The notes beneath the pieces were generated by a model. The model was not told the origin of the DNA, ran no database searches, and was given only the letters and a program-made list of their open reading frames with translations. From Lachnospiraceae bacterium (GTDB taxonomy: Bacteria; Bacillota; Clostridia; Lachnospirales; Lachnospiraceae): a stretch of 42,082 nt of DNA. Shown piece by piece: positions 1 through 42,082 of this stretch. Numbering within the stretch: the stretch's first letter is position 1; the number at the start of each line of letters is the position of its first letter. The stretch is from assembly GCA_014804785.1 (NCBI GenBank), contig JAAUZD010000005.1, positions 1 to 42,082 on the forward strand, written 5' to 3'. A program made the position numbers and the translations under genes.

Positions 1-153
1 GGACAGAAAAAAATGTGCCGTAATATACAGCACGTTAGGAGAGACAATATATGGGAGATGTCGAATTTAATCTGCGGTAAAGCTGCCGTAGGTGGGAACT
101 ATAATTCGACGCATGACACATGGTGTGAAGATGATATATACAATAAATACTGA
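1..153 (+). CDS. C-terminal end of an unidentified protein, cut by the window edge
   Basis: Frame 1 is open from the first base to a TGA at 151-153, giving 50 residues rich in Asn, Trp, Cys and Tyr, with the segment WEMSNLICGKAAVGG and ending in DIYNKY. I do not recognise the family. Because a lysis cassette (sigma factor, holin, endolysin) follows on the same strand, the end of a phage tail or other structural protein is a reasonable guess, but this is inference from context only. With the 5' part missing the frame could also be fortuitous. Confidence 0.4.
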   Translation, partial: GQKKMCRNIQHVRRDNIWEMSNLICGKAAVGGNYNSTHDTWCEDDIYNKY

Positions 154-241
154 AATTGGTAAAATATCAAAAGATTGTGAGAATTTTCTGCTGCAGCAGG
201 AACGGTTGACATATGAGGGAATAATTATGAGAAGCCAGTAA
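131..241 (+). CDS. possible small protein, 36 aa, overlapping the upstream gene end
   Basis: ATG at 131 opens 36 codons beginning MIYTINTEIGKISKDCENFL and ending GIIMRSQ. It overlaps the last 23 bases of the upstream frame, so it could be translationally coupled, but there is no good ribosome binding site of its own. Phage tail operons often end with such tiny genes. Function is unknown and the call is weak. Confidence 0.28.
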   Translation: MIYTINTEIGKISKDCENFLLQQERLTYEGIIMRSQ

Positions 242-298
242 TTTGAAAAGGCGTTCCCTGCATCTATTTGCATCTCACTCTATATTTAAAAGAAGGTT

Positions 299-357
299 CG
301 CTATTTGTCCCTTATTTATTCGCTATTTTGCGAATAAGGAGCAAATAGCGATTTTTT
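299..357 (+). terminator. strong rho-independent terminator
   Basis: CGCTATTTG (299-307) pairs perfectly with CAAATAGCG (342-350), and CCTTATT (310-316) pairs with AATAAGG (333-339) inside it. A run of six T follows at 352-357. It closes the upstream transcription unit and separates it from the sigma-factor cassette, which therefore needs its own promoter between about 360 and 490. Confidence 0.85.
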
Positions 358-489
358 GTTATATATTAAGCAAAAATCTCAGTATTCTAATAAGACGAAC
401 TATAGGTTATGCAAATTTCCCGTGTTTTTAGTCTAAAATCAAGTTTTTTATGTCGAAGAGAGTCTGTTTGTGTTTACATATTAAATAAA

Positions 490-515
490 ATTCCTCTTTA
501 AAAAAAAGGAGGAAT
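490..515 (+). promoter_or_regulatory. hairpin occluding the ribosome binding site of the sigma-factor gene
   Basis: ATTCCTCTTT (490-499) is complementary to AAAGGAGGAAT (505-515) apart from one bulged base, with an A-rich loop. The right arm is the Shine-Dalgarno sequence AAAGGAGG of the gene starting at 518. If the transcript starts upstream of 490 the site would be masked, a plausible brake on translation of a lysis regulator. The pairing is seen; the function is inferred. Confidence 0.45.
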
Positions 516-517
516 GG

Positions 518-1075
518 ATGAATATGCTGTATGACTTGATAAACAGTGCACAAAGGGATGATAAGGAGGCAATGACAGAATTAATCTATAGGTTTCATCC
601 GCTGCTAAAAAAATATGCGGCAAAGTTAAACTATGAAGATGCTTATGAGGATATGCTTCTCTACTATATCGGGTTGATAAAAACCATCAACTTAAATCAA
701 TTAATTTGTACAAGGGAAGAAGTAATCGTGTCGTACATAAATGTCTCCATAATAAATTTTTACAAAAAGAAAGTGTTAAAACTTATAAATAGTAAAAAAG
801 AGATTGCATTATCAGACCTTACAGAAGAACAAATGTATTATGTGGATGTGAAGTCCGCAGTGGAGGATGAGACCGATATTTTTACTGAGCTTGGACTAAA
901 GGAGTTACTGAATGATAATGAGTGTCGGGTGATTTATTTGATTTATGTAGAGGGATATACAACTGCAGAGATAGCCAGATTATCTAATAAATCCAGACAG
1001 GCAGTAAATCAGTTAAAGAACAGGGCTCTTAAAAAGATAAAAAATGCATTCGATTTATTTACGATTTCGTCTTAG
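518..1075 (+). CDS. sigma-70 family RNA polymerase sigma factor, TcdR/UviA-like
   Basis: 185 residues with a region-2-like N-terminal half and a C-terminal region-4 helix-turn-helix (about 130-178; core EGYTTAEIARLSNKSRQAVN). Length and domain plan match the small group V sigma factors of Clostridia (TcdR, UviA, BotR, about 180 aa), which direct transcription of toxin or bacteriocin genes and their holins. It starts at ATG 518 behind AAAGGAGG. It is followed on the same strand by two holin-type membrane proteins and an endolysin, so it probably activates this lysis cassette and perhaps a distant cargo gene. A phage late-gene sigma factor is the alternative. Sigma-like nature is clear; the target genes are inferred. 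Confidence 0.9.
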   Translation: MNMLYDLINSAQRDDKEAMTELIYRFHPLLKKYAAKLNYEDAYEDMLLYYIGLIKTINLNQLICTREEVIVSYINVSIINFYKKKVLKLINSKKEIALSDLTEEQMYYVDVKSAVEDETDIFTELGLKELLNDNECRVIYLIYVEGYTTAEIARLSNKSRQAVNQLKNRALKKIKNAFDLFTISS

Positions 1076-1123
1076 CTTACTCATTATTATTAAAACCAAA
1101 AGTAAAAGAAAGAGGTGTGGGAT

Positions 1124-1426
1124 ATGGACGAAACGGAAGTTGCTGTAAAAGTGGAGGTTCACGATCATGATATAGAATCTCTCAAATACCGAGTCAACGA
1201 TCTGGAGTCACAGAGCAAAGCCATACAGGAACTTGCCATATCGGTAAACAGGATGGCGGTCAGTATGGAGAATATGCTGCAGGAACTGAATCGTCAGGGA
1301 GAGCGTCTGGAAGTTCTGGAGAAGATGCCGGTGGAAACAGGAAAGCTGATAAAAACAGCAATTATAACTGCACTTACAGGCAGTATTGTAGGCGCCATGA
1401 TGACGGCAATATTAACATTATTATAG
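1124..1426 (+). CDS. coiled-coil protein with C-terminal membrane helix, XhlA/holin-like
   Basis: 100 residues. Positions of roughly 10-75 form a charged heptad-rich coiled coil (IESLKYRVNDLESQSKAIQE), followed by one hydrophobic helix near 82-100 (TALTGSIVGAMMTAILTLL) at the very C terminus. This is the plan of the haemolysin XhlA/holin-accessory proteins of phages and PBSX-like elements. ATG 1124 is preferred over the GTG at 1115 because GAGGTG lies six bases upstream of it. It sits between the sigma factor and a second small holin, so the pair probably forms the membrane lesion that lets the endolysin reach the wall. Confidence 0.75.
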   Translation: MDETEVAVKVEVHDHDIESLKYRVNDLESQSKAIQELAISVNRMAVSMENMLQELNRQGERLEVLEKMPVETGKLIKTAIITALTGSIVGAMMTAILTLL

Positions 1427-1451
1427 ATTTGGAAGAAGGGGAGATGAGACG

Positions 1452-1658
1452 GTGGAAAAAAGAAAAATGATAAATTGGTTTAAGGCAGCAAGCGTCAGAG
1501 CAGCAAAGACTATGGCACAGACGGCGGCAGCAACGATTGGCACAGCAGCAGTGCTGGGGGATGTGAATTGGGTGATGGTAGGATCGGCGGCATTATTATC
1601 CGGTGTGCTTTCTTTCCTCACATCTGTTGCCGGACTGCCGGAACTAAAAACACAATGA
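1452..1658 (+). CDS. small phage holin, r1t-like
   Basis: 68 residues with GTG start at 1452 behind GGGGAG; ATG 1467 is an alternative start. After a short basic N terminus (KRKMINWFKAASVRAAKT) come two hydrophobic segments, about 22-40 and 46-63, with the DVNWVMVGSAALLSGVLS pattern resembling the r1t-type holin family. Holins permeabilise the membrane at a set time and release the endolysin. The spacing to the endolysin gene is 17 bases, consistent with one transcript. Family assignment rests on length, topology and the Asp-Val-Asn/Asp-Trp pattern, so it is likely but not certain. Confidence 0.75.
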   Translation: MEKRKMINWFKAASVRAAKTMAQTAAATIGTAAVLGDVNWVMVGSAALLSGVLSFLTSVAGLPELKTQ

Positions 1659-1675
1659 AGGTAGGTTGAGAATTT

Positions 1676-2695
1676 ATGATAGTTGGAATAAACTGTGGAC
1701 ATACAATCAGCGGTCCCGGCTATGGAACAGACGGATTGATAAAGGAGTCTGAGCATACAAGGCTTGTTGGATATGCGCTGATGGATCTGTTAAAAGAAAA
1801 AGGGGTTAAGGTCGTGGATTGCACGATAAATAAAGCACAATCACAGCAGCAATACCTTGCTGCAGCGGTAGAGATTGCCAATAGTGAGAACTTAGACTGG
1901 TTTGTCAGCATTCATTTTAATGCCTCTGTGATGCATACAGGACAGGGAGTAGAGATTTTTACTTACGAAGGTCGTAAGTACACGGAAGCGCTGTGCATTT
2001 GCAATAATATTGCAGAGCTTGGATTTACGAATCGTGGAATAAAAAAAGGAAATCATTTATATGTCGTTCATAAGACAAAAGCGAAGGCTATGCTGATTGA
2101 AGTGTGCTTTTGTGATAATCCGGAGGATGTGAAAATATATAGCCGGGCCGGGGCAGAGCAGGCAATTGCGCAGGCAATATTGAGCGGTATTTGCGGGCAG
2201 GCGGCTAGCGCAGAGCTTCCTTTTGAAGATTATGTAGGAAAAGTTGCCCGCGAGGATTGGCAAAAACGAAAAATTGTTCTTCCTTCCGTGGTGGTGGCAC
2301 AAGCAATAAAGGAATCAGCAAGGGGAACATCGGAGCTGGCGCGAAATGCCAATGCATTGTTTGGAATAAAAAAGAACGGATGGACAGGCAGGATTTATGT
2401 AAAAGAAGCTGTGGAGCAACGCGAGGATGGTAGTTATTATACAGTGGATGAGACACAGTGGCGCGCATATGACAGCTGGGAGCAGTCCATTTTGGATCAT
2501 AACGATTATATAGCGACAAGATACGTTGCTGGAGAAAAAAAGCTGCGATACGAACCGGTTATCGGGTGTGAAAGTTACATACTTGCCTGTCAGTATTTGC
2601 AGGAATGCGGATATGCAACTGCTCTTAATTATGCCGAATCTTTAATAAATGACTATATAGAGAAGTACAACTTGACACGATTTGATTTTTTTTAA
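1676..2695 (+). CDS. bifunctional endolysin: N-acetylmuramoyl-L-alanine amidase plus glucosaminidase
   Basis: 339 residues without signal peptide, as expected for a holin-dependent lysin. Residues 1-175 are an Amidase_3 domain: candidate zinc ligands are His9 in NCGHTISGPG, a Glu in the KESEH segment (about 24) and the His of SIHFNAS (about 82), with the catalytic Glu in MLIEVCFCDNPED. Residues of about 185-325 are a glucosaminidase (FlgJ/LytG-type) domain with AIKESARGTSELA and NALFGIK. The two activities would cut the peptide-glycan amide bond and the glycan chain. It is the last gene of the cassette starting at 518. Whether it serves a prophage, a tailocin or toxin release is not shown here. 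Confidence 0.92.
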   Translation: MIVGINCGHTISGPGYGTDGLIKESEHTRLVGYALMDLLKEKGVKVVDCTINKAQSQQQYLAAAVEIANSENLDWFVSIHFNASVMHTGQGVEIFTYEGRKYTEALCICNNIAELGFTNRGIKKGNHLYVVHKTKAKAMLIEVCFCDNPEDVKIYSRAGAEQAIAQAILSGICGQAASAELPFEDYVGKVAREDWQKRKIVLPSVVVAQAIKESARGTSELARNANALFGIKKNGWTGRIYVKEAVEQREDGSYYTVDETQWRAYDSWEQSILDHNDYIATRYVAGEKKLRYEPVIGCESYILACQYLQECGYATALNYAESLINDYIEKYNLTRFDFF

Positions 2696-2813
2696 TCAAA
2701 AACTATAAAAACAACACCATTAGTTAATGTATCTTCCTGTTGGTTTCTGTATGATAAAGGACTTGTAGGATAAACTAATCGTATGCTATAGCAACCAATG
2801 GAGGTGTTTTTTT

Positions 2814-3143
2814 GTGGATATGTCAAGCATTGGTAAAAACATCAGAAAGAAACGATTGGCAAAGTCCTGGAACCAGGAGACCTTAGCGAGCAAGGTTGAG
2901 GTGACTGCTTCCTATATTGGCATGATAGAGCGGGGAGAAAAAATTCCCAGACTGGGAACATTCATACGGATCACCAATGAGCTGGGGGCGACTTCCGATG
3001 AAATTCTGGAAGGGGTCATAAACAGGGGATACGAAGTCAGAATGTCGAAATATATGGAAAAGATTGGAAGACTGCCCAAGGAGGAACAGAACAGGATTTT
3101 TGATCTGCTCGACGTCATGCTGGAACGCGGGAGCAGGAATTAG
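2814..3143 (+). CDS. XRE-family helix-turn-helix regulator
   Basis: 109 residues. An N-terminal Cro/C1-type HTH spans about 7-62 (IGKNIRKKRLAKSWNQETLA ... YIGMIERGEKIPRLGTF) and is followed by a short helical tail. The start is GTG 2814 behind GGAGG; ATG 2820 is also possible. It lies 42 bases upstream of the agr response regulator on the same strand, and small XRE proteins often head agr-type loci in Clostridia, so it may control that operon. Family is certain; target is inferred. Confidence 0.9.
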   Translation: MDMSSIGKNIRKKRLAKSWNQETLASKVEVTASYIGMIERGEKIPRLGTFIRITNELGATSDEILEGVINRGYEVRMSKYMEKIGRLPKEEQNRIFDLLDVMLERGSRN

Positions 3144-3185
3144 CCAGATAAATATAGTAAAGAAAAATGTACACGGGGATGAAAT

Positions 3186-3938
3186 ATGTACAAAATAGCA
3201 ATTTGTGAAGATGATATAAATTATATTGTCTTTTTAAAAAAGATGCTTTTGAAAATAGAAGGCATAAATGAAAGTACTGCATTATTTTATGAGTTCCTCT
3301 CCGGCGAGGAACTTTTTTTTCACACATCATTGGATTTTGATCTGGTAATATTGGATATTCAGATGGGTGATCTGAATGGTTATGAAACGGCAAGAAAGCT
3401 AAGAGAGTTTGACCGGAATATGCTCCTTGTATTCTGTACAGGGAAAGTAGAACCCGCCGCAGAGCATTTTAAGGTGACGCCGTACCGATACCTTTTGAAA
3501 AGATATACAGATGATGAGATGCTGAGCGAGATGAAAGAGATAGTGGATAAAATGAAGGAGCAAAAAAGCTATCCCTATGTTATGTGCAAATACAGCGCAG
3601 GAAAAGATCAAATCAGAGTGTATCCAGAATCTGTTTTATACATTGCAATCAGATATGAAGCCAGCGAAATATTTGCCTGCGGGAAGCTAAAAGAGCAGTT
3701 CCCAAATGAAGTTTTGAGAGTTGGAATGAATCTGAATGATGTATATGAAATATTTAATGAGAGCTGCGGATTTGCCAGAGCTCATAACAGCTATATCATT
3801 AACATGGCATATATAGTGGAAATTAATGCACAGAGCGTCAAACTGACAGACGGGACGGAACTGACGATTGCCAGATCCCGATCCAGAGAATTTCAAAAGG
3901 CATTCGGCGGATTTTTGGCAGCAAAGTACAAGGGGTGA
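3186..3938 (+). CDS. LytTR response regulator (AgrA-type)
   Basis: 250 residues. The receiver domain (1-120) has the acidic pair EDD near the N terminus and the phospho-acceptor Asp in LVILDIQMGDLNG. The C-terminal LytTR DNA-binding domain (about 140-248) ends with FARAHNSYIINMAYI and the basic IARSRSREFQKAF, typical of AgrA-like regulators. It is followed six bases later by its sensor kinase, then by agrD and agrB, so it is the expected transcriptional output of the peptide signal. LytTR regulators bind short direct repeats and usually activate weak promoters such as the one proposed before agrD. Confidence 0.93.
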   Translation: MYKIAICEDDINYIVFLKKMLLKIEGINESTALFYEFLSGEELFFHTSLDFDLVILDIQMGDLNGYETARKLREFDRNMLLVFCTGKVEPAAEHFKVTPYRYLLKRYTDDEMLSEMKEIVDKMKEQKSYPYVMCKYSAGKDQIRVYPESVLYIAIRYEASEIFACGKLKEQFPNEVLRVGMNLNDVYEIFNESCGFARAHNSYIINMAYIVEINAQSVKLTDGTELTIARSRSREFQKAFGGFLAAKYKG

Positions 3939-3944
3939 GAGAGG

Positions 3945-5264
3945 TTGGATATTATATCTAGATCCGTGCAGGTGTTTGCCTGTATTTTTGAAGTTTACCT
4001 GATGTTTGATTTCTTTTCATCCTTTTTTCCTTTAAAAGAGAAATTAAATGATAAATATACGAAACTCATGATTGTTCTTGGAAATTCAGCCTGTGTTTTT
4101 GTCGTTAATTCCCTGAATAGTTCTGTAGCTAATATCGTGGCGATGCAGGTGATTTACCTTTCCATGCTTTTTGGAGCCTTTATGGGCGGGCGTTTTAAGA
4201 GGACTCTCTATTACATCATGGCAACGGCCATCATGGCTGGCAGTGAATTTATTGCGATTGTCCTTTTGTCAGTTCCGTCCGACTTTGCTATGAATCAGAT
4301 ACAGCAAAATCCAATTTCAACCATTTATTCCCTGCTTTTTGTGAAATTGCTGGCGTTCATATTTTTTAATGTGGTAAAAAGAATTCCTAAAAACACAAGC
4401 AATAAAATGGATATCAAAAATCTGATGCTCTATATTGTGGTTCCGATGTCAATGATGGGCATTATGATTTCAATCGCATATCTGAATATAGATTTTGTTT
4501 CTCTGGGAATAGAAAAAATATTATTGATTTTCAGCAGTGTTCTGGCAATTGTCGGAAGCGTCCTCACTTTTTATGTGTTTGACAGATATTCTTCTACCAC
4601 TGAAAAATTACAGCAACAGGAACTGATGATAGCAAAACTGGAAATGGAAGAGAGGTATTATGAGCAGGTAGAGCAAATGAATCAGGAACATGCCAGCCTG
4701 CTGCACGACTTTCACCACTATTTAAAAACGATTGGAGAGGCAGCAGCAGAAAATAAGGATGAGGACGTTTTGTCAATTGTTTCTGAATTGAAGATACAGG
4801 TTATTGGTACGGAGTCGGTTATCATCTGTGGGCACAGGTTGTTAAACGCTATTCTGAATGAGAAGAAAAAAGATGCAGAGCAAAAAGGAATTTCTATGTA
4901 TATAACCGTAGAACCTGAATTTTCGGCAGAACAGATTAGAGATATTGATTTGATTGCAATAGTAGGAAATTTAATCGACAATGCCATGGAGGCAGCTTTG
5001 GACTGTAAAGAAGGTTATGTGAAAATTTACATGTATGTACAGAATGAGAGCCGTTTTTCTGTTATGAAAATCATAAATAACTACCGTGAAGAGATTCGGC
5101 AGAAAGACGGTATTTTCTTAACCAGTAAAGCGGATAAGGAAAAACATGGTATAGGAATCCAAAATGTAAAAAGCATTGTCACAAAATATGGCGGATTTTT
5201 GCAGAACGTCTATGAAAATGGGATTTTCACTTCGCTGGTAATCTTACCGATTAAAGAAGCTTGA
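3945..5264 (+). CDS. GHKL sensor histidine kinase (AgrC-type)
   Basis: 439 residues starting at TTG 3945 just behind a GAGAGAGG site. About six hydrophobic helices fill residues 5-210, followed by a coiled coil. The kinase core has the phospho-acceptor region HASLLHDFHHYLKTIGE, the N box IVGNLIDNAMEAAL and the G box HGIGIQNVKSIV. This is the AgrC class that senses a cyclic peptide at the membrane domain. The gene is six bases after the LytTR regulator and is followed by a terminator at 5327-5346, so regulator and kinase form one unit separate from agrDB. Confidence 0.92.
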   Translation: MDIISRSVQVFACIFEVYLMFDFFSSFFPLKEKLNDKYTKLMIVLGNSACVFVVNSLNSSVANIVAMQVIYLSMLFGAFMGGRFKRTLYYIMATAIMAGSEFIAIVLLSVPSDFAMNQIQQNPISTIYSLLFVKLLAFIFFNVVKRIPKNTSNKMDIKNLMLYIVVPMSMMGIMISIAYLNIDFVSLGIEKILLIFSSVLAIVGSVLTFYVFDRYSSTTEKLQQQELMIAKLEMEERYYEQVEQMNQEHASLLHDFHHYLKTIGEAAAENKDEDVLSIVSELKIQVIGTESVIICGHRLLNAILNEKKKDAEQKGISMYITVEPEFSAEQIRDIDLIAIVGNLIDNAMEAALDCKEGYVKIYMYVQNESRFSVMKIINNYREEIRQKDGIFLTSKADKEKHGIGIQNVKSIVTKYGGFLQNVYENGIFTSLVILPIKEA

Positions 5265-5326
5265 AATAGGAATAAAAAACTTCATACAGACAACAACGAG
5301 TGAGAGAGTTGCAGGGTGCATATTAG

Positions 5327-5346
5327 GAGCCCTGCGGCTCTTTTTT
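5327..5346 (+). terminator. rho-independent terminator after the sensor kinase
   Basis: GAGCC (5327-5331) pairs with GGCTC (5336-5340) around a CTGC loop, and six T follow at 5341-5346. It splits the regulator/kinase genes from agrDB, which needs its own promoter. Confidence 0.75.
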
Positions 5347-5396
5347 CTGCCTAATATACAAAAAAGCCGTAAAAAACGACAAAAATACCGGAGTTT

Positions 5397-5425
5397 CTGA
5401 TTTTTGGAAGTCGAAGTAGTAAAAT
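5397..5425 (+). promoter_or_regulatory. possible activator-dependent promoter of agrDB
   Basis: A TAAAAT box at 5420-5425 is preceded, 17 bases upstream, by CTGATT (5397-5402), a poor -35. Such a weak -35 is what a LytTR-activated promoter would show. I could not identify convincing LytTR direct repeats in 5347-5518, so this is a tentative placement. Confidence 0.35.
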
Positions 5426-5518
5426 AAGAACGCGTTAATTGTAGTTAATAGATGAATCAATAGACAAATCAATGTATTTATCTGTAGATCTATTTAGATT
5501 AATTTGGAGGAAGAGATT

Positions 5519-5680
5519 ATGAGGAAAATCATGAATGTACTGAAAGAAAAAAAGCTTTGGGGAGTAGTAAACAGTCTGGCACTGGTTATGGTTGCTGCTA
5601 ATGCACAGCAGTGCTGTTATTGGTTTTTTAATCAGCCTAAATTTCCTGAAGAAGCTGAAAAGTACAGGAAATTCAAATAA
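5519..5680 (+). CDS. agrD: AgrD-like autoinducing prepeptide
   Basis: 53 residues, ATG 5519 behind GGAGG. The N-terminal part (MRKIMNVLKEKKLWG...) is an amphipathic leader, then comes AANAQQCCYWFFNQPKFPEE and a charged tail. The C-Y-W-F-F core followed by N-Q-P matches the plan of clostridial AgrD peptides, where a five-residue thiolactone ring starting with Cys precedes an (x)QP tail. By that analogy the mature ring would be Cys33-Phe37, with Cys32 as an unusual neighbouring exocyclic Cys. It lies five bases before agrB, which would process it. Identity is strong from context and motif; the exact mature peptide is inferred. Confidence 0.88.
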   Translation: MRKIMNVLKEKKLWGVVNSLALVMVAANAQQCCYWFFNQPKFPEEAEKYRKFK

Positions 5681-5685
5681 AGCCT

Positions 5686-6282
5686 ATGTTGGAATCAGTG
5701 GCATATAGAATCGTCAATACTCAAATCCGCAAAGGTCTTCTAAAGGAAGAAGACCGGAACATCTACCAATATGGTTACCAGATGTTGATGGAATACTGCA
5801 TCAACATAGCAACATCAATTACCATTGCAGCCTTTTTTCATGCCTATAAAATTGTTTTGGTATTTTCGCTGGCATATTTCCTGCTAAGGGGATATGCCGG
5901 CGGATACCATGCAAAGACCAGCATCGGATGTCTCCTAATGTCGGCGACGGTGCTTGGGGCGGTTGTAGCGGTGGTTAGGTATGTTGGTAATATTAGTTTC
6001 AGTAAAGAGTTGATTTTGGCGGAAGTGGTCATGTTACCATATGTGTTTAAGAAGATGCCAATTCCGGTGAAGAATAAACCTATTTCAGAAAATGAGAAGA
6101 TTCATTTTGGGAAAATGGCAAGATGGGTGTATGCGGTAGAACTTGCAGTGGGTATTGTGCTTATTGGGCTTGGCAGGATGGAGATTGCTTTATCGGTGCT
6201 GGCGGCTCATGGGGTGGTTTTTATTATGGCTGTGGGGGATAGCGCTTATCGATTTGTAAAAGGGGTTATAAATAAAACGTAA
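5686..6282 (+). CDS. agrB: AgrB-type accessory gene regulator, prepeptide protease
   Basis: 198 residues with several membrane helices. The signature LLRGYAGGYHAKTSIGC places catalytic His75 and Cys82 seven residues apart, as in known AgrB cysteine endopeptidases. It removes the C-terminal tail of AgrD and forms the thiolactone during export. The start at ATG 5686 lies five bases after the agrD stop without a clear ribosome binding site, suggesting translational coupling. It ends only 10 bases before the left inverted repeat of the next module, so read-through from agrDB would enter that module. No terminator is visible between them. Confidence 0.94.
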   Translation: MLESVAYRIVNTQIRKGLLKEEDRNIYQYGYQMLMEYCINIATSITIAAFFHAYKIVLVFSLAYFLLRGYAGGYHAKTSIGCLLMSATVLGAVVAVVRYVGNISFSKELILAEVVMLPYVFKKMPIPVKNKPISENEKIHFGKMARWVYAVELAVGIVLIGLGRMEIALSVLAAHGVVFIMAVGDSAYRFVKGVINKT

Positions 6283-6292
6283 GTGATGAAAT

Positions 6293-6412
6293 GAAGGATA
6301 ATACTGGATTATCGATAAGGCAGAGTTATCTATTGAATAATTACTGAATTTTTCGATTCCTAATTATGATATGTTTAGCAGTTCTACTGGATATATTGAG
6401 TAAGAGGTATGG
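6293..6412 (+). repeat. left arm of a 120-bp inverted repeat
   Basis: This stretch is repeated in reverse complement at 8127-8252. By eye the alignment shows one substitution and one 6-base indel (an extra TATGAT in the right copy) over 120 bases. It runs from GAAGG to the first four coding bases (ATGG) of the gene starting at 6409, so it contains that gene's whole upstream region and start codon. The outer flanks show no target-site duplication. Confidence 0.93.
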
Positions 6413-7416
6413 GAAATATGATTAATCAATTAGAACATAAGTTTTCAATAAAACGTGTGGGAAAAACCACTGAAGATGATTATGTTAAAGCATTACGAAT
6501 ATATAATGACACCACACCATTCGAAATAAAAACACCTTCAAATGAAATATCGTATTGGATATGTAAACAGAAAGCTAGTACTCCTTTTGAAGTATATGCT
6601 TTTATTCTGTACTTAAATGATGAAGTGATCGGTTTTTCAATGACAACATATATTAAGAGGACAAAGATAGTTGTAGACGAGTATCTTGCAGTTTATGATC
6701 GATATAGAATACAAACAATTTTTTTAGTATACGAGAGTTTAATTCAAAATTATTATAAAGAAACAGGCATAGAAATTTCATATTATCTAACAGAAATAAG
6801 TTATAAAGAATCTGGTAAAGAAATGGATAGGGAAAGTAAAATCTCATTAAAAATGTTGTGTATTGAAGAGTATGGAAAAATAGATGCCTTGTATTATGCC
6901 TTACCATTAGGATTAGAAAATCATGAGAGTAACTTTATTGCTCATATTTACATAAAAGGAGTTGAACCCATTCAAAGTATTTCACCAAAAACGTATCAAG
7001 ATATTATTGACTCTATTTATTATGATTATTGGTATACATGGTATAATGCAATATTATCTTTGGCTGAATTGGAAATATATAAAAAACAAATTGATAGAAA
7101 TTTTGAATTAATTAAGAAAAGTTTTAATAACAATATGTCATCTATGTCTGTTTTACATAGTAGTTGTAATTATTTAAACGTGGATGCTAATATTTCAAAA
7201 GAATCAATTCCTGCAAAAAGGCAATCAAAACATCACATTTTTTTAATAGTTGTACCTATCATAATAATATTGCCTTTATTTATTATATGGGGTTATAGCG
7301 AGGCTTTGAAGATTTTCAATTTATCAATATCTTCTATTAGCACAATGGTAGGCACCATTATTAGTGCGGTTATAACATCACTTACTACATTATTTATAGC
7401 CAGAAAAAAGTTATAA
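6409..7416 (+). CDS. GNAT-like protein with two C-terminal membrane helices, unknown function
   Basis: 335 residues, start inside the left inverted repeat. Residues of roughly 10-190 resemble a GNAT acyltransferase-like fold (VIGFSMTTYIKR, then EYLAVYDRYRIQTIFLVYESL), but the acetyl-CoA loop is degenerate: RYRIQTIF stands where R/Q-x-x-G-x-G/A is expected. A helical linker follows, then membrane helices near 274-295 (IFLIVVPIIIILPLFIIWG) and 305-332, with a basic C terminus. Codons are much more AT-rich than in the neighbouring agr genes. It converges on the methyltransferase gene with a 6-base overlap of stop regions. I cannot assign a function; a membrane-tethered modifying or effector protein is only a guess. 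Confidence 0.75.
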   Translation: MGNMINQLEHKFSIKRVGKTTEDDYVKALRIYNDTTPFEIKTPSNEISYWICKQKASTPFEVYAFILYLNDEVIGFSMTTYIKRTKIVVDEYLAVYDRYRIQTIFLVYESLIQNYYKETGIEISYYLTEISYKESGKEMDRESKISLKMLCIEEYGKIDALYYALPLGLENHESNFIAHIYIKGVEPIQSISPKTYQDIIDSIYYDYWYTWYNAILSLAELEIYKKQIDRNFELIKKSFNNNMSSMSVLHSSCNYLNVDANISKESIPAKRQSKHHIFLIVVPIIIILPLFIIWGYSEALKIFNLSISSISTMVGTIISAVITSLTTLFIARKKL

Positions 7417-8130
7417 TAAATTTTTTTGACAATGCATAATTATATTATTACCATGTTTACTAAAAAAAGGAAGTTTGCATAATAGTTTATCTATTTGCAC
7501 TAAATTAATAGCTGATTGATCATCCAGAAATCTTGAGAATAATCCATCAGAAATATGAAAGGGATACTTTTCAACAATATTAAAATTGTAAGTTTTTAAA
7601 ATATTTATTATGTATTTAGGAGAATATAACCACTGATTATGGCTACTTTCAATATACTCGGTGGTTATTATGCATGCATCTTTTTTATAACAATCTTTAT
7701 GCAAATATTCAAATCCCCAACTACTTTCATATTCTAAAATAAGATTACCGCTTGGTTTTAAAACTCTTGATAACTCTGAAATTGCGGTTAATGCATCGCA
7801 ATAATTTAAAACACTCCCAACACAAATGATATTATCAAAAAACAAGTCATCAAATGGCATTTTCTCAATGCTTGCAATTACTGCGTTGTCGATATTTTTA
7901 ATTTTTTCATCTGCAATGTCTACATGGTACATTAAACGACATTTTATTCCGTAAGAATTGCCAGCAGATCCAGCATTGAGGACAATGGAATTCCTGAAAA
8001 TATCTTTATATTCAATATAAGTAGTAATTACTTTTTGCGAATAATCATGCCACGGATCATGATTCCCCCAAACATTAGAAACACTATTATAAAATGATTT
8101 CACTTTTTCTTGATCTAATTTCATTGCCAT
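7411..8130 (-). CDS. class I SAM-dependent methyltransferase
   Basis: 239 residues on the minus strand, ATG at 8130 within the right inverted repeat. Motif I is IVLNAGSAGNSYG, an acidic position follows in YHVDIADEKI, and the DNIICVGSVLNYCDALTAI segment with LKPSGNLILEYES matches the Methyltransf_11-type fold (about 45-145). The substrate is unknown. The C-terminal part carries Trp, Tyr and Phe residues that may shape it. The gene ends overlapping the convergent gene by six bases and is as AT-rich, so the two look like one imported unit. Nothing in the sequence shows whether DNA, peptide or a small molecule is methylated. Confidence 0.85.
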   Translation of the reverse strand: MAMKLDQEKVKSFYNSVSNVWGNHDPWHDYSQKVITTYIEYKDIFRNSIVLNAGSAGNSYGIKCRLMYHVDIADEKIKNIDNAVIASIEKMPFDDLFFDNIICVGSVLNYCDALTAISELSRVLKPSGNLILEYESSWGFEYLHKDCYKKDACIITTEYIESSHNQWLYSPKYIINILKTYNFNIVEKYPFHISDGLFSRFLDDQSAINLVQIDKLLCKLPFFSKHGNNIIMHCQKNLL

Positions 8131-8252
8131 ACCTCTTACTCAATATATCCAGTAGAACTGCTAAACAAATCATAATCATAATTAGGAATCGAAAAATTCA
8201 GTAATTATTCAATAGATAACTCTGCCTTATCGATAATCCAGTATTATCCTTC
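8127..8252 (-). repeat. right arm of the 120-bp inverted repeat
   Basis: Reverse complement of 6293-6412, with one extra TATGAT unit. It contains the start codon (8128-8130) and upstream region of the methyltransferase gene. The two arms enclose 1,714 bases. No recombinase or transposase gene is visible inside or next to the element. Confidence 0.93.
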
Positions 8253-8409
8253 GTTCATAAAAGAAATATAGGCATAAAGGGTGATATCAATTATGTACTT
8301 GTAAAGTAAAAAATCAACCAGAAAACTAATCATTTCTATATTCCCAATGCCATGTTAGAGTGTAAGATTAAGAAAACAAGAATATGATATGAGGAGTTGA
8401 ACATATCGC

Positions 8410-8736
8410 ATGAGAGAACTAAAAAATTCCCCAAATGTGCTGGTCACATCGAAAGCATCTTAATTGGATTGCGAGTTGTAAAGGCTTCTTTTCAAACATG
8501 GGATTCGCGTAAATTAGCCTGTATTTGGAGATATTGCCCAATATACAGAATCAAAAATGGAAAATGGGTTTATAAAATACAGTTTTGAAGATTCATATGG
8601 TCATGTGGTTCTAAACATATTTGCAAAATCAATAAGAATATTTAAAGTTGGAAATAACGCAGATATAAATTGTGCTTTATTTGATGTCGGATTTGATTAT
8701 ATTGGCAATCAGAATTTTCACGATTATAGCGAATAG
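8410..8736 (+). pseudogene. remnant of an unidentified small gene
   Basis: ATG 8410 lies 13 bases after GAGGAG and reads MRELKNSPNVLVTSKAS before a stop. The same frame reopens at 8518 and runs to TAG 8734-8736 with protein-like content (PVFGDIAQYTESKMENG ... FDVGFDYIGNQNFHDYSE). An internal ATG at 8557 would give 59 residues. Three in-frame stops between the halves suggest a decayed gene, or two unrelated pieces. Family not recognised. The rest of 8253-8920 shows nothing else I can support. Confidence 0.3.
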
Positions 8737-8921
8737 CCATAGAGAAAGTCATCGTGCTAATAGCATGTGCTAAAAGCAGATAGAAAATTTACAACGTAAA
8801 AGACAAAGAAAATATATTATTCAACTATATAATGTATTTTTTCAATTAATTGCTATGATGTAACGGAAGATGTTGTATTGTGCATTCTGCCATTCCCCTT
8901 TTTCGTCAATAAATATTTTAC

Positions 8922-8950
8922 ATGACAAACACCAAATCTCATGTTATACT
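8922..8950 (+). promoter_or_regulatory. sigma-A-type promoter for the Rpn-family gene
   Basis: ATGACA (8922-8927), 17 bases, TATACT (8945-8950). It faces the gene at 9142 and would give a leader of about 185 bases. Confidence 0.6.
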
Positions 8951-9072
8951 TCAATCAAAGCATAAATTTCAATATTCTATTACATATCTAAATGCTAAAT
9001 CAATAGCAGTTACAATGTGCCTATGGGCGTCAGACGAAATCATGCTTTTATTCCAAATCAAAAATGAATAAA

Positions 9073-9129
9073 GCAGGAGATTTTAAGTCGACGTTTCCGT
9101 ATGGCAGAGACATTGCTGGTATCTCCTGC
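9073..9129 (+). promoter_or_regulatory. long-range stem next to the ribosome binding site
   Basis: GCAGGAGAT (9073-9081) is perfectly complementary to ATCTCCTGC (9121-9129), which directly abuts the ribosome binding site AAAGGAGG of the gene at 9142. The stem would hold the site at the foot of a hairpin. Regulatory function is inferred. Confidence 0.35.
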
Positions 9130-9141
9130 AAAGGAGGTACT

Positions 9142-10203
9142 ATGGGAAAAGAAGACATTGGGCTTAAGTCATACTTAGAGGATGCCGGGCGTTATGCTGA
9201 TCTCTGGAATGGCGGTGTATTTGAAGGAAAGGAGATTGTGAAAGCTGAACAGCTTCAGGAAATCAATCCACTACTCCATAAGGCGGATGATGAAGGTATT
9301 CTGGAGCGAAATCGTGATTTAGTCATGAAGCAGAGCTGTGATGGAAAGTGTTTTGCTGTTTTTGCAGTGGAGAATCAGAAGACAGTAGATTACGGTATGC
9401 CGGCGCGTATCATGCTCCAGGAAGCATTGGAATACAGCCGTCAGATTCAGACGATTATGAAGAAAAACGAAAATGCGGATAAGGAACTCCGGCAGGACGG
9501 AAGTAAAAAGGACAATAGTTTTCCTGTATATAGTGATGTAGGGGAACGACTATATAAAATTAGAAAAGATGACCGGCTTTATCCCGTTATGACGCTGGTA
9601 GTTTATTGGGGTGAAAAAGAGTGGGAGGGTCCAAGAAGTCTTCATGATATGATTGACTTTACCGCTGGAAGCAGGTCTATGGAAGAGGAATTCAGAAAAC
9701 TGGTTCCAGAGTATCCGATACACTTTTTGGATTTATCTGCTTTTGAGCATTTTGAATTTTTTAAGACAGAGTTACGACCTCTGTTAGAGTTGTTTAAAAG
9801 ACGAGACAACAAAGAGAAGTTTGTAAAATATATAGAAGAGAACAAAAGTGATTGGAAAATGAATGATGAAAGTTGGTTTATGCTTAGCCAGCTTACTCAT
9901 TCCAAAACTTTAAAAAGTTTGATTAGAGAAAAAGGTCGGGCAGCAGGCATAGGCAAGAAAGAAGGAGAAAGTGAGGGAAAAAATATGTTGAAGGCACTCG
10001 ATGATTGGGCAAATGATGCAAAGGCGGAAGGAAAAGCAGAGAGCATTATAGATTTTTTGGAGGTCTATGGAGAGATTCCGGACAGTTTGAGAGATGAAAT
10101 TCTTAACCAGAAAAATTTGGAAATCATGCAGAGGTGGGTCAAGTTGGCTGCAAGGGCAGGCAGCATTCAGAACTTTATACAAGGTATGCATGCCCAGAAT
10201 TAG
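9142..10203 (+). CDS. Rpn-family / PD-(D/E)XK nuclease-family putative transposase
   Basis: 353 residues from ATG 9142, chosen because AAAGGAGG lies six bases upstream; the frame stays open to 9064 but without a site there. The N-terminal domain (about 1-215) has the pattern of the multi-copy Rpn/transposase_31-like proteins of Lachnospiraceae: LEDAGRYADLWNGGVFEG, then FAVFAVENQKTVDYGMPARI with the acidic catalytic region, and YPVMTLVVYWGEKEWEGP. The C-terminal part is Lys/Glu-rich and helical. E. coli Rpn relatives promote RecA-independent recombination. No inverted repeats mark this copy as an insertion sequence. Activity is not shown by the sequence. Confidence 0.85.
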   Translation: MGKEDIGLKSYLEDAGRYADLWNGGVFEGKEIVKAEQLQEINPLLHKADDEGILERNRDLVMKQSCDGKCFAVFAVENQKTVDYGMPARIMLQEALEYSRQIQTIMKKNENADKELRQDGSKKDNSFPVYSDVGERLYKIRKDDRLYPVMTLVVYWGEKEWEGPRSLHDMIDFTAGSRSMEEEFRKLVPEYPIHFLDLSAFEHFEFFKTELRPLLELFKRRDNKEKFVKYIEENKSDWKMNDESWFMLSQLTHSKTLKSLIREKGRAAGIGKKEGESEGKNMLKALDDWANDAKAEGKAESIIDFLEVYGEIPDSLRDEILNQKNLEIMQRWVKLAARAGSIQNFIQGMHAQN

Positions 10204-10283
10204 AACATGAGAACCCACTGTGTAATAAATAGCAATTATCGAAATCGCTGACATTTTTGATTACGAAGAGAGAGGAAGCATCG

Positions 10284-10846
10284 TTGAAAAAGAAAATATT
10301 CATTGTACTGGGAATAACTGCGTTACTTCTTATCATCTTGCTAGTAGGATGGGGTGAAAAAACTACATATAGGGGCGGAAACATTGCACTGCAGTACGAT
10401 AGAAGAAAATGGTATCTGACCTATCGAGAGGAAGAAAGTCTGCTGGCAATGTAGAATGAGATGTTGGAGATGCTTTCTTCAATTACTTATTCTAAGCAGA
10501 AGAAAGTGTGGATGATTCCGGATAAAAGAATAGTGACGACATTGTTTACTGGGTATGGTGGGCAAAGCAAAATGAAGGAAAATGGGAGGAACCGGATCGA
10601 GCCAGAGACAGTGTACCGGATGAAGAAACTGCGAAGCAGATAGCAGAGGATTATGACAAAGAGTGTGGTTGGACAGAGAGAAAATGTCAAGACCTCGACT
10701 ATGAGGTTAATGCAGTTTATTTAGAGCAGAACTATATATGGGTTTTGGTCTATAAGCCCAAAGAGCTTGTGCTTGATGGCGGAGGAGGAACTGTCAGGAT
10801 TAGAAGAGATACTGGTGACATTACAGGTGATACAAGGTGGTACTAA
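10284..10846 (+). pseudogene. broken NTF2-fold immunity-like membrane protein gene
   Basis: TTG 10284 behind GAGAGGAAG starts a protein with a basic N terminus and one membrane helix (IFIVLGITALLLIILLVGWG). The frame stops at TAG 10452-10454, continues in frame as KQKKVWMIPDKR, then shifts frame near 10520-10550. The new frame reads VYWVWWAKQNEG, SVPDEETAKQIAEDYDKEC and ends GGTVRIRRDTGDITGDTRWY with TAA at 10844. The VPDEETA...IAE and terminal GGxVxIxxxTG patterns resemble NTF2-fold immunity proteins that guard against polymorphic toxins. At least one stop and one frameshift make it non-functional unless the sequence is in error. No toxin gene adjoins it. Confidence 0.5.
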
Positions 10847-10851
10847 CAAAG

Positions 10852-10878
10852 CAGCGCATGAAGCGGATTCATGCGCTG
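10852..10878 (-). terminator. probable terminator downstream of pyrG
   Basis: CAGCGCATGAA (10852-10862) pairs perfectly with TTCATGCGCTG (10868-10878) around a 5-base loop. Read on the minus strand it follows the pyrG stop (10944) by 65 bases and is trailed by a short CTTTGTT. On the plus strand it follows the broken gene, so it may serve both. Confidence 0.6.
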
Positions 10879-10943
10879 TATGTATTTGTTATTATAAGCT
10901 GATCCGCGAAGCGTGGCAGTGTTTGCTGTATAAGATGTCTCTT

Positions 10944-12548
10944 TCAGCGAGTTTCCTTACATGCGGCACTGATAAATCCTTTAAACAACGGATGCGGTCT
11001 ATTAGGTCTTGATTTCAACTCTGGATGCCCCTGCGTAGCCACAAAGAAGGGATGGTCTTGCAGTTCGCACATCTCAACAATGCGTCCGTCCGGAGAGATG
11101 CCGGAAAGTTTCATGCCGTGTTCTGTGAGGGCGGCCCGGTAATCGTTGTTGACCTCATAGCGGTGCCTGTGCCGCTCATAGATTGTTTCTTCTCCATATA
11201 ATTCATATGCCTTTGATGACTTGTCCAGTATACAGGGATAAGAACCGAGTCTTAAGGTACCGCCTATATCTTCCACACCGTTCTGGTCAGGCATAAGGGC
11301 AATGACGGGATGGGTGGTAGCAGGATCGAGTTCAATGCTGTGTGCATCATTGAAACCTACGACATTGCGTGCAAATTCCACAATGGAAAGCTGCATGCCA
11401 AGGCAAAGTCCAAGGAATGGAATCTTGTGTGTCCTCGCATATGTAATGGAGCAAATTTTTCCTTCAATGCCGCGGGGACCAAAGCCGCCGGGAACAAGAA
11501 TACCGTTGACATCGCTTAAAAGTTCATCTGCCGTTTCGGCTGTCACCGTCTCGGAATCAATCCATTTAATATTGACCGTAACATGATTTGAAATACCGCC
11601 GTGCTTTAAGGCTTCCACAACACTGATGTAGGCATCATGAAGCTGCACATATTTTCCGACAATTGCAACGGTTACTTCTCCGATTGGGGTACGCATGGCT
11701 TCCACCATTGCCTTCCAGTCGGTCAGGTCCGGGTCGGGACATGCTAAGTTTAGGCATTCGCAGGCAACCTGGGCAAGGCGCTCGTTTTCCATGGCAAGGG
11801 GTGCTTCATACAGATATTCCACATCCAGATTCTGCAATACATGATCATTGGGCACATTACAAAAAAGTGCAATTTTATCTTTTATGCTCTGATTCAGAGG
11901 ATGTTCGCTCCGGCAGACAATGATATCCGGCCAGATTCCCATTCCCTGTAATTCCTTTACACTTGCCTGTGTGGGCTTTGTCTTCATTTCCTGTGAAGCT
12001 TTCAGATAGGGAATCAGGGTAACATGGATCAGAATTGCATTTTCATGTCCCACTTCATGCTGAAATTGCCGGATAGACTCCAGAAAGGGCTGGCTTTCAA
12101 TATCGCCTACCGTGCCTCCCACTTCAATGATGGCAATCCGGGTGTCTTCGTCTGTGAAATTGCGGTAGAAGCGGCTTTTGATCTCATTGGTGATATGAGG
12201 AATAACCTGTACGGTACCGCCGCCGTAATCCCCGCGCCGCTCTTTCTGCAAAACGGACCAATAAATTTTTCCCGTTGTCACGTTGGAATTTTTATCCAGA
12301 TTTTCATCAATGAACCGTTCATAATGTCCAAGATCTAAGTCGGTTTCGGTCCCGTCATCCGTGACGAAGACCTCGCCGTGTTGAATTGGATTCATAGTGC
12401 CGGGGTCAATATTAATGTAGGGATCGAATTTCTGCATGGTTACCTTATATCCCCGGGCTTTTAATAATCTCCCTAAAGAAGCGGCTGTAATTCCTTTGCC
12501 TAAACCGGAAACTACACCGCCAGTCACAAAAACATATTTTACTGCCAT
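10944..12548 (-). CDS. pyrG: CTP synthase
   Basis: 534 residues from ATG 12548; the in-frame GTG six bases upstream is rejected because it lies in the ribosome binding site (AAGGAG). The N-terminal amidoligase domain opens with [20 protein letters not shown] and contains [12 protein letters not shown] and the GGTVGDIES segment. The C-terminal class I glutaminase (about 290-530) has [11 protein letters not shown] and the nucleophile Cys in FLGLCLGMQ. It makes CTP from UTP, ATP and glutamine and is full length. It is transcribed alone, away from the ftsH block, from a promoter followed by a leader terminator. Confidence 0.97.
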
Positions 12549-12563
12549 AATCACTCCTTAAAT

Positions 12564-12597
12564 AAAAAAGGGCACTACGAGCCTTACTCATAGCGCC
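12564..12597 (-). terminator. leader terminator (attenuator) of pyrG
   Basis: On the minus strand the arms at 12587-12597 and 12571-12581 pair over 11 positions with two G-U pairs, loop of five, followed by C and six T (12564-12569). It lies about 20 bases before the pyrG ribosome binding site and downstream of the promoter, so full expression needs read-through. pyrG is controlled by CTP-sensitive attenuation in Bacillus; here the predicted transcript start is not a G run, so the mechanism may differ. Confidence 0.78.
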
Positions 12598-12618
12598 ATT
12601 GCTTTGATTGATATAGGA

Positions 12619-12647
12619 ATTTTAGCACTGCAAGTTTTGAATGTCAA
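12619..12647 (-). promoter_or_regulatory. pyrG promoter
   Basis: Minus strand TTGACA (12642-12647), 17-base spacer, TAAAAT (12619-12624). Transcription would start near 12612, leaving a leader that contains the terminator at 12564-12597. Confidence 0.8.
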
Positions 12648-12797
12648 TCAGAACATGGACTATTTATAAAAAATTGATATTAGTTCATTTCTTTTTTATG
12701 GAATAATTGGTGGGGGTGTGCTACAATTAAAATCAGTGTTTTAATTTGGAATGAAAAATGAGGAGATTTAATTTAGGAAAGAGAACGGTTTAAACTT

Positions 12798-14270
12798 ATG
12801 AGAATGGGATTTGATAATGAAAAGTACTTAAAGATGCAGTCGGAGCATATCGAAGAGAGAATCAACAAATTTGGAGATAAGTTGTATCTTGAATTTGGGG
12901 GTAAATTATTTGATGACTATCATGCATCCAGAGTGCTCCCGGGATTTGAGCCTGACAGCAAACTGCGTATGCTGATGAAGCTTTCGGACAGAGCAGAAAT
13001 TGTGATTGTAATAAATGCTGCCGATATTGAAAAAAATAAAATACGCGGTGATTTAGGAATTACTTATGATGAAGATGTTCAGAGACTTATGAGGGAATTT
13101 GAAAGCCGTGGTCTTTATGTGGGAAGCGTAGTGCTGACCCATTATGCAGGGCAGACGAGAGCATCTGATTTCAAAGAAAAGCTGGAGAAAAAGGGCGTAA
13201 AAGTGTATCTGCACTATGCGATAGAGGGTTATCCGTCCAATATACCATTGATTGTCAGTGATGAAGGATATGGAAGAAATGAGTATATCGAAACCACAAG
13301 ACCCCTTGTGGTAGTCACAGCGCCGGGACCGGGAAGCGGAAAGATGGCGACCTGCCTCTCTCAGCTTTACCATGATAATAAGAGAGGCATCAAGGCAGGA
13401 TATGCCAAATATGAGACATTCCCGATTTGGAATATACCTTTAAAGCATCCTGTCAATCTTGCTTATGAGGCGGCAACAGCAGATCTGAATGACATTAACA
13501 TGATTGACCCTTTCCATCTGGAGGCTTACGGTGAAACTACCGTTAACTATAACCGTGATATAGAAATATTCCCCGTATTAAATGCGATTTTTGAGGGAAT
13601 CTATGGTGAGAATCCTTATAAGTCGCCCACAGATATGGGTGTGAATATGGCGGGCAATTGTATCGTGGATGATGAAGCGTGCAGTGAAGCATCCTACATG
13701 GAAATTATTCGCCGTTATTATACGGCAATGAATGATGTCATCAAAGGAAAAGCAAAAGAAAATGAAGTATATAAGATAGAGCTTCTGATGAAGCAGGCCA
13801 AGATCACTACAGATGACAGAAAGGTGACGGTTGCGGCAAACAAGCGTGCCGGGGAACTGGGAGTTCCTACAGCTGCGGTAGAGCTTTCTGACGGAAGCAT
13901 CATTACTTCCAAGACCACAGACCTTTTGGGCGCATCCGCGGCATTGTTGCTGAATGCCTTAAAGTATCTGGGAGGGGTGGGGCATGATACCCATTTGATT
14001 TCACCTGAGGCAATTGAACCAATTCAGGAACTAAAAACAAAATATCTGGGTGGGAAAAATCCACGGCTTCACACGGATGAGGTCTTAATCGCACTTTCCA
14101 TCTCTGCTCTAAATGATGAAAATGCCAGAAAAGCGTTAGAGCAGCTCCCGAAGCTGAAGGGTTGTCAGGTACACACTTCTGTGATGCTTTCAGATGTAGA
14201 TATAAGAACATTCAAGAAGCTGGGCGTGGATTTAACCAGCGAACCAACTATAAAAGGGAAGAGTAATTAA
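12798..14270 (+). CDS. DUF1846 domain-containing protein
   Basis: 490 residues, close to the usual size of this family. Recognisable segments are GFDNEKYLKMQSEHIEER at the N terminus, LEFGGKLFDDYHASRVLPGF, and the internal VVVTAPGPGSGKMATCLSQL, a glycine-rich loop like a nucleotide or phosphate site. The biochemical role of the family is not established. The stop codon is immediately followed by the ATG of ftsH, so the two genes are tightly linked and co-expression is likely. A second ATG two codons downstream is an equally possible start. The 230 bases upstream separate it from divergent pyrG; a clear promoter could not be picked. Confidence 0.93.
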   Translation: MRMGFDNEKYLKMQSEHIEERINKFGDKLYLEFGGKLFDDYHASRVLPGFEPDSKLRMLMKLSDRAEIVIVINAADIEKNKIRGDLGITYDEDVQRLMREFESRGLYVGSVVLTHYAGQTRASDFKEKLEKKGVKVYLHYAIEGYPSNIPLIVSDEGYGRNEYIETTRPLVVVTAPGPGSGKMATCLSQLYHDNKRGIKAGYAKYETFPIWNIPLKHPVNLAYEAATADLNDINMIDPFHLEAYGETTVNYNRDIEIFPVLNAIFEGIYGENPYKSPTDMGVNMAGNCIVDDEACSEASYMEIIRRYYTAMNDVIKGKAKENEVYKIELLMKQAKITTDDRKVTVAANKRAGELGVPTAAVELSDGSIITSKTTDLLGASAALLLNALKYLGGVGHDTHLISPEAIEPIQELKTKYLGGKNPRLHTDEVLIALSISALNDENARKALEQLPKLKGCQVHTSVMLSDVDIRTFKKLGVDLTSEPTIKGKSN

Positions 14271-16415
14271 ATGAGTGATAACAATTTGAACCAGTATGAC
14301 GGCGGTCACGGAAGCGGCGGCGGTCCGTCTAACAACAACAATGGGGGAAACGGTTCCGGAGGATCCGGTAAAGACCCAAGGAAACAAAGCATCATCATGT
14401 TTGTGATTGCGGCGCTCTTGTCGCTGCTTTTAGTCAGCACTTTTGTCAAGATCATAACGGGGGATTCGGAGAAAGAGATTTCTTACAATGAATTCATTCA
14501 GATGCTGGAGGAAGAAAAGGTTGAATCCGTGGTAATCGGAACAGACAGAGTCTATATCCAGCAAAAGGTGGACAAAGAAACACAATCTCCTGTACTGTAT
14601 TTATATGGAATGAATTCGACAGTGAGTTACTATACCGGTAAGATTGAGGATGATGATACCCTGACCAGCCGTCTTTTAGAGTATGATGTGGAAGTAAAGG
14701 GGCAGGTGGCAGACGGAACCAGTGCAGTCATCAGCTTTCTGCTGTCCTATGTATTCCCGTTTCTGCTTATGTGGGTACTTTTAAGCTTCCTTTTCCGCAA
14801 AATGTCAAAGGGCGGCGGACCCATGGGCGTTGGAAAGAGCAATGCGAAGGTTTATGTGCAGAGAGAAACAGGCATTACCTTTAAGGATGTGGCAGGTGAA
14901 GATGAAGCCAAGGAGTCCTTGCAGGAAGTGGTGGACTTTTTACACAATCCGGGAAAATACGTCAAGATTGGCGCAAAGCTTCCGAAGGGTGCGCTTTTAG
15001 TGGGGCCTCCGGGAACAGGAAAGACGTTGCTGGCAAAAGCGGTGGCAGGCGAGGCGAAGGTGCCGTTCTTTTCCCTTTCCGGCTCGGATTTTATTGAACT
15101 TTATGTGGGCGTTGGAGCTTCCCGTGTAAGGGATTTATTTAAGGAGGCTACCAAGAATGCGCCTTGTATTATTTTTATTGACGAGATAGATGCCATCGGA
15201 CGTAGCCGTGACAGCAAATACGGCGGCGGAAACGAGGAGAGAGAACAGACCTTAAATCAGCTGCTCTCGGAGATGGATGGTTTTGATACCTCCAAAGGTA
15301 TTCTGGTGTTGGGCGCAACCAACCGCCCTGAGATTCTGGATAAGGCGCTTCTCCGTCCCGGACGATTTGACAGAAGAATCATTGTGGATAAGCCGGATCT
15401 GAAGGGAAGAGTGGAAATCTTAAAAGTCCATGCAAAGGATGTGCATCTGGATGAAAGTGTGGATTTGGATGCCATTGCACTCGCAACCAGCGGTGCGGTA
15501 GGTGCAGATCTTGCCAATATGATTAATGAAGCGGCCATCAATGCAGTGCAGCACGGCAGGGAATACGTAAGCCAGAAGGATTTGTTTGATGCAGTGGAGC
15601 AGGTTCTGGTGGGCAAGGAAAAGAAAGACCGCATTATGAGTAAAGAGGAAAGGAAGATCGTCTCTTACCATGAGGTGGGTCACGCACTTATTAGTGCCTT
15701 GCAGAAGAACTCGGAGCCGGTGCAGAAGATTACAATCGTGCCCAGAACGATGGGAGCGCTGGGATATGTTATGCATGTGCCGGAAGAGGAAAAATACCTC
15801 CAGACAGAGGCAGAATTGCATGACAGGCTGGTGAGTCTGCTTGGAGGACGTGCGGCAGAGGAAATCGTATTCGGCAATGTGACCACAGGCGCTGCCAATG
15901 ATATAGAGCAGGCGACCAATATTGTCACGAATATGGTTACCCGCTTTGGTATGAGCAAACGTTTTGGACTGATGGGACTTGCAACGGTGGAAAGTGAATA
16001 CTTAGGCGGCGGCGCAAGGCTGACCTGCAGTGACCGGACAGCAGCGGATGTGGATACGGAAATTATGGAAACGCTGAAGCAGTGTTATGAAGAGGCGAAA
16101 GAATTGCTTTCCGGTAATCGTGAGCTGATGGATAAGCTTGCAGCACATCTAATTGAAAAAGAAACCATCAGCGGCAAGGAATTCATGAAGATTTATCGTC
16201 AGGAAAAAGGAATACCGGAACCTGAAGAGGACGAGGGAAAAGATAAAGAAAAAGATAAGGATGAAGAAAAGCCGTCCGCCGCCGGAGATGATCACAAACC
16301 GGAAGATGCGGAGATGAAAGAAACCGACACAAGTGAGAAAGAAACGGCAAATGAAAGAAGCACGCAGGAACATCAAACCGGACGGTTTTCCAATGCGCCT
16401 TCTGACTTTTTCTAA
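14271..16415 (+). CDS. ftsH: ATP-dependent zinc metalloprotease FtsH
   Basis: 714 residues. A Gly/Asn-rich tail (11-33) precedes membrane helix 1 (about 41-62), an extracytoplasmic segment and helix 2 (about 154-176). The AAA+ domain has Walker A GPPGTGKT (245-252), Walker B IIFIDEID (about 300-307) and the second region of homology with RPGRFDRR. The protease has HEVGH (467-471) and the third ligand Asp544 in [10 protein letters not shown] highly charged tail of about 80 residues follows. It degrades misfolded membrane proteins and short-lived regulators. It begins one base after the DUF1846 stop and ends at a terminator before uvrC. Confidence 0.97.
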
Positions 16416-16438
16416 AAGAAATGATTCAGGATGGAAAG

Positions 16439-16475
16439 GGGCATCATTAGGAGTACTCATAATGATGTCCTTTTT
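16439..16475 (+). terminator. terminator between ftsH and uvrC
   Basis: GGGCATCATTA (16439-16449) pairs with TAATGATGTCC (16460-16470), one G-U pair, then five T (16471-16475). It lies inside the longest possible uvrC frame, which argues for a uvrC start downstream of it. Confidence 0.7.
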
Positions 16476-16493
16476 ATGAACAAGGATTTGGGG

Positions 16494-18368
16494 ATGGAGC
16501 AAATGTTTGATATTCAGGAAGAATTAAAAAAACTCCCAAATTGTCCGGGAGTTTATATTATGCATGATGATAAGGATAATATCATTTATGTAGGGAAGGC
16601 GATTAACCTGCACAATCGAGTCAGATCTTATTTTCGCAAAAACATAGGCAGGGGACCGCAGATAGACAAGATGGTGACGCTGATCAGCCGCTTTGAGTAT
16701 ATTATCACGGATTCGGAACTGGAAGCGTTGGTGCTTGAGAACAACCTGATTAAAGAGCACAGCCCCAAGTATAATACAATGCTTAAGGATGATAAGACTT
16801 ATCCTTATATTAAAGTCACGATTGGCGAGGCATATCCGAGAGTGTTATTTTCACGTCAGATGAAAAAGGACCGTTCCAGATATTTCGGACCATATACCAG
16901 TGCTGCTGCGGTAAAAGATACCATCGATTTGATCAATAAGCTTTATCAGCTGCGCACCTGCAACAGAAACCTCCCCAAAGACTGCGGAAATGACAGGGCA
17001 TGTCTGAATTACCATATTAAGCAGTGTATTGCGCCCTGCCAGGGAAACATATCCCAGGAACAATATCAGGAGCAGATCAGAAAAGCGTTGGATTTCCTGA
17101 ATGGAAGTTATCAGAATACTTTAAAAGAACTAGAGCAGAAAATGCAGGAGGCGGCAGAGAAGCTGGAGTTTGAAGAGGCAGCCAGGTACAGGGATCTGCA
17201 TAACAGCGTAAAACAGATTGCCTCTAAACAGAAGATTACGGATAGTGATGGAGAAGATAAGGATATCATTGCTTTGGCGGCGGAGGAGAAGGATGCTGTG
17301 GTACAGGTTTTCTTTGTCAGGGGCGGCAAACTGATTGGAAGAGAACATTTTTACATGACACATGTGTCGGAAACACCGAGAAAGCAGATCCTGCTGGATT
17401 TTGTAAAGCAATTTTATGCGGGAACGCCCTTCATCCCCAGAGAACTGATGCTTCAGGAAGAAATTGAAGACAGGGAAGTAATTGAACAATGGCTTACCAA
17501 GAGGAGAGGGGCAAGGGTTTATATTAAAGTGCCGAAAATTGGTTCCAAGGAAAAGCTGGTGGAACTGGCTGCTAAAAATGCGGCTTTGGTTTTGAGCCAG
17601 GATAAGGAGCGCATCCGCAGGGAAGAAGGAAGAACCATCGGGGCGGTGAAGGAAATAGCAGGGCTTTTGGGACTTGAAGATGTGAGTCGTATGGAAGCCT
17701 ATGACATTTCCAATATCAGCGGTTTTGCAAATGTAGGTTCTATGGTGGTCTATGAAAAGGGAAAACCAAAGCGCAGTGATTATAGAAAATTCCGGATCAA
17801 AACAGTCTCCGGACCAGATGATTATGCCTGCATGAAGGAGGTCCTTACCAGAAGATTTCTCCATGGCATGGAAGAACAGAAAGTTTTCAAGGAAAAGGAA
17901 CTTGAAAAGGAGTTTGGTAGTTTTACGAAATTCCCGGATCTGCTTCTCATGGACGGAGGCAAGGGGCAGGTAAATATCGCCCTTCAGGTTTTGGGGGAAC
18001 TTCACCTGGATATTCCTGTTTGCGGCATGGTGAAAGATGATAATCACAACACCAGAGGTCTGTATTTTAATAATGAGGAAATAAAAATTGACAGAAACAG
18101 TGAGGGGTTCAAGTTGATTACCCGGATTCAGGATGAGGCTCACAGATTTGCCATCGAATACCACAGATCTCTGAGGTCGAAGGCACAGGTAAAATCTGTG
18201 CTGGATGAAATTCCCGGTGTGGGACCATCCCGTAGGAAAGCGTTGATGCGCCGCTTTAAGTCTATAGAGGAAGTGAAAAATGCAGATGTGGCTGCGCTTG
18301 CAGGTGTGGATGAGATTCCGGAGAATGTAGCAAGGGGAATTTATGACTTTTTTCACAAGGAACAATGA
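16494..18368 (+). CDS. uvrC: excinuclease ABC subunit C
   Basis: 624 residues from ATG 16494. The frame extends to 16431, but that part crosses a terminator; ATG 16503 is an alternative. The N-terminal GIY-YIG nuclease (about 10-95) has [19 protein letters not shown] and NRVRSYF. A UVR motif lies near 200-235 ([14 protein letters not shown]), the RNase H-like nuclease has [11 protein letters not shown], and the C terminus ends in a double helix-hairpin-helix ([16 protein letters not shown]). UvrC makes both incisions around bulky DNA lesions with UvrB. It has no uvrA or uvrB neighbour here. Full length and intact. Confidence 0.96.
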
Positions 18369-18378
18369 GCATTTGCGA

Positions 18379-18424
18379 TTGTGATTGTAAAGTGTTTATG
18401 ATACAATATCGTCAGATATTGTAT
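18379..18424 (+). promoter_or_regulatory. hprK promoter overlapped by a perfect palindrome
   Basis: TTGTGA (18379-18384), 17 bases, TACAAT (18402-18407). ATACAATATC (18401-18410) and GATATTGTAT (18415-18424) are perfect inverted repeats around GTCA, covering the -10 and start region. This is the geometry of a repressor operator. A weak terminator of uvrC is the alternative, but no T run follows. Confidence 0.5.
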
Positions 18425-18467
18425 TAATTTCGAAGCGAAAATAAATGATGGAGGGAAAGAGCAGGGT

Positions 18468-19415
18468 ATGGCAAAAGTAAAGTTAGAAGAGATTATTGAG
18501 AAAATGAAACTGGAAAATCTGACTCCTGAGCTGGACATTTCCAAGATTAAGATTACTCAGCCGGATATCAACCGACCAGCGCTCCAGATGGCGGGATATT
18601 TTGAGCATTTTGAGGCGACCAGATTACAGGTAATCGGATTTGTGGAATATACCTATATGGAAGGATTGCCCAAAGCTAGGAAAAAGGACATATACAAAAG
18701 ACTTCTTTCCTGTGATATACCGGCAATTGTTTTCTGCAGGGAGCTTAAACCGGACGAACTTTTTATGGAGGCGGCAATTGAAAACAAGGTTCCGCTTTTA
18801 ATGACTAAAAAGGCAACTTCTGCATTTATGGCAGAAATCATCAGATGGCTGAATGTTAAGCTGGCACCATGCATTTCTGTTCACGGCGTGCTGGTGGACG
18901 TTTTCGGCGAGGGTGTTCTGATTACCGGCGAGAGCGGAATTGGTAAGTCTGAGGCGGCTTTGGAGCTGATTAAAAGAGGACACCGTCTGGTAACAGACGA
19001 TGCCGTTGAAATTCGTAAGGTGAGTGATGATACTCTGGTAGGTTCCGCACCGGATATCACGAAACACTTTATTGAATTGAGGGGTATCGGCATCGTGGAT
19101 GTGAAGACATTGTTTGGTGTATCCAGCGTTAAGGACACCAAGAATATAGATTTGGTCATCCGGCTGGAGGATTGGGATAAAGAAAAAGAATATGACAGGC
19201 TCGGCTTGGAAGAAGAACATACAGAGTATCTGGGAAATAAGGTAGTCTGCCATACGATTCCCATTCGCCCCGGAAGGAATCTGGCAATGATCTGTGAATC
19301 TGCGGCAATCAATCATCGTCAAAAGAAGATGGGTTATAACGCAGCACAGGAATTGTATAGAAGGGTACAGGAATCTCTCACGAGAAAACGTGATGAAGAT
19401 GAGGATGATGATTAA
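18468..19415 (+). CDS. hprK: HPr kinase/phosphorylase
   Basis: 315 residues. The N-terminal domain (1-130) is of the HPr(Ser)_kinase type. The C-terminal domain has the P-loop GESGIGKS (154-161), TDDAVEI, and the family signature ELRGIGIVDVKTLFG (about 202-216). It phosphorylates Ser46 of HPr and Crh in response to glycolytic intermediates and reverses this with phosphate, the central switch of catabolite repression in Firmicutes. The tail is acidic (RKRDEDEDDD). It heads a forward block that ends with an HPr-like gene at 23158, so kinase and likely substrate are in the same block. Confidence 0.96.
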   Translation: MAKVKLEEIIEKMKLENLTPELDISKIKITQPDINRPALQMAGYFEHFEATRLQVIGFVEYTYMEGLPKARKKDIYKRLLSCDIPAIVFCRELKPDELFMEAAIENKVPLLMTKKATSAFMAEIIRWLNVKLAPCISVHGVLVDVFGEGVLITGESGIGKSEAALELIKRGHRLVTDDAVEIRKVSDDTLVGSAPDITKHFIELRGIGIVDVKTLFGVSSVKDTKNIDLVIRLEDWDKEKEYDRLGLEEEHTEYLGNKVVCHTIPIRPGRNLAMICESAAINHRQKKMGYNAAQELYRRVQESLTRKRDEDEDDD

Positions 19416-19475
19416 ATTTTTACAAAAAAAGAATAAAACTACAGAAAAATAATAAAGATAGAGAGAGGGTTTTTT

Positions 19476-20432
19476 ATGAGTCAGTATATTTTCGGAGTAG
19501 ATATTGGTGGTACAACAGTAAAGCTGGGGTTTTTTGATGCAGAAGGAAATCTCCTTGAAAAATGGGAGATTCTTACAAGAAAAGAAGAAAGCGGAAGCAA
19601 GATCCTTCCTGATGTGGCAGAGAGCATTAAAAACAAAATGGCAGAAAAGCAGCTCATATCCGCAGATATATTGGGGATAGGAGTGGGCGCGCCTGGTCCC
19701 ATTGACAGCGATGGCGTGGTGCACAGGGCGGTCAATCTGGGCTGGGGAACCTTCAGTATTAAGGAAACTCTGGAGGGGCTTTTGCACATACCTGTTATGG
19801 CAGGAAATGATGCCAATGTGGCAGCACTTGGAGAAATGTGGAAGGGCGGCGGTCAGGGAAGTACTGACCTTGTCGTGGTAACCCTTGGAACAGGTGTCGG
19901 CGGAGGCATTATCATTGGAGGAAAGGTGCTTACCGGCGCCGATGGAGCCGGTGGTGAGATAGGGCATATCCATGTGCAGGATGGTGAAGAAGAATGTTGT
20001 GGCTGCGGCAATAAGGGATGTCTGGAGCAATATGCATCTGCTACAGGAATCAAGAGACTGGCAGTAAAAAAGATGAGAGAAAGCAATAAGGACAGTGTTC
20101 TCCGTCAAGGGGAGGTTTCTGCAAAAGCAGTATTTAACGGAGTCAAATCAAAAGATGAGCTTGCCATGGAAGTGGCAGCGGAATTTGGCAAATATCTGGG
20201 TGAGGGGCTGGCTGTAATCGCCAGTGTGATTAATCCCGAGACGATTGTAATCGGCGGCGGTGTGTCGAAAGCAGGTGAAGTACTGTTTGATTATATTAAG
20301 CCATCTTATGAGAAAAATGTTTTCCATGCTAACAGAAACGTGAAGTTCGCCCTTGCAACACTTGGAAATGATGCGGGTATTTATGGTGCAGCAAAGCTGA
20401 TAGCCGATATTGTGATGCCCAATATCAAGTAA
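19476..20432 (+). CDS. ROK-family sugar kinase, probably glucokinase
   Basis: 318 residues. The N-terminal phosphate loop is VDIGGTTVKLGFFD. The ROK zinc site is visible as HVQDGEEECCGCGNKGCLEQ, and the second nucleotide motif as NPETIVIGGGVSKAG. ROK proteins with these features and no DNA-binding domain are usually glucokinases in Clostridia. It lies 60 bases after hprK and 22 bases before murB. Glucose is the likely substrate, but another hexose or ManNAc cannot be excluded from sequence. Confidence 0.92.
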   Translation: MSQYIFGVDIGGTTVKLGFFDAEGNLLEKWEILTRKEESGSKILPDVAESIKNKMAEKQLISADILGIGVGAPGPIDSDGVVHRAVNLGWGTFSIKETLEGLLHIPVMAGNDANVAALGEMWKGGGQGSTDLVVVTLGTGVGGGIIIGGKVLTGADGAGGEIGHIHVQDGEEECCGCGNKGCLEQYASATGIKRLAVKKMRESNKDSVLRQGEVSAKAVFNGVKSKDELAMEVAAEFGKYLGEGLAVIASVINPETIVIGGGVSKAGEVLFDYIKPSYEKNVFHANRNVKFALATLGNDAGIYGAAKLIADIVMPNIK

Positions 20433-20454
20433 ATTAAGAACAGCAGGTGAAAAG

Positions 20455-21375
20455 GTGGAAAAAATCAGTTCAGCTATTTATGAGTTTATCCGTGCCTGTG
20501 TGCCGGAAGAAGATATTCTGCTAAATGAGCCGATGTATAAGCATACGACTTTTCGAGTGGGGGGAGAGGCTCAATGTCTGGTACGAATCAGTGAAAGCGG
20601 GCAGCTTGAAAAACTTATTCCATACCTGAGGAAAGTAGAAGTTCCTTATTTCATACTTGGAAATGGAAGTAATCTTCTGGTAGGGGATAAAGGATATGAA
20701 GGCATTATTTTGCAGATAGGCAGCAGGATGAACGGTATTTGGGCAGAGGGTGACTGCATACGGGCCAGTGCAGGCGCACTTTTATCTCAGGTTGCACGGT
20801 GTGCACAGGAAAACGGTCTGACGGGCCTTGAGTTTGCATCCGGAATTCCTGGAACCATAGGCGGAGGTGTGGTTATGAATGCCGGGGCTTATGATGGTGA
20901 AATGAAGCAGATTGTGGAACAGGTGACGGTTATGAATGAGCAGGGAGAAATCCTTGTTCTGGACAGGGAAACCATGGAATTTAGCTATCGTACCAGTATC
21001 ATTAAGAACAGACCTTTCGTGGTGCTTGAGGTTCTGATGCGCCTGCAGCCGGGGGATAAAAATGAAATCCAGAAAAAGATGGAGGAACTTTCCAGAAGGA
21101 GACAGGAGAAGCAGCCTCTTGAGTTTGCCAGTGCCGGCAGCACTTTTAAAAGACCGGAGGGACATTTTGCGGGTAAACTGATTATGGACGCAGGGCTTCG
21201 TGGGTATTCCATCGGCGGCGCCAGAGTCTCTGAAAAGCATTGCGGATTTATTATAAACACCGGTAAGGCTACGGCAGCTGATGTAGCGGAAGTGATTGGG
21301 GAAGTTCAGGAAAGAGTGAAGGATAAATTTGGAGTCACTTTAGAAACAGAAGTGATTTTTCTGGGAGATTTTTAA
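20455..21375 (+). CDS. murB: UDP-N-acetylenolpyruvoylglucosamine reductase
   Basis: 306 residues with GTG start at 20455. FAD-binding segments YFILGNGSNLLVGDKGYEG and FASGIPGTIGGGVVMNAGAY are present. The catalytic Ser lies in FASAGSTFKRPEGHFAGKLI, the version found in type II MurB enzymes. It reduces UDP-GlcNAc-enolpyruvate to UDP-MurNAc with NADPH in peptidoglycan synthesis. It lies 11 bases before rapZ with tight spacing, as in many Clostridia where murB precedes rapZ and whiA. Confidence 0.96.
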   Translation: MEKISSAIYEFIRACVPEEDILLNEPMYKHTTFRVGGEAQCLVRISESGQLEKLIPYLRKVEVPYFILGNGSNLLVGDKGYEGIILQIGSRMNGIWAEGDCIRASAGALLSQVARCAQENGLTGLEFASGIPGTIGGGVVMNAGAYDGEMKQIVEQVTVMNEQGEILVLDRETMEFSYRTSIIKNRPFVVLEVLMRLQPGDKNEIQKKMEELSRRRQEKQPLEFASAGSTFKRPEGHFAGKLIMDAGLRGYSIGGARVSEKHCGFIINTGKATAADVAEVIGEVQERVKDKFGVTLETEVIFLGDF

Positions 21376-21386
21376 GGAGGCGCGGC

Positions 21387-22250
21387 ATGCGGTTTGTGGT
21401 TGTAACAGGTATGAGCGGCGGCGGTAAAAGTACAGCACTCAGGATGCTGGAAGATGTCGGGTTTTATTGTGTAGATAATCTTCCGGTTCCTTTAATAGAA
21501 AAGTTTGTGGAATTGATTGCAACGCCAGGGGGCGAGGTCAGCAAGGTCGCGCTTGGTTTGGATGTACGCGCAGATCAGGCTTTTGAGGATGTTCAGAAGA
21601 TACTTGAGAAGCTGAAAGAAAACGGTTATGTTTTTGAGATTTTGTTTATGGAAGCAGGTGACCGGACGCTGCTTAGGCGATATAAAGAGACCAGAAGAAT
21701 GCACCCTCTCTCTCAAGGCGGACGGATAGAGGATGGAATCAAAAAAGAAAGAGCTATTTTGAATGATATTAAAATCAAGTCCGATTATGTAATCGATACC
21801 TCTAATCTGCTGACCAGGGAACTAAAGGAGGAGCTTGACCGGATTTTTATTCAAAATGAGGAGTATAACAGCCTGATGATAACGATCTTATCATTTGGTT
21901 TTAAACATGGTATTCCGGCGGACGCGGATCTGGTTTTTGATGTGAGATTCCTACCCAACCCTTTCTACATTGATGAACTGAAGTATAAAACGGGAAATGA
22001 TCAAGAGGTTCAGGAGTATGTAATGGGATTCCCGGAGGCACATACCTTTATTGATAAACTGACGGATATGGTAGAGTTTCTGATTCCCAATTATATAAAA
22101 GAGGGAAAATACCAGTTGGTGATTGGAATTGGGTGCACAGGAGGAAAGCATAGAAGCGTCACGCTGGCAAACAGGTTGTATGAGCGTTTGAAAAACAGCG
22201 GTGGCTATGGAGTGAATATCGCACATCGAGATGTAGGACAAGGTGTGTAG
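21387..22250 (+). CDS. rapZ: RapZ/YvcJ-family nucleotide-binding protein
   Basis: 287 residues. The P-loop TGMSGGGKST is at 7-16, followed by EDVGFYCVDNLP. The C-terminal domain has VFDVRFLPNPFYIDEL and the conserved GIGCTGGKHRSVTLANRLYE. In Proteobacteria RapZ controls GlmS synthesis by sRNA decay; in Firmicutes the YvcJ homologue binds ATP/GTP and its role is less clear. It has GGAGG eight bases before ATG. The Bacillus order yvcJ-yvcK-whiA-crh is kept except that yvcK is missing between this gene and whiA. Confidence 0.95.
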   Translation: MRFVVVTGMSGGGKSTALRMLEDVGFYCVDNLPVPLIEKFVELIATPGGEVSKVALGLDVRADQAFEDVQKILEKLKENGYVFEILFMEAGDRTLLRRYKETRRMHPLSQGGRIEDGIKKERAILNDIKIKSDYVIDTSNLLTRELKEELDRIFIQNEEYNSLMITILSFGFKHGIPADADLVFDVRFLPNPFYIDELKYKTGNDQEVQEYVMGFPEAHTFIDKLTDMVEFLIPNYIKEGKYQLVIGIGCTGGKHRSVTLANRLYERLKNSGGYGVNIAHRDVGQGV

Positions 22251-22268
22251 GAAGTAAAGGATAGAATT

Positions 22269-23141
22269 ATGTCATTTTCATCGGATGTGAAGGAAGAACT
22301 GGAAAAGGTCATATCGGGTTCCAGACATTGCCAGCTAGCAGAACTGGCGGCGATTATCCATTTAGGATGCAGAATTGAAATGGATGAATCAAAGGACGAT
22401 AAACTCACAATTTTGTCAGAAAATCCATTTGTCACCAGAAAGTACTTTACATTACTGAAGAAAACATTTATTATAGATGATAATGCGGTCAAAGTATTAC
22501 AGGCAGTTAAAGTTTTAGATGAAAGAGGTCATGTAAATCCGCTTTCTGAAGAGACAAATCCATTGCTTATAAAAAACAGCTGCTGTAGGAGAGCATTCTT
22601 AAGGGGCGCTTTTTTATGTATTGGTTCCATGAGCGATCCACAAAAAGGATATCATTTGGAATTTGTATGTGAAAATGAGGCACATGCGGTACAGATACAG
22701 CAGGTCATATGCAGTTTTGAGATTGATGCTAAAATAGTCAGACGTAAAAAATATTATGTAGTATACTTAAAAGAAGGCGCAGGAATTGTAGATCTCCTAA
22801 ATGTTATGGGTGCGCATTTATCTTTAATGTTGCTTGAAAATCTCAGAGTTGAAAAAGAGGTCAGAAATTCCATTAACAGACAGGTGAACTGTGAGGCGGC
22901 AAATATTACAAAGACAGTAAATGCGGCAAGCAAGCAGATAGAAGATATTCTGTTATTGCAGAAAAGTTATGGTTTATCAAATCTGCCTGATAATTTAAGA
23001 CAGATGGCAGAAGTCAGGCTTGAACATCCAGAAAGTTCTCTACAGGAATTGGGAGAGTACCTTAATCCACCGGTAGGCAAGTCCGGTGTGAATCATAGAT
23101 TACGAAAACTCAGCGAAATAGCCGAGAAGATTAAGGGATAA
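22269..23141 (+). CDS. whiA: DNA-binding protein WhiA
   Basis: 290 residues. The N-terminal two thirds have the LAGLIDADG-like fold of WhiA (LAELAAIIHLGCRIEM, CCRRAFLRGAFLCIGSMSDP). The C-terminal helix-turn-helix is around 245-290 (LEHPESSLQELGEYLN, PVGKSGVNHRLRKLSEIA). WhiA binds DNA and affects cell division and chromosome segregation in Bacillus and sporulation in Streptomyces. It lies 18 bases after rapZ and 16 bases before the HPr-like gene, consistent with co-transcription. Confidence 0.95.
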   Translation: MSFSSDVKEELEKVISGSRHCQLAELAAIIHLGCRIEMDESKDDKLTILSENPFVTRKYFTLLKKTFIIDDNAVKVLQAVKVLDERGHVNPLSEETNPLLIKNSCCRRAFLRGAFLCIGSMSDPQKGYHLEFVCENEAHAVQIQQVICSFEIDAKIVRRKKYYVVYLKEGAGIVDLLNVMGAHLSLMLLENLRVEKEVRNSINRQVNCEAANITKTVNAASKQIEDILLLQKSYGLSNLPDNLRQMAEVRLEHPESSLQELGEYLNPPVGKSGVNHRLRKLSEIAEKIKG

Positions 23142-23157
23142 AGGAGGAGCTAATATT

Positions 23158-23418
23158 ATGATTCAAAAGTCTATTAAAATTCAATTAAACGGCGGACTTG
23201 AGGCCAGACCCATAGCAATGCTGGTGCAGGTGGCAAGCCAGCACGAAAGTTCTGTTTACATTGAAACAGACGGCAAAAGGGTAAATGCAAAAAGCATCAT
23301 GGGTATGATGAGCCTTGCGTTAGACAGCGGTGAAGCTGTAACAGTTATCACTGATGGAAATGACGAGCAGGAAGCAATGAAGAATATGGAAGAGTACTTA
23401 AGCGGTGAAAAGAAGTAA
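23158..23418 (+). CDS. crh: HPr-family protein lacking His15 (Crh-like)
   Basis: 86 residues, HPr fold. The active-site loop reads GGLEARPIA, so the PEP-phosphorylated His15 of HPr is replaced by Glu15, while the regulatory Ser46 is kept in KSIMGMMSL. It therefore cannot carry phosphate in the PTS but can still be a substrate of HprK, as with Crh of Bacillus, where position 15 is Gln. Its place directly after whiA is also that of crh in Bacillus. P-Ser-Crh acts as a CcpA co-repressor there; the same role here is inferred. Expression AGGAGG site is good. Confidence 0.9.
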   Translation: MIQKSIKIQLNGGLEARPIAMLVQVASQHESSVYIETDGKRVNAKSIMGMMSLALDSGEAVTVITDGNDEQEAMKNMEEYLSGEKK

Positions 23419-23449
23419 GGTGTTTCACCCGTGATTTTATTGAACATAG

Positions 23450-23477
23450 GAGCAAAGCGTAAGCTTTGCTCTTTTTT
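23450..23477 (+). terminator. terminator of the hprK-crh block
   Basis: GAGCAAAGC (23450-23458) and GCTTTGCTC (23463-23471) form a perfect 9-bp stem with a GTAA loop, then six T (23472-23477). The next gene starts at 23495, so it is either expressed by read-through or from a promoter not recognised. Confidence 0.88.
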
Positions 23478-23494
23478 CAGAGGGGAGCATAACG

Positions 23495-24400
23495 ATGGAA
23501 AAGAAAAAAATGCTTTTCATCTATAATCCCAAAGCCGGCAAAGCAAAAATTAGGAGTAATCTGTTGGATATCATTGATATCTTTACAAAGGCAGGTTTTG
23601 AAGTAACGGCTTATCCGACCCAGGCAAAGGGGGACGGAATAACGGCAGTGAAAGAGCAAAAACAGGGGGATTATGACATTGTTGTATGTAGTGGGGGAGA
23701 CGGTACGCTGGACGAGGTGGTAACCGGAATGATGCAGTGCGAAAAAAGAACTCCTATTGGGTATGTGCCTGCCGGAAGCACCAATGATTTTGCAAACAGT
23801 CTTCATATCCCAAAAAAAATGATAGATGCGGCTCAGGTAATCGTGGAAGGAAAAACATTCAGTTGTGATGTGGGCGCTTTCAATGATGATATTTTTGTTT
23901 ACATTGCGGCTTTTGGGGTTTTTACGGATGTGTCCTATGAAACCCGGCAGGATCTTAAAAACCTTTTGGGGCATATGGCATACATATTAGAAGGAATGCG
24001 CAGGCTTTCTGCCATCAAGGCTTATAACATAAAGATAGAGAGCGAGGAACTTTCAACAGAAGGAGAATTTTTGTTCGGCATGGTCACTAATTCCACTTCT
24101 GTGGGAGGATTTAAGCGCATCACAGGGAAATATGTGCAGTTAGATGATGGGGAGTTTGAGGTAACTTTAATCAAAAAGCCCTCAAACCCTATGGAACTGA
24201 ATTTGATTATGGCGGCGCTGATTAACCGCAATGTCAACACCGACTGCATGTACTGTTTTAAAACAAAAGCCTTGAAAATCATCTCAGGGGAAGAAATTGC
24301 ATGGACTCTTGACGGAGAATTCGGCGGAAAGCACACAGCAGTAGAGATTTACAATAAAAAGCATGCACTTAACATCAAAGTTCCGGCAAAATCTTTTTAA
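23495..24400 (+). CDS. diacylglycerol/lipid kinase (DagK/YegS family)
   Basis: 301 residues. The N-terminal catalytic domain has IYNPKAGKAK and the nucleotide loop VCSGGDGTLDEVV; PAGSTNDFANSL follows. The C-terminal beta-sandwich ends with AWTLDGEFGG. Proteins of this size in Firmicutes phosphorylate diacylglycerol (DgkB) to recycle it from lipoteichoic acid synthesis, or a sphingoid lipid. The start ATG 23495 lies behind GAGGGGAG and only 17 bases after the terminator T run. Family is certain; the lipid is not. Confidence 0.9.
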   Translation: MEKKKMLFIYNPKAGKAKIRSNLLDIIDIFTKAGFEVTAYPTQAKGDGITAVKEQKQGDYDIVVCSGGDGTLDEVVTGMMQCEKRTPIGYVPAGSTNDFANSLHIPKKMIDAAQVIVEGKTFSCDVGAFNDDIFVYIAAFGVFTDVSYETRQDLKNLLGHMAYILEGMRRLSAIKAYNIKIESEELSTEGEFLFGMVTNSTSVGGFKRITGKYVQLDDGEFEVTLIKKPSNPMELNLIMAALINRNVNTDCMYCFKTKALKIISGEEIAWTLDGEFGGKHTAVEIYNKKHALNIKVPAKSF

Positions 24401-24406
24401 TTATTA

Positions 24407-24435
24407 TTCCATTTTTATGCGGAATAGGGTATAAT
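24407..24435 (+). promoter_or_regulatory. promoter of the aldolase gene
   Basis: A consensus TATAAT is at 24430-24435; the -35 at 24407-24412 (TTCCAT) is weak with a 17-base spacer. The leader is short (about 40 bases) with AACGGAGG before ATG 24479. Confidence 0.5.
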
Positions 24436-24478
24436 AGGAAACGATTAGGATGTTATTAATTTAACGGAGGTAAATAAA

Positions 24479-25342
24479 ATGTTAGTATCAGCAACAGAAA
24501 TGCTTCAAAAAGCAAAAGCAGGTCACTATGCAGTTGGTCAGTTCAACATCAACAACCTTGAATGGACAAAAGCCATCCTGTTGACAGCACAGGAAAATAA
24601 CTCCCCTGTTATTCTTGGTGTATCTGAGGGCGCAGGCAAATATATGGGAGGATATGATGTTGTAGTTGGCATGGTAAATGGTCTTATCAAGGATCAGAAC
24701 ATCACAGTTCCCGTAGCCCTTCATCTGGATCACGGCAGCTATGATCACTGCTACAAATGTATCGAAGCTGGTTTTTCATCAGTTATGTTTGACGGTTCCC
24801 ATTATCCTATTGATGAAAATGTAGCAAAGACAAAAGAGCTGGTTGCAGCAGCACATGCAAAGGGAATCTCCATCGAAGCAGAAGTTGGTTCTATCGGAGG
24901 AGAAGAAGACGGTGTAATCGGTATGGGCGAATGTGCAGACCCCAATGAATGTAAAGCAATCGCAGATTTAGGAATCGATTTCCTGGCTGCTGGTATCGGA
25001 AACATTCATGGTAAATATCCTGAAAACTGGAAAGGATTATCTTTCGAGACACTGGATGCCATCCAGCAGTTGACAGGAGATATGCCTTTGGTTCTTCACG
25101 GAGGTACAGGCATTCCCACTGAAATGATTCAGAAAGCAATTTCCTTAGGCGTTGCAAAGATTAACGTGAACACAGAATGCCAGTTATCTTTCGCAGCGGC
25201 AACACGTAAGTACATCGAAGCAGGTAAGGATCTGGAAGGTAAGGGATTTGACCCTCGTAAGCTTCTTGCTCCTGGTTTTGAAGCAATCAAGGCTACAGTG
25301 AAAGAAAAAATGGAAATCTTTGGTTCAGTTGGTAAGGCTTAA
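24479..25342 (+). CDS. fba: class II fructose-1,6-bisphosphate aldolase
   Basis: 287 residues. The catalytic and zinc motifs are ALHLDHGSYDHCYKCIEAGF with SVMFDGSHYP, the glutamate cluster SIEAEVGSIGGEED, and the later histidines in GIGNIHGKYP and LVLHGGTGIP, followed by KINVNTE. The size and GGEED motif fit the fructose-bisphosphate aldolase branch better than the tagatose enzymes, but GatY/KbaY activity cannot be ruled out. Codon use is typical of a highly expressed gene (strong bias to AAC, ATC, GGT). It stands alone between its promoter and a strong terminator. Confidence 0.93.
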   Translation: MLVSATEMLQKAKAGHYAVGQFNINNLEWTKAILLTAQENNSPVILGVSEGAGKYMGGYDVVVGMVNGLIKDQNITVPVALHLDHGSYDHCYKCIEAGFSSVMFDGSHYPIDENVAKTKELVAAAHAKGISIEAEVGSIGGEEDGVIGMGECADPNECKAIADLGIDFLAAGIGNIHGKYPENWKGLSFETLDAIQQLTGDMPLVLHGGTGIPTEMIQKAISLGVAKINVNTECQLSFAAATRKYIEAGKDLEGKGFDPRKLLAPGFEAIKATVKEKMEIFGSVGKA

Positions 25343-25370
25343 TGCATTGTTAATTTGTTGACTTAAAACG

Positions 25371-25404
25371 AAAGGCTGCCCATGTAATGTGGACAGCCTT
25401 TTTT
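25371..25404 (+). terminator. terminator of the aldolase gene
   Basis: AAAGGCTG (25371-25378) pairs with CAGCCTTT, with further G-C pairs inside across one mismatch, followed by a T run to 25404. Confidence 0.88.
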
Positions 25405-25454
25405 AGAAGATTCAAGTATTTAGAGAATGGTCGATGTAGATAGGGAGGAAAATA

Positions 25455-25919
25455 GTGAGTAAAGAGTGGAATGTAAAAGTTGACGACCAGATGTATAACA
25501 TTGAAGTGAAGGGGAGAAAGCTGAAAGTCAATGGGGAAAATAACAAATTAAGGCAATATAGAAAGAAGACAGGTCTCATTCACGAGGAGTATGAGATTCC
25601 TGTAGGTTCCAAAAATGCACTTTTAGTATTAAACAGTATGGGCGGGGCGACTTTAGTGATTGACAATAAAGACTGCGCCACTGGTGAAGAGTATGTTCCG
25701 ATGAAGGTGCCGGGATGGGCATACATATTCATTGTCCTGCACTGTGTGAACTTTATAAACGGGGCGATAGGAGCTTTTCTAGCATTTGTCGGCATTACGC
25801 TGACAGCATCTATTTCTTCAAACAGGAAGATAAATGTGATCATAAGAGTGCTTCTTGATTTTGTCATACTTGTATTGGCAGTGATGGCGATATTTGGTGT
25901 AGCGCTTATGATGGTTTAG
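25455..25919 (+). CDS. hypothetical membrane protein
   Basis: 154 residues from GTG 25455 behind GGGAGG. The first 85 residues are a soluble beta-rich domain (WNVKVDDQMYNIEVKGRKLK, then LLVLNSMGGATLVIDNKDC). Hydrophobic helices follow near 92-115 and 128-153. The plan of a small folded cytoplasmic or extracellular domain with two C-terminal helices does not identify a function. It lies 12 bases before the DUF1189-type gene and is probably co-transcribed with it. Confidence 0.72.
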   Translation: MSKEWNVKVDDQMYNIEVKGRKLKVNGENNKLRQYRKKTGLIHEEYEIPVGSKNALLVLNSMGGATLVIDNKDCATGEEYVPMKVPGWAYIFIVLHCVNFINGAIGAFLAFVGITLTASISSNRKINVIIRVLLDFVILVLAVMAIFGVALMMV

Positions 25920-25931
25920 GCGGAGGTATTT

Positions 25932-26720
25932 ATGAATATATTTAAAGAAATGGCGCTGTCTATTTACAGCTATAAGAGCTATAGGGAATTTTTAAACAAT
26001 AAGAAAGCCAAGGTATTTGGATTTGCCCTGATGCTTATGCTCATTTACTTTTTAATAACCATGGGCATTCCTTTTGCAAGATTTCACGGTATAGGAGGTA
26101 TTGCAAAAGGAATTGATGAGAATGTACCTGAATTTGAACTGGCAGATGGAGAACTATGGGTGGAGGACAGGATCCTTTATGAGCGCAGAGACACTTATGT
26201 TGAAATTGACACGAGTCCGGACAGTGTTTTCCGTAGCGCCAATGAATTGAGAGATTTTTTGTATGATTATACAGATGTCCTTTTATTGGACTCAGAAAAG
26301 ATGATTATCAAAAGTAATGGCGAGACAGATGAAATTTATTTTTCGGATGTAAATTTAAATTTCAGCAAAAGGGATCTGATGACATGGGTGCCCTATATTT
26401 ACATTGGGATTGCTATATTTATGATCATTGCATATATCTGGATGACAGCTTTCTTTTTCTTTGGGGTATTGTTTGTGGCTTTGATGGGTATGATAGTAGC
26501 ATCCTGCATGAATTGTAAGCTTACTTTTGGGCAGTTATACCTGCTTGGAATCTACAGTAGAACATTGCCGCTGATCATAAAGGCAGTCGTGTCTTTCCTG
26601 CCTATTGGTATTCCCTTTTTCTTTATTCTTAACTTTGGGCTTTCCCTATTCATTATTGTTATGGCAATACAGAAGATGAAGGAACAGCAGCTCCCAAGAC
26701 CGCTGGAGTTTACTTCGTGA
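25932..26720 (+). CDS. DUF1189-type membrane protein
   Basis: 262 residues. It opens with NIFKEMALSIYSYKSYREFL, then one helix (about 30-48), an extracytoplasmic segment of about 105 residues (DGELWVEDRILYERRD), and four helices in the C-terminal half (about 150-245). The N-terminal amphipathic piece and the one-plus-four helix plan fit the DUF1189 family, whose function is not established. GGAGG lies six bases upstream of ATG. It is the second gene of a pair with the small membrane protein before it. Confidence 0.8.
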   Translation: MNIFKEMALSIYSYKSYREFLNNKKAKVFGFALMLMLIYFLITMGIPFARFHGIGGIAKGIDENVPEFELADGELWVEDRILYERRDTYVEIDTSPDSVFRSANELRDFLYDYTDVLLLDSEKMIIKSNGETDEIYFSDVNLNFSKRDLMTWVPYIYIGIAIFMIIAYIWMTAFFFFGVLFVALMGMIVASCMNCKLTFGQLYLLGIYSRTLPLIIKAVVSFLPIGIPFFFILNFGLSLFIIVMAIQKMKEQQLPRPLEFTS

Positions 26721-26807
26721 GCAGCTGATTCCAGTGAAAATAGGTTAGAAATGATTTTTCGTGGATGCAATAATTTAATAAGAGAAAGGTTCCCCAGAAA
26801 AGGGAGG

Positions 26808-26837
26808 ATGCCAAGTAAACCTATGTTTACTTGGCAT
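26808..26837 (+). terminator. hairpin terminator after the membrane protein pair
   Basis: ATGCCAAGTAAAC (26808-26820) pairs perfectly over 13 bp with 26825-26837 around CTAT; only a weak T-rich tail follows. Apart from this hairpin and the one at 27093-27117, the 459 bases between 26721 and 27179 hold nothing I can identify. Confidence 0.62.
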
Positions 26838-27092
26838 TTATTATGAAAAAGTTATTAATAAATCAATTACTTTGAGGCTTTCTTCTTTGCTGTATTTTAT
26901 GATATTAGTATATGATACAGAAATGTCTAAAGAATGTAATGCCAATTAAGTTTTTTTAAATTAAATATGAACAGAATGTGAACGAGAAAATACGCGAGGA
27001 ACATATTATACTTCAAAAAGTGCGAATGAAAGGGATTTGCTTCCGTTAAATTTCATTTATCCAATTATACCTAAAAAAAGACCAATTGTGCC

Positions 27093-27117
27093 AAAACCAC
27101 TTATTTAAGTGGTTTTT
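27093..27117 (+). terminator. hairpin with T tail upstream of the chemoreceptor gene
   Basis: AAAACCACTTA (27093-27103) pairs with TAAGTGGTTTT (27106-27116), ending in T's. With only a 2-base spacer the top pair must open to form a loop. It lies 63 bases before the chemoreceptor start, so it either ends upstream transcription or attenuates the chemoreceptor. Confidence 0.55.
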
Positions 27118-27179
27118 CTGTTATAGTAAATTAGATTTTTTTATGCATTATAATATCACAGAAAGAAGGATAAAACACA

Positions 27180-28883
27180 ATGATTAAAAAATTTGAAAAC
27201 AAACTACATAGTAAAAAGATGCAGGAGAAAATGTCATTATCATTCGGCATGTTGATAAGACTTATGATAGCATGTCTTGTAATTGCGATTGTCGGCTTAA
27301 CTTATGTGTCCTCGAAACTTAAGACTTTTTATCAGTATTCCTATAATAATGTAGCGATGGCACATTCAAGTTATGGGAATCTTCAGGAGGGGGCAAAAAA
27401 TCTGCTTCACGCATGTCTTATATCAGACCCGGAGGTTGTTGAGAGCAGGCTTGAACTGGCGGACACCTGTTTTGCTAAAATGAAACAGGAAATCAATGAT
27501 TTGAAAAGCACCAGTTATGCAGATATATCCGTATTTAATGCAATGAATGACGATATAGAGGTGATTGACGCATTGATTATACAATTTCAAGATTTTAGCC
27601 GACAAAATGATATCGAAAATGCATTTATTGTATATAGTCAGCAAATGCTTCCATATTTTGCTGATATAAGCGCTAATATCACGACAATTGAGGAAGTCGA
27701 GGCTGAGAATGCCGCATCAATGTACAGAGATTCTCAAATTACCAGGTACATCAGTATAATCATATTACTCATAGCAGGTATTTCCAGTGTTCTGCTCGGA
27801 AGGAATACTTCCGCAATACTGTCCAGAGTACTCAACAGACCGACTTCTGAGCTGCAGGAGGCATCCTTACAGATGGCGTCAGGCAACTTTGATGTCAGCA
27901 TTACCTATACATCAGAAGATGAGCTTGGTAGTTTGGCAGACGCCATGCGAAATATGGTGGATACAACACGTGCGGTTGTTTCTGACGCAGGCAGGATGCT
28001 CAGTGGTCTTGCAGAGGGAGATTTTACCGTACAAACAGAAATTGAAGAAAAATATGTCGGTATTTACGAAACATTAATAAATGCTATGCAGAATCTAGAA
28101 ACCCGGCTAAGTGAAACAATATTGGGTATTGGAGATGCAGCCGATCAGGTAAATACCGGAGCTGCACAACTTGCCCAAAGCGCGCATCAGCTTGCAGAAG
28201 GCGCTACAGAGCAGGCAGGAGTTATTGAGGAACTTACAGCGCAGGCTGAGAATGTGACTAATATGACAAAGGATAATGCGGAAGAAACACTGAGGGCGGC
28301 ACAGAGTATAGAAGCGATTGCGGACGAAGCCATGCAGGGACAGGAAGAGGTTTACCACCTGATTGATGCGATGGATAGAATCAATAGCACCTCAAAGGAA
28401 ATCGAAAATATTATTGCTGATATTGAGGATATTGCTTCACAGACTAATCTGCTTTCCCTGAATGCTTCCATAGAGGCTGCAAGAGCTGGAGAAGCAGGAA
28501 AGGGATTTGCTGTTGTGGCAGACCAGATTGGAAACCTCGCCGCTAGCAGTGCGCAATCTGCTGTACATACAAGAGAACTGATTGCCAAGGCTCTTGTGGA
28601 GGTTACAGACGGCAGCAGGATTACAATGAATACTGCTGAGGTGATGAAGAAGGTGTTGAGTTCCATGAACGGAATAAAGGAAAACGCTAAAAATTCAAGT
28701 GAAGGTTCTAAACAGCAGGCAGAAATGATGAAGGAGATATTGTCAGGAATTGAGCAGATTTCCTCTGTCATACAGACGAATTCCGCTATGGCGCAGCAGA
28801 CTTCCGCTACCAGCGAGGAGCTGACAAACCAGTCAGAAACCTTAAACAGCATGATTTCTGCTTTTAAAACCAACGTCTCATAG
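27180..28883 (+). CDS. methyl-accepting chemotaxis protein
   Basis: 567 residues. Membrane helix 1 (about 22-45), an extracytoplasmic four-helix-bundle-type sensor (about 46-187), membrane helix 2 (about 188-208) and a HAMP region ([19 protein letters not shown], about 210-270) precede the signalling domain, whose hairpin tip reads [24 protein letters not shown] in two adjoining pieces and continues [15 protein letters not shown]. It would sense an external ligand and control CheA, though no che or flagellar gene lies in this window. Ligand unknown. It is followed by a separate promoter for the two-component pair. Confidence 0.95.
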
Positions 28884-28907
28884 TGATTTGAAAAGCATTC
28901 TTTTCTG

Positions 28908-28936
28908 TTGTATTTACGATGTATCCTTACTATAAT
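28908..28936 (+). promoter_or_regulatory. promoter of the second GHKL/LytTR pair
   Basis: TTGTAT (28908-28913), 17 bases, TATAAT (28931-28936). Confidence 0.65.
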
Positions 28937-28994
28937 ATTAAGAAAACGCTGATAATGGCTAATCATGCCAAAACCGAGGAGGTGTACCGGTAAT

Positions 28995-30293
28995 ATGACG
29001 ATACTCAGGGACATATCCATATTTTGGGCAATGTTCCATGTGATTATTCTCTTTCTCATGCTGTTCCGCCCACGTTTTACCGGAAAAAAGACCATCATGG
29101 CAGCTGGAATTGGCATGGGATTGTTGATGGCGGCAAACTTTGCAGGGATTTTTATGTTCGGTATAGAGACGCTGGCAAAGGTTTTTTTGTTTACCTGCTC
29201 CATACCGAGTTTTATCTTTTTCTATGTGATGAGCGCAGATAAGCGGTTCAAGTTTTTGCTTTCATTCTGTCTGGCAGACACGACCTGCCTGTGGGTTATG
29301 GCAGTCACAAATCTGTTGGACTATTATTTGGGCGGCGGGAAGTATGTGCTGATGCTCGTAAGCCGGCTGCTCGTTTTTCCGCTGTTGGAATATCTGGCAT
29401 GGCGGTATCTGCGAAAGCCGTATCTGGAATTGCAGAGTGCAGTTAAAAAGGGATGGGCTGTTTTAGCGGGAATGACTATGCTGTATTATATCTTGCTGGT
29501 AGTAGTTGTACAATTTCCTACGAATATTGTAAACCGCCCGGAGGACACATTCCTCTGTGTACTGGTACTGATTCTCATGCTGTTTAATTACAGTACTTTA
29601 TTTACGGCACTCTACCGCCAGCTTCTATTGTACCGCAGGCAGCAGAGCGAGCGCATATTGCAGGAACAGAAGAACACGCTGGAGGCGCAGCTTGACAGTC
29701 AGCAGAAGATCAGGAAAATGAAGCATGATATGAAGGGATATATAGCAACGCTTTCCGGCCTGCTGACGGATAGAAAAGTTGACGAGGCGATGACATATTT
29801 AAAAGGTGTGGAGACAGAAATGGATACCTTGACCGGACAGTTTTGCGTCAATCCATACATCAATGCGGTGATAAGCCACTATTTTAAGGAATTTGAAAGT
29901 ATGGGAGCGGAGTGCAGGGCGGAAATACTGATCGGGGATGAAGAACTGCCCTATATGGAACTGTGCCAGATTCTCTCCAATGGGCTGGAAAATGCCTGCA
30001 ATGCCTTGAAAGAGTTGGAAAAAGAGAAAAGAAAGGTCTCCGTGCAGATGAGGTACAACAAAAATTATCTTCTGATACGGATCAGAAACAGGTGCCGGGA
30101 TGATCTGTATGTGGCGCAGGGAGAGATACCCGCCACGGATAAGGAGGGACAGGATCATGGTTTCGGTCTTGCCACAATAAAAGAGATGGCGGAGCGTCTT
30201 GACGGTGAAAGCTTCTGTTATACGGAGAACGGAAATTTTGTATTGAATGTGATGGTTTTGTGCCGGACATTTTCAGGCGGCTTTAGTAAATGA
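28995..30293 (+). CDS. GHKL sensor histidine kinase (AgrC-like)
   Basis: 432 residues from ATG 28995, which has AGGAGG upstream; the frame opens at 28965, which precedes that site. About six membrane helices fill residues 5-205. The kinase region has the phospho-acceptor His in [19 protein letters not shown], the N box [16 protein letters not shown] and the G box [17 protein letters not shown]. The class senses extracellular peptides or cell-envelope signals. Unlike the system at 3.2-6.3 kb, no peptide or AgrB gene adjoins it, so its signal is unknown. It is followed 37 bases later by its LytTR partner. Confidence 0.9.
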
Positions 30294-30330
30294 GGATTTA
30301 GACTAATTATTACGAAGGAGTTCGATTAAA

Positions 30331-31053
30331 ATGTACCAAATCGCAATCTGTGATGACGAGGAATTTGAACTGGATAAGGTAGCACAGATGTTGAAGGACT
30401 ATCAGAAAAAGTGTGTAGACGTAGAATTTTCAATTCGGCGGTTTGCAGATTCAGAGGATATTTTTTTGCAGATTACAACGGAAAATTATCAGCCGGATCT
30501 TATTTTAATGGACATTTATATGCCGGGCGCTTCGGGGATAGAAACGGCGGGGAAGTTGCGGGATCTGAACAATACCTGCAGGATTGTGTTTATGACATCG
30601 TCACAGGAGCATGCATTGGAGGCATTTGGAGTGGATGCATTTTCTTATTTGGTAAAGCCTGTTTCCAAAGAAATGCTCTTTCTGGCGCTTGATAAGGTAA
30701 TGAAAGACCTCGGAAACAATCAGCCGCAATATATTCTTTTACAGACTGCTAATGGCTGTGTACGTAGAGTCAGATTAACAGACATTATTTACTGTGAGGC
30801 ACAGCGCAAAATACAGTGCGTTTACTTAAAAGAGAATGAGAGTATTTATCTGAAAATGACAATGGCAAAGTTGATTGAAATGCTCTGTCCTTATAAAAGA
30901 TTTGTGAAGCTGGGCGTTTCTTATATTGTCAATATGGAGCATATCGAGCGGCTTGATGCGAAGGCGCTGATGCTGGATTGCGGAAAAGAAATCTATATGC
31001 CAAGAGGTTCTCATAAGGAATTGCGATATAGGTATTTTGAGTATTATTTTTAG
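30331..31053 (+). CDS. LytTR response regulator
   Basis: 240 residues. The receiver domain has CDDEEFE near the N terminus, phospho-acceptor Asp in LILMDIYMPGASG, and the conserved Lys in SYLVKPVSKE. The LytTR DNA-binding domain spans about 135-238 (IIYCEAQRKIQCVYL ... FVKLGVSYIVNMEHIERL). It is the output of the kinase directly upstream, AAGGAG six to eight bases before ATG. Its target genes are not evident; autoregulation or control of a distant exporter would be typical. Confidence 0.93.
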   Translation: MYQIAICDDEEFELDKVAQMLKDYQKKCVDVEFSIRRFADSEDIFLQITTENYQPDLILMDIYMPGASGIETAGKLRDLNNTCRIVFMTSSQEHALEAFGVDAFSYLVKPVSKEMLFLALDKVMKDLGNNQPQYILLQTANGCVRRVRLTDIIYCEAQRKIQCVYLKENESIYLKMTMAKLIEMLCPYKRFVKLGVSYIVNMEHIERLDAKALMLDCGKEIYMPRGSHKELRYRYFEYYF

Positions 31054-31069
31054 CGGAAATAAACAGAGA

Positions 31070-31102
31070 ACCCATTATCATCCTTCTCAGGAGATAATGG
31101 GT
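31070..31102 (-). terminator. convergent-gene hairpin
   Basis: ACCCATTATC (31070-31079) pairs perfectly with GATAATGGGT (31093-31102). It lies between the convergent LytTR and cyclophilin genes; the minus-strand side is followed by TCTCTGTTT. It probably ends both transcripts. Confidence 0.55.
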
Positions 31103-31168
31103 CATGCAAACGTCTCCATAACGTTGGATATCTGAACAGTACCGGATAATCCTTTTCCCCGAAACTGC

Positions 31169-31702
31169 TTAGAGCTTTTCCGGTTCCGGGTATTCTACAC
31201 CGAAAGTATCGACGGTAACACTCTGCATTACTTGATTTTCAAGGGGTCTGTCGGAATAATCGGTAGCTGTTTCGGCTATTTTATTCACCACATCCATTCC
31301 TTCTACTACTTTCCCGAAAGCGGCATAGCTTCCGTCCAGATGAGGTGCGTTCTTGTGCATGATAAAGAACTGGGAGCCGGCAGAGTCGGGCGCCATGCTT
31401 CTTGCCATGGAAAGGACACCTTCCGTATGCTTCAAATTATTTTCTACGCCGTTGGCGGAAAATTCTCCTTTAATGCTGTAACCGGGACCGCCGCAGCCGG
31501 TGCCTTCCGGATCTCCGCCCTGAATCATAAAACCGCGGATGACACGGTGAAAGATCAAACCGTCATAAAAATTTTTGTTGATTAGGCTGATAAAGTTATT
31601 TACGGAAATGGGAGCGATTTCAGGGTAAAGCTCTGCTTTGATGACATCTCCGTTCTCCATTGTAAAAGTAACAATAGGATTCTCCATAGAATTTTGACTC
31701 AT
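31169..31702 (-). CDS. cyclophilin-type peptidyl-prolyl cis-trans isomerase
   Basis: 177 residues from ATG 31702, preferred over 31726 because AAAGGAAA lies upstream of it. Core motifs are NFISLINKNFYDGLIFHRVI, GFMIQGGDPEGTGCGGPGYS and AGSQFFIMHKNAPHLDG, with the catalytic Arg in FHRV. There is no signal peptide, so it is cytoplasmic. It speeds prolyl isomerisation during folding and is encoded alone on the minus strand. Confidence 0.95.
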   Translation of the reverse strand: MSQNSMENPIVTFTMENGDVIKAELYPEIAPISVNNFISLINKNFYDGLIFHRVIRGFMIQGGDPEGTGCGGPGYSIKGEFSANGVENNLKHTEGVLSMARSMAPDSAGSQFFIMHKNAPHLDGSYAAFGKVVEGMDVVNKIAETATDYSDRPLENQVMQSVTVDTFGVEYPEPEKL

Positions 31703-31789
31703 AATGATAGTTTCCTTTCTTTTCAATTAAATAATAGCGTATTATAATAGATATAGTATTTATTTTATATGAAGTGAGGGGACTTTACA

Positions 31790-32620
31790 ATGCTAAAATG
31801 CATCCTTCTCCTGCTGTCAGAATATTATTACGAAATTGCGGAGAGCCGTTTGGGTGAAATTTGTGACAAAGTAAATGAACATCAGGTGCACGTTACATTA
31901 AAAAAAACAGATCAGCATAAGAGGGAAGAGACGCTGGTCATAACAGATGAACCGGAAACTGCCGTCCGTCTTTTAAAAGACGGATGGTATGTGGTGATTC
32001 TGTATCACGAGAAAAACAAGGATAAAACATTTCCGCCAGTCAGATATGGGATGGAAGATTTGTTCCTTCTGGAATATCGTTCTTATGAAGAGGTATTTAA
32101 AAGACTTGCAGGGCTTCCATGGAACATTCTTGAAACGGACAGGCTTAAAGTCCGCGAGAGCACAGTGGAAGATGTGGATGAGTTTTACAGGATTTACAGT
32201 GACCCGTCTATAACTTACTACATGGAAGATCTGTATCAAAAAAGGGAGGAAGAAGAAGCATATATGAAGGCGTATATCGATCAGATATACGGGTTTTATG
32301 GTTACGGTCTCTGGACGATTTTATTGAAGGAGACTGGAGAGGTAATCGGGCGGGCAGGACTGAGTGTCAGGGAAGGCTATGAACTTCCGGAACTTGGATT
32401 TGTGATAGACACAGCATACCAAAAGAAAGGATACGCGTTTGAAGTCTGTGGAGCAATCCTTACATATGCAAAGGAGGAACTTGACTTTGACAAGGTGCAG
32501 GCAATGGTAAATGAAAAAAACGCAGCTTCACTGAAACTTCTTGACAGACTTGGGTTTGAATTCCAGAGTAATGTGGTTGTGTCAGACTATGACTATAAAC
32601 TTTTTGAAAAAAAATTATAA
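31790..32620 (+). CDS. GNAT-family N-acetyltransferase with an extra N-terminal domain
   Basis: 276 residues. Residues of about 110-275 are a GNAT domain of the RimJ/RimL type (ETDRLKVRESTVEDVDEFYR, GEVIGRAGLSVREGYELPEL, YQKKGYAFEVCGAIL, VNEKNAASLKLLDRLGFEF). The first 110 residues (LSEYYYEIAESRLGEICDKV, LVITDEPETAVRLLKDGWYVV) look like a separate small alpha/beta domain of unknown role, possibly HAD- or receiver-like without a clear active site. The acceptor is unknown. A promoter begins 20 bases after its stop for the next gene. Confidence 0.84.
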   Translation: MLKCILLLLSEYYYEIAESRLGEICDKVNEHQVHVTLKKTDQHKREETLVITDEPETAVRLLKDGWYVVILYHEKNKDKTFPPVRYGMEDLFLLEYRSYEEVFKRLAGLPWNILETDRLKVRESTVEDVDEFYRIYSDPSITYYMEDLYQKREEEEAYMKAYIDQIYGFYGYGLWTILLKETGEVIGRAGLSVREGYELPELGFVIDTAYQKKGYAFEVCGAILTYAKEELDFDKVQAMVNEKNAASLKLLDRLGFEFQSNVVVSDYDYKLFEKKL

Positions 32621-32639
32621 AGCTTTTTGTAAAAAAGTA

Positions 32640-32668
32640 TTGACAGAAAATATGTAGAATGATATCAT
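32640..32668 (+). promoter_or_regulatory. promoter of the ammonium transporter gene
   Basis: TTGACA (32640-32645), 17 bases, TATCAT (32663-32668). The expected start near 32675 leaves a leader of about 130 bases with two terminator-like hairpins. Confidence 0.7.
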
Positions 32669-32683
32669 GCAATACGTAAAGCA

Positions 32684-32714
32684 AAGGCGCTGCAAAATGA
32701 CTGCAGCGCCTTTT
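32684..32714 (+). terminator. first leader terminator before the ammonium transporter
   Basis: GGCGCTGC (32686-32693) pairs perfectly with GCAGCGCC (32703-32710), extended by AA/TT, then TTTT. It starts about 10 bases after the predicted transcript start. It could also be the terminator of the upstream GNAT gene. Confidence 0.75.
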
Positions 32715-32736
32715 CAAATTTATTTATTAAAAAAAC

Positions 32737-32786
32737 GCGGAGCAAAGGGGCTTATGGCAATAATCCCCTTTGTATCCGCTTTTTTT
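32737..32786 (+). terminator. second leader terminator, adjoining the ribosome binding site
   Basis: GCGGA (32737-32741) pairs with TCCGC (32775-32779), and AAAGGGG (32744-32750) with CCCCTTT (32765-32771), followed by seven T (32780-32786). The ribosome binding site GAGGAGG begins at 32792. It must be bypassed for transporter expression. Confidence 0.8.
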
Positions 32787-32805
32787 AATGTGAGGAGGAA
32801 AAATT

Positions 32806-34551
32806 ATGACAGAAGAAATTATGAGTGCCGTAAGCGGCGAGGTGTTCGGCGTCTGGTTCCTGATCGGAGCAGCGCTGGTATTCTGGATGCAGGCAGGTTT
32901 TGCGATGGTAGAGACCGGCTTTACCAGAGCAAAGAATGCAGGTAATATTCTGATGAAGAACTTGATGGATTTCTGCATTGGTACGGTTGTTTTTATCCTG
33001 ATTGGATTTGGCCTTTTGCTTGGTGAGGATCTGGTCGGTCTGATCGGAAAGCCGGGATTCGATATTTTTACCAATTATGCAAATTTCGACTGGTCCAACT
33101 TCGTATTTAACCTTGTATTTTGTGCGACTACTGCAACGATTGTTTCCGGCGCAATGGCAGAGAGAACAAAATTTTTATCGTACTGTGTTTACTCGGGTAT
33201 TATTTCAGCTTTGATTTATCCCATTGAAGCCCACTGGATCTGGGGTGGCGGCTGGCTTGCCCAGGCAGGTTTCCACGATTTTGCAGGTTCCTGCGCAATA
33301 CATATGGTCGGCGGTATTTCAGCCCTGATCGGTGCAAAAGTGTTAGGTCCCCGTATTGGTAAATTTGTAAAGGATAAAGATGGAAAGATTACCAAAGTAA
33401 ATGCTTTCCCCGGGCATAATCTTCCAATTGGATGTCTTGGAGTATTTATCTTATGGCTTGGCTGGTATGGATTCAATGGTGCAGCGTGTACCAGTATGGA
33501 TCAGCTGGGTTCTGTATTTGTCACAACGACGATTGCACCCGCCATTGCAACGGTAGTATGTATGGTATTTACATGGGTAAAATATGGAAAGCCTGATGTT
33601 TCCATGTGCCTGAATGCATCTCTGGCAGGTCTGGTTGCTATCACGGCGCCCTGTGATGTGACGGATGCGGCAGGAGCAATTGTAATCGGCGCAGTAGCTG
33701 GTCTGTTGGTGGTATTTGGTGTCTGGTTCCTTGATTATAAGCTTCATATTGATGATCCTGTGGGCGCCGTTGCAGTTCACTGTTTAAACGGTATCTGGGG
33801 AACCATTGCAGTTGGTCTTTTTGCTACAACAGCTGCTCCCGGAAATGACAGCCTTGTAGGTCTTTTCTATGGCGGAGGATTAAAGCTCCTTGGAATCCAG
33901 CTGGTTGGATTTGCCGCTGTAGCTGCATGGACTGCAGTGACGATAACAATTGCGTTTCTTATTATCAAAGCAACGGTTGGTCTTCGTGTTACTCAGGAAG
34001 AAGAGATTGTCGGTCTTGATTCCTGTGAACATGGTCTGCCCTCTGCTTATGCAGGATTCAGTATCATGGATATTGCAAATACAATGACCATGGAAGTGAA
34101 CGAAAACACAGATCTCGGTACAGAGGATTATGCGGCAGCATCTGATGCACAGAAGGATGCAGCAGTGAAGGTGGTTGCACCTGCCGTGGCAGCTACCGGT
34201 ATCTACAAAGTTGCCGTGATTGCAAAATTGTCCAGATATGATAAGTTAAAGAAAGCCATGAATGATTTAGGCGTAACCGGTATGACAGTAACGCAGGTTA
34301 TGGGATGCGGTATTCAAAAGGGTGCCGGAGAAATGTATCGTGGTGTTGAAGTGGATGCTACCCTGCTTCCTAAAGTGAAGGTTGAGGTCGTTGTCAGCAA
34401 GATTCCTGTTGAATCCGTAATCGAGGCGGCAAAGAAAGCGCTGTATACCGGTCATATCGGCGACGGAAAGATTTTCGTATACAACGTAGACAGAGTTGTT
34501 AAAGTCCGTACCGGAGAAGAAGACTTTGCAGCATTGCAGGATGTGGAATAA
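32806..34551 (+). CDS. amt: ammonium transporter fused to a C-terminal PII protein
   Basis: 581 residues. Residues of about 10-405 are an Amt/MEP channel with eleven expected helices, including AGFAMVETGFTRAKNAGNIL, IYPIEAHWIWGGGWLAQAGF, GGISALIGAKVLG, and the conserved His residues in VGAVAVHCLNGIWGT. After a linker, residues of about 465-575 are a PII domain: KLKKAMNDLGVTGMTVTQV, T-loop GIQKGAGEMYRGVEVDATLL, then PKVKVEVVV and GDGKIFVYNVDRVVKVRTGEED. In the T-loop the uridylylated Tyr51 of GlnB is replaced by Val. PII normally blocks AmtB as a separate protein; here the valve is tethered. The gene has two leader terminators and ends at a repeat that supplies its own terminator. Confidence 0.96.
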   Translation: MTEEIMSAVSGEVFGVWFLIGAALVFWMQAGFAMVETGFTRAKNAGNILMKNLMDFCIGTVVFILIGFGLLLGEDLVGLIGKPGFDIFTNYANFDWSNFVFNLVFCATTATIVSGAMAERTKFLSYCVYSGIISALIYPIEAHWIWGGGWLAQAGFHDFAGSCAIHMVGGISALIGAKVLGPRIGKFVKDKDGKITKVNAFPGHNLPIGCLGVFILWLGWYGFNGAACTSMDQLGSVFVTTTIAPAIATVVCMVFTWVKYGKPDVSMCLNASLAGLVAITAPCDVTDAAGAIVIGAVAGLLVVFGVWFLDYKLHIDDPVGAVAVHCLNGIWGTIAVGLFATTAAPGNDSLVGLFYGGGLKLLGIQLVGFAAVAAWTAVTITIAFLIIKATVGLRVTQEEEIVGLDSCEHGLPSAYAGFSIMDIANTMTMEVNENTDLGTEDYAAASDAQKDAAVKVVAPAVAATGIYKVAVIAKLSRYDKLKKAMNDLGVTGMTVTQVMGCGIQKGAGEMYRGVEVDATLLPKVKVEVVVSKIPVESVIEAAKKALYTGHIGDGKIFVYNVDRVVKVRTGEEDFAALQDVE

Positions 34552-34567
34552 AATGCCTTTTTCTAAT

Positions 34568-34689
34568 CCCTTAGTTTAGTATATACATGAAGTGAAAATG
34601 CCTGCTTGCAGAAGTATTTTCACGAATGTATCGAGCGGCTTGCCGCGAGATGCAAATGCGCCCCCCGGATGCTTCCACCATCCGGGGGT
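34568..34689 (+). repeat. structured 122-bp repeat, copy 1 (includes amt terminator)
   Basis: It is nearly identical to 36385-36507: two substitutions and one indel by eye. It folds as three hairpins: GTGAAAAT/ATTTTCAC, GCGGC-TT-GCCGC, and CCCCCGGATG/CATCCGGGGG (about 34660-34688), the last acting as a terminator for the ammonium transporter gene. Both substitutions keep base pairing through G-U exchanges. Confidence 0.9.
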
Positions 34690-34773
34690 TTGCTTTGGGA
34701 TTTGTGATAACAATTTGATAACAAAATGATTTATGTTTTATTTTGTGTATCTAAAATGTGTTAAAAAATATAC

Positions 34774-34802
34774 TTGCAGGAGTAAAAGAACAGTCATATA
34801 AT
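34774..34802 (+). promoter_or_regulatory. promoter of the small hydrophobic peptide gene
   Basis: TTGCAG (34774-34779), 17 bases, TATAAT (34797-34802). In the transcript CACCC (34816-34820) can pair with GGGTG (34839-34843) at the ribosome binding site, a typical toxin-mRNA brake. Confidence 0.7.
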
Positions 34803-34848
34803 GATTTTGTTGTCGCACCCATTCTGGCAACAGAAAGGGGGTGTTAGT

Positions 34849-34944
34849 TTGGCGATACTAGTTTCTTTCTTAATCTCCGTTATGGCAAGCGTAGTCGGCT
34901 ACTACATATGCAAATGGTTAGATGGAGATGATAGCGACAATTAG
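34849..34944 (+). CDS. 31-aa hydrophobic peptide, candidate type I toxin
   Basis: TTG 34849 behind AAGGGGGTG; the peptide starts MAILVSFLISVMASVVGYYI, a single membrane helix, then CKWLDG and an acidic tail (DDSDN). Size, single helix and charged tail are those of type I toxins such as TxpA-like peptides. It has its own strong promoter, a leader that can mask the ribosome binding site, and an antisense transcription unit facing its 3' end. The overlapping longer frame at 34922-35128 has no support. Toxicity is inferred, not shown. A broken copy of the 3' end of this locus is found at 36508-36540. Confidence 0.62.
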   Translation: MAILVSFLISVMASVVGYYICKWLDGDDSDN

Positions 34945-34947
34945 CCT

Positions 34948-35023
34948 AAAAAGAACCCCCAAGGAGCGGCTACTCTTTGGGGGTTCGCTTTGTGCTAGCT
35001 TGGCACTAATTTCTTTCTTTGTC
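34948..35023 (-). ncRNA. candidate antisense antitoxin RNA, about 75 nt
   Basis: On the minus strand a consensus-like promoter (35030-35058) would start an RNA near 35023. It would end at the hairpin GAACCCCCAA/TTGGGGGTTC (34953-34962 with 34977-34986), followed on this strand by five U (34948-34952). The RNA would be complementary to the 3' untranslated part of the peptide mRNA, beginning three bases after its stop codon, the TxpA/RatA arrangement. Confidence 0.52.
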
Positions 35024-35029
35024 ACTGAT

Positions 35030-35058
35030 AGTATAGCATATTCAGTTGATATTATCAA
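35030..35058 (-). promoter_or_regulatory. promoter of the antisense RNA
   Basis: Minus strand TTGATA (35053-35058), 17-base spacer, TATACT (35030-35035). Confidence 0.68.
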
Positions 35059-35081
35059 GTGGTTCCGTCTTTGGGGTCATA

Positions 35082-35157
35082 GTTTTGGCAAAGCCAAAAC
35101 GTATTTCGCAGGGGTTAGCACCCCTTGACCCTGCTTAATAGCACCCTTTCGGGTGCT
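35082..35157 (+). terminator. hairpin cluster at the 3' end of the toxin-like transcript
   Basis: GTTTTGGC/GCCAAAAC (35082-35089 with 35093-35100), AGGGG/CCCCT around 35110-35125, and AGCACCC/GGGTGCT (35140-35146 with 35151-35157). None has a good T run; together they may end or stabilise the plus-strand transcript. Confidence 0.35.
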
Positions 35158-35199
35158 ATATTCAATCTTCCAGATTGATTTGGAAATGCAGGTATGTTG

Positions 35200-35310
35200 T
35201 TATTTGAGTAATTCAGCTAAAAGATTTCTGGCATCTTCAAATCCTTGTCTATATGCTAATGAACCATAAACAGCACTTACGGCATTGTTGGCAGATAAGG
35301 AATTACACAA
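35200..35310 (-). other. out-of-frame C-terminal segment of the helical protein, or a 36-aa gene
   Basis: From TTG 35310 (AAAGGAG three bases upstream) this frame encodes 36 residues: MCNSLSANNAVSAVYGSLAY followed by RQGFEDARNLLAELLK. The helical, Leu-rich ending looks like a genuine protein C terminus and would fuse to the preceding gene with a single added A in its A6 run. A separate overlapping gene with a close ribosome binding site is the alternative. Confidence 0.45.
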
Positions 35311-35672
35311 TATCTCCTTTTTTGATTTTTATTTGCATATTCCTTTAAAAAGTTATCAATATTTGTAGATTGAGTATTTATATATCCTTGCTCCATGACT
35401 TTATATAGTTGAAAGCCGATAATTGCACCTACTTGTAAGTATACATCACTATGTGTGGTTGCAAATTCAACTAACAGGTCATGAAGAATTTCGTCTTTTT
35501 CAGGCGTGCATGGAAAAAATTTTGCCAGTTTTTCACAAATAATGTTAAAAGAAGCATTAATGTTGGCTTCATACGAATCGGCATTTTTTTCTGATGCATC
35601 TGCACCATATAAAAGAAGAGAAGTGACATTGGCTAGGTTTATTCTGCTTAGTAATTGGTTAAATTCAGACAT
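35277..35672 (-). CDS. small helical protein of unknown function, probably frameshifted at its end
   Basis: 131 residues from ATG 35672, behind AAAGGGGG. The protein is acidic and mostly helical (MSEFNQLLSRINLANVTSLL, DEILHDLLVEFATTHSDVYL, GAIIGFQLYKVMEQGY), resembling the small helical DUF6809-like proteins common in Clostridia, though I cannot confirm the family. The last 14 residues (RRYCVIPYLPTMP) look unnatural. They follow a run of six A's (35318-35323 on the plus strand as T); one more A would instead join the frame to the ORF at 35200-35310. It is divergent from the repressor gene at 35805 and shares its control region. Confidence 0.6.
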   Translation of the reverse strand: MSEFNQLLSRINLANVTSLLLYGADASEKNADSYEANINASFNIICEKLAKFFPCTPEKDEILHDLLVEFATTHSDVYLQVGAIIGFQLYKVMEQGYINTQSTNIDNFLKEYANKNQKRRYCVIPYLPTMP

Positions 35673-35725
35673 TTTATAACCCCCTTTGTGCTTTTATATT
35701 CTGTTTTGATTTATTAATTATAATA

Positions 35726-35777
35726 TGCCGCCAAAATGCCGTTAATACATATTTTGACGGCACTTTGACGTTATAAT
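35726..35777 (+). promoter_or_regulatory. four-site operator and -10 box of the first RHH gene
   Basis: Half-sites TGCCGCCA (35726) and TGCCGTTA (35737) lie 11 bp apart. Inverted half-sites TGACGGCA (35755) and TGACGTTA (35766), also 11 bp apart, follow. The last overlaps TATAAT (35772-35777). One helical turn between sites fits cooperative ribbon-helix-helix dimers. The region is shared with the divergent gene at 35672. Confidence 0.6.
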
Positions 35778-35804
35778 AAAGGCATAAAACATTAGGAGTC
35801 TCAT

Positions 35805-35975
35805 ATGGAACCAAAGCAAGCTAAGTTTACAATAAGAGTCAATTCGGAATTACTAAAAAAATTTCATTTTGTTGCAGAGTATAATGCTCGTTCAGCTAAC
35901 AGGGAGATAGAGGTCATTATGAAAGAGCACGTAAAAGCATTTGAAAGAATTTATGGTAGAATTGAGCAAGACTAA
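35805..35975 (+). CDS. Arc-type ribbon-helix-helix DNA-binding protein 1
   Basis: 56 residues, ATG 35805. The beta strand KFTIRVNSELLKKF and helix-turn-helix-like FVAEYNARSANREIEVIMKE are the Arc/Mnt ribbon-helix-helix signature found on phages, plasmids and conjugative elements. It shares about two thirds of residues with the second protein at 36069. Operators with 11-bp periodicity overlap its -10 box, so it is probably autorepressed. It follows AGGAG with about eight bases spacing. Confidence 0.82.
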   Translation: MEPKQAKFTIRVNSELLKKFHFVAEYNARSANREIEVIMKEHVKAFERIYGRIEQD

Positions 35976-35985
35976 CAAGAAATAG

Positions 35986-36037
35986 AGCCGTCATAGTGCC
36001 GTCAAAACGCAAACTGCCGTCATTCCGACTTTATAAT
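35986..36037 (+). promoter_or_regulatory. iterated operator and -10 box of the second RHH gene
   Basis: AGCCGTCA (35986), TGCCGTCA (35997, 11 bp on) and TGCCGTCA (36015) precede TATAAT (36032-36037). The same TATAATAAxGGCATAA context follows as at the first RHH gene. The 11-bp-spaced pair and the third copy are direct repeats, unlike the inverted layout upstream of the first gene. Confidence 0.58.
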
Positions 36038-36068
36038 AAGGGCATAATTTTTTTATGGAGGTTTAATT

Positions 36069-36239
36069 ATGCCATCAGATTTATCAAAGTTTACGGTACG
36101 AACTGACTGCGAACTTCTAAAAAAGTTTCGTTATGTCGCAGAATATAATGCGCGTTCTGCAAATAGGGAAATTGAAGTTTTAATGAAAAAGCATATTGCC
36201 GATTTTGAAGAGGTACATGGCAGTATAGAGTTCGAGTAG
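36069..36239 (+). CDS. Arc-type ribbon-helix-helix DNA-binding protein 2
   Basis: 56 residues, ATG 36069 behind GGAGG. It has the same length and fold as the protein at 35805 (KFTVRTDCELLKKF, YVAEYNARSANREIEVLMKK), about 66 percent identical over 50 residues by eye. The central VAEYNARSANREIEV is identical, so DNA contacts may overlap while the strand residues differ (TIRVNSE versus TVRTDCE). It is expressed from its own iterated operator. A tandem duplication with divergence of recognition is likely. Confidence 0.82.
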   Translation: MPSDLSKFTVRTDCELLKKFRYVAEYNARSANREIEVLMKKHIADFEEVHGSIEFE

Positions 36240-36384
36240 CTTCTTATTTTATACTGATGTGCGTGATAACATTTTGATAACATAATTTTTAAAATCATAT
36301 AAAAAACATAGTTTTTGAATAAAAAGACCATGAAATGCAAACGAAAAAGTAGAGTTTATAAGGGTATAAACTTATAAATCTATA

Positions 36385-36540
36385 CCCTTAGTTTAGTATA
36401 TACATGAAGTGAAAATACCTGCTTGCAGAAGTATTTTCACGAATGTATCGAGCGGCTTGCCGTGAGATGCAAATGCGCTCCCCCGGATGCTTCCACCATC
36501 CGGGGGTCGCTTTGTGCTAGCTTGGCACTAATTTCTTTCC
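36385..36540 (+). repeat. structured repeat, copy 2, fused to the 3' end of the toxin locus
   Basis: 36385-36507 repeats 34568-34689. At the GGGGGT of the last hairpin it switches directly to a copy of 34986-35017 (CGCTTTGTGCTAGCTTGGCA and following). The promoter, peptide gene and antisense promoter present in copy 1 are therefore missing, as after deletion between two GGGGGT stretches. The rest of 36240-36384 holds paired TGATAACA motifs at 36264 and 36275 and a 9-bp inverted repeat (AAGGGTATA/TATACCCTT). Confidence 0.85.
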
Positions 36541-36633
36541 CAGATGATGCAAATTTGATGCATTCGCCATGTATAATGGTAAAAGTTAATTTATAAATCT
36601 TTATGAGAGAAGAAAAATGTGGCAAGTGTGTAG

Positions 36634-37676
36634 AGGAAAGATAGGAATATTCATAAGAACGTTGAATACAAAACGAATGAAGAAATCAATAAAGAAGTAA
36701 TAGATGCTTATGATGAATTTCTTAATGACGAACAGGAAGTATATGTCAAGGACGAATATTTGAACAATTTGCCAAATGATGCTGTAGTGCCTGAAAAATT
36801 TACATTATTATATAATGGACAGGATACAGAAACGCTTTATATATATCGGGAGACATCAGACGCTGAATCAATAGAAAAAATTAATCTTGCAGATAAATAT
36901 TTAGAAACTGAAACGATCAGTGAACTTTTATTAGAAGATAGTATAATTAGTGAATATCAGCTTCCGGGCGATGGCAAGGCTCTTTCTGATTTACAATTCA
37001 AATTTACAAACATTGAAAATGGAGAAGCCGGATATGTCTTGAAAGGCGAAGCTGAAGGAATCTACAAGGATACGGGAGAAAAATATTACATAGGTTTGGA
37101 ATGGAATGAAACTACAAAAAAAGAAGAAATAACTCCATACATTCTTGAAATATGGGATGCCCAAAAAGATAAAGATATTTTTGATAAATGCAATGAAATA
37201 TTTGACCGGATTGAACAAGGTGACTGGTCGGATATGCTTCCCATAGAAGGTATGGAGTATATGTGGGAAATGCATGGGACAGAAGGCGACTGGATACGTG
37301 TTGATGTAAATCAGGATGGTCTGCCGGAGCTAATCAGCCAGTGTGGTAATGGGCAATGGACAGAAAACAAACGACCTATAGATCTGATTTTTTCATGGAA
37401 TAAAGATAAGATAGAATTGGTTTATACGGATTTGATTGATGCTGATGAATTTTATTATTACAGTGGAAACGCAAAAATTTGTATACCCTGAGGTTTGACA
37501 GGGAATTTTTGGAAGCAACCTGTGAAGCTGCCATGACTTTTTATTCTGTGCGTCCTAAAACAAATGATGAATTAAAGGATAATCCGGATAAAAATTATTG
37601 GGTACAGGAAATTATTGCGCAAGACAGTCTTTTTAGAATATTCTTTCTGAAATCCCATTGTCACAACCTGCGGTGA
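36634..37676 (+). pseudogene. truncated and frameshifted gene for an EF-hand/VCBS-type surface protein
   Basis: The frame is open from 36634 (after a TAG) without a start codon or signal peptide: RNIHKNVEYKTNEEINKEVI, then FTLLYNGQDTETLYIYRETS, and the calcium-loop-like DVNQDGLPELI near the end. It stops at 37491. The next frame (from about 37479) continues with plausible sequence (YTLRFDREFLEATCEAAMTF to HCHNLR), so an indel lies around the A run near 37476. Missing N terminus plus frameshift mark it as a pseudogene of a secreted or lipoprotein-type gene common in Lachnospiraceae. The DVNQDG loop is the only motif I can name. Confidence 0.6.
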
Positions 37677-37814
37677 GTTCCCCATAGCCATTGAGATTAT
37701 ATTATAGCCTGTCGGGAGGGTAATTTTACTGTTGGATGCGCTCGTATCTTTGGGGATAAAGGTTAAACTAAAAACCGATTTGCGTATAAAATTGTAATTG
37801 TGTCAGCAAAATAT

Positions 37815-38270
37815 TTATTCTACTAAATTCATTACCATACACTCGTTCGATGCACAAAATCCAAGAGTTTCGTAAAGCGGTCTGCCTAAATCAGTAGCGT
37901 CTAAACTGATTTCTGTAACTCCTTTTCCTTTCGCCTCATCTATTAATATCTGTACAAGCTTACGTGCGACACCTCGTCTGCGATAATCGATATTTGTATA
38001 GACATTCATAAGATGTGCTCTATTTCCTGTAGGGTGCGAAAACGTAGGCATCATTTCAATATACGATATGCTTGCACAAGCCACAACTTTACCATTTTCC
38101 AAAGCAATACTCGTTGTTTGATTCCCTTCAAGAAAATAGTGTTTACTATTTGCAATAAGCTCATCTGAAAAAACAAAATTATCCGATAATTCATTTACTT
38201 TTCGAAGCATTTCCAAGCGAATACTCATAAGCATATCTATATCTTCTTTTGTTGCTATTTTATATTCCAT
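37815..38270 (-). CDS. GNAT-family N-acetyltransferase
   Basis: 151 residues from ATG 38270, nine bases after AGGAGG; the ATG at 38279 abuts that site and is rejected. The acetyl-CoA loop is complete: LMNVYTNIDYRRRGVARKLV (R-R-x-G-V-A), followed by EISLDATDLGRPLYETLGF. N-terminal MEYKIATKEDIDMLMSIRLE is typical. Substrate unknown. It is an intact gene among decayed ones, with no operon partner. Confidence 0.9.
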   Translation of the reverse strand: MEYKIATKEDIDMLMSIRLEMLRKVNELSDNFVFSDELIANSKHYFLEGNQTTSIALENGKVVACASISYIEMMPTFSHPTGNRAHLMNVYTNIDYRRRGVARKLVQILIDEAKGKGVTEISLDATDLGRPLYETLGFCASNECMVMNLVE

Positions 38271-38512
38271 AACATACATCCTCCTGATTCGATTTTAGTA
38301 TTTAGTTAAATAGGAATTTTATTCTATTGCCTATTGTAGCAGATAAACACCTAATGTTCTACTTATACTTCAGATGAAGACTGCGTAAATTTACCTTCGG
38401 ATTTAATGGGACAGAGTCCACCCGTGATGCGCTGATAAAGTATCAGGCAATGACTTGTAGCTTTACTTTACTCTTTTTTCCGTATTCCTGCAAGTTGCAT
38501 TTTGTGTTGGTC

Positions 38513-39397
38513 TTACAGACCCCATATATGGGCATTAAAATCTACTCTTTTTCTGTTCTGCAGCGACATGCTGTGGCTGATGCTCTCCACATATTTGCCC
38601 AGCTCCCCGTGGCGGTTCCTTTCTGATACAAGTATCTGTGCACTGCTTAAAACATCATATTCCGCTCCGCATGCCCCTCTGTACGGCTCCCTGTAACCCC
38701 ATCCTTTCTTCCAAGACGGTTCTTTGCTGCCGTCCAGTTGGACAGGATATATTTCCTGGCTTCCTCCATCAGAATTCACATAGATCCTCTTTACTTTTTC
38801 CAGGTCATAATGGCTCTCCATGTACTCATATATTTCATCCCAGAACTTCTGATTCCCATCGCCCGTGTTCCCATCGCAGAAGTAATAAGGATTCACCAGA
38901 CAGTGTCTTTTGCTTTTCGGTGACTCGTTTTCTATCCCTTCGTAAATATAGACCAGTTTAGTGATCAGGTCGTTATTCTTCTGGTGGTTTTCCTTTTCTG
39001 TAAGATCACCCTTTTTTCCCTGGAACTGCAGGGATATATGGTCTTCATCAGCGTCTATATAGGGATAATCCACTTCCTTTTTCTTTTCAGGTCTTTCCTC
39101 ATTCTTCGGGAATTCCAGCTGGTGTATCTTATTTTTGACAGTCTGTCTGCTCACATCCGTTCCAAGGCTTGCCTCTTCGCCTCCCCGGCGGTAGGAACTC
39201 TGTACTGCCTCCTCCAGCATTTTTGCCTGTGCATCTTCCGTGATCCGCTCATTGGGCTCCAGCCCCAGGAGCCTGTCAAGCAGATATTCACTCTTTCCGG
39301 TCTCCCTGCTGGTAAATAAGGTTTTCCTGAATACGACATTACCTAGCGATGTTGTCAGCTGCTTGTTCCCGAATTTAGCTTTTTTGTTCGGTTGTTT
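38513..39397 (-). pseudogene. remnant of an ISLre2-family (UPF0236) transposase gene
   Basis: The minus frame is open from 39397 to 38513 but lacks a start: KFGNKQLTTSLGNVVFRKTL, TGKSEYLLDRLLGLEPNERI, AVQSSYRRGGEEA, TDVSRQTVKNKIHQ, DYPYIDADEDHISLQFQ, and EYMESHYDLEKVKRIYVNSD. These are the order and motifs of ISLre2-type transposases, which are about 450-500 residues. The N-terminal 100 or so residues and the C-terminal third are missing; the end HIWGL is not native. No terminal inverted repeats were found. The 38271-38512 gap beyond it holds no recognisable gene. Confidence 0.8.
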
Positions 39398-39429
39398 TCA
39401 ATGCGCACAGAAAAATTTAAAATCTGCAA

Positions 39430-39606
39430 TCAAACAAAAAATATTTTGCAAAAATACATAACGCTTTTTCCTATTGTGATGATACCGTCATCAATAAAGT
39501 TACAGTTAAAACGGATATATGAACCCTCTCCAATATAAATATGCGTTCCTTTGGAAGTCCCTCGCATTCATCAGTAAACAGCTTTCCATTTATAAATTTT
39601 TCCCCA
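39430..39606 (-). pseudogene. remnant of a maltose/galactoside O-acetyltransferase gene
   Basis: On the minus strand GEKFINGKLFTDECEGLPKE matches the start of the sugar O-acetyltransferase family. A different frame then gives KGTHIYIGEGSYIRFNCNFI and DDGIITIGKSVM, the beginning of its left-handed beta helix. The piece between (about 45 residues) and everything after are deleted, and the frame ends at 39430. It lies directly downstream of the VOC gene on the same strand. Confidence 0.55.
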
Positions 39607-39990
39607 CTAAATTGTTATTTCAATCTGATTATCTTCAAAATCAATCGTACAGCTCTCATAATATCCGTCCTCTGTTGTCCGGGGATTGCTGATTATGCGA
39701 TAACCATCTTTCCTTAATTGTTCTGTCAACGAGTTGACTGTTTCCTTTGTTCCTACAGAAAGAGCAATATGTGCGTACCCTGTACGGGCAAGCGGCTTTT
39801 CTATATTTTCCATTTCGGGTTTGTTCATAATCTCCAACCTGCACTCTCCTTGAAAAGAAAGAAAATAAGACTGAAAATCTGTTATTTTGTTATGGTACTT
39901 TTCCCCTGCCGCTGCATGGAAATAATGTGTAAAAAAATCTTTTGCCCGTTCCAAATCATTTACATACATTGCAATATGTTCAATCTTCAT
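39607..39990 (-). CDS. VOC/glyoxalase-fold protein
   Basis: 127 residues from ATG 39990 (the frame also has ATG 40005, next to AAGGAA). The first half-motif is MKIEHIAMYVNDLERAKDFF; later AHIALSVGTKETVNSLTEQL and YYESCTIDFEDNQIEITI complete the paired beta-alpha-beta modules. Candidate metal ligands are His4 and the late Glu; substrate unknown. A minus-strand TATAAT at 40045-40050 is a likely -10. It diverges from an AraC-type regulator at 40126, which may control it. Confidence 0.87.
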   Translation of the reverse strand: MKIEHIAMYVNDLERAKDFFTHYFHAAAGEKYHNKITDFQSYFLSFQGECRLEIMNKPEMENIEKPLARTGYAHIALSVGTKETVNSLTEQLRKDGYRIISNPRTTEDGYYESCTIDFEDNQIEITI

Positions 39991-40125
39991 GTTCTGTTTC
40001 CCCATTTCCTTGTTTTTCTTGCTTTTTCTCGGTATCTTGTTATAATTATAGTATTTACCTTTTGGCTTTTCTAACAGAATTGTCGCTAAAAAGTATAAAT
40101 ATTGTATTTGGGAGAGAATAGAAGT

Positions 40126-41019
40126 ATGGAAACAGTTGCAATCGAACTCATGCAGGATTTTTCAGAAATTGTCCATTATGAGCATACGGGGATTCCGCTA
40201 TATATCCGTACCGCTGATTTAGCAGCTTATCCCGGAATGAGTGCGCCCTGTCATTGGCACGATGATATTGAATGGATTTATATTATATCGGGTAAAATGT
40301 GCTATTACATCAACGGCAAGAGGATTCTCCTGAATGAAAATGATTCGCTTATGGTAAATGCCCGTCAAATGCACTATGGCTATTCATATAAGAAGCAGGA
40401 CTGTCATTTTTTATGTATTCTGTTTCACCCATCTTTATTTGGCAACAATAAAACTTTACTGCAAAAATATGTTACACCTGTTATTGAAAATGCTGATTGT
40501 GAATATCTATATTTTCATTCAAAACAGACAAGAGGACAGGAGATCGCTGAATATCTTGAACAAATCCGTTGTCTAAAGGCAGGAGCAGCGAACGCATATG
40601 AAATGCAGGCTATTGCAGTTATGTTTCAACTATGGAGCAGTTTACTGCAATGCAGGGAATTAGCCATTCTGGATAGCAAAAGTGACAGTAACAGTGATTT
40701 GGAAATCCAAAAAAATATGGTGTCATTTATTTACCAGCACTATGCGGAACAAATATCATTGAATGAAATTGCGGCTTCGGGAAACGTAAGCCGTAGTAAA
40801 TGCTGCCTTATTTTTAAACATTACATGCAGCAATCTCCAGTGGATTTTTTGAATACATTTAGACTTAAAACAAGTTGCAGTTTGCTTCGGAATACTGAAA
40901 AAAGTATTACAGACATTGCTTTTAACTGTGGGTTTAATCATTTAAGTTATTTTTCAAAACTGTTTATCAAGAATTTTGGCTGTACTCCACGGGAATACCG
41001 CAATCAAAAAAGTATGTAA
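40126..41019 (+). CDS. AraC-family transcriptional regulator
   Basis: 297 residues from ATG 40126 with GGGAGAG upstream. The N-terminal cupin-type sensor domain has CHWHDDIEWIYIISGKMCYY. The C-terminal double HTH spans about 195-295 (ISLNEIAASGNVSRSKCCLIF; SITDIAFNCGFNHLSYFSKL; FGCTPREYR). Such proteins respond to sugars or small hydrophobic ligands. It is divergent from the VOC gene with a 135-base gap and is the likely regulator of it; there is no sugar operon adjacent. Confidence 0.92.
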   Translation: METVAIELMQDFSEIVHYEHTGIPLYIRTADLAAYPGMSAPCHWHDDIEWIYIISGKMCYYINGKRILLNENDSLMVNARQMHYGYSYKKQDCHFLCILFHPSLFGNNKTLLQKYVTPVIENADCEYLYFHSKQTRGQEIAEYLEQIRCLKAGAANAYEMQAIAVMFQLWSSLLQCRELAILDSKSDSNSDLEIQKNMVSFIYQHYAEQISLNEIAASGNVSRSKCCLIFKHYMQQSPVDFLNTFRLKTSCSLLRNTEKSITDIAFNCGFNHLSYFSKLFIKNFGCTPREYRNQKSM

Positions 41020-41435
41020 AAAACCAAAAGTTCCATTATTCCATGTCTTCAGCAAACAGAAACATGGATACTGTGGAATAGTGCGTTGGTTGGTCTGGCT
41101 TTTACAGTATTCCGAAAACTAGAACTCTTGAAATACAATTTTTGAACTTCTGCTATTCCGAAAAACGGAATGTAACAATACTAATATTAACTATACTGAA
41201 TATAGTCATACGAACTCGGCGTGTTCTTTGCTGTTATTAACTGTATTTGTTTAAGTTTTGTGCAAATACATACTCATTTTTAAAATGTTACACAGCAAAA
41301 TTTTTGATAAAAAAGGCACTGAGCATTGCCTACACCTTTTTCACATCCGAAAGTCCCTGCAAATTAAATCTTTCTAATGTTTTAAAGCGTAACAATCCAT
41401 TAGAAACTCACCTTTTCTACTTAATTTCCATTATT
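41020..41435. other. gene-free stretch, nothing recognised
   Basis: About 415 bases between the AraC gene and the palindrome at 41436. Short frames exist, but none has a ribosome binding site or protein-like composition that I can support. The DNA is AT-rich, with fragments of A/T runs only. Confidence 0.5.
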
Positions 41436-41455
41436 ACATGGTGCTAGCACCATGT
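41436..41455. terminator. perfect 20-bp palindrome, terminator or operator
   Basis: ACATGGTGCTAGCACCATGT is self-complementary; as RNA it gives an 8-bp stem with a CTAG loop, followed by CTTTTAT. This suits a terminator, but a symmetrical operator is equally possible. Confidence 0.45.
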
Positions 41456-41458
41456 CTT

Positions 41459-41713
41459 TTATATTACTAAGGAAAAATTGGGCAAACATTCTATTCGCAT
41501 ACAAATTAAGAACATACTGACATCTTGAACGGATTGAAATTTATCCAATTCTTCAATAAACAATATATAATTCCTGTCTGTTTGATAGGGAAAGAGTCTG
41601 TTTCCTAAAGTCAAAACAAAATTAAGTAAATATCCGCCAACAAGGCTTCCTTCGCAACATCCCCCTGTTATAGTATACCAATCACTATGAATCAGTTTAC
41701 ACAATCCGTTCAT
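41459..41713 (-). pseudogene. fragment of an S66-family LD-carboxypeptidase gene (MccF-like)
   Basis: Minus-strand residues TGGCCEGSLVGGYLLNFVLT and NYILFIEELDKFQSVQDVSM match the central G-x-x-x-G-x-L-x-GGNL and ILFLED regions of S66 peptidases. The N-terminal half with the catalytic Ser is absent, and the C-terminal part breaks up after about 84 residues. Intact relatives cleave murein tetrapeptides or microcin C-type conjugates. Here it is a non-functional remnant. Confidence 0.55.
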
Positions 41714-41761
41714 AATATGTTATACTTTGTTATGTAATTTTTCTCCCCTTTCTTTACGCTT

Positions 41762-41887
41762 ATGAGGGTTCTCAAAGCCTTATGGTACGATATAGCACAA
41801 GGAAATACAGAAGGGAAAATCGAATGTGTGTGGGATGGCGCACGAAGTGTGGCACCTAAGTTAATTCGTATGTATTATAAAATTTAA
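41762..41887 (+). CDS. small ORF of 41 aa, possibly a gene remnant
   Basis: ATG 41762 opens MRVLKALWYDIAQGNTEGKI followed by ECVWDGARSVAPKLIRMYYK and one last Ile. The composition is protein-like, and it resembles the C-terminal end of a longer enzyme rather than a free peptide. There is no clear ribosome binding site (the upstream stretch is CCCCTTTCTTTACG). Not recognised. Confidence 0.3.
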   Translation: MRVLKALWYDIAQGNTEGKIECVWDGARSVAPKLIRMYYKI

Positions 41888-41927
41888 ACCAGAATATGTA
41901 GTTATATGAATTTGTGGAGATGATGCG

Positions 41928-42082
41928 GTGAAAATAGGAGCATATCAATTTGCAATTACAAATGATACAAATCATAACCTGGAAATTATCAAAAAAGCTA
42001 TTGTGCAAGCTGCGCATAAAGGTGTTAAGCTGTTGGTTTTTCCGGAATGTGCATTAACAGGATATCCTCCTCGCGATATTGA
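41928..42082 (+). CDS. carbon-nitrogen hydrolase (nitrilase superfamily), N-terminal part
   Basis: GTG 41928 lies seven bases after GGAG and opens a frame that runs off the window. The 51 residues read MKIGAYQFAITNDTNHNLEI, then AIVQAAHKGVKLLVFPECAL and TGYPPRDI. The first catalytic Glu of the nitrilase triad is in FPECALTGYPP. Members hydrolyse nitriles, amides or N-carbamoyl compounds; the subfamily cannot be told from this part. The truncation is only due to the window edge. Confidence 0.9.
   Translation, partial: MKIGAYQFAITNDTNHNLEIIKKAIVQAAHKGVKLLVFPECALTGYPPRDI

What the first reader, a model, noticed from the sequence alone, without database searches (positions are those of the whole stretch)
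6293..8252. Two convergent genes enclosed by long inverted repeats that carry both start codons, directly behind agrDB
Arms 6293-6412 and 8127-8252 are reverse complements with one substitution and one 6-base indel. Each arm contains the upstream region and ATGG of the gene it borders; the genes (membrane-anchored degenerate GNAT, SAM methyltransferase) meet tail to tail with a 6-base overlap and are AT-rich. Recombination between the arms would invert the core and swap which gene lies behind agrB, where no terminator is seen, giving a possible on/off choice coupled to quorum sensing. No recombinase is nearby, so a host recombinase or RecA would be needed. A toxin/modifier or defence pair is another reading.
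Basis: partly seen in the sequence, partly recalled or inferred. Interest (0 to 1): 0.82.

Follow-up and report, generated by a model that had tools for sequence, protein, structure and literature searches.

The report
Flipping, swappable two-gene DNA cassette
Two head-on genes behind a bacterial quorum-sensing operon sit in a cassette bounded by inverted recombination sites; relatives of this cassette lie beside their own recombinase gene, one is on record in both orientations, and the same slots hold different gene pairs in different bacteria.

Summary
In detail: near-identical inverted arms (126/132 bases) enclose convergent GNAT-like and SAM-methyltransferase genes behind agrDB. The outer end of each arm is a tyrosine-recombinase-type site, AAGGATAA-N7-TTAT, with the same 7-base spacer on both sides. 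The same layout (convergent genes filling the space between two inverted, identical-spacer sites) was found in 33 elements from Lachnospiraceae, Streptococcus, Aliarcobacter and Paenibacillus, many beside a Xer-like recombinase. The window's own genome has an intact orphan member of that recombinase family and a second cassette. One plasmid record (Streptococcus equinus CP020439.2) holds a cassette in both orientations inside otherwise >99.9% identical duplicated DNA, with breakpoints at the arms. Slots beside the recombinase and behind agrB hold different gene pairs; one relative has a single palindromic site behind agrB instead. Related cargo includes ThsA/TIR, Mrr-STAND/glycosyltransferase and pentapeptide/radical-SAM pairs, which suggests defence or self-modification. 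That inversion chooses which gene is transcribed, and that agr drives it here, is inferred, not shown; promoter scans gave no signal, and the Thoeris-like pair argues against strict either/or expression. Ten paper searches showed no description of this architecture.

The parts
6290..6415 (+). left arm of the inverted repeat, carrying the start codon of the GNAT-like gene
6294..6312 (+). left recombination-type core AAGGATAA-TACTGGA-TTAT
6315..6329 (+). second, nested inverted site ATAA-GGCAGAG-TTAT (left copy)
6409..7416 (+). GNAT-like gene, 335 aa, C-terminal hydrophobic segment (by eye)
7411..8130 (-). SAM-dependent methyltransferase gene, 239 aa, PF08241 4.1e-8
8124..8255 (-). right arm of the inverted repeat, carrying the start codon of the methyltransferase gene
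8216..8230 (-). second, nested inverted site (right copy)
8233..8251 (-). right recombination-type core, same spacer as the left one, inverted
5504..6282 (+). context: agrD (5504-5680) and agrB (5686-6282), upstream operon ending 11 bases before the left core
9064..10203 (+). context: YhgA-like gene (PF04754) right of the slot, used to recognise the same slot in G020 and G035

Best explanation
The element is a two-gene cassette bounded by inverted tyrosine-recombinase sites, probably served in trans by a Xer-like recombinase encoded on another contig (C28). Recombination between the two sites inverts the gene pair, and cassettes with different gene pairs can occupy the same slot, either beside the recombinase or at secondary slots such as the one behind agrB. 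Shown: the sites, the layout, the recombinase family, different cargo at the same slot in related strains, and both orientations in one relative's record. Inferred: that this cassette is active in its own host; that inversion changes which gene is read by transcription entering from outside (here possibly agrDB read-through); that the pair is a defence or self-modification system.
For: Eight arms of four elements share ATAATA....TTAT with a spacer equal at both ends of one element. Six plasmid loci with close recombinases have exactly this pair around a convergent pair, two distant-recombinase controls do not. In 60 recombinase neighbourhoods of the family 21 have such a pair, 17 within 400 bp of the recombinase 3' end; shuffles give none. 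33 elements: 32 convergent by ORF caller, the 33rd (L006) by its annotation. CP020439.2 holds a 2,069-bp cassette in both orientations between >99.9% identical flanks. Homologous TPR|ATP-grasp cassettes face the recombinase in opposite orientations (L364 against L368, L369). S. salivarius and Aliarcobacter slots keep outer flanks but differ in cargo. Contig ends: 13 of 60 recombinases have the 3' end within 300 bp of a contig end, 1 of 60 the 5' end. Own genome: homologous recombinase, 45% identical to the S. salivarius one, open frame, recalled catalytic residues present.
Against: 39 of 60 recombinase loci show no pair in the DNA fetched; L147, 15 kb around the own recombinase, has no exact core site. 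The link between the C28 recombinase and AGGATAA arms is not statistically supported (8 against 28 loci, p = 0.11). No read data; both orientations were not seen for the window element. CP020439.2 could be an assembly artefact (39-bp inverted repeats, over-long record). Contig ends could reflect strain mixtures in MAGs. Promoter scans found no excess over shuffles. The ThsA/TIR cassette L348 suggests that some pairs act together.
Confidence: 0.72

Rival explanations
1. Mobile two-gene (immune-like) cassette: both genes are expressed in either orientation and act together; the inverted sites serve mainly for exchange of cassettes between replicons, and inversion is a by-product.
For: Cargo families recur as pairs, e.g. 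four Mrr-STAND/GT2-like and four pentapeptide/radical-SAM elements; L348 pairs ThsA with a TIR protein, partners that need each other in Thoeris (recalled). Same slot, different cargo; window and L004 carry related pairs at different loci.
Against: In short-arm elements the start codon lies mostly 14-63 nt inside the core, leaving little room for a promoter of its own inside the cassette, so transcription must come largely from outside; homologous cassettes occur in both orientations.
Confidence: 0.35
2. Relic: the window cassette is no longer flipped because no recombinase is linked and the pair has been fixed behind agrB.
For: No recombinase in the window beside it; the recombinase frames of two agr-slot relatives carry one in-frame stop (G007, G035).
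Against: The arms are still nearly identical over 126/132 bases; the own recombinase frame is open with the recalled catalytic residues.
Confidence: 0.2
3. Ordinary transposon or MITE-like element with terminal inverted repeats.
For: Inverted termini; related pairs at unrelated loci.
Against: No transposase in the element; ends are spacer-matched Xer-type sites with a Xer-like gene adjacent in relatives; no target duplication is visible in the flanks (by eye); G007 has the two outer half-sites joined as one palindromic site.
Confidence: 0.05
4. RecA-type homologous recombination between long arms, without any dedicated enzyme.
For: Arms of 126/132 bases in the window.
Against: Many relatives have inner arms of 15 nt or less, too short for efficient RecA action (recalled), yet keep the layout; a recombinase gene is adjacent in many.
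Confidence: 0.05

Closest known systems
Ureaplasma UU172/UU171 and mba/UU376 phase-variable loci (PMC3047005; abstract and passages seen)
   [quoted passage not shown] here both genes are whole, each behind its own site, and cassettes differ at one slot. A linked recombinase and exchange of unrelated cargo were not seen in the passages read.
Integrons (recalled; listings only)
   Same: Tyrosine recombinase with an adjacent slot that holds varying cargo.
   Different: Here the sites are two inverted copies flanking two convergent genes, one cassette per slot in what I saw; no arrays, no attC-like folded site was looked for.
XerC/XerD-dif (recalled)
   Same: Xer-type recombinase (nearest solved structure XerD) and ATAA..TTAT-type arms.
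   Different: Two relatives tested lie below the NCBIfam XerC and XerD cut-offs; 7-base spacer, sites in inverted pairs around cargo.
Streptococcus pneumoniae PsrA hsdS inversions and C. difficile invertible switches (abstracts in listings only)
   Same: Tyrosine-recombinase DNA inversion giving subpopulations.
   Different: Those listed invert promoter or DNA segments at fixed loci (details recalled); none shown with interchangeable convergent gene pairs.
Thoeris (ThsA/ThsB) and Kiwa (KwaA/KwaB)
   Same: L348 cargo matches ThsA and a TIR protein; Kiwa genes lie just before the cassette in G009.
   Different: The window's GNAT-like/MTase pair matches neither.

Membership tests
Site-specific inversion system of a tyrosine recombinase | two inverted sites with the same spacer flanking the segment | tested here: met
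Site-specific inversion system of a tyrosine recombinase | cognate recombinase | tested here: inconclusive
   Adjacent in many relatives; for the window only an orphan family member on C28; action on the sites not tested; arm/recombinase co-variation p = 0.11
Site-specific inversion system of a tyrosine recombinase | both orientations observed | tested here: inconclusive
   Met in one record of a relative, CP020439.2, and across homologous cassettes; not observed for the window element
Site-specific inversion system of a tyrosine recombinase | orientation changes expression | not testable with these tools
   No RNA data; promoter scans show no excess
Integron | integrase of the integron family | tested here: not met
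   Two relatives score 104-105 bits against a cut-off of 265 for TIGR02249; the own recombinase was not scanned
Integron | single-gene cassettes with attC, in arrays | tested here: not met
   Convergent gene pairs between inverted sites; attC folding not tested
Transposon / MITE | transposase or target-site duplication | tested here: not met
   No transposase ORF inside (pfam); no duplication visible by eye in flanks
Known anti-phage defence system (PADLOC-DB 2.0.0) | model match of the window's two proteins | tested here: not met
   No match for the GNAT-like protein; one weak match (E 0.027) for the methyltransferase
Thoeris (cassette L348 only) | ThsA and a TIR protein together | tested here: met
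   ThsA 1.1e-60; TIR chains in PDB 2.3e-11; activity not tested
agr quorum-sensing component | conserved part of agr loci | tested here: not met
   Related cassettes lie elsewhere (L004, L146 and others); G007 has agrB without a cassette

The most novel reading that the evidence does not exclude
A new class of bacterial cassette system: a dedicated Xer-like recombinase flips and exchanges convergent two-gene modules, many of them immune-like, at slots beside itself and at remote slots including the end of a quorum-sensing operon, so that populations keep both orientations and strains swap modules: an invertible counterpart of the integron.
Probability: 0.5. Interest if true: 0.93.

Novelty: new variant of a known kind. 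Interest (0 to 1): 0.85.

Why it matters
It ties DNA inversion, exchange of gene pairs and probable immune cargo into one layout that I did not find described: the recombinase is in 59 of 397 sampled genomes of the window's family, and members occur on Streptococcus, Aliarcobacter and Paenibacillus plasmids. It gives a sequence rule (two identical-spacer inverted ATAA-N7-TTAT sites around convergent genes, often beside a Xer-like gene) for finding new two-gene systems, several without any Pfam or PADLOC match. It makes testable whether bacteria hedge costly functions by flipping whole gene pairs, here possibly under quorum sensing.

Tried and rejected
No relative of the GNAT-like protein or of the recombinase was found in viral contigs, nor of the GNAT-like protein or methyltransferase in phages. 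Samples: GNAT-like protein in 1 of 144 relatives and 1 of 398 phylum genomes, the own one each time; recombinase at the strict E<=1e-80 in 1 of 398 phylum genomes, again the own one. The single-site pattern is mostly background: 79 matches in 37 genomes against, by my sum of the table, 70 for the reversed control pattern, and 15 against 12 in the own genome; only same-spacer pairs, palindromic sites and the contig-end excess carry signal. The AlphaFold model of the GNAT-like protein was poor (mean pLDDT 43.7) and was not searched; its profile found no solved structure at E<=0.1. agr as part of the system was rejected because cassettes occur at unrelated loci. RecA-only inversion was dropped as the leading idea once the recombinase family was found. 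Distant recombinase relatives L154 and L155 (about 30% identity) had no such pair. The arm-against-recombinase co-variation test was not significant (p = 0.11). Promoter scans gave 27, 15 and 35 sites against 24.9, 14.8 and 35.5 in shuffles.

Full report
What is there. The arms are found at only these two places in the own genome and in none of the 36 other genus genomes.

The ends are recombination-type sites. The one relative that the search for related loci returned, L004 (83% identical GNAT-like protein, a Lachnospiraceae MAG), has the same convergent pair at a locus where I see no agr genes, and its own inverted ends resemble the window's only over a short stretch. S. salivarius and A. 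faecis plasmids carry homologous pairs (GNAT-like 39.3% and 28.8%, methyltransferase 40.9% and 39.2% identity), again convergent, with a tyrosine recombinase gene next to them. Aligning the eight arms left ATAATA....TTAT as the common core; the 7-base spacer is equal at both ends of one element and differs between elements.

A second cassette in the same genome. A search for the core found an inverted pair on contig C43, 5.75 kb apart, enclosing two GT2-type glycosyltransferases that converge on an Mrr-STAND-type ATPase. Of 15 exact GGATAA-N7-TTAT matches in the genome, only these two pairs share a spacer; the reversed control pattern has 12 matches, so single matches mean little.

The recombinase. 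The S. salivarius protein has a 45%-identical homologue in the own genome at C28:76845, with an open frame and the residues I recall as the tyrosine-recombinase catalytic set. There is no exact core site in the 15 kb around it, so here it would act in trans. Two relatives score below the NCBIfam XerC and XerD cut-offs; the nearest solved structure is XerD.

Different cargo, same slot. Close recombinase homologues on other plasmids lie beside other convergent pairs: polyprenyl synthetase with an unknown protein, SHMT-like enzyme with a STAND-TPR protein, ATP-grasp enzymes with AAA/STAND-type or unknown proteins. In each of these six loci one identical-spacer inverted pair bounds the cassette; in two distant-recombinase controls there is none. 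The Streptococcus cassettes share outer flanks (GGTATACTAA.., CTTCGTATAG..) although the cargo differs, and so do two Aliarcobacter slots.

Inversion on record. The S. equinus plasmid record CP020439.2 contains the same region twice. The flanks match at >99.9% over 5.9 kb and 9.0 kb in one orientation, while the 2,069-bp cassette is inverted, with breakpoints at the arms. The simplest reading is that both orientations were present in one isolate; an assembly artefact is not excluded. In the window's family, homologous TPR|ATP-grasp cassettes stand in opposite orientations to the recombinase (L364 against L368 and L369); over seven elements with an ATP-grasp gene the enzyme is recombinase-proximal in four and distal in three.

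Family-wide test. The recombinase profile matched 59 of 397 family genomes, 65 copies, the own one included (E<=1e-75), and the own protein matched in 19 of 37 genus genomes (E<=1e-60). I fetched 60 of the 64 other family copies, leaving out the four weakest. 21 of 60 had an identical-spacer inverted pair, 17 of 60 with an edge within 400 bp of the recombinase 3' end; 39 of 60 had none. 20 shuffles of each locus gave none. In 13 of 60 the contig ends within 300 bp of the 3' end, in 1 of 60 near the 5' end; 12 of those 13 have an ATAA-N7-TTAT site in the remaining bases, against a background of 299 such sites in 1.19 Mb of other loci. Of 79 matches of the AAGGATAA form in the genus, contig lengths were known for 77; 7 lie within 130 bp of a contig end against 0.57 expected, in 6 of the 7 with the inward side facing the end. 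This is what an assembly fork would give where two orientations or two cassettes follow one flank; strain mixtures in MAGs would do the same.

Layout. For 33 elements (21 from those loci and 12 of 14 others given to the script; L005 and L152 fell below its match threshold but have pairs by the looser rule), predicted genes fill 0.86-1.01 of the span except in L006 (0.41, where one ORF was called from an upstream start), and 32 are plus-then-minus; L006 is convergent in its annotation. Cargo families recur as pairs by blastp clustering: a GT2-like gene with an Mrr-STAND gene in four elements, pentapeptide with ATP-grasp/radical-SAM in four, an ATP-grasp enzyme in nine (partners scanned: AAA-type in L151, L153 and L334, TPR in L364, none recognised in L329), SHMT-like in five (partners scanned: STAND-TPR in L150, AAA in L228, none recognised in L365), carbamoyltransferase with an AAA/NB-ARC-type protein in two (domain names, for the members scanned). 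A further pentapeptide protein, L351, has an unrecognised partner. L348 pairs ThsA with a TIR protein. L323 has a recombinase directly beside a GNAT-like/MTase pair (21% and 37% identical to the window's).

The agr slot. Behind agrB the own genome has the GNAT-like/MTase cassette. G007 has a single palindromic site AAGGATAA-TACCAGA-TTATCCTT, then sequence homologous to window 8813 onwards. G009 has Kiwa genes KwaA and KwaB and then a cassette of a 1033-aa protein without Pfam match and a GT2 enzyme. G020 and G035 have the site next to homologues of the window's right-hand genes (recognised by eye), where the contig ends; agrB was not matched in those two by DNA. So agr does not define the system but adjoins a recurrent slot. 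No terminator-like site separates agrB from the element, so read-through is possible but not shown.

Mechanism and limits. Inversion by a dedicated recombinase is the best-supported step. Gene choice is inferred: in the short-arm elements measured, starts lie mostly 14-63 nt inside the core (one at 100; three mechanical ORF starts fall inside or before the core), in the window 96 and 102 nt, so transcription should come from outside; an extended -10-like TATGGTATACT just outside the S. salivarius left core is seen by eye, but the scans show no excess of promoter-like sites. The ThsA/TIR cassette argues for joint action in some cassettes. How a cassette enters an empty site is unexplained: inverted sites permit inversion and, between two loaded slots, double-crossover exchange, but not simple circular excision.

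Literature. In their listings, and in passages of PMC5903667 and PMC3047005, I saw no interchangeable convergent gene-pair cassettes. The library lacks most subscription papers and all bioRxiv preprints, so absence from print is not established.

Verdict. Inversion cassette family: well supported. Activity of the window's own cassette, gene choice, agr coupling and defence role: inferred, in falling order of support.

Noticed in passing
own genome C43:61734-67502 (L146 5729-11509): Second cassette of the same kind in the window's genome: two GT2-type glycosyltransferases converging on a 1084-aa Mrr-STAND-type protein.
   Followed up: partly
L159 2991-4604 (genome G009): KwaA and KwaB (Kiwa defence genes) directly behind agrB, before the cassette.
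   Followed up: partly
L348 6643-8869 (genome G636): Cassette whose convergent genes are ThsA and a TIR protein, a Thoeris-like pair in an invertible layout beside the recombinase.
   Followed up: partly
L160 8617-8643, L212 2117-2138, L220 7292-7313: Single palindromic sites AAGGATAA-N7-TTATCCTT without a cassette; the one in L212 (G022) lies at the 3' end of the recombinase gene.
   Followed up: partly
window 6290-6415; L159, L210, L228, L323, L335, L346, L359: Some elements have long inner arms (about 50-140 nt), several with a second nested inverted pair; others have inner arms of 15 nt or less. Reason unknown.
   Followed up: no
recombinase genes of G007 (C22) and G035 (C14): The recombinase frame carries one in-frame TAA in two relatives whose agr slot has a site.
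   Followed up: no
window 34562-36539: Direct repeats of 105, 38 and 28 nt about 1.5-1.8 kb apart.
   Followed up: no
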